This document shows, one piece after another, positions 1 through 64,000 of a DNA stretch of 64,000 nt (position 1 is the stretch's first letter; every line of letters starts with the position of its first letter). The stretch spans positions 9,141,415 to 9,205,414 of the forward strand of contig NC_092032.1 of NCBI RefSeq assembly GCF_042242105.1. Direction: 5' to 3'. The position numbers were made by a program, and so were the translations under genes. This DNA is from Pempheris klunzingeri. Taxonomy: Eukaryota > Chordata > Actinopteri > Acropomatiformes > Pempheridae. The notes beneath the pieces were generated by a model. The model had not been told where the DNA came from, ran no database searches, and worked only from the letters and a program-made list of their open reading frames with translations.

Positions 1-12
1 TTGTTTTATTAC

Positions 13-4599
<4,587 letters not shown>

Positions 4600-4615
4600 T
4601 CCTGTTTCAACTTGG

Positions 4616-4695
4616 TCTTCTCTTCTCTTCTCTTCTCTTCTCTTCTCTTCTCTTCTCTTCTCTTCTCTTCTCTTCTCTTCTCTTCTCTTCTCTTC
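4616..4695. repeat. (TCTTC)16 pentanucleotide repeat just upstream of the hnf4 start codon
   Basis: Sixteen perfect pentamers. On the hnf4 strand it is a (GAAGA)n purine tract ending about 17 nt before the ATG at 4599, so it is in the 5'UTR or the core promoter. An open frame runs through it into the hnf4 coding sequence, but the upstream candidate start codon there is GTG, not ATG. Confidence 0.9.
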
Positions 4696-5095
4696 TTCAC
4701 TCTCCCAATTCACTCTAAAGTCTCTCACTCTCTTTTTCCCAATCAGCTGGTGTCTGCTTCATCTAATTCTTACAGACATGACAATGGAGATCCCTGGCAT
4801 AAAAGATCTATAATCCCACTTGATTGGGCCAAAGTTAGGGAGTGGGAGGAGCTCTGGCTCAGACTTCTCACCTTATTGCACATTACTTATCTGTTCCTCT
4901 CCCTCACACTTATCACAAGGATGGATAGATAGTAGTGAAGGAGATATTTCCCTTCCTCCCCTCTGTCTCTTTTTTCCATGACACAGATTTCATCAGATTA
5001 TGGAGGAGAGCTTGCACTTTGTGTGCATGTTGCTGAGCTTCTATATACTTACATGTGCCTGCATGAAAAGAGGTTTGCTCTTACAGGCACATACA

Positions 5096-5098
<3 letters not shown>

Positions 5099-5152
<54 letters not shown>
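5099..5152. repeat. (TG)27 microsatellite
   Basis: Uninterrupted TG dinucleotides in the intergenic region about 500 bp upstream of the hnf4 start codon. Confidence 0.95.
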
Positions 5153-5155
<3 letters not shown>

Positions 5156-8100
5156 TTCCCAGGCTTCCTAATCTAATCAATAGTGGAGTAATAGCACCAC
5201 CACCTCAGCAGATATAATCTGTAAAGACACAAAGTAAAGTGGAAAACACTGATAATTTCTATTAACTCTTCCACAAACATTCCTTGGGTTTGCCAACTAT
5301 CTGTCCATAAAACTTTATTCTATGTATCTATAAATTAAACAGCAATATAAAGTACTGTAAACATTACTGTGACATTACCCTCACTGATCACTCTATAGGT
5401 GAAACCTCACAGTGTTTTTAACTTGTATTTTTAGTTAGTTGATGGCATATTTAAACTGCTCAGTGCATCATTTTTAAATAATTTGTTGTGGGTTTAGTTA
5501 TAGAACCTGGATTTATTGCCGTTTCTCTTTCTATGATACCAGGAAATATCAACATGTATTCTGCTGCTTCAGATAAATGGTAAATGATTTTCAGGGCGAT
5601 ACGCTCATAGTGGTTTTGTTCTTTTCCTTTTCGAATAATGAGCCAATCTGCTGTGTAAAAGTAGGGAAAATACTTAAGGAGATTACCTGAGGAGCTGCAT
5701 GTAATATTAACACAATTTCATAGATCTCAGACTTCTTTTAGCTCTCTTACTGTAAAAACAGATCAAATTTTCAGATATATGCATGTTGAAGCAAGGCAGG
5801 AGACATCAGAAGTGGAAATCAAAAGTACAAGTTGTCAGTGGGCTGCCTACTCTTTCTGGATTGGAATGATGTAAACACACTAATTCACTCCATAAACTTG
5901 TAAAAATGTCCCAACCTACCACATCAGGAATTTCATTGCACTAAATCTTATTGTGTGGCTCAAAGATAATCAGTTTGGGCCATTGTGTTACAGCAGGCTA
6001 TAAATGATAGGGAGATTTGATGCCCTACACCAGTAATGAGTGGGCCAGTCTGAAAAGCACCTACAGCGTGTGAGCAGGCATGGTGGAGATATATCATCAC
6101 TGAAGAGACAGTATATCATAATGCGCATAATTACAGATTACTGGACGTAAAGAGAAAGAGCAATTAGTATCAGGTCAAAGGGTAATAACAGGCTTATTAG
6201 TGTAAGGGAGGTTGAAATAAAGAGGTTGGGGGGGGGTGGCAGAGAAGTGATAGAGAGATTACAGTTTAACCAGGCGATGAGGTCAGGCCTCCTGACTCAT
6301 CAGGTTTGTGGAGAGTGAAGAAGAATTTACTCTTTACAATCACGTTTCCCAATCAACTATCACACAGGACTGGCACAGAGCACTATTGCGCGGGTGTACT
6401 AGATTCAGTTTATGATCACATCAGATAGATGGAACCATATCTGTCTAAGACAAGAAATTATAAACTTGGCTGGAGTGTACAAAGACAGAAGGGGTAAAGT
6501 GTGGCTACTAATACTGCTTGTAAGTTGGTAGAAAACTTCTAAGAGGCTATGATGTGATAGAGTTTGACCTTAATATACAAAAAGAAAGCAAGACTACGTG
6601 TGCTTTGATGCTTGTTGACAGGCACATTAGATGAAATCCAGTATTCATTAAGGAGTGTTGTTGGTGAACAGGTTAAAAGTATTAAAAGGCTCTTTTTAGC
6701 CTCACCCTCCACTGTTAAGAGCAAGGACAGCAAGCCTAAGAATTCAAGGCTTTATCAGTGTAATGATGAGTGCCGTTTCTGTTAACATTTCTAATACTTT
6801 ACAAATCGTACCCTCCTTGATTCATTTGGATCAAGATACAACATTCCAAACACTAAAACTGATAAGCTGTACTGTAAAGACACATTGAACATTGAAGCTT
6901 GCTGAAATTAAATTGTACATGTCAATATAATTTTAAAAACCAGGTGAAAAAGTTACAAATGACACATTCATTGAAATGCTCAAAATAAAAAAAAACGTAT
7001 TATGGCTTCTTCAGCTGAAAACAAAGCAGGATGAAACTGAGAAACCTTGCATCTGCCCAGCAACCGAAAGCTCTTTGAAGCCATAAAACCCAGTGCTAAG
7101 AGGCTATCTCTGTGTGAACAGGTCATAATACTGTCGCCTCCATTTAGATTAGAGGTTTCAATAGTCGCAGATGATGGTAACTGACTCTAGTAAACCACTA
7201 CTTCCTGATAGCAATGAAATGATCAGAAAAAATACACGATTCAGTAGAATATTGTCAACTTTGCTGCTGCTGCTTTACTGAAGGAGCAGCTTTTTACAGT
7301 TTCTTTAAATTTTAGAGCTACATGCAGGACAAAATTTCCCTTACATCTTTCCTGTAAACCCATGGTCCCTAAGGGAGTTTAACGGGTGTCACACTTCTTC
7401 CGTCTCTCTGATAATATCAGCACCTAGTGAAAAGTCTGAGGGCTAGTTTGGATCAATAACATTCACACGTACAAAAAGAAATCATTTTTTGTGACAAATG
7501 ATTTCTCCAGCTGAATTACAGCCCATGTGTCTTTAGACTGTAAACACTGTACACAGGATGAATCCAATCAGCTGCACAATTTAAGGCGGTCCAATACAAC
7601 AATAACACACTACAGGCTCCAAAATCAATCGGCAAGTCTCTGACATAGTCCCAACAACAAAACTTCACCACTGCAACTATCACAAAGGCTGCTGGTTTAG
7701 ATCGCATAATATTGTGCAAACATGTCATTGTGTCCGTGCATAGCCGATCTGTTTACTGAAGGTCTTGTCAAACATTATCTTACTCATAATAATTCATTAG
7801 ACACTAAGTTATTCTTATGTACTTTCAGTGGTAGTTTCATATTGTATCTGAGGAGAAAAACACAATGTCATTGCATTCACTATGCTTCTCTATAACGCTC
7901 TTCTGCTCTTCTTACAGATTACGTCCTTGTACAGATGAAATGGGTTATCACATGATCTTTACAGCACACCATGCGTGACAAAGTGAGTCCATCTTATCTG
8001 TTTTTACAAAATGACATCTGCGGACGGAGAGGTGAGAACACTATCTCGTAAAAACACACTGGACAAAATGCAACCGAAATTTTAGCAGACTTGGACACAT

Positions 8101-9124
8101 TGCATACAGCATACAGTATATCCCACACTTCAAATGCACACCAGTTTTGGTTGCGGAACGTACATGTAGCAGTTGTTGAAATATGTGTGTGACAATCAGG
8201 GTTACCACCAAAATATCAACCCACGTGATTTAGCACTGTTACTAAACTTTCCTGAGAAATTGCTAAAAGGTAAGCTTCACTTCCTCCACAAAGGCAACAA
8301 CATGCCTCACCATTCTTACAGAAAATGTGAATATGGTTGAATTGCAATGATAACATACTTTGCAGGAGGAGTTGGACTTACCTGTGTTCCTGTTTCCTTC
8401 TAGGATGTGCATTTATTTAGGTGTACTGTTGTACTCCAGCAGTGAGCAGCCTGTTAGTGCGGCATTAGTCTAAGTGACACTAAGAATGAGAAAATGGTAA
8501 AGGTGTTCAACAACATTAAAAGGGAAGGTTGGAGAGCTGAGCAGCATATAATTCATGAAGCAACACATTGGATGGCGCCACCATAGCCCTGTCATTAGAT
8601 CGATTTACTAAACAAACTTAAAGTAGGGTGGGGATGTTAAACAGTAACCCAGCGCCATAAACCAAAAGGAAAAGGATCACCAGGTGTGTGGGTGTTTGTG
8701 TGCATGTGTGTATGTCAGCAAGGGCCTCTGACACTACCTCTGAGAGCACAAGGTAAGAGATTCTAAAGGTTTGAGGTAATGTTTCACGAAATAATGGTGA
8801 AAAAGTAATAATTTTAGACATTTATTTCTCTTCTCGCCTGTGGAGCTGAACACTTCAGCCATGCGCACAAGGGTCAAGTGTTAGCAAATGCAGTGAAATA
8901 TATTTATTTTTCATTTCCACTAACAGGTCTTTCACATAAAGTCACATTCTGGATGTAAAATGAGGGAGCCTTAAGTTCAGTGGCAAAGTCTGACGTTACA
9001 GATGTCTCGCTTGAAGCCTGTGTAGTATATACAAAGACCAGCAGATGGCAAGAGTTCATTCATTGTGAGTCAAAAGCAATATTACTTCTTCTTTCAGTAT
9101 TTCAATATACAACACAAACACAGT

Positions 9125-9220
9125 TTACGCAGCACCCCAGCGGCCCACTGGTTAAGACACATAACATAACACCTAAGGTTTAATTCCAGCCACGGACCTT
9201 TGTTGAATGTCATGCATATC
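9125..9220 (+). repeat. Degenerate tRNA-derived SINE fragment
   Basis: An A-box-like TGGTTAAGACAC (9149-9160) is followed by a B-box-like GGTTTAATTCC (9178-9188), then GCCACGGACCTTTGTTGAATGTCAT, split here as GCCACGGACC and TTTGTTGAATGTCAT. Fish tRNA-derived SINEs commonly carry a CCTTTGYTGCATGTCAT-type segment after the B box. The copy is short and mutated, so it is probably inactive. Confidence 0.55.
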
Positions 9221-9421
9221 TGTACAATTTGAACTGTCAAATAATGGTGAAAATTCCAATAATAGAAATAGTTAAACCAAAAGTCTAAAAGAGTCACATC
9301 ACAGTTAAACTGCAGATGATGCAACAGCGGTGAGATTGAAAAAGCAAAGCATGGCGCATCTGAGAGAGCTGAGATCGGAACTTTGGTCTATCAGGCTCTT
9401 AAAGCTCGTCTGTGCACTTAG

Positions 9422-9448
9422 ATATATATATATATATATATATATATA
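9422..9448. repeat. (AT)n microsatellite
   Basis: Pure AT dinucleotides, about 250 bp downstream of the gpr141-like stop codon. Confidence 0.9.
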
Positions 9449-9696
9449 AGTTTCAACAAACTTGTTTCATTTAATGTTTTTATACGTTTTCTTAATTCCA
9501 TCTAGTCTGTTGTAATGATTATTATGTCCTTTTGAACAGTTCTTATATCCTATTGTTCACTTTTATGGAGAGGCATGTAAGCAATTTTCTTAATAAAACT
9601 TTGACAAGGCAATAAAGAACAGTGGAGTTAAATTAAGTTACAAAATACAACAAGTCAAGTCTCTTGAGGCCACCACACACATCACACCAACAGTTT

Positions 9697-10662
9697 TCAA
9701 ACAGCCTTTCCCGGGAGGCACATATGGCAGGTTCTCCTCCCCAAGAAGGTGAGCATGTCCAAACAGTTGAAAGTGGTCAGACTCAGAAACACCTCATTGA
9801 TATTCTGCAGATCAATGTTTTTTAAGTAAGTCAGCCGGAAGATGTGGTAGGGAACGAAGCAAACCACCATGATGAGGGCAAAGCACAGGCTCTTCTGCTG
9901 AGCCCCGACATCCTGCTGAGAGCTGCATCCCTGGTGGGGCTTCCTGCATAAAACCCATAGGACATTGGCTTGGAGTGCTGTCAGCACGATGGCCACCATT
10001 ATGATTAATATGCTTGTGATGTAGTTGAACACCATGGCAGCAGACTGTGTTCTGATGTTTTTGCCAAACCTGAAGCAATGTGTTACACTGGTGTTACCGT
10101 TGTTGTGCAGGCTCGTTTCTTCATCATTTTTGCCATAGAGAAAATGGAAAATGCAAGGGACAACGACAAGCACCACAATCCACACCACAGCACTGACAAG
10201 GAGCGCATAAGTCCTCTGGAAGGAGGCCATCTGCTCAGCTTTGTGGTAGAACGCCATCAGGCGCATGATGAGGATGATCACATAGAAGATAAAAGACATG
10301 TACATGTGTATGTGGATCATGCCACTGGCCACTTTACACCACCCGAAGCCCAGGTTCCACTGATGAGTCGCATAATAGTAAATCCTGAAGGGCACAGTGA
10401 GAAGGAAGATGAAGTGGGCGAAGATCAGGTTAAGCACAGCAATCGAAGTACTGGATGTTGTGCTGGATTTCATGATGTGCATCATCAGGCTCAGGCTGAT
10501 GGTGCCGCTGACCAGGACCACAAAGTAGATGGCCAGGAGGACTGTGTGGTACTCATCTGTCACTGGATCATATGGTGGATTTGAGGTTCCGAGTAAGGAG
10601 CTTGTGGTTATCGTGGAGCTTATGGCCTCAGATGGTGCGCTTTGGGTAACGGTGGAAGCCAT
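9697..10662 (-). CDS. gpr141: GPR141-like class A orphan G-protein-coupled receptor
   Basis: Uninterrupted 321-codon frame with seven hydrophobic segments at roughly 41-64, 73-97, 110-136, 150-173, 211-236, 256-280 and 288-307. Similarity to mammalian GPR141 is clear around TM2 (LLTVPFRI), TM3 (HIHMYMSFIFYVIILI) and TM6 (VVCFVPYHIFRLTYL). Conserved Cys109 (top of TM3) and Cys196 (second extracellular loop) could form the usual disulfide, and Asn190-Thr-Ser is a possible glycosylation site. The DRY motif is replaced by MRL (133-135), there is no NPxxY in TM7 (CLDMLTFLG), and the cytoplasmic tail is only about 13 residues. GPR141 has no established ligand. ATTCAG lies immediately before GATGG at the start, so a 5'UTR intron probably ends one base before the ATG. 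It could be a fish-specific GPR141 paralogue. Confidence 0.85.
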   Translation of the reverse strand: MASTVTQSAPSEAISSTITTSSLLGTSNPPYDPVTDEYHTVLLAIYFVVLVSGTISLSLMMHIMKSSTTSSTSIAVLNLIFAHFIFLLTVPFRIYYYATHQWNLGFGWCKVASGMIHIHMYMSFIFYVIILIMRLMAFYHKAEQMASFQRTYALLVSAVVWIVVLVVVPCIFHFLYGKNDEETSLHNNGNTSVTHCFRFGKNIRTQSAAMVFNYITSILIIMVAIVLTALQANVLWVLCRKPHQGCSSQQDVGAQQKSLCFALIMVVCFVPYHIFRLTYLKNIDLQNINEVFLSLTTFNCLDMLTFLGRRTCHMCLPGKAV

Positions 10663-11323
10663 CCTGAATAGAGACAGAAGGGGAGGAAGAGAGAGGGGGG
10701 CACATCAGATGCAAGAGTGAAAGAAAAGGAGAGAAATGGACAGAGAAATTAAAAACGATAGTGATGGGGGAATAGGTCAGGAAAGTGTTCAATATTTCCT
10801 ACATCTCTGACCCTGTTAAAAGATTTTTGCATAGTGCCACTTTGGGTGGCGAATTAAGGTCTGAATTAAGTATGGACGCTGTTGTATGCTGCACAGATCA
10901 AAAAGCCCCTTCACAAGTAAAACTGACTAGAGTATTAAAAACAGAAGAAACAGAAAAAAAAGCAAGAAAAGAGAAGATACATGTCAATAAAAACCAGTTG
11001 ATTGAACTTGTTTTTATACACACCACATTATATTTACATACTATTACTGATATATGTTGCTCACATTTGTTCATATATTCCATCACAACACATTAACCAG
11101 AGTGTAATTTTAGTCTTCCATGCAGCTTTGCATAGGTAGTTACACATTTACACACGGTCAGTTTAACAGGAAACAGGACTAAGAACAAACCGTGAAAAAA
11201 AAAAAAAAAAAGTTACAGCATTTAAATATCACATTTAGAAATTATAATCAAAAGTTCAATGCCTCCGTGGAAATTGCATTGTGAATGAACATAAAGTCAA
11301 AACCAGAGTTTAGATTTCCGTAC

Positions 11324-11400
11324 CTTTGGATCGTAAGAAGAAGAACTGTCCGCCGAGTGCTCTTGTGTGTGAAAATACAGCATAGAAAGTGTAGACGCTT
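11324..11400 (-). other. Candidate 5'UTR exon of the gpr141-like gene
   Basis: The donor consensus AAAG|GTACGG at 11324 on the minus strand is in the right orientation to join the acceptor ATTCAG|G at 10663-10664. The upstream limit is a guess and no transcript was seen. Confidence 0.3.
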
Positions 11401-13295
11401 GTGTGTGTGTGTGTGTGTGTTAAATTGAGAATGTGTGCCACCTCGCTGTGGAGGAGGTTAACGTCATGAAAATGTGTAACTGTGTGAGTGTGAAAACCCC
11501 TTCAGTTTTGAATAGTGTATGTTTGTGTGTGTGTGTGTTTGTGCTTATGGGCTTTGTCACAAACAGGAGGCAATTGGTGCACACGTTAGCACAACCACAG
11601 AAGTAGTTGCTTCCTCCTTCTGGTCATGCCTGCTATTTTGTATCTGCATTAGTTATTTAGTATCAAACCATCAGAGAGTGATGAGGTGTAGAACCACTGA
11701 GTAGGGGAATAGAGGAAAGTGGAGGTTTGGTATTTGAATGCATGTACATATAGTATGTCTTCAGGCTTATAGGCATTGCCATCACAGAACACCTTTTATA
11801 CCTATCTCATGATACTACCAGAGCACTATTCAGCATAATGAAGCAATTTTTCCTGTGGTTTAGTAACATATACTTCACAAACAACAACTAAAAAAGAGAA
11901 ATGCTGATTTGATAAATGCAGCTGCACTGCAAATGCCTTCAGCTTGTATTGCATTTTTGCATTTTAACTTGAAACCCATATGAGAAGTTTACCTTCTTAC
12001 CTTAATAACCAGGTTCATTTAACTATATTATATGTCATCACGGGACTTGTTTGGATGTTATTCAGCTAGCCTTAATTAATATACATTCCAAGCACGCAAA
12101 ATTATAATTATAACTATTAATAATAGTTTAACAAAAGAATAATATTCTGCAGAGGCCATAATTGTGTTGTGTTGATTAAACGTCTCACAGCTAAGACTTA
12201 GATTAAATCTTACTTAAATCCTACCAAGTACTGCATCAAGATCAGTGACACCGATACATATAAGTAGACAGCCAAAAGTCACACTATCTAGTCAAAGTGT
12301 TGGCTAATCCCAAAGAGAAGTGAGAGAGGATGTGGTAATGGCTAGCTGTGGTGTTGACAGATGTGTTGATCTCCCACGAACATCTCAGCAAGCACAAAGT
12401 AATACAACTACATACTGCAACTCCAGTCAGCGCTCAAGTGAAGGGATGATGTTGCAGGCTTTTTGAGTCCACAATGGAGCTGAACCTGTATGGATATATT
12501 ATTTATTGCCACGTTCAAAAAAAAAAAAAAAAGCAATGTGACACCATTTTCTTATGGTGTAACTTGAGAACACGTGAGTTTAATCAGTATAAGTACCAAA
12601 CATTAGCCTGTTATCTATAGTAACGTCACACATCAGACCGACATTTTTTAAAATATTTTATTTGTTCTCTTTCCAAAACATAGTAACCATAGCAGCATGT
12701 CAACATTCCTAGTCACAGACATTTACCAAGGAGTTTCCAAATGCAACCACAATCCTAGAGCTGACCACTGGGTACTCAAGGCAACTTGGGGCCTAAAGGA
12801 TTTTTTCAAGTGCAACTGGACTGCACTTGTTCAAGACATGAGAGAATGTCTCTTTAACTTTCGCATCTAGAACCCACAGGCGATAGTTACACTGATGTAC
12901 AAGCACAGACCACAACTTACACTGGCACGTGGTTTAATTCCGTAAATGGTACAGCACACATGTTCCTGTTTCCAGTAAAATTTTACAAATTATAAAAATG
13001 TTTTTGTTTACAGTACATCCCTTTTGGTTCTAAACAAGGATTTAGCTTAGGCAGCTTTAAAGGAAGTAGTGTTATATACTTTAACAGTTATCAAGTTACC
13101 GTTCTTTGGTGGATTATAAATCAGCACCCTTGGCAAGATCATGATTCACAGTCAAATATTCAAGTAGTCAATTCATCAATGATTAATGTAAAAACAATGC
13201 GACTGAAACAGGGACGGGGTGCACAGTGCAAACAGTGCAAAATCCTTTAAAGCCCTTTTCTCTAAGCACTACATGTTTTTGACTATATAAAATTA

Positions 13296-13301
13296 TTTAT
13301 T
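13296..13301 (-). terminator. Candidate poly(A) signal of pign
   Basis: AATAAA on the minus strand about 400 nt after the pign stop codon. Further AATAAA-type hexamers lie farther left (near 12500 and 12657), so the site in use is uncertain. Confidence 0.35.
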
Positions 13302-13696
13302 ACAAACCACATTGTGACACTGAAGTAAAAACAAACATTAATACAACAAAGACATCAACCCTTGAGAAGAACTCAGTATGCTCTACTGAGAATGTAAACC
13401 ATTGTATCATTTTCTTAGGTAGTCATGTGTTAACTCTTGAAGCAGTTCTTCAGATTTAAAGCATCAGCAGCAAGTAGGGGTTTCCAAAACTAAAAAATAC
13501 TTCAGCCAAGTAGTGTGAGAGTTTTGCACAGTACAGTCTATTGTGTCCTAAAGAAATATCCCATATCTTATTTTACAAACTCTGGTTTAGTAAGGCAAAT
13601 TCTATATGAAAAGTATCTATAAAAGTCAAGTGACTACTAAACATTTGGTTTAACCACCATGTGTGCTTGCACATGCACACACAAACACATGTATAT

Positions 13697-16600
13697 TTAG
13701 GGGAAGTGCATCTTGGGTCTCCTCCACATGATGATTCTCTGTGAGGTGAACAAGTGTGTGACCACACTGAGCAACATCAGGAAGATGGTCATCGACATCA
13801 CTATCACATAATGGCTGATGCTGCAAGAGACATGCGAACAGGTTGAAAATGCTCATGTGTAAATGGATGCATGACAGATGTGCATGTATGAGTCAAGTTA
13901 TTAATTTGTATTAGTATGAGTTAAGACTTAAACCATGCAGTTAACTGACCTTGTGCCGATGTCCAACCAGCTGCCGTAGTCCTGCACCAGGAAGAAAAAG
14001 TGCTGGGCAGAGAAAAAAAATGTATTGTCAGAGATTCACACCCTGCCTGCTTAACAGGAAAAGATGGGGGAGAAAAGTCCTTTGAGAAGGACCACTCCAA
14101 CATTCAAGAGAAGAAGCTTTTAAAAGCCTTACCAGAGCCATCAAGTCAGAGATGACCAGTACAATGAGGAACAAACTGGAGTAGAAGAAAAAGAGATGAA
14201 AGAACACAAGGAGGACAGCGTTACACAGCACAATCTTTCATATTAAATCATCCACAATAACACATATTGACTTCATGTGCAGCAGAGACAGTTGGGGTGA
14301 CACCCTCTGCACACACTGAAGCACACCAAACGCTATTTATGACTGAAGTCTAAAAAGAATATTGCTGCACCATTTTTAAAACTTGTAGCGTGTAGTGTAG
14401 TGTAGTGTGACAAGATGAAATGCACCCTTCTGTTAGTCACAGACCTGACCCCAGATGTTTTGGTTTACAGCCCCACAACCACCAGAGAGGATGAGGTCAC
14501 TTATAAAGGTCTGTCAATGAACTGGTCCTATAGTCATTAAGTTTGTCACATAAACTCTTATCTCTCTTATTTTAAAGGCTTCAGCGAAGAGTTACCTTCT
14601 CGACGAGAGCTGTGTTGCAACTTGGATGGTCTCAAAGGTACACATTACTATTATGAATGGAATAATAACCTGGAAGAACAAAGAAAAATATAAGTCATAG
14701 AGAATGTTGCTCCTAACATCTGTTCTGTCAGGACTGTGTTGTGATGCCTGAATGAACAACATAGAGAATTTATGCTTAATAGGTCACTAAAAAGTGCAGC
14801 AGGTTGACAGATTGTGGCTGTAGGGAGTCAGCACAACTACTTTCCTTTCATGGAACCTTATTTCAAGAAGAAAAATATACAGACACACCGTGTATATAAA
14901 AAGAAAGTCTTTAAAATATGGTACCTTCCACATCATCAGCCCTCCCATGATGAAGGGGTTGAAGATGGTCAGGAAACAATAAACAGATGCTGGGTCAAAA
15001 CTAGGCAAAAGGAAGAAGAAGCAGAAGAGGAAATGACTTCACATGACTGAGAAAGTAACAGAATCTTTGATCAGTCAGAGTACAAAGCCTGGAACTGACC
15101 TTCTGGAGTTTTACAATACAGACTGGCATATTGTGTGTGTGGTGTAATGTAAACAACCTCAAATAAAGTACAAAGGCCTAGTCTCCACAAGAGACTAGTT
15201 GATTTAAACAGTGCAAACAATGGATAAAACTAGTTAAGTTCATTGAAATAGAAATAAAAACTTCAATATTCAATATTAGTCTTTTGTCAATTTGGTCAAA
15301 TTTGTTAATACAATAAGTATGAGGAGTTGTTGGTGCATATGCTTATGGAAAGTGGGATGTCTACATGACATAAAGGTTTCTGTTTGTATTGTAATACTAA
15401 TTGTGAACTTAGTAAATACCCCCCGCATTATAAATAAAAACTAAAACTAATACTGAAGCCATTAAAAACTGGAGTAAACCTCAACACTTTTAAACAATAA
15501 AAACTAAACTGAAGAGAGCAAACCACTCTGGAAACTAACTAAAGTGAATTGAAATTTTTAAAAAAAATCAATAAAAACTAATGAAAAATCAAAAGTACAA
15601 CAGTATGTCTGAATTTTCACAGATCACTTTTTTCCTTCCTGTATTCAAATAACACATTGCTGGGAACTAAAAAAAGCATCATCAATGAGACTCATACAAC
15701 ACATTTACTGAACCATGCACAGCCACATATACCCTCCCCCACACATGTGTATATGTATAGAGGAACATACCTGTTAATGGAAGCTATGTTCCCTGTGCCG
15801 AAGAAAGCTGTTATTATAAAAAATACCTAAAGAAAACACAGAGTCAAGGAAAGACATAAGGCAATGTTACAGTAATCAATTGATTATCTGTGCTATTTTG
15901 TGCTTCAAATATATATTAAATATTATTTTCAAAAAATAATAACTGGATATAGTTTGGCCCGAAACAAATGAAATGGTGCCAATTAGGATTTTTTGTGTGC
16001 TTCACTGTTGCAAACACTATATAAAAAATACATACAAAAAAATATGATCTCCTGATGTCATCCAGTTTCAGTTGCCGGATCTTGGTGATGTCGATGTTTG
16101 CAGAGAAATCAATAGTGGACAACTGAAAGAAAAAAAAACACACACAAGCAGAGATGCACCCAAACACCCACTATTGATCAGTAAGTATTGAGACCTAACA
16201 TGCATTATGTAAAGCTTTATGTAAAGTGAACATAGATTGCAGTATGTTATAAGTAGGGATTTCCTTGTTTTTGTTTTACCTGTCTTTGTTTGATTTAAAA
16301 AAAATGGCATTAAGTGACCAGAAGAAACATTTGAACAGCAGGACAGGAATATATATCTACATGAAATCTTCATGTCCATGCAATATCAAATGCACTGTTG
16401 TTGTAGCAGTTTTCCAGTAAAAAAATAAAACTCTGCTTAGAGAAGCCAGCACATCTACAAAGCAGTTGTAGGTGTGCTCTGCCTTCAGTACAATACATAC
16501 ACTTACACAGACACTTGTCTAACTATAGAAATTTGCATCTCATTTTGTCATGTAGTTTGCTGTGCTCTGCCAAATCTTTGCAAGTTTGGAAACATACAAC

Positions 16601-16830
16601 TAATGGTTCTACCTCTTGTCTTCCAGAAACACCCTGAACGAGCATGGCCTCCTGTTCAATGTTGATCCAGACAAACATCAGCCATGATAGCACTGGTGGG
16701 AACAAGGCCTCTGACCTGGGTGGGAGGAAACACACACGAAATTTAATCATTTTGTAGCTGAGAAGATAAAACTTTGACATAATGATAAAGACAAGATATA
16801 ATTTCACGTGTTAGTGCAGCTGCATGATGC

Positions 16831-16874
<44 letters not shown>

Positions 16875-17383
16875 GTGTGTGTGTGTGTCATCTTGTCTTA
16901 CCCAGTGCTGAGCAGTAGGTATGTGGCTGTGAGCGAGAGGAATATGCTGAGGAGTCGGTGGAAAAGACGTGTAGAGCTCAACAGTGGAACCACCATAGAG
17001 GATGCTAAGAACAGAGAAAAGCCAGTAGGGTGTATGTAGTACACGACGTGACGTTTTAACCATAATGTCTAAGTCAATGACTTGGGATATAGCGTGGATT
17101 AAAATGAATAGATTTATATTTCAAATATCTGGTCAACATTTAAAAATGATCCATAATTATGATTATAATCTCCCTGAGGTGTTGAACACGGAGAGATCCC
17201 AGGTACCTCGCTCACACCCTCCTACCTAATGTGGTCCAGCTGATGATCTGATTAAGAAGTGGCAGGCCCTGTTTCTGCTGCAGGCTGGAGTGTGTGAGGG
17301 ACGGCACGTATGCACACACGGCCACATGGAGCATCTGTTGAGTTTGACAGGTCAGACTTGACTTTATTTTTAGAAAATGCAGT

Positions 17384-17424
<41 letters not shown>

Positions 17425-20400
17425 CTAGTTCTGTCCTTACCTGAGTGACAAACTGCTGCCTGTCACTAAGGTGGAGTGGTGTTCTCTGTCGCGATGACCA
17501 GAGGTAACAGGCTGAAGTGAAGAGAGTGAGTAGGCCTGCGCAGGTACTGAGCAAACACACATCATATGTTACCTCATTATAATATTCATGGTATACGGCT
17601 TCAGTTTGCACATGTATGTTGAGTAAAGTCACTTCTGTTAATTAGCAGTTTATTTGAATGAGATTCTGTGTATCTGACTCCTCGTGTCTCTAATCTGTTT
17701 TTTGGGTGTAGTTTCATGAGGCTTTTTCGACAGTTAGTTAAAGGAGAACTACACATAATATTTGCATAATATATTCAGTTTGCTTGTTATAGAGAATCCT
17801 GTTTAAGCTTGTGAAGGTAGTTGTATCTTTTCTATGGCTCTGGGTGAAAACAAGCTATTGAAGTGTTTACCTTACATGTGTCATCATTTTGTCTATTGTA
17901 ATGGGAAATTATGCAAAAATATTCGCATTGATATTGTGAGATTTCTAGCGAACAAATGTCAACACTATGATGACATTTAAGATTTCGTTAAGTATGGACA
18001 AATAAAATGTTTCGTTGTAACCAACAGGCCTTAATCTGGTTTTTGCCATGGCTAGACACTGTGGTTGACTTTATGCTAAATACAAGTAAAGAGAGGAAGC
18101 ACTCACACCAGATGTATGTTGGGTTCTCTACCCACAACTGGCATCAGGGGGAAAGCAGCCAGACACAGACAGCCCAGGAACCAGCTCACTGAACGGAACT
18201 ACACAAGGACAGAGACAATGGGTTCATGTAGTTAGATACGTACTTCTTCCACAACAAACCATTTTGCTCGAGTCATTTTTGAGCATCAATATTTAATCTA
18301 ATTATTGTCTTGATATTATTGTCGTGACTCAAGAAAGAACAGATTAATTTAGGACTCAATACTAGAAGGACCATATGTAGAAAAGAAAACGTATGTCAGA
18401 TCATATTGTGAAATTTGGATATGGAGCTCTAAGAAGAATGAAACAGGTTTAAGTAATTTTATTCATCCGAATACTGTCTAAATAAAGAAACTTTAATGGA
18501 CACAAAAAAGTTAAAGAGTTAGAGTTTTTCCATCTATTTGATGATCCATATTAGATTAGTTATTGATTGAGGTTATGACACATCAGTTGGATTAATTTAT
18601 TTCTTAATAAATCACCGTTTTGTCCACTTAGTAGCTAAAAATCCATCAGTCAGACTTCTGTGAGCAGGACATTTTGTTACATTGCATACTCTACCTTTGC
18701 ATACAACTTCACTTTGTGTTTCCCCAACTTCCTGGAGACACGTCATTTCCCATAACCTTTTCAGGCGTGGAAATAAAGCTATTCAAAATATCTACATTTG
18801 ACTTTCCATGGTGTAGCTGTGACTGCAAGAGCCATAACCTGTGATGTAGTTACCTTGGCTTTGTCAAAAAGTCCCGAAATGAAGGGCCAGAGAGAGAGGA
18901 CTGCCAGGCCCGCGGTCAGCATGGCGCGATGGAAGAAACTCACCACCTGAGGGCAGCAAAGACATTCACGGACCACAGTAACTTCATACTGTGCACGGTG
19001 GGGCCCAACACATTGTATGCGAGGGTCAGCTAAAGGCTTTTAAGTACCGCTGTGTCAGTGTACCTCTAACTCTACATTAGAAGACATTAAAGGCACCTAC
19101 CAGCAGCTCAATTCCAAATGCCACCAGCACAAAATATCCAAAACATTTCCACAGTGGCAGTGAGGGCGCTGAGCGAATCAAATCTGTTAGAGTTCCAGAC
19201 CTAAAACGGATCATTAAGGAGATTATTTTTCCTGCGATAAAACTGAAAAAAAACATCCTTTTATCTGTTTACAGAGGAGAAACCTGAATGGATACAACGA
19301 CACTTCAAAAGGATCTAATTAACACCTCACTGCAGCTGTGCCAGACATGCATGAATACATGTTAGAGGTAAATTAAATCCAATGAACAGCTGCTATATTC
19401 ACTGATTGTTAAGACCTCCATTGATGTGTTTTGATATTTGCTGACAACCTGCGCCTGTGTGCGGTGTTTGCTCTACCACTCTTTGAGAGCAGCGTCCAGG
19501 AACTGTACACATCTGTCTGATTGGGCTGTTAAATATGTATAAAGATGTGCTTCATGTTTTCATCTATTGATGTTTTCTAAAAATGTGTGCAATACTCACT
19601 CTTTAAGGACAGAGTACCATACAGGGACAGGCAGCAGGCAGTAAACATAGTAGGTAATGGGGCTCCTTTGGATAAGCAGGAACACCATGATCATTATTGC
19701 AACAGCCACGCACAGCCTCGCCAGAGTGTGGCTGGGATTCTGCAAATGCACAGGGAGCAATACCAAACATGTAACTGTGATCAAATGTCAAAGACATTCA
19801 AGTTTCTTAAACCTGTTTTGGTGGCGTTTTTAGAGGCAAAGAGAGAGGGATTATTGTGGACGCCCTGACCTGTTTGAGGAGACTGGGATGTCTGTTGAGG
19901 CTGGCGTGAGTCTTCAGTATAATTAGGACAACATACGAGGTCCAGCCTACAAATCCGAGCACCACACTGCAACCCAGGAAGAACCTGTCATAGGTGTGGT
20001 AGTAGACCAGGCCCTCCAGAGCGTGGGATATCAGAGACTGGCACAGAGAGATCTGGCAAGAGACATGTGAGGGGAAATGAAAGGGAATGCTTAAAGAAAG
20101 CAAATCTGTCATTGGGGAATTGGAAAGAAGATAAATCAACAGGGAATTAAAAAAAAAAAGAGACCTGGGAGCAAAATGATGAATCAGAACTCACCAAGGC
20201 AGATATAAGTTTAGTTATGCACACAGAATTTACCAGTTTATCTGGTCGGGCATAACAGTGACTAACTTTGGTCACTCCATAGTTCTTTGAACACCAGAGC
20301 ATGTTTTCCGCACCAGCTTGATGTATTTCATTACCCAGAGTAAATCCAAAACCATAGTTTTCCAAATACTCACAGCATCTTCGTACTTCTCCAGCTGAAT

Positions 20401-23400
20401 CAGTATTCTGGCCTTGCGGATGAACTCTGCTTGTTTTGACTCACTCAGTAGTCTGGGAAAAACAGTGACACAAAGCAATAAGGACAGAGTGCGTGAAATT
20501 GGTCTTAAATATGTTGAGCAAATAAAATGTGCTTCATTTGCCTTCGTTCGTGGAATAAGATTCTTCAGCAATTGCCACCTGGCTAATTTTCTTATTGGAA
20601 ATATCTTCAAGCCTAGCGCACACATTACTTAGTACTTACTGGTATGGTGTGAAGAGAAAAGACAAGGTTGTCTCCTTCTTCTGGATCATTTTCATCTACA
20701 AAAACATCTATAGTTCAGTCACTATAGGTTTATATAACTGAATTACTGTATTACATATAAATAGTACTGAATATATCTATTAATACCAAGACATTAGTCT
20801 AATTTTAATCAGATAATCTTGTTCAGCATGAATGATGAGTACATCAGTAACAGTAGAGCTGAAAGCTTTCGTACCTTGAACTGCTCTAGTACTTGAATAG
20901 CATTAGTGTACATGCTCTCTGCCTTGAACTGGTCGCTGTTGTTGAGGTAGAGAAGAGGTAAGACGCCCTGAAGAGATCCAAATACACATCCGGAATATAA
21001 AGTCATAAAAATTGCATTGTGATATTTGCAGAAAACACTGTTTAATGGGCATGTGTTGACTCGCCATTTCTGTTACAAACGGACTGTCACAGCTACAGGA
21101 GTGGAGAGTCAACAACTTTGATAGCACTTTCATACGACCTTACAAGACAAAAATGGCTGTAATATTTCCTTTGTTTATCTGTAGACTTACGACGGAGTTA
21201 ACAGGAATGGGTACACCAATGAGAGAGGCCATGAGGGGAGCAATGTCTGCCTGCAGAGAACAGTAAAAATATTTCACTTTACTGCCTTTTGTTCTGTTAC
21301 GACACCGCTTTAATGCATTTTATATCCAGTGGGAAAGGTCATGGGTCTTACCTGATTGACGTCAACTCTACGAAGGTGCTCCAGTTTCCAAGCTGAGAGA
21401 AACAGTAGGGATCAAGTGAAAGACAACACTCATGGTTTTATTTTAAATAAAAAGCAAAATTCCACATTTGCTGGAAATAATGATTAAAAAGAATATCTTT
21501 ACTGGGGTGTAGGAGTCCTACACTAAAGCTAAAAAAAAAAACCAGCTTGAGAGAAATTTAAGCAAGCAAGTTCATGAGTGTTGTACCTTGTAGGTAGCCA
21601 TCGGTGTAGGACTGTGGTTCAGTGACTTTGTGGGCATTATTAACTCCAGCCCCCCACACCACTAAAGGGGTGAGTGTCTCGGAGGGATGGCCTGCACCGT
21701 GTGAACCTGAACACACATGTGCACAAACATGCAAAGATTGAAACATATACTGTACATAGACATCAACAGATCACATACAAGACTTCAGTGGGAGTCGTTT
21801 TCTTTCGTTTTCTTCACATAGATAAGCAAGAGTCTTACCCCAGTTTGTCATGCCATGATCAGAGGTGAACACATAGGCTGTCCTGCCATCATAACCAAAG
21901 AAGTCTTCTAGTATAGACACCAGCTCAGCAACACCAGTGTCTACCAGACCAATATTGTCTAGGTACTCCCTACACAAAAGACAAATACAAGATAAAGATA
22001 GCACTACTACTTAAGTGGACTACTTATGTGAAAACACATTAATCAAACTTAATACCAGAAACCCAAATAACATGTATCTTACTGTGACATTGGTCTGTGA
22101 GCGTGTCCGTTTGTGTCGATGCCCAACAGATGCAGGAAGAGGATGTTCTTATCCTCAAGAAGACTGGCTCTCAGACTGGAGTTAGACTTTGCAGACTGGA
22201 GGAATGACTAGTGCAGAGAGAAAAATACACACAGTTTATTGATTTATTCAATAAAGTATAGTGCAAATCCTCACTAATGACCAAGGGAGTCTGGTACTCC
22301 TATTATCCAAAAGAAAGCTTGTAGCAACATGAAAGAGGAAAACATTTGCTTTACACAAGTGATTATTGCCTTAGTTACAGTAAAAGAATTATTCTAGAAT
22401 TATTTTTAATACACTTTCCTATGATTTTTTAGCAGCTGTTATCAACATTATCATTAGTAATTCAACTGCCATACTTTGACTTGAGTGAACACCCAGCTGT
22501 CCAGCCTGGAGGCGTCTTTGGAGGCAAAGTCCTCCTGCTCTGCTGGGTATGTGTGGGTATACACATGGTCTCCAGTGGCACCTAGAGGATTTTTGAAAAA
22601 ACTGTTTCTTTTAAAATAGTCAAAATATTTCAGCAGGGGTGAGTAGTAAAACAAATATCATGATTAAATTAGTGATGTTATCAAACTCAAACTTACAGCT
22701 ATAATTTAGTTTTGTTTGTTTGTTCTGTCCCTACTTTAAATGCTGTGTGTGCACATGCAGCTCTGTTACTGACCACAGGGTGGAGCACTGATGTTTTGAC
22801 TGTTAAACACGGCAGTGTATCGGCATGCATTCTGAATTTGCTAAAACTGAGAGATTATGATCAATATGAAAAAGGACAATGTTGTATCAAGTTCACCTGC
22901 CACCCCTCAGTGGCTGATTTAAATACATTAAATAGTTTCATTAAGGGCACTTCACTTGTTAAGTAAAAAAAGAGTAGAGTTTTGCTACAGTCTATATGTG
23001 ATCTTTTGTCTTTATATTGACTAGGTTAGTGGTTCTGGCTGTGTTGTTTTTGTGAGTGTGTGTGAATGTGTACCTTTGGCAAACATAGGCAGAATATCAG
23101 GGCTGCCCCAGCACCAGGTGTGTCTGCTCTCATTAAATACCGAGTCAAACTCTACAGGGTTCTCCTTCCACCCTGAAAGCGCGCACACACAAAAAAAAGT
23201 CAGTGCACTTGCAGTCACGAACAGATATGAGTGGCAAACACTCCCAATAATTTCTGTATCTACCTACCTTTGGCAACAGCACTAACATCCTCATAAAAGC
23301 CAGCAATGAGAGCAACATGACCAGGACGAGACTCTGTGGGCACGCGAGTGTGCGACACACCCCAGGTACCCCTCTCCTCTATCACATTCCTGATATTGGG

Positions 23401-23474
23401 AAACACACACAGACGTGCACACACAGTCACTGAAAAGTTATGAACAAAGCATGAGAAAAGACCCTGCGTAACAG

Positions 23475-23532
<58 letters not shown>

Positions 23533-23857
23533 CTAATTACAGATGTATACATGATGCTTCTTTTATTAGATTAGTTAAAACACACACACACAAACAGACC
23601 ACATCAAAGCTCACTCCTCTGTATCCTAACCTTATGTATGGGGCCCTGGATGAGCCGTTGGGGAGGAGTGTGAAGAGACTGTCTGCTCTTAGACCATCTG
23701 CCACCACCAGCACCAGTCTGGAAGCAGGGGGCACCAGCGATGTGGCCTGGGGTGTCATGCCATGGACCAGGGGAGAGGTGAAGTAGATGTCAAAGATGGA
23801 GACGAAGAAGACCACGTGGACTGTCAGTCCAACCAGAAAGAAGGTGATCATCCTCAT
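13697..23857 (-). CDS. pign: PIGN, GPI ethanolamine phosphate transferase 1, complete
   Basis: ER membrane enzyme that adds ethanolamine phosphate to the first mannose of GPI-anchor precursors. There are 28 coding exons, all GT-AG with consistent phase: 23857-23631, 23389-23268, 23172-23074, 22581-22475, 22207-22083, 21969-21839, 21706-21587, 21392-21352, 21250-21191, 20967-20875, 20695-20640, 20452-20374, 20052-19870, 19739-19600, 19200-19101, 18946-18854, 18198-18107, 17546-17441, 17334-17226, 17004-16902, 16715-16613, 16122-16036, 15826-15771, 15000-14925, 14669-14596, 14175-14133, 14002-13950, 13820-13697. They total 2802 nt, 933 residues (human 931). A TM anchor lies at about 4-24, then the alkaline-phosphatase-superfamily domain with VVADGLRAD (Asp54), [26 protein letters not shown] and [17 protein letters not shown] (Asp264, His265, His277), then a multi-pass C-terminal half. 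The start is the first ATG (MRMITFF); a second is two codons on. A 5'UTR intron (24301-23896) separates a leader exon with its donor at 24302. Confidence 0.96.
15215..15605. repeat. A-rich dispersed repeat, copy 2
   Basis: Related to 3730-4240 in the same orientation, sharing the GGTCAAAT..TGTTAA, ATGAGGAG and AAATACCCC..ACTAAAAC blocks. It lies in the pign intron between exons 15826-15771 and 15000-14925. Confidence 0.6.
16831..16888. repeat. (GT)n microsatellite beside a pign 5' splice site
   Basis: Nearly pure GT with one interruption. On the pign transcript it is a CA tract starting about 12 nt into the intron after exon 17004-16902, a position known to recruit hnRNP L in other genes. 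Confidence 0.9.
17385..17422. repeat. (AC)n microsatellite filling a short pign intron
   Basis: The intron 17335-17440 is only 106 nt and more than a third of it is this tract. On the transcript it is (GU)n, about 18 nt after the 5' splice site. Confidence 0.9.
23476..23531. repeat. (AC)n microsatellite in pign intron 1 of the coding region
   Basis: AC dinucleotides in the intron between pign coding exons 23857-23631 and 23389-23268, (GU)n on the transcript. Confidence 0.95.
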
Positions 23858-24301
23858 TTTGAGTGTCAACAAGGAGCTGGGTCTGTAGAGCAACCTGGAT
23901 GGTGGGGAGGGAGTCGGGAGGATTTACTGTGTGTGCAGGTGAAATAAGGTTAGAACAAGAAAGACAGGCAGAATAAAAAAGGACCGGGGCAAATAAGGAC
24001 AAACTCAAAGTTACACAGCCTAACTCTACATCCAGGGCTAGTGATGGAGGAGGAGGTATTAGGTTCCGTACAATATAGACTCGTTAAGACCAAGTATGCG
24101 CCGTGCAAAGACTGCTTAAGTGCAGGGGTAATCCCTCTGTCACCAAATGTCATCAGCCAAGTAGAAATAATGACCTCAATTGTTATTTCGGTAGATTTCA
24201 ATGAATTACCCGCTGCGCTAGTAGACTGGGAGTGGACGCTTGTTTACAAGACAGTGACTTAGAAAATCAGTGACCTGTATAGATCATACAAATAGTCTTA
24301 C

Positions 24302-25062
24302 CTGATTTCAACGTCAGTGGCATAAAAACGGGGGACGCTGTCTCATTGATGAATGAATGGGAGAGCAGAACTTGCGTTAGCATGTCACTCATTCACCTGA
24401 TTTAGCTTTCATTTTATCTTCGTAGGAGACTAATTGTGCATTCAGAAAACCCAAAAGATTAAAGCTTTGAAACAAGACCGACGTAATCTTAAAGTGCCTC
24501 CTTTTACAAAACCAACCGTCCCTAAGAAGATTAGTACAAACTCAGGCAACAGCACCCACTTCCTTGTTGTGACTTTTTACGTTTATGTTATCCGTGTGTG
24601 CCGTGCAGCTGAATTGTGGGTAATGTAGTTGAGGTATATGTTTCCAAGCGAGCTTTCTTTGAAAATTGACATATCTGAAAATGCTTTTTAATTAACAGAA
24701 ATTGCTTTGACTTTTGTTATCTAGCGATGTGTATTACGGTGCAATTTCACCGGAAAGTGCTGTTTTCACAGCTTGTCATTCTTCAGTCACATTCTAGCTA
24801 GCATAGGCTATCAGCTGATGGACAGACGTACCCTGCCCAGTTTTCCTTTCTGTCTCACGGGCATCCAATCATTTTCTAATATCGCATAAAAGAGGCGGGC
24901 TTTAGGGTGACGTCTCTCCGACTCGACCAATCACAGCCTGGCACCCTTTCCCCCTTGTCAAAGCCACCTTCCAAACCTTAGCTAGCGTAATATCTATTCA
25001 GGAAGAAGCGGGTCTGATTAGCGTAGCCACCTTAGGTTGCTAAAAATCTGTATAGTGTAAAA
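24302..25062. promoter_or_regulatory. Shared (bidirectional) promoter region of pign and relch
   Basis: The pign leader-exon donor is at 24302 (minus) and the relch ATG at 25063 (plus), so both transcripts start within about 760 bp. CCAAT boxes are seen at 24865-24869 and 24927-24931, a CRE-like TGACGTCT at 24908-24915, a GGCGGG box near 24894-24899 and a ZNF143-like element at 24611-24629. A CpG-rich segment begins in relch exon 1 (about 25090-25340). No TATA box is evident. Human PIGN and RELCH are also head to head. Confidence 0.7.
24611..24629 (-). promoter_or_regulatory. ZNF143/SBS-like motif
   Basis: The minus strand reads ACTACATTACCCACAATTC, close to the ACTACAATTCCCAGAATGC-type element bound by ZNF143 and associated factors in many vertebrate bidirectional promoters. 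It lies between the two divergent start regions. Confidence 0.5.
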
Positions 25063-28000
25063 ATGGCGTCGGTCAACCCGTTCAATCTCAGTGACTCTGA
25101 GGAAGAGGCAGAACGGCGCCCTAATGAAACAGTGGACACAGAGAGAAGCCCGAGTGACGGGGCCCCAGGGCCGCCGCCAGGCAATCCCTTTTCTCCGCCT
25201 GCGGACGCCGAGCCTCCGATGCTCCTGCTGTCTAGCAACCGGACGAGCCCCAGCGGCGAGGGCATCTCGGTGTCGGTCGCGGCCACCTCCGCTATGGCAG
25301 GCACCGCCGAGACGCGGGTATCTGTGGATGTTATTGCTGCACAGCTATTACGGGACCAATACATTCTCACGGCCCTGGAGTTTCACACCGAACTGTTGGA
25401 AGCAGGCAGAGAGCTTCCGAGGTTGAGGGATTATTTCTCCAACCCTGGGAACTTCGAGCGACAGAGCGGCACTCCGCCTGCCAAAGACCAGGTACTCGGA
25501 CCTGGAGGACCACTGAGTAAGTATGCTCCCAGTGCTAGTCACGGAGCTAACTGTCAGCTAGCTAGCCCTGTCTGTAGTGATGCATTGGTACTAAGTTAGC
25601 CCACTAGCTAGCTAACGTGGGCTTAAAACGCTCAATTTGGAAGCCAGTCGATCGTGAGATATCCGCCTGCTGCACCTGCCCTCCCGTCAGGGCCCACTGC
25701 CAACAAGCGGGCTTTGTGGGTCAGCTGTGTTTGCTGACATACAGAACAGCGCATCACACAACTACAGAAATGTGGTCTGACTGTGTGAGGTGTGTGCGTG
25801 ACATTGTGACAGCCCAATAATGATCATCCTAGTGTAACTGAGCACCGTAGGAAAATACCCCCCTTATCTTTAGGCCAGTGGTCAGAGGTCAGGATCAGCT
25901 ACAGTCACTAGAACAAGAAAAGGCTTCCACCACCTGCTCTTGCATTATTTTCTTTAACTGTGATCATGCCAATAAAGCAATCTTGAATTGGAAGATAATG
26001 CTACAGTTTTTAACAATTTAGTGTCTAGCTAAAGAGGATGCATTATACATGCAGAATGCAGAATTAGGTTTGAACATACATCATCTTGCTTAGGAAGACA
26101 GTTGTTTCTACAAGGCCAAGAGTGTATATCACCCCCACCCTCTCACATGTCTTTTTTTAAGTAATGACCCGTGTCACTGTATGGTGGCTGACATGTCAAA
26201 CATGCCATGCAAATGGTAACAATGGCGACAGCCCAAGCCACAAATAAATAGGACCTGCAATAGAGCAGCAAGGGTAGTATTACCATAAACTTTAACTCAG
26301 CTGTGGCAAAGCACAGGAGCTTTGCATTGAACTGAATGAGTCTCACTGAAGAGACTGGAGCAGAGCTATTCATACTCCACATAAACCTGTAAGGCACCAT
26401 AAAGCTTCCTCTGGTCTAAAAGCTGCAAATTGGCTGCATTCAAAGAGAGCTAGACATGAAAAGCTTATGAAAGCCTTGTACAAGTGTTTTGAGGGGTTGT
26501 ATGTGACTGGAAAGTGATAACAATTATAAAATGCCCTTGTCTGCACATTTTCTCGTAATGACTCTAAGGTTTTAATGGAAATGACTCAGCTTGGTATTCT
26601 CCCCTGCAGTGATTGGATGTGTCGTGTCAAAATATATTCATCTTAGATCCGGGAGAAAAACCATGTCAGTGATAGTTGCACACCAACCCTATCTTTTAAA
26701 CCATCAGAGACACACAAGCAGGAAGCACTACAGGCTGTGAATTGAATTGACTTCAACCTGCATCTCTTGTTTAGTGTCCTAGGTCAACACACATTAACAG
26801 AACTTTAAAGAGTCCTCCTTTTACCTGCCACCAGAAAATGGATATCTTGTATTTATTTCTGTTTATTGATCTCAGTGAAAGCAGATGATCTTTGCATCTT
26901 CTCACATGCAATATCACACCAGTAGATGGGATTTGCCATATATGGAGTGATTCTAATCAACAAAACACATTTTGATTTCAGTATCTGCAGAAATTGGCCG
27001 TGGTACATGCTGTCAGAATCAAAGCAGATTGAACTGGAAATGTTGTGTTTCCTGTTACCATTTATAGGAGGTGTGAAGGGTAATTTGTCTTTAGTGTTTT
27101 AGTTTTTGGAAATGCATACAGGTATACATACAGGTATACAAAGGTATACATACAGTTTGCCATGACAGCAGCACTGCAATTGTAATTTGTACTCTTTGGT
27201 GCAGGCTGAGCAACAAGACCAGATGATGAATTTTCATTGTATCAACATTTGGCAGGTTTCCAGCTGAGGGATCCTCAGCATAGAAATAAAAGCTAAAGAA
27301 AGAGGGGATGTGGTCTTATAAACAGAAGATTTCTTTCCCCTCATTTAGATGCAGTAGCAATGGACAATAACCCGATGTCTCCTGAGACTGTTCAACAGTC
27401 TTGAGTGTGGGTCTCAGCAACTGGCCTGAGGCTAGCTTTAGCAGATAGCAGATGGCAGCCAGTCAGATCTACTGCAACCTTTGCCTGTCAATATCAAGCC
27501 CACCCTGTCGAATTAAATACCTATGTACACCGATTTTCTACAATATTTATATCTTAGAGACCACAGCAGCAAACACAAACACTTTGAGATATAGATGTGT
27601 GTGTAGTTGCAAAGGTCTGGTGGTTACATTATCATACCAACCCCCAAAAGATTTGGAGCAAGATAACAGAAAAAATGTTTTAAGATGCTGTCATGAAAAA
27701 GCATGACAAGACATGACAGCTCCCCTGATGTGAAAGTGACAGGGGCATCACGGAGAAGCAGTAATGTGTGTTTTATAGGCTATTGATGACAGTAAAGGCT
27801 GATGAAAATATGAAATCCTGGATTTCTGATAAGTCAAATCTTCCAGATGCAGATGGGGAAAAAATCAAGCAGCTGATGGGAGTTGATGAGAGAGAAAGTG
27901 ATGGACTCAGCCCAAAGCAATGTTACTTTTCTTTCCAGCATAATCTGATAGCCAAGACCTCATGTGATCACTGGACTGATCCGTGTCCTCATGTTTGAAG

Positions 28001-31000
28001 GACAAAAGATGGAGACAAAAGAGTAAAGTAGTTGCTGAGGAGGGTAGGGATACTGATTGAATACTTGCTGTCTTCTGTTGTTGACAGTGTAATTTCCAAT
28101 ATGGTTTTTCACACAATAGCGACGCATTCAAAACCTTGCTTTTGACTGGATGATTCATAAGGACTGTACACTGAGCACGCCCTTGGTAGTGCTTTAATAG
28201 CATTGTTGAGATATTTGGTAAGAATTCTGATTCTCCTGCTAATCTGCAAGTATCCATGAATCACCTTAGTCTCCACAAACGCTAACTATAAACACACAAC
28301 ATTCAGCTGGCCGACCAGAAGTGTCATTGAAGCGACCATTGTGAATACACAACTAGTGTCTGTTAGCTGCAAGCAGTTGATTGCAGTGAGAGTGTGCATG
28401 GATAATGACTGTGTCACTCGCAGTTGTTGTTGTAACTCACATGACACAGCAAGGCATCTCTCACCGCTGGGATAATTCGCAGCAAGGAAGCATGGAGGAT
28501 TCTAGCGTGCAAGTCACTTAAATTGCCATCCCCATGGTTGACAGTAAGCTGTTACATTTAAGAAGTTTGTGCAGTTTGCCACATTAGACGTTTTTTGGGA
28601 TACCAGAAAGTAGCCATGTAATCTCAGGACAAGAATCTGACAGTTAATTTGTAGTTGCAAGGACCTACCATCTGCTACTTCAAATGGGTTAAATAGTAGC
28701 TTCACATGATAACTTGTGCTCTCAGTTTACAAATATGTAGATGTGGCACAATGGCAATCCAGGTCAACCTCACAGTAGATTTTTTTATCAGATCAAGATT
28801 CAGTGTTACCAGGTGCACCTCTCCCTTAGTAGAACTGCCTATTAAATGGCCCAAACTCTCACGCACCCTCTCATTTCTTCTCACTTTATAATGTCTTTCC
28901 ATCTTTTCCTCTGTATGGCGCAGGGAGTTGGAACTGTGCGAGAAGGCGATTAATGGTATTGTTGGAGTGTTGGCCAGGCTCCACGTAGTTCTGGACCTGC
29001 TCTGACTGGCTGCCCGTTCATAACGCTCTGCCTTTCATAAAGTGGTGTGTGTGAATGAATGCAGGTGGTTCTGTGCATGTGTATGTGCTGCATTTGCAAG
29101 GACATATTTCTCATTAGTGGACCAAACCACAATATAGATTATTATTATTATTATATTAGTATGTGCTACATTTATTAATTAGCACAGCATATTTTCCACA
29201 GAAACCACGTTACTCTGTAGTCACACCCAGTTTATCACTTACCTACCGTTACCAACATGCATGAAATTCATATTTGCAAATATAAAGTGTTGTTCAGATA
29301 GGTGTGGTGTGTACAGGTTTGTGTGCTTGCCTGTGCATCCTTTGCAATTTGTGCGCTATAATTTCATCCCATTTATATTTTCCAAATTGCCAACAGTCTT
29401 GCAAAAACATCCCTCCCATTGTTTAAAAAAGGGCTCGTTGGCTACCTCACAACCATCTATCCTCTCTAGGCTCCTTGTCTGTATTTGTTTAGGCTCTTTT
29501 TAAATATACCTCTTTGTTCTGGGTCCAAACTCCTGCTCCTGTCCCTACATCCAATTTATCTACTACTACGTGCCAAAGCAGAAAAAACTATCCTTCACCA
29601 TGTTTGTTTTTCCTCTCCCTTTTCCCTAAAAAGCTCTTGTTGGCCTCCCAATTGTTTTTGTAAGATTAATACTTTCATCTTAAATTACCAACTACCAGAG
29701 AGACAAAGAGGCCTCCTTCCTTCAGCGCACAAATAAAGGCTCATTTGTTGCGTGTGATTGAATGTGAGATGGTGATGCTCATGTACTCAAGAGCAGAGAG
29801 AGAGGGGCTGTGCATGGATTTGTGTGTGTGAAGTGCAACCTGCCCAGCAGGGGTGCAGTGAAGAGGTGACAGTCTGAAGAGTCAGATCTTTCACAGTCCA
29901 GACAATACACGCCACAGGCACAGAACTGATAGGTCAGGCAATAAGAAATGCTTGTTTTTTGCAAATTCGGCACGAACACAAAAGACACCTGTGCACGCTC
30001 ACACACACAGTTTTGTTTCTCACACACACACAGCACGTTACAATCCACTGATTTACTAATTAGATTGCAACCACTTAATGGCAAACATCCTCACCCATTA
30101 TCAGAAACTAAGGACAGCTGGAAGCATTCACAGGAAAAAGGGCAAACCTGACATCAGCACGACAAAACAATTACAAACACACACTCACAGCCAATGCAGA
30201 AACAGTCACAGGAGTGACTGCATGGTTTGTGAAGCTGCATGGTCATATTATCTAGCACAATGTAATGTGATTTTCTCTTGGTATTTGCCCTTGCTCCAGC
30301 TACCAAACCAATATTTCTTTTTTTGAAAGGTCTTGGTCATTTGAATAACACCAAGCAGTAGTTCTGTAATATTAATAAATGGGCTCTGTCCAAATTGCCT
30401 CAAATGGATTGGAGCTCTGGACTGGGTGCCGCAACAATCAGGATCGCAGAATCAGCAACCAGGTAGTGGGAGGAGCATCTGAACCCTTGGACCACACAGA
30501 CTGCTTGATCTGCACAAAGTTCGCTCAAAAGGTTCTACTCAAAGTGGTTAGGCATCGGCGGCGGCCGTAACATGGTCGTCCATTTACTCAGAGGACACTT
30601 TCAGAAATGAAAGGCAATTGATAATTTGATAATTGATAATAATTGATAATTTTTCAAGCAAACAAGCAAGCATTAATATGAAGCATCATAATCAAATGCA
30701 GGCATAACACTGTACCATCAGGTTAAGCCCAGATAGAATCGGGGTCATTAATCGATGTCCGTGGATTGATAAAGAGCCAATAGTTCTTTTTTTAAAATGT
30801 GATTTTTCTTTAATGTGAAAAAGGTTGTTTTTTACTCAAACTTAAATACTACATCAAAATATGTACTACTGTGATTTTATTTCACACGCAGTCTCTGCCC
30901 CTTAGCTTTACAAAGTGAAACAAGTCATTGTTTTAAAGCTATTCAACATGCTACATTTGGCTTGACCTTCTACTGTATCTTTATCAGAGAACAAATAGGC

Positions 31001-34000
31001 CAATCTTGCACTTGTGTTGCAGTGGAGGAAAACTAACACCACTGGCTAAGCTACACGGCCAGCCTAGCTCAGTGAAATAGGAGCACAAGTATGCTTATAT
31101 CAGCTCTATCTGTTGTTTTGGTCAACTATGATTTTGGTATCCCTGTACTCGGATGTAAAGTTGTTTGTTTGAGGTGTGAGTTTGGAAATGGGCTTTTCCA
31201 TGAAGTCCCAGGGTGAACCTTTCCTGATTGATTTGTTTTCCCCATGTGCACTGACTCACATGTCTCTCAGCTAAAGTACAATATTCCCACAGCTTTTAAA
31301 GGTTCTCTGCTTTTAGCTGAATTTAATGAAGTTTCCATGTGTTTCTATAGAAGGGTGGCCAAGAGGTTAGTCATCATCCTTTAGCTCAAGCCCAGTGTCA
31401 GCATGCTCCCTGCCTGGTTAAGAGTCCTTAAGGAAAATACTAACTCTCTACCACAGTGGGGCCACTGCTGTGTAGCTGACCCTTCAGAGGGGAGCACTAA
31501 TAAAGCAACTTCTCTCAAGGATTAGTACACAGTCTTATTTTTGAGCCCTGAGATGCTTGACCATGGTCGACTCATGTAACCATTTATGTGACTGTATACC
31601 TGCCTTACTGTTGTCTCTGTCTCTGTACAGATCGAGCAGGCAGCATCAGCACCTTGGACTCTCTGGACTTTGCCCGCTACTCAGACGACGGCAACCGAGA
31701 GTCGGATGAGCGGGTGGCAGGTAAGATGAACTGAACCGTTGGGGCTGAGAGGAAGAGACCCGGCTTACCTCGGGGGAAATAAAAGCTGAACACCAGTCAG
31801 GAGAAAAGTCGATTACAGAATGAGAGGCTGGCATAGAGGCAAAGAGAATGACTGAGAATACCTCCATCAAAGACTGTGTAATGGTGATGTCAATCTAATC
31901 CAAGCCACCATAAAATTGATATATGAATTTATTCAGAGGTTGTCACAGTAGCACAGTTGTATAAGACCTGCTCTACTAGTGATGGCAAAATAATGGCCTT
32001 TTTTTTTTAAGACATTTGATGACAGAATCCATTCTAAACAATAGTGTCATTTTGTTTTCACACACACTCATACTGTTTTGTTGCTGCAGGGATTTTAAAC
32101 CAGCCACATAGGAATAAAGTTAATTAAACAACAGCATATGCATTTCTAAAATCTTGGGTCTTTGTCGACATGTTCCACTTCCAACATGTGTTACCTTTCT
32201 TTCTTTAACTTCGTAGAGGTGTTTGTGCCTCCTCCCATCAACTGTTACACTGTTGAGTCAATATGTGGTATTTTTGGTACGGGACCTGTCTCAACATTGT
32301 TTGAAATCACACCCTGCTCCCCCTGTGGCTCCGTCGTGACACACCGTTAGATGGTTTGAGCCAAATGCATTAACAGTTGAGTCTGACGTGGATGGCGCTT
32401 CGCCACAGAGCGCTGGTTTTAAGAACAGCTGCTCAGTTACGAGTAGCTTGTTATTGTTCAGGTGTTGTGTGATGAGTGTTCTTTTTTTTTGACACTGTTG
32501 ACTAAAGGAAAACAAACAGATGACTAAGCCTTTCACTCAAACACTAACGCAGAGGAGACAGTGCTGCCATACGGGGACCTTACATGTTATATGAACATAA
32601 TCTGTTGTCACCTTTGTACTTTATAACTGACACTATAAAAACATCACTTTTTGGCCATGCACATCATACCATAGTGCAGTCAGTAGTTAGCAGTACCCAT
32701 TACCAGCTTTCCGTAGTCATCCACCCATTTGGTTGGTAAATGTTAGTCAATGAGTCCTGAAAAGCCCCAATCCATAACTGCAGTATGGAATTGTGCACAA
32801 ACTGTTCCATATTTTGTGTTTTTGTTTTGTTTTTCTTTGACATTAGACCACATTTTCCCCTCTGTATTGTACATGAGGATTAGTGTCTTCCTGTATTGTA
32901 AAAAGATTGTTTACATGTCTATGAAATGTAAATGTCACTTAATTCAATGTGTTTACTGCATTATGATAACAGACAAGGAATAACTATTTTGTTAAGGTCT
33001 TCAGTGAAGTAAGTGGATACAGCTCAAATAAACTAGCTTACTCATGGTTTGGGGCTTTTGTCAGTTTATGAAAAGCAGACTTACTGTACATTAATGCATA
33101 GTGAGGGCACAGTTAAAACCATGCAGCAGAGATGTTGGTTCCATGCTCCCGAATGTAAATTATGCATCCTTTGAAAATGAGTATTATTCACACACTGCCC
33201 ACCAAATTGGCACCTTCCCTCTCCTCTCTTCCCTCTTCACCCACCCCCACTCTCACCCCCCTGACCTGTTCTTCTTGTCAAGATGCCTGCCCCCAGCTGT
33301 CTGACTCTGGGTTTTCTGGCTTTCTCCTGACGTTGATCAAACCCCAGTGAACAATACTGGACAAGTCACTCCATCCAGACTAGCTTTTTGCTTTTTTTTG
33401 GTTTTTTTTTTTTAAAACTTCTCCCCGTTATTCAGTTTTTGGTTTTCCATTTTGTTGCGCTTGCATCCTGTGCACTCTCGATCTGCTTGAAAGGTTAGGG
33501 ATAATGGGATAATGGAGTCAGAGTAGTTGGATTTGGTCAGAAAAGTCCAACTAATGTATTGATGACATTTCTTTTTACAGAAATATTGTAATCCTAAAAT
33601 GAGGAAATTGAAAATTGACAATGACCTTCTAGGAAATTCTAGAATGTAACCTGCAATTGTTTTACCTGCCTATTGCACTCCCTATACTGTCATGATAAAC
33701 TACTACATTGAAAAAGTAAGGAACTTACTGGAGTACTCACTGGAACACAATCTTAGACATTAGATGACAGCTTTGACAAGAATGGGATCAGATCGGACGG
33801 CAGATTTTCAGTGCACAGCTATGCAACATAGTTTTCCTGCTCCATCGCTTCTTACTTTTTGCGTGTGATTTTTTTATCTTAAGTGTCTTAAGAATTTTGT
33901 GTGTTCTTTTTCTTTACTCAGCGTTAGTTTAGCCTTTCAAGATTCAATGTGCAAATCAACAGTTTTATCCTAATGTTTGCTACTTCTGATTGCAAGATGT

Positions 34001-37000
34001 CAGAAACAGCTTGCTCATGTTTTTTTATGAGAACAAGTCTAAATCAGTAACCTATCAGATTCTAAATTACATTCTGACTCTTGAGTTTTATAGCTTAGAT
34101 TGTGTTGTTCTTAGTATGAAGGCGGAAGCTATTAAGGAGTTAAAAACCTGAGCAGTGGCTGTCCTTTGAGTGGCTTGAAACCAAATGATTTAATTACTTA
34201 TTAGTAAGGCATTTGCCTGGAAAAAAATCCTGTGTCAGACAGCTCCTAGATTATCAAGGCTACATCTCCGTAACTTGAATAGATTTTCTCACCTCAGCTA
34301 CAATTGAAGTAACTCTGGTCTCCCATGTTTTTTAAGTCAGTCACGTCAGTACTATTAATGGGAGGAAAAACGAGGGCAGGAAATCCTACTATTGAGAGGT
34401 GTCTTAATGCATTACACACACACGTCAAACAGACTGTCATCCAGCCGGCTTTACCATGATCCTCTGCTGCATGCGTTCTGTAGACCCATAATTTGCATGC
34501 ATTCTTTTTAGTTGTCTCTTACAATCTTTTGTGTGGTTATTTTGTTTTTCATGCCCATCTTTGTTTTGTTTGTTTGTTCCCTGTCTTTGGTTGGATGCAC
34601 TTCCTGTGTGTGTGTGTTGTCACTTCCTGTCCAGTGCTGGAGTTTGAGCTACGGAAAGCAAAGGAGACCATTCAGGCTCTGCGCGCCAACTTGACTCAGG
34701 CAGCAGGTGTGGCGTACTTTTAACTTCTTCTCCACCTGAACCCTCTTAAAGCTTTCTGTCTTTATTTTTTTTTCTAAGAGATTTCCTCTAGATGAATATC
34801 GCTCAGCGGCTTTTCAAACTCATTTAAAATCTTCTCAATTTCTCAGAGAGCGAAGTGCCATCTCAGGAGAGAAAAAACTTCAAGTCAAGTCCTGAAATTC
34901 AGGTGGGAAAATGTTGAAAATGAAGTTTTGTGAATTTCTTTTTTTTTTTTTCCAAATAAATCAAGCGATCAGATGTGTTCCTTTAACCCCCTGTGATGGT
35001 ATCACTGCAAGACCTTGAGTGATTCAATTCACAGGTTCTCTCTCCTCTCTACCACAGGAGCCTATACGCCCACTGGAGAAAAGAGCCTTAAACTTCCTTG
35101 TGAATGAATATTTATTAAAAAACGAATACAAACTCTCATCCATCACCTTCTCTGATGAAAATGATGATCAGGTAAAGATCTTTCTAGATGTCTGCTTCAT
35201 GATACAGAATTGTTTAATTCCTAGGGCTAAATAGGTATCAGAGAAGTGTCAGACTTGTAAGCATGAGGGTACTGGTCTAAGAGCAGTGGTAGGGTCATGT
35301 GACCATAAATAAATTCAACAAGTCGGATCAGCTGTCAGCTTGCATCGTGTCCCGTTTTATCTATGCAGGAGACACCCCTGCTTCTGCCACATATTAGTGC
35401 TGTTTAATTATTTACTTTTTTTGCTCATTTCCAGGACTTTGAGTTGTGGGATGATGTCGGCCTCAACATCCCAAAACCCCCTGACCTGCTACAGCTCTAC
35501 AGGAACTGTGGTACCCCCCTCCCTTCCCCTCGGGACACGACTGATGTATCAGTTGGGGTGGATTTTGGTGACCTTCCGGGAAACTGCATTGCCCAAGAGC
35601 CCCCAAAGAAGCCTGACCTTTCACAACAGGTTTGTGTGTAGCTGTGCACCCATACAGTATGTATGGGTGCACTTCAGCTCTTCATGAATTATACCTTTCA
35701 TCCATGTTGGATTTCTGGCTTTACCTTAAAGGATTGAGTCACTCAGGCATTTCGCTTTTGGCTGCACCAGTAAAGTCAGTTCAGTAAAGTGCTGCTATCT
35801 TAAGTAGAGATAGGTACTCCATTATCATAGACACACAACCCCGTTTGCTCTTACTTTTTATTTATCTGCATGATTTGAAGGTGTATACTGGGCTGAAAAT
35901 AGTACATTTACACACCCTTTGAGAGGCAGCACCAGTTATAAAGGTCGATCGCTTTGATTCATCATAGCAGAGTAGTGAGGGCACCATACAGACAAGCGAT
36001 GATGATGAAAAAGGGAATTGGCACCTCGACAGCCACATTGTTTGTTTCAGTCTTTGGGACTGAATGGAAAGTGGCTGCTTTTGTCAATAAAATCTGAGAT
36101 GACTCAAGATTAATGTTGACCTATTAGAGTACCTGCTCTTGAGCTGAGCTATTAAAGTGTCTGTATAATCTTTTTGTCTCTTTATAGCAACAGGCAGAAG
36201 TCGTCCAAGAGTTGGAGTATCAGATAAGCCTCCTCAACAACGAGAAGCAGAGCCTAGCTGAGCAGATCAAGAAACTGCAGAGGTGTGTGCCTGAGCGCAT
36301 GTTAGAGCTAAGTGAATCAATGATACGGATTGGCTAGCCCAGTCACACTACATATCTTGTTAATCATATGGCCACTGTTAGTATGCTATGATGCTCACAC
36401 ACTTTCCTGTCCTCGTAGCAGGGATATGACATTACTATCGAACAAGTACACTCTGAAGAAAATCAGAAGCAGCCATACAAATCAAAAAATGTTCGCAGCA
36501 CCACAGTCCTCATAACAACATAACTGTGACCAACACTGAACATGAAGTGGAACCAGTATGAAAATTTCCCCCAAGCACCACCGCTGCATGAAATTACAGA
36601 GGAAACGTTGCTCTGATAGATTAGTGGAACTTTTCCTTCCATGTGGAATCTTTAATTGCCACCATCAAGATTCAGACAAATTTACTTTCCAACCAAAATG
36701 GTTGGGCCATTTTACAGAAATGTTCTAACCGTACTTTTGGACGGAAGATCTTTGTCTTATTGACCCATCATTATTAAGAATCATGTAGTGTTTTCTGAAA
36801 GCCTCCTCTTCTGTCTCATTTCTCCTACATGACAGTGAGATTCAGACACTGAAGAGGACTGTCTCCTCCCCACCTCCGGCCACTTTGAATCTGGGCTCCC
36901 AGAATACATCCAACCCATCCTGCTCCTCCTCCTCCTCCACCGCCGCCAACACTTCCTCCACTGACCCTCCCTCTGTGGTATGTGCTGTGCAGACTTAATG

Positions 37001-40000
37001 TCAGATCCGCAGTGTCAACAGTACCACTATCCTGCAATAAGACGCGATAGAAAGTTAACCTTAAAAGCATGTTGATGTGGTCTGACAGAGGCCCAGGCAT
37101 CTGACCCATTTATCCAAACTTAATCTCGTTTTACTCTCAGCCTCCAACAGATAACGGCCAGTATCTGGACGTCCGGGGTGTTTCAGAGCCTGAAACTGAC
37201 CCGGACCCTCCCTCGTCTCAGAACATATCACAGCCCCACCCACAGTCCCACAACAAGCTTAAGAGTCGACCTCCTGTCCAGTTTGATCAACCTAACAGGT
37301 GAGTGGGAATTCAGTATCCTCACTGCACTGTCCTCGGTGTAGTTACTAAATGTAACCACTAGATGGAGGTAATTATCAATCTATGTAGCCACAATGGACA
37401 CTACAGCAGAGTTTCCTGGGCGAGTGGCTGCCCTCTTGTGTGAAAATGTAACTTACTCAATTCCCTCAGAGCACATAGCAGTCTCAGTGGGTAGTGAACT
37501 TTTGACTTTTGGTCATATACAAACATTTCTTACCGCGATCCCACCCAGGTTGTAGTATGTTTAGTGCACCAATCATCCATTCAGTGGAACACCGTGTGTC
37601 CAATATACCCTCTTATATTTCACTTTTGAAGATGTGAGATTCATGTACAGTTCCAGAAACTGTATTATAAATACAGTTAGTCAACACCTGCTATTGAATA
37701 GGTGCCAGTGCTGCTGTAATATCTAGTTCTAGTTCTAGATAAACAGTATTTTTTTCATTCCACTGAAATGCACAGCAGTGACACGGGCGTGTTACAGCTC
37801 TAAGCTCTCTGGCAGGGTGGCCCAGTCCAGTCGGCAGTCATACAGAGGTCCAGGCAATCTCCAAACTTCTTGTGGAGTACAGATAAAGTGGTACAGTCTA
37901 TAATGACTGTTTTTGGTTTCTTGTTGTTTGTGGTGTGTCAGGAAGTTATCCCCAGCCTTCCAGCAAGCCCTGCTGTCCTTCTGCAGAATGTGCTCCGACA
38001 GCCGCCTTGGAGCAGAGGTCAGCGCACACACTCTTTTATGTAAACTTACAAACCGGATCATTATGACCACATACATTACATTCAAATAAGCTATATTGCC
38101 AAAGCAGTACAGAAAAATACCAACAATGACATATTATTATCATTAAATATACAATAATATATGCAAATATATAATATCTCTCTTTTCCAGGTGTCCCGTA
38201 TTGCAGACAGTGAGGAGAGTGTGATGTTAATGCTGGGCCGTTGTCTCCCTCACATTGTCCCTAATGTCCTTCTTGCTAAACGAGAGGTAACCCCACTTCT
38301 GCTGCTCCTGCTACTCATCATCTTCTCCTCCCTGTATCCCATTCGTTACTGTCATCATCACAGCCGTCTTGTCTTGGTGTCCAATAGATACACACACAGC
38401 AGCAAGACAAAGCAGGGGGAAAAGTTAGGGAGAAACGCAGGGAACACATCTCATCTCCAGCTTGCAAACTCCCATCCAAACTATCCTGTGGGCATTGAAC
38501 TGATTCCAAAAATCCTAAAAGATCATCATTATTTGTCGGTATAATTAATTATCCATGAGCCTCATTAAAAAAGTGGATGTTGCATCTCTAGTTAGAATTT
38601 TCCTTTGTTTTGCTGAAGGTGATCACGTGATTTTTCTGTCGTTGACACACCCAATTTTAGCATCTGCTATTGTGAGAGAGATTTGGTTATGTTTGCTTTG
38701 ATAGAACACCACTTTCCAAAATTCAACATGCAGTGTTATTTTTCACACTGTAGAGGCTGCCAGTCTTCTTGGCAGTGCTCTAATTGGTGTAATTTCTGGT
38801 TTGTTTATGATAATCATACCAATGTCTTAAGCTAAACGTACTAAAGCCGCACACAGCACCTTTATCCTTGTTGTGCTTTGCGAATTTGACTGTGCAGCAA
38901 GCTGTCTGAATAAAGATTTAGAGCTGATCTAGAGATCTGCATTTTTAACCTGCTGATACCCAGCTGACGTGTGTCTATCTATTGATTAAGATTTTCACCT
39001 CCTTTTATGATGCCGTTTGTTTTCACTAGTGGTATCATCATTTCTCCTCTGCTGTTTTTGTCCCCCGCTCACGTTTGCTGTCCTTTTTGCCTTCACTGGT
39101 TTTATTTTTATTCTTCTCTTATCGTCTCACTCATTCTCTCACTCTCATGCATGCCTCTCTTCTAGAGAATGGTTGCACATCTTTGCCAGGTGAGTCTTTC
39201 ACGCACTCATCTGCATGGTTCTCACTTGACCTGTACACCATATTATGTAACTAATGCTCAGCTCCTGTCGGCTACAACTGCTGTCACATAGGGTCTGACT
39301 TGTAAGAATTATTCATCCTTAAATTAGCAGTAGCTCTGGCCTTTCTGTAAAGTGCTAATGACTTTCATTATGCTATCTTGCTATCTTGTCATAAAAGGAA
39401 ATATGAAAATTGATTTGTAGCCAAAAAAAATGAACTACTATGCAAAGATGGCCTAAGGTATGCAGTTTTAGCCCTAGGTGGGTCATGTCCTCTATGTCTC
39501 TGAAGCCCAGTGTATTATATTTCATGCTTTTTTTGATTGGTTTTATTTGCCACAGCTCTAATCACTTTGAGTGCCTAAGTGGATTTTAATAATCAATCTG
39601 ACAGCATTTCTAGCAACCTATTTAAAGTAGCTTTATGCTATATTCTTATAGCTAAATAAAATCAAAGAAAAGTGTTTTTTTTGTCCTTGACTAAGTGTAA
39701 ACCTGCTTTGTTTCTAGATTCTTTTTCAATAGATTATGTATTAACCGGCAATTAGTCCTTGCAAGCTATAATGCAGACACCTGCACAGGTGTTCTGTCTA
39801 CCCATAACTGCTTGCACGCAATTTGTGTCAGTGTGTATTCATCTTTATACAAATACAATGCGCTTGAATTTTGCACACAGATTGTTGAACCTTGATAAGA
39901 CACAAAGTAGAGTGCTTGAAAGAGGTAAGTCTGGTTGGAGTACTTCTCACTCAGGCTGCTTTGCATATCACCATGGTTATGTTGTTTCAATCAACCTTTG

Positions 40001-43000
40001 CAGTTATAGAGAACTGAATCTCTTTGAAAAATCAAGATAAACAAACAGAGGGGAGAGGATGACAAAAAATTAAAACACTGCAGAACATTGAGCCCTTCAG
40101 GGCCTTTTTGAGAGGCGTGGACTTTGTACTACGTCCGTTAGATTCACCAACCATGACTCTGCATACACACACACACACACAGCTGCTCACACTTCCATCT
40201 TGCAACTTGAAGCTGTCTAACTTCCACCAGCCTAGAGGCACACCTTGTTATTGTTTGAATGTGACACCCACTTAAGAACAAAAAGTGTTTGACTTGAAAC
40301 GGTGGAATGATGCATTGAAACTCGGCCTGCCACCTGGCTGTGTTATCAAGCACTGTAAATCATTAAGCATTGTGTTTTTTTTCCTTCAGTTTACTGCACT
40401 GTACTGTAGCTTAATGTCATGTGCATACTCTGCATTGTTATGCATTACTTGTATTTTTAAGGCTGCATTTGTGGTCATTTGCTGCAGCATTATTTCTTAA
40501 TTCCATTTACCATACACTAAAGGGTGTGTTCATGCTTTCCAAGGAGCGGTATCACTATAAATAGATTAAATATACGCCGTAATGATTGACTTCCTTTTTC
40601 TACTGGCCATATTAAATGTGATCGTTAACGAACTGCTGGCAAGACAAAGGACATTGACAGTTTTATCAGGACTGTAACAAGACAAAAGATTAGAAGTTTA
40701 AGGTAAAACTTAAATGACACATTGTTTACTTTCTGCTGTGGCAATGCAGTAGTGGGTCAGTATGGTTTAAAACAAAAGAACAGGCATCTGAAGGAGAGAC
40801 GCCAGTGCTGCAACAACACAAATAAAATGTAAATGATAATACGTACAGCATTGTAATGCATAGTGTCACTGCATTGTGTGGACATTTACTTGTGCAACTG
40901 ACACCGTGTATTCATGAATCTCCTGCGGTCTTTTATTGATGTTAATACCATCTCTCATGCACTTCATTTGATTCTTTGAATGTGAAAACAGAAAGCATAC
41001 TGTTACAGAGAAATTACATTTTCTGATAAATTAACAGCTTGATTAGAGTCGTGAAGGTAGGAGTGCTGAGCATCCAAATCAAAAAGTGCAACCTTTTGAT
41101 GAATGATTTCACACATTGTGGTCCCTGGAGTGGAATTTACAGTAGCTCTGCTCTTTGAAGTAAAGCATGGCCCCCGGCCCCTGGGTCGTGGCGTCGTGCT
41201 GTCCACTCTACCTGCCCACAATGTTTATGCAGCATTGGTCAGATGTTTAACCTTCTGAAGCAGTCTTCACATCAGCAACACAGGAGTTCATACAGAAATA
41301 GAACAGGGTCAGCGTGGGTTCTGGCTTTTCAGATGTGTGCTGTTTATGAATTCCTTTATTTGTTTTATCAGCCCAGTGCTGTTAATTCTCCAAAAATGTC
41401 TTTCCTGAAGATGTATGGTATTTTCAGAGGCCAGAGCAGAAAATTATTGAGTTTGACAGTTTAATCTGGCTGAATTCAGATCATATGCAGGTTTTTGATG
41501 CTTGAACTGATTTCACCCATATTGAACTCGTCATGTAACCACTTAAAATGACCCTCTGATACTTAAATGTCATATATTTACTTTTTAAAAGACAGCCAAC
41601 ATGGCAGTGACTTCAGAGGGTTGGTCCAGTGTCTAGCGAGTGACTCATCGCAGCCTATCTTTACCCAAGTGTCTCTGTCGGGTCCATCTGTCCATCCAGC
41701 GTTGGGGTTTTGCTCGTTCTTCCAGCTTCTGGCAGGAAAATATGATATCTTCCTGGAAAAAAAACAAAGTTTGTTTGAAAAAAACATATTTTTAACTCTG
41801 AATGCACTCTCTAATTTGGGTGTGTGTGGTGGGAATTTAGAGCTGACCACAATTTGGCCATGGAGGCCCTGTATCAAGGGCAGCTGAGCTCTCTCCCTTC
41901 TGGCTGGAAGGTCCATGAACTCTGTCTGAACTCTGGGATAGAGCTGTGTTGTAGTAGGGGAGCCAGTGCTTTAGGTATATGTGTGTCTGTCTCTATGCAG
42001 CTGTGTCTGGTTGTGTGCATGCACTATTTAGTTCCTACACTACGTGGCTGTAACTGTATGTGTGTGTGACTACAAAGCCAAATGAGTCGAGGTGTAACGC
42101 CAACAAGGTATTTAAGGTAAGCATGTTTTCACTGGTGTTAAAAGGCTCCTGTTGGTTTCAAAGGTGACCCCCTGTGTTGTTCCTGTTTCCCAGTGACTCT
42201 CCCATGGTCTCTCCTCTTTTTAATGAACACCTTCTCCCCCTTTCCCTTCCCCTCCATCAACTTCCAGGCCTGCTTGACTGCTACCGACCATCCTTTCCCT
42301 TTGTTTCAGCCTCGCTCTTCTTTTGCAAAGTAATCCAATCTGATGCCACTTCTCTCTTTGTGTCTCTCTCATCGTTTCTCCCCCAGGAGTTGATTCCACT
42401 CATCTTGTGTACCGCTTGCCTTCACCCAGAGCCTAAAGAGAGGGACCAGCTCCTCCACATCCTCTTTAACCTAATCAAGAGACCAGACGATGAGCAGAGG
42501 TGTGTATTTTAGTTTGTGTCAGAACAACATGCATATAGTTTATTGAGCTGGTTGATCAACCTCTTGCCAAGATACGGTTGTGTAGCCTGAAGATAGGGAG
42601 ACAGACTATGAGTTTATTCACCCATTCTCACATGTGTCTGTGCGTTTGTTTCCAAAGACAAATGATCTTGACGGGGTGTGTTGCGTTTGCGAGGCACGTG
42701 GGTCCCACACGTGTCGAGGCTGAACTCCTTCCTCAGTGCTGGGAACAGGTACAGTACATACACTGCAGGTGGCCTTTGTTATTGAGTGTGCTGTCACTGA
42801 TGGTGGAACAAAAGGCTTCGCCTACACCTGCTCCAGGATGAGAGCCAGTGCTTGTCCAACCTCTGAATTGACTTTTTATAATGTAATTTTCAGTTTTTTA
42901 TGTTGTTTGCCACACTTTATTTCCACTTAACAGGGCATGTGTTCCGGTTCTATTTCAGTACAGAGACTAGAGCGTTAATATTACTCATAACTATTTTGGT

Positions 43001-46000
43001 TGTTGTTTTCACTTTGCCTCTTACGTATGGCAGTTTGAAAATACAAAAGAAAAATACTGTTCTGCAAGAAACATTCAAAGCTCTAATGCAATAACATGTC
43101 ATTGCATGATGTATTAGTATGTATCTCTTCTATTTAGTGAGCATACCATTCAGTGCGATTTAGAAAATCACTCTCATCACCTTCATGGTGTCCCTGACTG
43201 AAATGCGCTATCAGTTTTGTTTTCATTGCCACTTGTGTCACTTCATGCAACACATTTATGGAAACAACAGCTGCCAGCAGTTTGGAGGCTGAGAATCTGC
43301 CTGGAAAGACCAATAGTGGTTTCCACAGGGTCAGCCTGTTGATGATACTCGAGTTGTTTCCATTCCACAGTGGCTGCCCTCCAGTCTACTTCTCTCTTCC
43401 TTTCAACCTCTGTTTCTGCCTTTCTTTCAACACTTTTTCCTCCAAATATTGTTCTCTTCTTCTGCAGATTAACCACAAATATCCAGAGAGGAGATTGTTG
43501 GTGGCAGAGTCCTGTGGAGCCTTAGCACCATACCTGCCTGTAAGAACATACTTTTTACAGAGATTTAAAAAAGGATTTTACATGAATTTAGCTGAATGTG
43601 ATGAATGAATATACACTGTCGCTCTCTGACTTGTTCTCTGTATGTGCAGAAGGAGATCCGTAGCTCCTTGGTGTTGTCCATGTTGCAGCAGATGCTCGCT
43701 GAGGATAAAGCAGACATGGTCAGAGAGGCTGTGGTCAAGAGTCTGGGTATTATCATGGGTTACATTGATGACTCTGACAAGTACTCCCAGGTATGTGTGC
43801 TGTGAGAGGAAAGTGTATCAGAACTTACTATTTTGTGTTCTACTTTCTGTGTCTCATAATGTTTTGAATCGGTTTCGTCTTGCTGGTGAAACTGTGTTGC
43901 AGCAATAATGTAAAAACACAGTAAAATAGCCTTATGGCCTAACTTTACTGTTTCGCTAAATGCTTGCAGGAAAATCTTAGTGCTCATCTTTTGTCAATCT
44001 TGTCTTCCAGGGTTTTGAGCTGATGCTGCTCTCTCTTGGGGACCCATCAGAGCGGGTGGTCAGTGCAGTCCACCAGGTCTTCATTCCTGCCTTTGCTGCC
44101 TGGACCACAGAGCTGGGCTCCCTGCACAGTGCACTAATCCCCTCTCTGTTGGCACGTATAGAAAAACTACTGACGGTAAGTGCCTGTGGACATGTGCCTG
44201 TGTAACTTCATTTCTGCACCTAAAAGGTCAGAGCCCTTCTCACGCTTCCTGATAGTTCAAATTGAGTTTGTTGAGCCAAAGATCAGCCAAATGATACAGA
44301 CAACACAGCATGATCGAGACATGTTCACTGCAGTTAAATCAGGGCAAAAAAATCTTAAGAACAAATGTGAAAATATAGCAATTTGCTGTAAATATGTACC
44401 AGAAAATCAATTTTATTATAGATATGTATTGTAAGGAAAACCTCCCTCTTTCTGTAGCAAGGAGAACATGGTCTGGATGAACACAAGCTACACGTGTTCC
44501 TGTCGGCCCTGCAGTCACTCATCCCTCCTCTGTTTGCCGTGGTGCTGCAGAACGCACCCTTCACCAGCAGAGCCAAACTCCATGGAGACATACCTGCAAT
44601 AGAGGGTAGGACAAACACTCACACAAGTCACAAGTAGATGTTGTCATTCATACAGCAGCGCACTGAGTTTCCACTTTGTTCTTGTGTTTTATTTGGGCCT
44701 GCAGTGACCCGGTTCCCCAGGCCAGCTTCTCCCCTCCAGGACGTGGCAACCATCATCGGCAGCAGAGAGATGCTGAGTGCCCTGCTGCTACTTTACGACC
44801 ACCAGCTAGAGCATGAAGGAACCACCGGCTGGGAAAGCCTGCTATGGGTGGTCAACCAACTGTGAGAAATGCACACACACACACACACACATGCCAAGAC
44901 ATACTGTATATGTATACAGACAGTTTTGCACATGGTTTCTCACAGAAGCAGAAACACACACCCAGCTCTGTCTTCTCCGTCTCCAGCCTTCCTCAGCTCA
45001 TAGAGATCGTGGGTCGCATCAATGTGACATCGTCGACCTGCGTACACGAGTTCTCCCGTTTCTTCTGGAGGTTCTGTCGCACCTTTGGCAAGATTTTTAC
45101 CAACACTAAGGTAAGACCGCATGATTCAAAACTAAACTGTTGCCCAAGAGTACGAAAAACTGCTAGTACAACATTTTGGTTTTAACAGGTGTAGTCTGTC
45201 TTAGTTCAGCCTATCTCCACCCTTCCTTTCCACATAAAACTCAAATGCAAATCAAATTTTGATTTTGTTGAGTCACAGAATTTGCTCAGTCCCTTAGCTA
45301 GTATACTATATATTTATTTTCAGGCTAAGAATAAATTGTACACTATTTTTAGTGTCCTAGCAGGCGCACTACTTTTTGCTAAAACTGTCACAAAGCAGTG
45401 CTTCACTTGCTCCTGAGATGACTGATTTGTACAAAGCACTATTTGTACTACTGACTTTAGAGAAACCTTTTAGTTGTTGAAATGTGTGAATGAACTTCTG
45501 ATTTCAAAGACGGCTGCAGCGGCTTTATTCTCAACAGTAGAATTCAACTGTGTATATATCAGGGGTTCACTGTGAGTCCGAGAGCAGTGGTTCTAACCAC
45601 TGTGCCTTTCTCTGACATTGTAAAGATATTCATCAAAAATCCATTTGAGGTATTGCGTACTGTACTTAAGAGAGTACCTCACTGTAAATGGCATTTTATA
45701 AATGTAGCGACGACATTTTGTTTATTCTCATGACCTTTTCAGGTTAAACCACAGTTCCAAGAGATTCTCCGACTATCTGAAGAAAATGTCGGTGAGTGCA
45801 GATTAATACACAGATGTGCATTTGTTATTTGATTCTGTCAGCTGTCTCAAGACAATGTTGGTAGGTGGAGTTCAGACGCAGACACTGTTGATGTAAACAA
45901 GCTATTTGGAGTCAGTTATGGGTGTTCCCCTCTGTTTTTCTTTTTGTTCCGGACGTGTTTCTGTAGTTATAAGGGGTGCTTGGTCTCAGTTGGCTGCCAA

Positions 46001-49000
46001 GTGATTTAGCTTTGGTGTTGTGGCCATTTATGAAATGTGTTTTGAGTCAAGATCCAGTCTGTGTGTAGGTCACTGTGACCTTACATAGCAATTGTACTTT
46101 TAGGTAGATATATTGTTACAGACACAGTCGTGTTATCAAATTATATTAGTGTTTAATTGCAAAATAGTTTGTGTCAAATTAACCCACAGTTGTGCATACA
46201 GGAAAATGACCATCTCAGAAATCTCTAAGCAGAAGCATCAATGAACTATAATGCAGTGTAGCTACTAGAACGGGAGGGAGGTCATGGCTTGATGCAGAAA
46301 AACAATTGTTTTTAATATTTGAATAGCTGTGATTGGGTTCTTTTCCATTCATTTATTTTGCAAGTTTTGTTCTGATTTTATTCCTTTTTCAGATACATCA
46401 GCGGGGAATGATATTCTCACCAAAGCCACAGTCCCCATTTATGCCACTGGAGTTCTGACTTGTTATAATCAGGTAAATTAATAGCACACCACATTCAGAA
46501 AGTAGCTGACTTGAAGCGAATTTTTGGTAATTGTCATACGTTGTGGTGCTTTTTAGTGTCTTGCAAGACATTATCCACAGTTTCTCAATAAGTCAATGTT
46601 TCCTCTATACAGTTACTTGATGTTTTGGCTATTTTTGGCTATTCTCTTGTAAGTTAAATATTATATAAAGTGTTAACCACATTTTGGTTGTTGTTCTTTG
46701 TCACGAGGGAAAATCCACTCCAACTCACATCAGGCCCCCACATGTTTTTGTTTTGATTTAGTTTTTTAGTTTAAAAAATGCAAACTTGCAAAACAATGGA
46801 AAGCTTTATTTTGACTTACTTGTCAACGCAGCATGTCAACAAAACATGTACAGAGCTGCTTTCAACATGAGATTTCCATCTCATGTTGAAAGTGACAGAA
46901 ATGTCAGCTCTACCAAAGTACTCTTAACTGATCTGTAAAAAATCACACACACTTGTGCTTATTAAAATGTAGATCTTTATTACATGTGGTGTAAAAGTGA
47001 TGTAACTGGCGTAAATATTGTGATCTGTGATTTCTGTACAGGAAGAGGACCGTAAGTTGTTGGTGGGTTTCCTGGAAGATGTTATGACAACCCTGTCTTT
47101 GTCCCATGCACCTCTCGACAGCCTGAAGGCCGCCTTTGTAGAGCTTGGGTGAGACATGCAAACACACTCGCCAACAAGCCTACATCACCAACAGGGAACT
47201 GTAATTCTACACTGACCATGTGTGGAACACTCTTTCTAGTTATTTGGAAAAAACAAAACAGAAATATGGAATTTTTATTTGAGTTATTTTTTTCTTAAGG
47301 GCAAAAATGCTTTTTTAATTTTCTTCTAAAAGTTGCCATGAGGGGAGTTTCAGCCCTCTACCGCATGGTTATATTTATTTATTCATATTTGCACTGGTGG
47401 TCAACTGGTAGTGTCCCTACACTCCAAAGTAACCAGAATGTCAAAATATGGTTCTGTTGTGAGTCAGCAGCCTTTTATATAAGGCCTTATTAAAATACTA
47501 AACAGCTACTTTTCTGAGAAATATTCACCTTTATTCATCCTAATAATACTGTAATCAGTACCCAACTGTCATTCATTTCAGGTACTGAGACTTTCTCTTC
47601 AAAAACACAAGAAGTAATAGTTTGCCCACAAGCACTATTGTTGTGATTATCCAGTGAGTCTACCCCCAAAAACTTTCTTCCTAGTTCTTCCTAGGTCTTT
47701 TAACCTAGTTGATCCCAGGTTTTTTACCCACTGCTTGTACAATGTTTGTATACATGTACATGACTTGAGTAAATTAATTCTTCTACTTTATACTTCTGCT
47801 CCACTACATTCAAGAGGCAAATACTTTTTACTGCATTCATCGAACAGCTGGAGTTACTTTGAGTTTGAAGTTTTACCTCAACCATAAACCATACGTACCT
47901 GAACCATATGTAAAGATTACAAAATAAAGTGAATACTTAAGATTGATCACCTTCTACATTGAAATGCACCTTACACATGTATTTAACGCAGTAACAAAAC
48001 ATATATTTTGATATAGCACCTTGAAAAGTCCCATCCTGCATAAGAAAAACTTTTGGCATTTGACATTTGGTTGATAACGCTTGTGTATTGTGTATTTTTT
48101 TTTTTTTTTACTATTTCAATGTATTTTTCATCAGCCAGCTCATATATCTTTACTTTAGTATGTAACATAGGAGAAAGTGGAACAGGGGTAATGTTAAATG
48201 TGTTATCTTAACTATCACAATTTTCAATGTCACCAATGCGATCAGCTTTCAAATGTGCATACAAACTTTATCATGCATCCTTTAATAGTTGGCCCGACTC
48301 AATATGCATATCATGGGTCTTGTTGTACTAATGAGTGAATTTAGATAAAGCATGTTGATCATGCCTGTTTACAATTTGAAACATTTATATGATCAGAGCA
48401 ATGATGCACATACCCCTTCTCTAGTCCACGAGGGATCTCACCACAAACCTTTCATCATGTGGTCTTCCACAGCAAACCAATTTACCAAGACATTTCAATT
48501 GTATACAGTTATATTGTGCCAAATACCAACCTGGCTGTGCACAAAACCAAAGTTAACTATTACATGAAAGCATGTGCACAGCTGCCCGCCCCCCCCACCC
48601 CTCCTGCATGTTAGTGAGCAGCAGACTGTAACGTATTTGGGATGGTGACTAATTTGTGTTATAATGTTGGCTGGTGCACCTGCCTCGTGGAAACACTCCC
48701 CCTCTGACTCTCTGTAACTCTGGTATCCGACACATTACAGTAACAGATATAATTCATCTTTATTGTAGTTATCAATCAACATGCAACTCCGGCATCATGT
48801 AATTAGTTTTATTATTATAGTCAGTCAAACATCGGATCTCATGTGAATCAGGCTCCAACATTATATAATTAAGGTCACCAGTAGATAAGATAATGCTATC
48901 GCCGCCCACTGACCCCGTAACCAGCGGGTGAAGAACATTGGATCAGCGTGGTGTTCACTGTTACATGGCAGGTATTTTTGTGTACTTTTCTGGGTTATAC

Positions 49001-51906
49001 TCACAGGATAGTTACACTAACAGTAATTAGTGGCAAACTCTCATTTCTTGTGTATTTGATGAGACAGTGTCAGTGGGTACCTGAAGGATTGGCATGTTTG
49101 GGTACAGGTTACAGTATTATTAGATTATGATTAGTATTAGAAGTGAGCATTTCTCAGAAAAATAACTGATATTTCCGCCTTATAACAAGGCCTTCTATAG
49201 GAGACCATATAGAACCATATTTTGACATATTTAAATACAACCTAAAGGCAGAAGGCTTTAAGTAATTTTGATTTTCTAATCCGGGTAGGGGTATCTCAAA
49301 ATGTTGTGAGCTTGGTTCATGCAATGGGACTGCCTTTTATAGGCTACTGTAGATTACATCTAATTTCGTATTTTAATTCCTTGCTTCGGGAGAAAAGCAT
49401 TTCCCCATTTCAGAGTGTGTGTTGAATCATGCCTTGAGTTCGTTTGGGTTGTTTGAGCACCTCCAGACCACTCATTTTTGAGCCCATCCGTGACAATAGA
49501 AAGGGTCCTGAATTATTACTTCTCTAAATGGGAAATATTCACAGAAGTGATTTGACTTCTTTGTGTAAACCTCAAAAACCCAAACCCAAAAAGCAATCTC
49601 GCAGTTTGAAAGTCGGTTGTTGGTTGACAGCTGCTACAACATTGACCAGTATTTATGTTATGCTTTCTTTCCAGCGCCAACCCAGTGTACCATGAATTGC
49701 TGCTGACTGTTCTGTGGTACGGGGTAGTCCATACCTCTGCACTAGTCCGGTGTACTGCAGCACGGATGTTTGAGGTACAAAACACACACATACACACACA
49801 GATTGTGTTTTAAACTAATCACAAATGTTTAGAGTTTAGAAAAATTCACTGTAGGTTTTTTTTTTTTTTTTTTTACATTTTTGCAAGACGAGTATAAATG
49901 ACTTGGTCTCCTACAAAATGTATACTAGCAAATATGATATTTACTTGTAATCCTGTAATTATCCTGTTGTTGTACTAGACAATACATGCCAAGTGAAATT
50001 ATACATACCGTATTTTTGCACAGTTGTACATTATAGATGCTATTTTTTCACATTTACCTATTTGCTGTTCATGTGCTAGCTCTGCTTGCTTGCTGTTTTA
50101 AATGCATTTTGCATATTTAGCTATTCTGTTTCATGAGTTTGAGTAAAGACTACTGTAACTTATCAGCACCCCAGTTCCAACTGTATGGCGAGACCCTCCT
50201 AGAGTTAACATCAGACCTTTCACTGTGCACTGGTCTCAGAAGTGACTACACAAATATCTGCTGCATGTCAGAGAGGCTAAAGTCAGCAACCTGAAAGTAC
50301 AGCGACAAGAGTTCAACGCCTGTTCCTTTTCAGTGTTGTTGGAAAGTATAATTTAATCAGAGATGTTTTCTCATGAATATTTTTTTTAGTTTTTCAGTAT
50401 TTCAGGACTTGAGGAAATATAATACTACTATTATTTTCATAGGGAGGTCACTGTTCCCCTGTTTTCTTTCTTGTGATTTTATTCCACTAACTGTATCCAC
50501 TTGAAGCCAGGTTACCAAGGCAAAAGTCCTGGCCTCCCAGTCCTTCTGAGATCTGTGCACACTTAGGTCAAATGTTGGGATCTAGGCATAGCTGAGGATC
50601 TGGGCCTATATTGATCTAAACTTGGGGGAGGAGGAGTGGTAGGCTTCAGGCCCCCTTGTTTTGTGAAGTACTTGCCCTTTCCCAACACACCCCCACTGTC
50701 ACCATTCCATAGTGATTAGCTGTCCACCATTGTCAAAACTGTGGGATGAAATGTGGTCCTCTACCACAGATACCAGATCAGATTTGCTTTACTGTCATCT
50801 ATATTATCAATTCAAACAAATTAAATGTTAATCTGACCTGGAGTCTGTGGAAAGACCCCACAGCTTAATGCTCACCATACTGTAAAAGTATTCGTGTAGT
50901 TAAGCTATGTTGGCTTTGCCATTTCTTCTGCATACCTGCGTGTGCATGTGCGTGTGTTTGCTCGCGTGTGTGTGATTGTGTGTGTGTGTATACACACTTG
51001 CTTGATACATGCAGTGCCGTTCCGAGCCTTGCAGCTAAGGTTCTTGTCATTGTATATCACTTTCTTCCTATCTTTTTGTGTTTTTTTTTTTTTTTTTCCC
51101 TCCCCTTTTCTGTTTTGCTTCTTTTTTCTTTTCTCTCTATCTATTGGCGGTGTTGCTCGCTCTTGTCCCAATGCCCCGCCCGCCTCTGTGACATCACGGC
51201 TGGCTCTGTCCAATCCGATCAGCTGCTGGTGAAGGGGGTGAATGAGACGCTGGTAGCTCAGAGAGTGGTGCCGGCTCTCATCACACTGTCCTCCGACCCT
51301 GAAATGTAAGTGGAACAACAACAACAACAACAACAACAACAATAAACCGCGCCGCGTCTCTCTCCCCCCTTCTCTTTGCCGCCTGAGGACTATCTCACTG
51401 AATCAAGTCTGTACCTGCCAGGAGCAAATTCAGCACAAAACGGTTCCTCAAAACAGAATCTTCATTGTTCATTTATTTTCTTTGACATCAGTTTTAATTT
51501 TACAATTTCATATTATATATGTTCTCCTTTTGATTTTCCTTGTGAATTGCCTAGTCTTCCGTGGTTGTGTGGAGTTGCTCCTGTTTAGGTTTAGGCTGGG
51601 CCATGGGGTGGTTCATCACTGTTAACACTCTGCATGTTCGCATCATCAATCTGCAACACTAACCCACGCCAGCTCTCGCCACCTCATCAGTCTGCAAAAC
51701 TAATCTGTCCGGATTTGTATGTGCACATTGGCCGCATGCGGCAATAGCACTATCCCAGCATGCTCATCTGTAACCCGTCCCCTCCTCCTCTTCCTCCCCA
51801 CCCCACTCAGTTTAAGCAGGGCCCCTCCTCCTGACCGACCCATCAGCTATTGGTTGGTTGTCTTCACCCCTTCTTCTCAGTTTTATCCTGCCACTCTATT
51901 TCTTTC

Positions 51907-51950
<44 letters not shown>

Positions 51951-54521
51951 ATCATCCCTTCTATCTTCTATCTTTCACCTCTCTCCTCCCACTCTCTATC
52001 TCTCCTTCCCCCCCTCCTGTCTCTGTTTCCTCCCACCCTGCCTCCTCCTCTCTCTCATCCTGCTGTGTGGTGGGTTTGCAGTTGGTTCTCCGAGGCATGA
52101 GTGAAGCATTAGTAGATCGCCGGGCGGCTCCGGCCCTTATAACTCTGTGCAGTGGGCCTGAATTGTGAGTCAATCGACACAAGAAAATTTCTCTGTAAAC
52201 ATTGTCATTTTGTGGGCTGCATCCTTACAGTGGAAAGCACTGTCTCCTAAGACATCTGTCTCTCTGAGCAGGGATGGGCTCTAAAAAAAAAAGTTTTGGC
52301 TGCTAGTTTACATCCAGCTTTCATGTTTGAGTAAACAAGATGATGACATTAGTTTTGACACTGTTGGAATGCAGCCCTTTTCATCTCATCATTCTCTGAT
52401 TGAAATGCTGTGCTAATTGGCTGCACACTTTGTAGATTCCACATATGTTTATTTAAAAATCTTAACATATGTTTTTGTAACCTTTTTCAACCCAAAGTCT
52501 TTCACATATCTTGCAGTGTCCACGACCTGCCGACTATAAAATAAACATGAATACTCAGAGACATAATGAGAAACTGTTTTTGTACTCCACCAATTCCAAA
52601 ATGGTCCAAGTGTCTTTTCTGCTCCTACTGACAGTGGAATGATTATCTAACATCACCCTAACAGCACCCCGTTAATCTTGCTTGTGACGGTTCATTATGA
52701 TAATGGATTACTATCAGATATTTGTAATCACGCATTGTTATCTGTTTGTGTTCAAGCTGTTGGCTTAAGAATGAAATAGTGAATATATTAAGTTAATGGC
52801 ACACATTGATCATAGATGGATACTAAAAAGTTTTGCGAGTTTAACATTACAGTTACAGATGTTTTTGTATACCTTCATGTCTTTGATATATAAAATACAT
52901 AATTTCAGTCAATATTTGAATCGGTTAGTAGCATTGCCATGTGAAACTAGCCTCAGGAACTAATGACACCCTGATGTCGTGGTTAATGAGGTCATAACCC
53001 AACACTGTGGTGATTCAAACATTGTTAAATAAATCCGATAACTACTGGCAGATGATATCTTACTCATTCAGATTCTTGCCTAAAGACATGCTAATTGGAG
53101 TACACCTAAAAGAGTGACACGGTGACTATGAATGGTAAAACCTTTATCTTGCTCTCCTGCTGCTTTTAGCTCAGTGAGGATATCCACCATCCCTGCCTTT
53201 GGTACCATCATGGAGACTGTCACACAAAAAGAGGTAGGAAGCTCTCACTGCCAAACTGCACACTGTGGGATGCAACCTAATATGCAAACAATGAATTGAA
53301 TTAAACAACAGATTTGTATAAGTCATCATAAAACATGTCTAATACATTCTGTGCCTGTGCGTAGCTGCTGGAGCGAGTAAAAATGCAGCTGGCATCGTTC
53401 CTGGAAGACCCTCAGTACCAGGATCAGCACTCTCTGCATATGGAGATCATCAGGACATTTGGAAGGGTCGGACCCAATGCAGAGCCACGCTTTAGAGATG
53501 AGTGTATGTAAAGGACACAGATGCATGACACATTAAATGCACATTAAAAAATCCAATACTGAGCAATTTATTGATTTTATTCTTCTGATCTGCCTCTCAT
53601 GTACTTTGTGTGTGCCCTAACTTTTTGTCTCTATGTTTTTTTTTTTCCTCCTAGTCGTGTTGCCACACCTTCACAAGCTCGCGCTGGTTAACAACAGCCA
53701 GACGGTGGAGAGCAAGAGGATTGACATTGCCACCCAGCTGTTTGAGGCCTACAGTGCCCTCTCCTGCTGCTGTATCCTTCCATAGGTCACACTTACTGGC
53801 CTCTGTAAGCTGGGCCATATACTGTCAGTTTGGATGAACCCTCTTTAGGAGGACTTTTATTTATGGTGCTAATACTAGCCATACACTTACAAGTGTAACA
53901 GTTAGACAGCCTAACGATACTTAAGGGGAAAAATGTGTTGCCCAAGTTTTCTGAGAGGTCAGCTCATAGTTTTTTAACTACTGTACTGTATGTATTTCCA
54001 AATGACTTCCTGGAAGTCTGTGTCAAGGTTGGCTCCAGTTCAGGGTTAGCTGTTGTAGCAGTGAGTCAGTGGGAAAGCCGTTAGAATAGCCACTCAAATG
54101 CTTGCTGCACTGGTTAAGTGTGCCCCTGAATGTGCATGTACAACTGTGTGGTATGTATCAGCGTGGTCCCAGCGCCTGAGTGTGTGGTTCAGTGTGTGTG
54201 TTGGCAGAGTTTACCTGTCATTTGGCAGGAGGAGAAAGGGAAAATAAGCTGCCTCCATTTTGGGGCTAGAGGTAATTACAGGGTTGGTAAAGTAAAGGAA
54301 AGGATGAGAGAGGGAGAAAGAGCGTGAGAGGAGGAAAGGGCTGAACATCAACTTCAATCCTGAGAAACAGTTCCCAGGACGGGGCTTACATTTACATTGC
54401 CTCTCCTCTGTCACCCTTCTCCTCTGTGATTCTTTAGTTGTTTTTTTTTCTATTTCTCCTTTCTCACATTATATTTCCTCTTTCTACTCTGTCTCTGATG
54501 TGAGCCCCACCCAACCCACGT

Positions 54522-54552
<31 letters not shown>

Positions 54553-57550
54553 TGTAGAGGACAGCTGGTCTGAGGTTCATTCCTGTGGATCTTTGTTAGG
54601 CTGTGATTTCACAGTGCAGTAGTGTCCAGGAGGTATAGCGCTAACCTCAGAGGCTTTACCTCCCACTGCACTTCTCTTGCAATCAGTGTGACGAGCTTTG
54701 AAATTGTACATTCCCATCTCTAAAAATATAGATTCGTTCACTCTGTGTCCCATATACATGTAGCTCCACTGTCTATGACAGGTGGCAGGACAAAGTACTG
54801 TTGTACTGAACATTTTGTTTTGTGTCAGCCCACATATATAGCAACACAGTTATTTTAAGAATGTTTGGACAATGAAAGGAAAATATTTTTAATATGTTTT
54901 ACGATATATTTTGAATTATCCTGAAGTATACTCCATTCGTCTAGTAATGCCTGAAGCACTATCCAAATAGTATTTGTACCCGCTTGGCCTTGAAGCACCA
55001 ACTTTTTTTATATACCTGCAGCAAGTGAGAAGAACAAGAAAGTTTAGCTTTGTTAAGCTCTATATTCAGCTATGTTCAGTCAAAATAGGTTGGTTTTGCT
55101 GCCCTTTTTCATTATTTTCATTCCCAGGTTAATGGTTTTTAAAAAGAGCTCCCACATTTGGCTTTCTTAAACCTTCATGAGAGCCCAGATAATGAAAAGT
55201 TAGCATAGTGAGTCCCACTGCATGAATAGCAATAAACTGCACAAGTTTTTCATTCCAGTCCTTAATTTCCTGTGCAGTCATTTCTGAGGAGGTGATGGTC
55301 AACCACTTCCTGCCTGGCCTCAGGTGTCTCCGCGCCGACATGGAGCAACTCTCCCCCGAGCACGAGGTCAGCACGCACACAGGCATGCATTCACATTCAT
55401 GCACACGATGGGGGGGTTTAACATTTACAATCTCGTCCGCATACTCGCGCACTGACTGGGTCAGACTGTCTCCCTCTTTTCTATCTGTAATTCCCAGGGC
55501 ATCTCCCGCAGTATTGGTAAAGACAGACAGTGTGACCAGTCACCTCTTTCTCAGACACACTCATACACACACCTCAACCATATTTATTTGTGTCGCAGAA
55601 TCTCACGCGATCCATTTCATGTGAGCCTTTTCCTGACTTGACTAACGATCAGCTGACTCTTTTCCTCTCTACACATCCACTCTGTCTGTAAAGCCCACAT
55701 ACCAGGATTGTTTTCCAAACTGGAACTTTAATGCACTAAAACATCCAAATACAGAATACATGCATGGTCTTTTATTTTGTCATGATGGGAACTTGGAACA
55801 GAATTAGACACACACCACCTGTTTCGTACCGCCCCAGTGGTGACATGTATTGTATCAATCATGAGATCCCATTGTTTTTTCTGCGTTTCAGAATGTGTCT
55901 CTATTGAATTTTTCACAGGTTATTCTAAGTTCTATGATCAAAGAGTGTGAAATCAAGGTGGAAAACAGAGGAATGGCAGACGCACAAGGGTGAGAACAAA
56001 CACACCTCATCGTCTCGTTCACACCATCACTTCTGAAATGATTTACAAAATATTGTTTTTATTGCGCTAATTGCGTTCGAGGTGGCGACAGCAAGAAGTG
56101 AAGACTTAAAAGTGGTACTCAAGAAGAATTTGGAAGGGGAAGAAGGAGTCCTGACTGTGAGGAGAGGGGTCGCTTGACAGTGTTGGGACTGGGGCCTGTA
56201 TTGTGGCTTTTTTCCCCCAGGGGAGAAGAGAACATGGAAGAGTGTTGGAACCACACTCATTATGTGGGCATCTTCACAGAAAGAGAGAGCAGAAAAATGA
56301 GAAGAGTTGTTTTGATAAAGCTCCGAGAGCTGGGACACCGGCCATACTGTGGGTGTCTTTTAAAACATTTCCCCCATCTTGTTAACATGTGTTTGGGCTC
56401 AGTAAAAAAATGGATGGAAGAGGCGTGCATATGTCTGCCTCTCTCTGTGCACATACGCTCAGTTTTGGGTGTGTTCCCCTAAAACCCTCATTTAAACTCT
56501 GAGGTTAGAATATCTGTGTTTGTGCCCAGAGATTCTTGTTCCTCTTTCATTTTGGTCTTTCTTCGACCTCTTATTATAATTGATAACTTGGATTTTTATT
56601 GCCACAGTATGCATCTTTAAAGGAGTTTTGACCCTGTAAAGAGTGGATTAATTTTTTACTTCCTGGTATTTAAAATCATGGAATCCCTGATATCTTGTGG
56701 CTGCCACAGCTTAGTGAGCATTCTGTCTTTTTCACTGTCTTTTTGAAGTGGCACGACATAGCATTGGTGTAATTCTTCATAGGTCCAGAGTTTCCACACG
56801 GCAGTGTATCACATTTTGCATACTTATGCACATATAATTAGAAAGCTGCATGAGCAAAATGAGACTTCTTCTACAAGAACTGTATGTACAACTAGTAAGG
56901 TGATACACAGAATTAACTTCAACAGTCAGCAGGAAAGTTGAGACCTTTATGCTAAGACATGAGGCATTTTAACACCAGATTGTGTTGTTGTTCTTATCTA
57001 GAGGCCATATGGTGATGTTCAGTCTTGGCTTCCCAAATCCGTTGACTTTAGTTTTCTGTCAAGATATGATGTTTGTCCTTCTGTTGAGCAATGTGGCAGC
57101 TTGGCTTGGAGTGTTGTAACTGCTCCTCTATATCAGCCTCAATCCCACCTAACTCAAAAGAGGAACTTGTGGAGCCGTTAGACTATAAAAATCAGGAGGG
57201 GCCATATTGGCAAACAGCATTTGCCTTCTAAAGAAATAGAGTAAATGCTGACATTGAGATTAACAACAGATAGTGGAGGACGGTGTAGTGTTTTTTTTTT
57301 TTTTTCTTGTGTTACTGTGCTTTGTGTTTGGGCCTGTCTTTCAGTCTATATATGTTAATAAAGCTGAGCTAAACCTTGTTGCTTCATCATGGAGAAACTC
57401 AACCTTTAGGCCTTTTTTTCTTTCCATAGCTCCATGTCCATCGCCTCCAGTTTGGTGGGCGAAGATGCCAAGACCAAGTTCCTGAGCAAGATGGGTCAGC
57501 TAACCACTTCTGGCGCCATGCTGGCCAACGTCTTCCAGAGGAAGAAGTGA
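25063..57550 (+). CDS. relch: RELCH (KIAA1468): LisH, coiled-coil and HEAT-repeat protein, complete
   Basis: Known family role: Rab11-binding protein that links recycling endosomes to the trans-Golgi with OSBP for cholesterol transfer. Exons: 25063-25516, 31631-31720, 34635-34706, 34847-34902, 35058-35171, 35435-35629, 36188-36282, 36836-36977, 37141-37298, 37942-38017, 38191-38286, 42387-42499, 42658-42748, 43468-43539, 43650-43790, 44011-44175, 44458-44605, 44705-44861, 44987-45110, 45743-45791, 46393-46472, 47042-47148, 49675-49774, then 51223-51305 or 52082-52164, 53170-53233, 53365-53503, 53655-53771, 55278-55366, 55919-55989, 57430-57550. All are GT-AG with consistent phase and give 1192 residues (human 1216). 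There is a LisH at about 86-122 (IAAQLLRDQYILTALEFHTE), coiled-coil segments (FELRKAKETIQALRANL; LLNNEKQSLAEQIKKLQ), a divergent Ser/Pro linker, then HEAT-type helices from about residue 480. The C-terminus LTTSGAMLANVFQRKK matches human. The ATG has an AAAATGG context. Confidence 0.96.
25517..31630 (+). other. relch intron 1, 6.1 kb, no gene seen
   Basis: The largest intron of relch. The open frames inside are short and lack recognisable homology or splice context. Minor simple repeats include CATACAGGTA-type tandems near 27115-27152 and an ATT run at 29141-29154. Nothing else could be identified. Confidence 0.6.
39166..39189 (+). CDS. relch: Candidate 24-nt in-frame cassette microexon of relch
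   Basis: Eight codons (RMVAHLCQ) flanked by a strong acceptor (CTCTCTTCTAG) and a consensus donor (CAG|GTGAGTC). The preceding exon ends at a codon boundary (AAACGAGAG at 38286) and the next starts at one (42387), so inclusion would insert eight residues after residue 516, at the edge of the HEAT region, without a frame change. The 135 nt before it contain no AG and are pyrimidine-rich. Human RELCH as I remember it runs straight through this junction (AKREELIPL), so this would be an alternative form. No transcript evidence is available. Confidence 0.5.
44872..44890. repeat. (CA)n tract beside the 5' splice site of relch exon 44705-44861
   Basis: CA dinucleotides starting 10 nt into a short 125-nt intron on the relch transcript. 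Confidence 0.85.
46859..46892. repeat. Perfect 15-bp hairpin with 4-nt loop
   Basis: Arms CTTTCAACATGAGAT and ATCTCATGTTGAAAG are exact reverse complements around TTCC. Outer segments AGAGCTG (46853-46859) and CAGCTCT (46905-46911) can pair further. It lies in the relch intron between exons 46393-46472 and 47042-47148. Confidence 0.85.
47438..47672 (+). repeat. Left arm of a long imperfect inverted repeat
   Basis: Shares, with the reverse complement of 48983-49229 and in the same order, ATGTCAAAATATGGTTCT, TTTTCTGAGAAAT, CTAATAATACTGTAA, TTCAGGTAC, ACACAAGAA and AGTTTGCC. Confidence 0.75.
48983..49229 (-). repeat. Right arm of a long imperfect inverted repeat
   Basis: Its reverse complement aligns by eye along its whole length with 47438-47672. 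Substitutions and small indels suggest the insertion or duplication is old. Confidence 0.75.
51223..51305 (+). CDS. relch: relch alternative exon 24A
   Basis: 83 nt encoding LLVKGVNETLVAQRVVPAL and ITLSSDPE plus two bases. It follows GATCAG and ends GAAAT|GTAAGT. Its start phase fits the exon ending at 49774 (MFE|) and its end phase fits 53170 (|CTCAGTG). Fifteen of 27 codons encode the same residue as exon 24B. The canonical human protein, as I remember it, matches 24B better (GMSEALVD), so 24A would be the alternative HEAT helix. Confidence 0.85.
51314..51342. repeat. (CAA)n trinucleotide repeat
   Basis: ACA/CAA repeats starting 8 nt after the 5' splice site of relch exon 24A, in the intron between the two alternative exons. 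Confidence 0.9.
51881..52079 (+). promoter_or_regulatory. AG-free pyrimidine tract before relch exon 24B
   Basis: Almost entirely C and T, including a (CT)n microsatellite at about 51902-51945, with no AG dinucleotide until the acceptor at 52080-52081. It implies a distant branch point and many PTB-type binding sites. Confidence 0.65.
52082..52164 (+). CDS. relch: relch alternative exon 24B (canonical-like)
   Basis: 83 nt encoding LVLRGMSEALVDRRAAPAL and ITLCSGPE plus two bases, between TTTGCAG and GTGAGT. It has the same length and phases as exon 24A. It corresponds to the remembered human segment LRGMSEALVDKRVAPAL. Including both exons, or neither, would shift the frame of the following exon 53170-53233. 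Confidence 0.9.
54527..54551. repeat. (AC)n microsatellite
   Basis: AC dinucleotides in the relch intron between exons 53655-53771 and 55278-55366. The rest of that 1.5-kb intron shows no gene. Confidence 0.9.
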
Positions 57551-58775
57551 TCGCAAAACTGACCGATCGCCTACTGCAACTAACGGACGGTCCCCTGCTG
57601 TCTTTGGGAGCGTTTCATTTTACTGGAGAAAAATAAGCATTGGTTCAGCTTAAAGTAGAAGAAAACCAAGTGTTTTGTTTATTCAGTTTCAAGAAATGGA
57701 GGTTTACTGAGAGCTGCGTTGATTTAAAACCTCCAATGCAGCAGGACCCCTTTCTCTTTAAAGGTGAACAGCAATGTTTTTTGCAGTGGAGTTTTTTTTC
57801 CCCCCTCTGCTCATTTTTTCTCTTCTTAATCCTTAATCATGACAAAAGCGTTATCGAGGACGAGGGATTTGTGTTTCAGCATTGTTAACATTGTCATTTC
57901 AGAAAGAGGGGAGAGAGAGATTCACTACTGAGATTCACCCAAGTGATAACAAGGGGCTTGTTTCCCGGACGTTTCTGGACTTAAAAGTATCACAGAATTT
58001 AATTTTATTTCAGTGCAGTACTTCCTGTATCAGAAGAGCTTCACTCGTCTCTAGGAAACAAAACTCTGAGCACGGCCTGCTGGATTTTATTTAAAGTTTT
58101 AAAACGCCATTTTGGAGGAAAGCAACAGATGCATCCACTTGCATTTGTCATTGAATAATTGGACGGAAAGACGACAAAATGGCTGTGAGTCTGTTGAGAA
58201 TGCCTCACACAGTGTACCTGTATGGATCAGAGGAATCGCCTACTTGAAGCTATAAAAAAAATGACTTGCCTTTATTTCTTCAAAGTCCGTTTCCTGTTTT
58301 TGTTTTGATAGCTTCTATTTTATAACTTATTTATGTCTTAATGAAGGAAAAACAACCTTATTCCAACTTCCAAAGAAATTTGCACTTCACTTTACTGTTT
58401 TGTTCTTTATTATATGATATATATACATATATATTTGTTTTATTTCAGAGTCTTCTACATGATGAACATTATCACTACCATAATTTGTTTGTTTGTATAT
58501 CCGTTTTGGCAATGTGAAGTTGAAGAGAACTCTGATCATGATTATTCCTCTCTGTCCGTTGCATCCTGTCTCTCTGTGTTGCAGTGTCTCTGATAATTGT
58601 ACTTTTTTTCTAAAAGTGGGTATTTGGTTCTATTTTTTGTTGTTGCTCTTTTTCAGTATGCTCTAAGAGAAACAGTAAATAACTGTATCATACACTGAAC
58701 TGAAGAGGACGGTACTCATTATGTATATTTGAAATTGGTGTCATGGTGTAATAAAAGATGGAGATCAGTTGTGTA
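57551..58775 (+). other. relch 3'UTR with poly(A) signal
   Basis: Noncoding AT-rich sequence after the TGA at 57548-57550. The first clear AATAAA is at 58750-58755, so the transcript probably ends near 58775. A second AATAAA near 59045 could serve as an alternative end. Confidence 0.6.
58750..58755 (+). terminator. Poly(A) signal AATAAA of relch
   Basis: Canonical hexamer 1.2 kb after the stop codon in the transcript orientation, with TG-rich sequence (GTTGTGTAC) just downstream. Confidence 0.65.
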
Positions 58776-60232
58776 CTTAAATGTACTTCTGGAGGCCTCA
58801 CTGAGTGTGTCCATGCTTTTAGGCTTCGTGGTGCATGTGATGAAGGAAGATCTCAAGTTCTGATTATGGCTCATGGCTCAAAGTGTCGACAGGTGTTGGA
58901 AGGCTGTAAAACAAAGTCATTTCATAGACAAACACACACTCCTGTGTCCCTGCCCGTCGCGTCCAACCCTTTGATGTGGTCTATTGTCTGCTTAGTACAG
59001 CCAGCCAAAGTCCATCTTAAGGGACATTCCTGACAACTTACCCCAAATAAATACAGAATTAAAAGTTCAGATCTGCTGTCAAGATTACACTATCTCTCAA
59101 TCCATGGCATGTATCCTTTAACAGGGTAGGAACTTAACAGGTCACCATCTTGGCGACAAGAAAAGTAGCAGGAAATGTAAAAAAGAAAAAATCAAGTTGA
59201 ATCTTGTGAATAACAGGCAGGTTTTAGACAGTTCAGAATGAGCTGTAGTAGAATCTGCTAAATGTATTAATGCTGAGAATAGAAATGAATCAGGCAGGCC
59301 TGTAGAGCAGCTCTCATGTAGTGGTTGAACATTACATGAGTGACCACCCTTTGATAAAGAACAGAATTTGCATATTCTGCTAATATTCAACCATCATCAC
59401 TGATAACTCGCCAGGTGGACAAATAATTGATATACAACAGGGGTGGAACTCAGGGGCATGGCAGATTTGTGTGTGTGTGTGTGTGTGGGGGGGGGGGACG
59501 ACATAGATATGTTTACACTGTCACATTGAGAACCACAAATGCAAGTGATCATAATGTAAATCACTAAATAGGATGACGACTTGGTTTAAGGTTAGATGCT
59601 TATGGTTAGCGTGACGGTAAGTCCCCAGGAAGTGAATGTAATGCTCTCCAAAGTGATGGAAACATTAGGGAAGACAGGCATGCCTGTGTATCTGTATATG
59701 TGTCCGTATGTGTGCAGAGAGATGCCTTATCTGTGATTTGCATTCATGGTGAACAGCTTTGTTCTTTGTGTTTCAAAGCACTCCAAGACCCTCATCTGGC
59801 TTCTCACCATTGGTGTGAGAGTCACAATGTAATTATGTGTAATCTGCGGGCACATCTGGGTGTTTACCTGCATTTCTGTATGTGCATGTATGAGTCTGTG
59901 GCATTTATGTGTGGGTAGAAATGGCATCAGCAGGCAGCTCTAACTCACATTGGTGACTTGGGTGACTCACAGATCACATGTCTTTCCAAAGCAAGTAGAA
60001 GCAACGCAGATCCGACCCTGAAACCACCGGAACACGGTGGCTAAGCCTTAATGTTGTTATTCCACTCTGTGCGTATTTTTCAGCCCAGCTACTTTTCAGC
60101 ATGTCCAAGGGAGATTGTGCCGAACCCTTGAAGCTTCCTCCAAAATCATGGCACCAAAACAGGCTGTGGCTGCTTTCTTGTATGGAGCGAGTGTGCGTGA
60201 CAGTAATGGAAACCAGTCAGCAGCTTATGGTG

Positions 60233-60387
<155 letters not shown>

Positions 60388-60810
60388 ATTTTTGTGTATA
60401 TGAGCTGTCTGGAACAGGCTTACTCCATGAACTCTGACTTGTTTTAAGTGATGCTAAGCAACACAACCCACATGCTTACAGAGCTACACAGTCTGTGCTC
60501 CCTCCCAGGTCACTTGAAGTGTGATGCTTGTAAACCAGCATGGTGTCTGCCTGTGGTGGATCTACATTTTTATACATCAAAACAAGCTTGATTGTAACTT
60601 CTGTGTTCGAAGTGGGGCCTAACAGGGACTTCTCTATGTTTCCAGTTCAGTTTTTTTATTAAGGGTTTACCTCAGTGTGAAGGTTATGGGTGCCTTCAGA
60701 TTCAAGCTGAGGTTTCTGATTGCTAAAAGAGTGCAATCTGGTTCTTAATTGCCACTGTGCATGCTGCAGAGGCCCCACGACAAAACAGCCTCTCTCAGCG
60801 GGTTTTTAGA

Positions 60811-60829
60811 GGGGGGGGGGGGGGGGGGG
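60811..60829. repeat. G homopolymer run
   Basis: Nineteen consecutive G in the intergenic region. Confidence 0.95.
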
Positions 60830-61821
60830 CAGAGCCCATTACCTCCACTGAGTCAGCTTAAACTCTCATTACTCTTCCGCTTTCTCCCCCATTGAACCCC
60901 TTATGACTTAAGAAGCTCTTCTATCTTCTATCTACACCTCTACGTAATTTACGGACAAGCAAGATAATGTGTGCTTGTTTTTGTGGAAATGTGAACTATC
61001 AGTGTTGGTGCTGTACATTGACACATGCATCTGAATGGTTACTTTAAAACAGACAGTTTGCCTGTTTTTTTTGTTTTTAATCTCTGTTCTCTTTAATCAC
61101 TCACTCAGATCAAGGAATGAAGATTGCTCCATCTCTTTGCAATTTTTTTTTCCCTCTTCACCTCCTCTCTCTCTCTCTCTCGTGCCAATCAGCCCCTTGT
61201 TTTATCCATTCAGAGCCCACAGATGTAATTTGATATTTGCATAACTGTCACCTAGAAGAGAACATATTCTCCACTTTCTCAAACCTTCCCTCTCATGACC
61301 TGCCAAGAGGAGGCTGGGTTTAGTCTGACATGCAAATTCAGAGTGAAATACACCCAGTGCGTGCTCTTTCTGTCTGCCCTGGGAGCAGAGAACAGCCATT
61401 TCCTGGAGGCAGTCACTTATACTTTTAAATAAATAACCTTTGGAGACTGTAAAAATGGCCACGGCTGTTCCAGGATCGACGCTCCAGGAACTATGCAGAG
61501 GCCGCCCACTCTCTCCCATGATTAATGCAGGAAGTGAGATCTGTGAAAGTGACCACATGCTTTGCCTCCAGTGCTTGGGGTCATATCTGAAATTCATCAC
61601 TGGCATGAGGTCTTGAGCCAATTTGATTAGCCAATCGCACGAAAAGTGTCATGTAAAGCCTTTGAAAATAAATCATGCAAGCTATTGGACAACTAAACAT
61701 AAAGTTGATTATCACAGAAACATGTTTGTTATGTGTGTAAAGGTTCATGTTGCCCTGATAATCTTGCATCACTGACACCAATCAGACACACTTACTTTGT
61801 CACATACACACCCATTCAATC

Positions 61822-61824
<3 letters not shown>

Positions 61825-61866
<42 letters not shown>
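61825..61866. repeat. (GA)n microsatellite
   Basis: GA dinucleotides about 360 bp upstream of the ATG at 62223, in the likely promoter or 5'UTR of the tnfrsf11a candidate. A short (CAGT)n tract follows at 61946-61961. Confidence 0.95.
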
Positions 61867-61868
<2 letters not shown>

Positions 61869-62222
61869 AGTGCATAGAGCCAGGAGGGAAGACAGAGCTG
61901 AGTTGGCTGAACATAGGAAAACGTGGAGGAGTTCCCTCCCACCTTCAGTCAGTCAGTCAGTTTTTACAAGCTGTTGCATGCAGCTTCCTCCACAACGCGT
62001 GGGTGAAAGCAGAAGGAAGATGAGAGGAGAAGAGAGGTGGGAACTGCAGCTGCCTGACCGGGAATGAAGGCGCAAGTATGCCCTGTGAGACGGAGTGGAG
62101 GACCCGCCACATTTACGCACACAAGAGGAAGTGATTTAGATTCGGATCGTGGTGTTGAGAGTCGTCTTCTTGGCTGAGAAAGAAACGTTTGGTTCAGAGG
62201 CAGTCCTCATTAGCCAGCAGAG

Positions 62223-62297
62223 ATGAGACTGAACTTTTCTACAAGTTGGATAGTCCGAGGCTGGATAGCATGCGTCCTCGTCACCTTTTACGCACAG
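62223..62297 (+). CDS. tnfrsf11a: Signal-peptide exon, probable exon 1 of tnfrsf11a (RANK)
   Basis: 25 codons from an ATG to a consensus donor (GCACAG|GTAAAA): MRLNFSTSWIVRG, then WIACVLVTFYAQ, a typical cleavable signal peptide with a basic residue, a hydrophobic core and a small-residue end. Human TNFRSF11A lies directly downstream of RELCH in the same orientation, and its first exon likewise encodes only the signal peptide. The assignment rests on that synteny because the cysteine-rich ligand-binding exons are beyond base 64000. Another secreted or membrane protein remains possible. Confidence 0.5.
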
Positions 62298-64000
62298 GTA
62301 AAAACGCACTTCTGGCATCAAAAAGAAGATTTTAACTTCACTATTAACAAAAGTAGGGAGTGTACTGAGTAATCAAAAGAGTTTAGAGTTTTGGAAGTTT
62401 TGTGTGCTGTGCAGTACTTTTTAGGGGCTGTCATGTTTAATACAAATGAGTGACAATGCAAAATATGGGAAACATGATGGTTTATTTTCCTTGAGTAGAT
62501 GAACAGGGAGATGCGTAACAGTAAACCAGAACATATGTCATCACATCAGATGATTTTTATGAAGTGGTCAGAGAGAGAAAGAGGGCGAGGGAGGGAAGTT
62601 GGATTTTTACGCCCGGACACTGACTGGAAACAGTTGTGTTTGGGTCGAGTCCACCTCCCCTGTTCTCACCGCAAAAACGCTGCTGGCAGCGCGATGCTAT
62701 TCTCCCCTCACCAAGCATTCTCTCCCGGTCCTTGGGGGACCGGCGCGGGCCAAATGGCTCATCAGGAGCCTCATTAGCTCCGCCAGATGATTTGGTGTCC
62801 AAAGTGTGGAGCCCTCACCCACAAAGATCACAAGCCACCCAAGCTATATATGGTTTATTTCAATAAGTTAGGACTGAAAGAATGTGATTGTATTGTCACT
62901 ATCACCATCAAGGCAGTTGAATACATCATACAGAGCACATATTTGTGATAACTTTCTTGTTTTTGGTGTATCAGAACTTTATCAAAGCCACATCTCAAAG
63001 ACACTACTAAAATCAATGGCATTATAAAAACTACATAATGAATCAGTTGATCCTCTGCCACACTTTAATTTGAGGGAAAAAAGTGAATGGTCCTTGTTGT
63101 TGTCCATGTTGTTGTTTAGTCCAAGCAGCTAACTCTGTCCAGGTGGAGTAGTTTATAAGATGTGGTTGTAGTGGTGGGACTGCTGGGCACCAGTGATCTA
63201 TCACTGCATGTTTGACTGTATTACCGTAAGCCAGCATCATTATGAGTTTAACTGGAACAGGCGCTCTTTCTTCCCTGTTTTTCCTCCCTGCTTCACCAAA
63301 ATGTGTTGCAAGAGATAATGCTTAGGGATTGTACAGCGTCCTGTGCACACTGAGATCCAGAGAGGTTATGACATGGGAGAAAGATATTTTTCTGTCTAAT
63401 GCAAGTCACACTTCAAGCAGTGGTGACAACAGCAAGTAAACACAGATACGATGCCTGGAAAAGGAGTCAGTGTGCGGAAGGGAAGAAAATATTTTTCATC
63501 TACGTTATAAGGTGACGCTGCAAACTGTTGGCTTTGATTTATTCTCACCATGGTCTTGCCATTACTGACTCACAGTATCCTCAAAGAATTCCCCTTCATT
63601 TTCTTGGTTTTAAACCACTTCATCCAGTCCTTCCCAAATTCATTTCAAACCTTTTGTGTGACATTGAGCAATACAAGATTATTTCAAGATGGTGAGCACT
63701 TAAAAGTCAATATATTGTGAATAAGCGGAGTTTTTGTGGATTATATTACTCGCCTACCCACACGGCTCCTGTACTTTTCATTGGTCAGCTTCTCCAACCA
63801 CCCATGCATTCAAGCATCTGATCATCTTTCTGTCATTCAACCATCCATCAGCAAGCTTTCACTACCTCTGTCCAGACTCCATGCATCTAACAATAATCCG
63901 ATAATCATTCTTACCTTCAATCATTTTCTTCATTACTTGCTTTTTTTCTAACCATCCATCTGACCATCCATTCACCCACCGTCACATCAGCGTTCAGTGC
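62298..64000 (+). other. Intron 1 of the tnfrsf11a candidate
   Basis: No second exon with cysteine-rich TNFR sequence was found before the window ends. Degenerate CATC/CCAT repeats occur near 63790-63985. Nothing else was recognised. Confidence 0.45.

Follow-up and report, generated by a model that had tools for sequence, protein, structure and literature searches.

A tandem pair of homologous 83-nt exons in relch of Pempheris klunzingeri, a probable splicing switch in the second HEAT region

Introduction

RELCH is a scaffold protein of cholesterol traffic. In a 64,000-nt window of the Pempheris klunzingeri genome, i.e. the whole stretch of DNA that was analysed and to which all positions refer, the relch gene contains two neighbouring exons of equal length, here called A and B. 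A preliminary description, made from the letters of the DNA, read them as a duplicated exon with mutually exclusive splicing that swaps one HEAT helix. The locus raises the question of how such a pair would come to be used one exon at a time, and of what the exchange would mean for the protein.

Results

The gene model, 30 exons on the + strand, was obtained by dynamic programming and subsequent correction by hand. It has its ATG at 25063 and its last exon at 57430 and, with exon A, codes for about 1,190 residues in a single open frame. HEAT repeats, with a best stretch at residues 980-1009, were recognised in this model by Pfam, which gave no LisH domain at E 0.1. The name relch is based on similarity to human RELCH and on one independent check. 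In a passage of PMC8609283, the human RELCH peptide VAEHEVPLQER is reported to run from exon 2 into exon 4 by skipping of exon 3. Removal of the 72-nt exon 3 from the fish model gave 9 matches in 11 residues across the 2/4 junction, compared to a best match of 8/11 without exon skipping, since exon 4 supplies most of the peptide.

Exons A and B both have GT-AG splice sites with cag directly before the exon, and their donors are gtaagt and gtgagt, respectively. Each is entered at phase 0 after 49774 and left with two codon bases before the exon at 53170. The translations are LLVKGVNETLVAQRVVPALITLSSDPE(I) for A and LVLRGMSEALVDRRAAPALITLCSGPE(F) for B, with the same residue in 15 of the 27 complete codons and 48/83 identical nucleotides. 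With the split codon counted in, the two isoforms differ in 13 residues within the range 967-993. Nine of the 12 substitutions in complete codons have a BLOSUM62 value of at least 0, and such mostly mild changes would fit a tuned surface or packing better than a lost fold. Either exon alone fits both flanks and keeps the frame. Joint inclusion leads to a stop at 52098 with 6 exons still downstream, and skipping of both to a stop at 53493 with 4 exons still downstream. The usual criterion for nonsense-mediated decay is the 50-nt rule. Given the number of exons remaining after these early stops, both products should be open to decay. A and B are thus adjacent, homologous and equal in length and phase, i.e. 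a tandem homologous pair, and the preliminary claims that two equal-length exons encode homologous segments, and that either fits the flanks while both or neither breaks the frame, were borne out. The features of the locus are collected in Table 1.

Table 1 Features of the relch locus around the exon pair.
Feature	Positions	Strand	Basis
Upstream relch exon, 100 nt, common to both isoforms	49675..49774	+	Donor gtacaa; gene model and donor score
AG-free stretch, 181 nt, 5' of exon A	51040..51220	+	Length rank 2 among all 4,262 AG gaps of the window
Exon A, 83 nt, residues 966-993	51223..51305	+	Gene model, frame check
Intron between A and B, 776 nt	51306..52081	+	Fold compared to shuffles
AG-free stretch, 199 nt, 5' of exon B	51881..52079	+	Length rank 1 among all 4,262 AG gaps of the window
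Exon B, 83 nt, homologous alternative to A	52082..52164	+	Translation comparison
Downstream relch exon, 64 nt, common to both isoforms	53170..53233	+	Gene model, frame check

As a control for chance similarity, 32,437 stop-free 27-mers from the six-frame translation of the whole window were scored against A. Exon A itself reached 127 and B 75; the next best score was 28, so that the window holds no third copy of the exon among its stop-free 27-mers. The best of 300 shuffles of A scored 44, below the 75 of B. In the 646-Mb assembly, in which the window lies on contig C21, a search at E 0.001 that scored the best candidates only gave no matches of exon A, queried together with the following exon, beyond these two exons themselves, and none of exon B beyond itself. 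A scan of viral and prokaryote contigs yielded no relatives of the two exons.

Between A and B, synonymous change has reached saturation, with pS 0.81 and an undefined Jukes-Cantor distance, and the nonsynonymous value pN is 0.27, which together argue for an old duplication. We also simulated 20,000 runs in which B drifted freely to the observed nucleotide distance. With A synonymously saturated, 18% of the runs stayed free of stops and reached at least the BLOSUM score of B, and 42% stayed free of stops and reached at least its identity; keeping A fixed lowered these fractions to 0 (score) and 0.0006 (identity). The values of pS and pN look like constraint, but by themselves would be compatible with a drifting B.

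In order to place the pair among the splice sites of the gene, we compared its acceptors to the 28 others of the 30 relch acceptors. Only three of the 4,262 gaps between neighbouring AGs in the whole window are at least 150 nt long. The longest ends at the acceptor of B and the second longest at that of A (Table 1). The third, of 162 nt at 60239-60403, is a GT/CA repeat. The AG-free zones of the 28 other acceptors range from 18 to 122 nt with a median of 37.5, a comparison that was devised after the sequence had been seen and whose measure is free of bias from exon choice by acceptor score. With position scores from vertebrate matrices of our own making, A (0.8) and B (-0.2) are the weakest acceptors, compared to 1.4 to 9.1 (median 5.2) for the others, which were partly chosen by the same score, so that the comparison of strengths is somewhat biased. 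The donor gtacaa after 49774 scores -1.2 and is the weakest U2-type donor of the gene; a lower value among the 30 donors belongs only to the U12-like site after 53771.

The sequence before the two exons is rich in pyrimidines. The 60-nt maxima of A and B, 0.95 and 0.93, are the highest of the gene, the others reaching up to 0.85, and over 250 nt B comes first with 0.82 and A, with 0.70, lies just under the 0.72 of another exon. The 4-mers TTCT, TCTT and CTCT, which we take to be PTB-type motifs, occur 17 times per 250 nt before A, barely above the 16 of the next exon, and 39 times before B, compared to 1-16 (median 6) for the 28 others. The U/C-rich tract 5' of A lies at about 51055-51145, and the AG-free stretch of B is mostly CU-rich and partly a CT microsatellite. 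A scan of the last 260 nt before each exon gave branch-point candidates at far as well as at ordinary distances, the near ones at -32 and -27 for A and at -25 for B; distant branch points are thus suggested only.

Taken together, the layout around A and B, which is the new part of this analysis, suggests that of PTB-regulated exons with distant branch points. According to the passages of PMC1431707 drawn on here, AG-free zones of at least 150 nt occur in 165 of 67,334 human exons, and zones of at least 100 nt go along with a raised rate of alternative splicing. The exons with experimentally established distant branch points are all alternatively spliced there, and the few that were analysed are all regulated by PTB. 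The same source warns that repeats and microsatellites can yield large AG-free zones without a link to splicing. Like the exons of alpha-tropomyosin and alpha-actinin and exon 11 of PTB described in it, A and B have a long AG-free zone, and they share with the PTB-regulated distant-branch-point exons a weak 3' splice site preceded by dense U/C tracts. Unlike in these known cases, relch carries the layout on both members of a pair.

A mouse exon of the same length is already in print. Table 1 of PMC3907290 lists a cassette exon of 2310035C23Rik at chr1:107637012-107637094 (mm9), i.e. 83 nt, and 2310035C23Rik is RELCH according to a passage of PMC5940305. In the section of PMC3907290 around that table, the exon ranks in the top 50 cassette exons by predicted repression through PTBP1 (p = 0.87), with an upstream PTB-binding score of 2.03, an exon score of 1.76 and a 3' site strength of -2.46. 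The authors' own tests of high scorers, as given in the part of the paper considered here, confirmed 7/10, 22/33 and 19/29, so that about one third were left unconfirmed, and the section with the table contains no statement on validation of the 83-nt exon. The mouse exon thus shares with A and B the gene, the length, the weak 3' splice site and a positive PTB score. It differs from them in being given there as a single predicted cassette that is not called mutually exclusive; the gene is mentioned once in the main text, where no partner exon appears. Since exon sizes are conserved and A and B are the only 83-nt exons of the fish model, the exon in mouse very probably corresponds to one of them, and such an exon is probably not specific to fish. 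The idea of the pair as a fish novelty is, with this mouse exon in print, probably doubtful.

Vertebrate tandem exclusive exons, as described in the main-text passages of the surveys PMC4465641, PMC5740500 and PMC9741552, are adjacent, homologous and internal like A and B, and share with them the equal length and phase, the break of the frame when combined and the old duplication. The main texts of these surveys, as far as covered here, do not name RELCH or KIAA1468. Literature searches for KIAA1468 with mutually exclusive exons, for RELCH with exon inclusion and, in paper texts, for six exon peptides gave no hits. Other passages concern skipping of exon 3 in RELCH (PMC8609283), a transcript name in a table (PMC11203723), a cryptic exon whose location the passage does not give (PMC10119258) and a splice-site variant whose exon is not stated (PMC7465030). 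In these main-text passages and that of PMC3907290, supplements aside, the A/B pair is not described.

With regard to the protein, passages of PMC5940305 map the binding of Rab11-GTP to residues 497-779 and that of OSBP to 904-1142, with constructs ending at residue 1,216. Counted from the C terminus, fish residues 966-993 would correspond to about 990-1017 of that protein, so that the swap should lie inside the OSBP-binding part and an effect on OSBP binding is plausible. Given the two mapped intervals, Rab11 is an unlikely target, and only the OSBP half of the earlier proposal of a changed Rab11 or OSBP surface is retained. The proposed swap of one HEAT helix near 966-993 is about right: the model confirmed the residues, and, judged from the HEAT match at 980-1009, the exon would also take in the turn and, before it, the last part of the preceding helix. 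On equal stretches of 144 residues, the HEAT profile gave 27.4 bits with A and 17.6 bits with B. A sequence search of solved structures had HEAT repeats of the PP2A scaffold as best match for a 49-residue query with exon A and designed armadillo repeats for a 144-residue query with exon B; as the queries differ in length, the lists are no controlled comparison, and none of the matches listed was a chain named RELCH.

Discussion

As a whole, these observations are best explained by an old tandem duplication that gave rise to two isoforms, with a choice governed by PTBP1 and a tuning of the HEAT region that binds OSBP, an explanation that we consider probable. The duplication of one relch exon would have produced isoforms that differ at the boundary between two successive HEAT repeats. 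One exon would be the default, whereas the other would be held back by PTBP1, acting on the long U/C-rich AG-free tracts 5' of both exons, and this repression would be relieved where PTBP1 is low, such as in neurons or muscle. Since 83 is not divisible by three, transcripts that include both exons or neither would be cleared by nonsense-mediated decay. By adjusting the second HEAT region, the part that binds OSBP, the switch would also adjust the transfer of cholesterol from recycling endosomes to the Golgi. Mutually exclusive splicing of a duplicated exon, as first proposed, is thus partly supported and stands as the best reading, with support from the intron layout and the 83-nt alternative exon of the mouse.

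The early stops and the PTB-type tracts could also mean that the pair mainly serves to make frame-broken, decay-prone transcripts under PTB control, the protein difference being secondary. Joint inclusion and double skipping, with 6 and 4 exons remaining, would suit such a control of expression, and exon 11 of PTB is known from PMC1431707, in the passages considered, for PTB-controlled non-productive splicing. A poison exon, however, needs no conserved HEAT segment, whereas B has retained 15/27 residues and an open frame, and the frame is intact with either exon alone; we therefore regard this explanation as unlikely. We give still less weight to B as a decaying or rarely used duplicate next to an effectively constitutive A. 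B is further from the HEAT consensus than A (17.6 compared to 27.4 bits), and neutral drift of B is compatible with the A-B comparison if A is synonymously saturated, but B is free of stops and has good splice dinucleotides, an unusually weak acceptor behind a 181-nt AG-free zone is unexpected for a constitutive exon A, and the mouse has an 83-nt alternative exon.

Least probable, and in our view very improbable, is an exclusivity imposed by steric hindrance, with a branch point of B that sits too close to A's donor, or by RNA pairings competing in the introns. Some distant branch points do act sterically (PMC1431707, in part), but the AG-free zone of B starts 576 nt after the end of A with 21 AGs in between, so that a branch point near the donor of A should not reach the acceptor of B; if the branch point of B lies inside its AG-free zone, it cannot lie near that donor, unlike in the exons of the cited passages. 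Steric exclusion is thus not supported by this AG count, a sequence argument. As to pairings, a GA-rich element of the first intron (50620-50650) could pair strongly with the CU tract of B, at -34.7 kcal/mol, a value reached by 9 of 320 control windows, and an 18-nt inverted pair (50723-50740/52351-52368) brackets both exons. The same element, however, would pair with the tract of A at an unexceptional -25.2 kcal/mol (112/320 control windows), and the GA/CU pair was picked after inspection and largely reflects base composition. Several candidate inverted pairs of 16-19 nt are present in this one species. Competing structures are likewise not supported by the fold of the A-B intron (z 0.33; equalled or surpassed by 13 of 20 shuffles), and Rfam gave no family at its cut-off in 47000-58000. 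The AGs between A and B and the unremarkable intron fold together favour regulated competition, by PTB repression at one or both tracts, and with the alternative exon of the same size in mouse, the duplicated pair would seem to be an ancient protein switch under regulation, of a type already known.

A broader version of the preferred reading, which we put forward tentatively and hold to be rather less likely than the switch itself, is that a PTB-controlled tissue switch, shared across vertebrates, sits at a HEAT boundary in the OSBP region of RELCH. Neural or muscle RELCH might then have altered OSBP binding and endosome-to-Golgi cholesterol transfer, with the distant-branch-point layout kept on both exons. 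A preprint, in the part considered (PMC12154601), links RELCH with the brain protein DMXL2 and with mouse hearing, which would make a neural isoform interesting. The two AG-free tracts would offer a clean natural case of how duplicated exons come to be used singly, to which the steric explanation seemingly does not apply. If the two exons are used as proposed, the published binding maps of RELCH would cover just one of two natural isoforms, the switch would fall within the OSBP-binding part, and the pair would connect tissue splicing driven by PTB with sterol transport in a concrete way.

Between the two relch exons that flank the homologous 83-nt alternative exons A and B (49775-53169), TGGTGG occurs only once on the + strand, inside TGTGTGGTGGG before exon B; it is an ESRP-type motif. 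The arms of a candidate inverted pair stand either side of exons A and B. Judged from its end sequences against the consensus, one relch intron appears to belong to the U12 type, which the minor spliceosome removes.

Fish relch exon 3 matches the human RELCH exon for whose skipping PMC8609283 gives a supporting peptide. The receptor ORF matched Pfam 7tm_1 (E 5e-15). It is perhaps GPR141-like.

The ORF upstream of relch, without a Pfam match at E 0.01, resembles the start of PIGN, and its head-to-head arrangement with the relch ATG suggests a promoter region common to both.

Features in and around relch
Feature	Position	Strand	Description
TGTGTGGTGGG	52064-52074	+	directly upstream of exon B acceptor
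Candidate inverted pair	50723-50740 and 52351-52368	+	18 nt, 89% complementary
relch exon 3	34635-34706	+	72 nt, frame-preserving
Receptor ORF	9697-10704	-	single-exon, rhodopsin-family, 335 aa
PIGN-like ORF	23537-23923	-	relch ATG at 25063
relch intron	53772-55277	+	5' end GTATCCTT, 3' end TCCTTAATTTCCTGTGCAG
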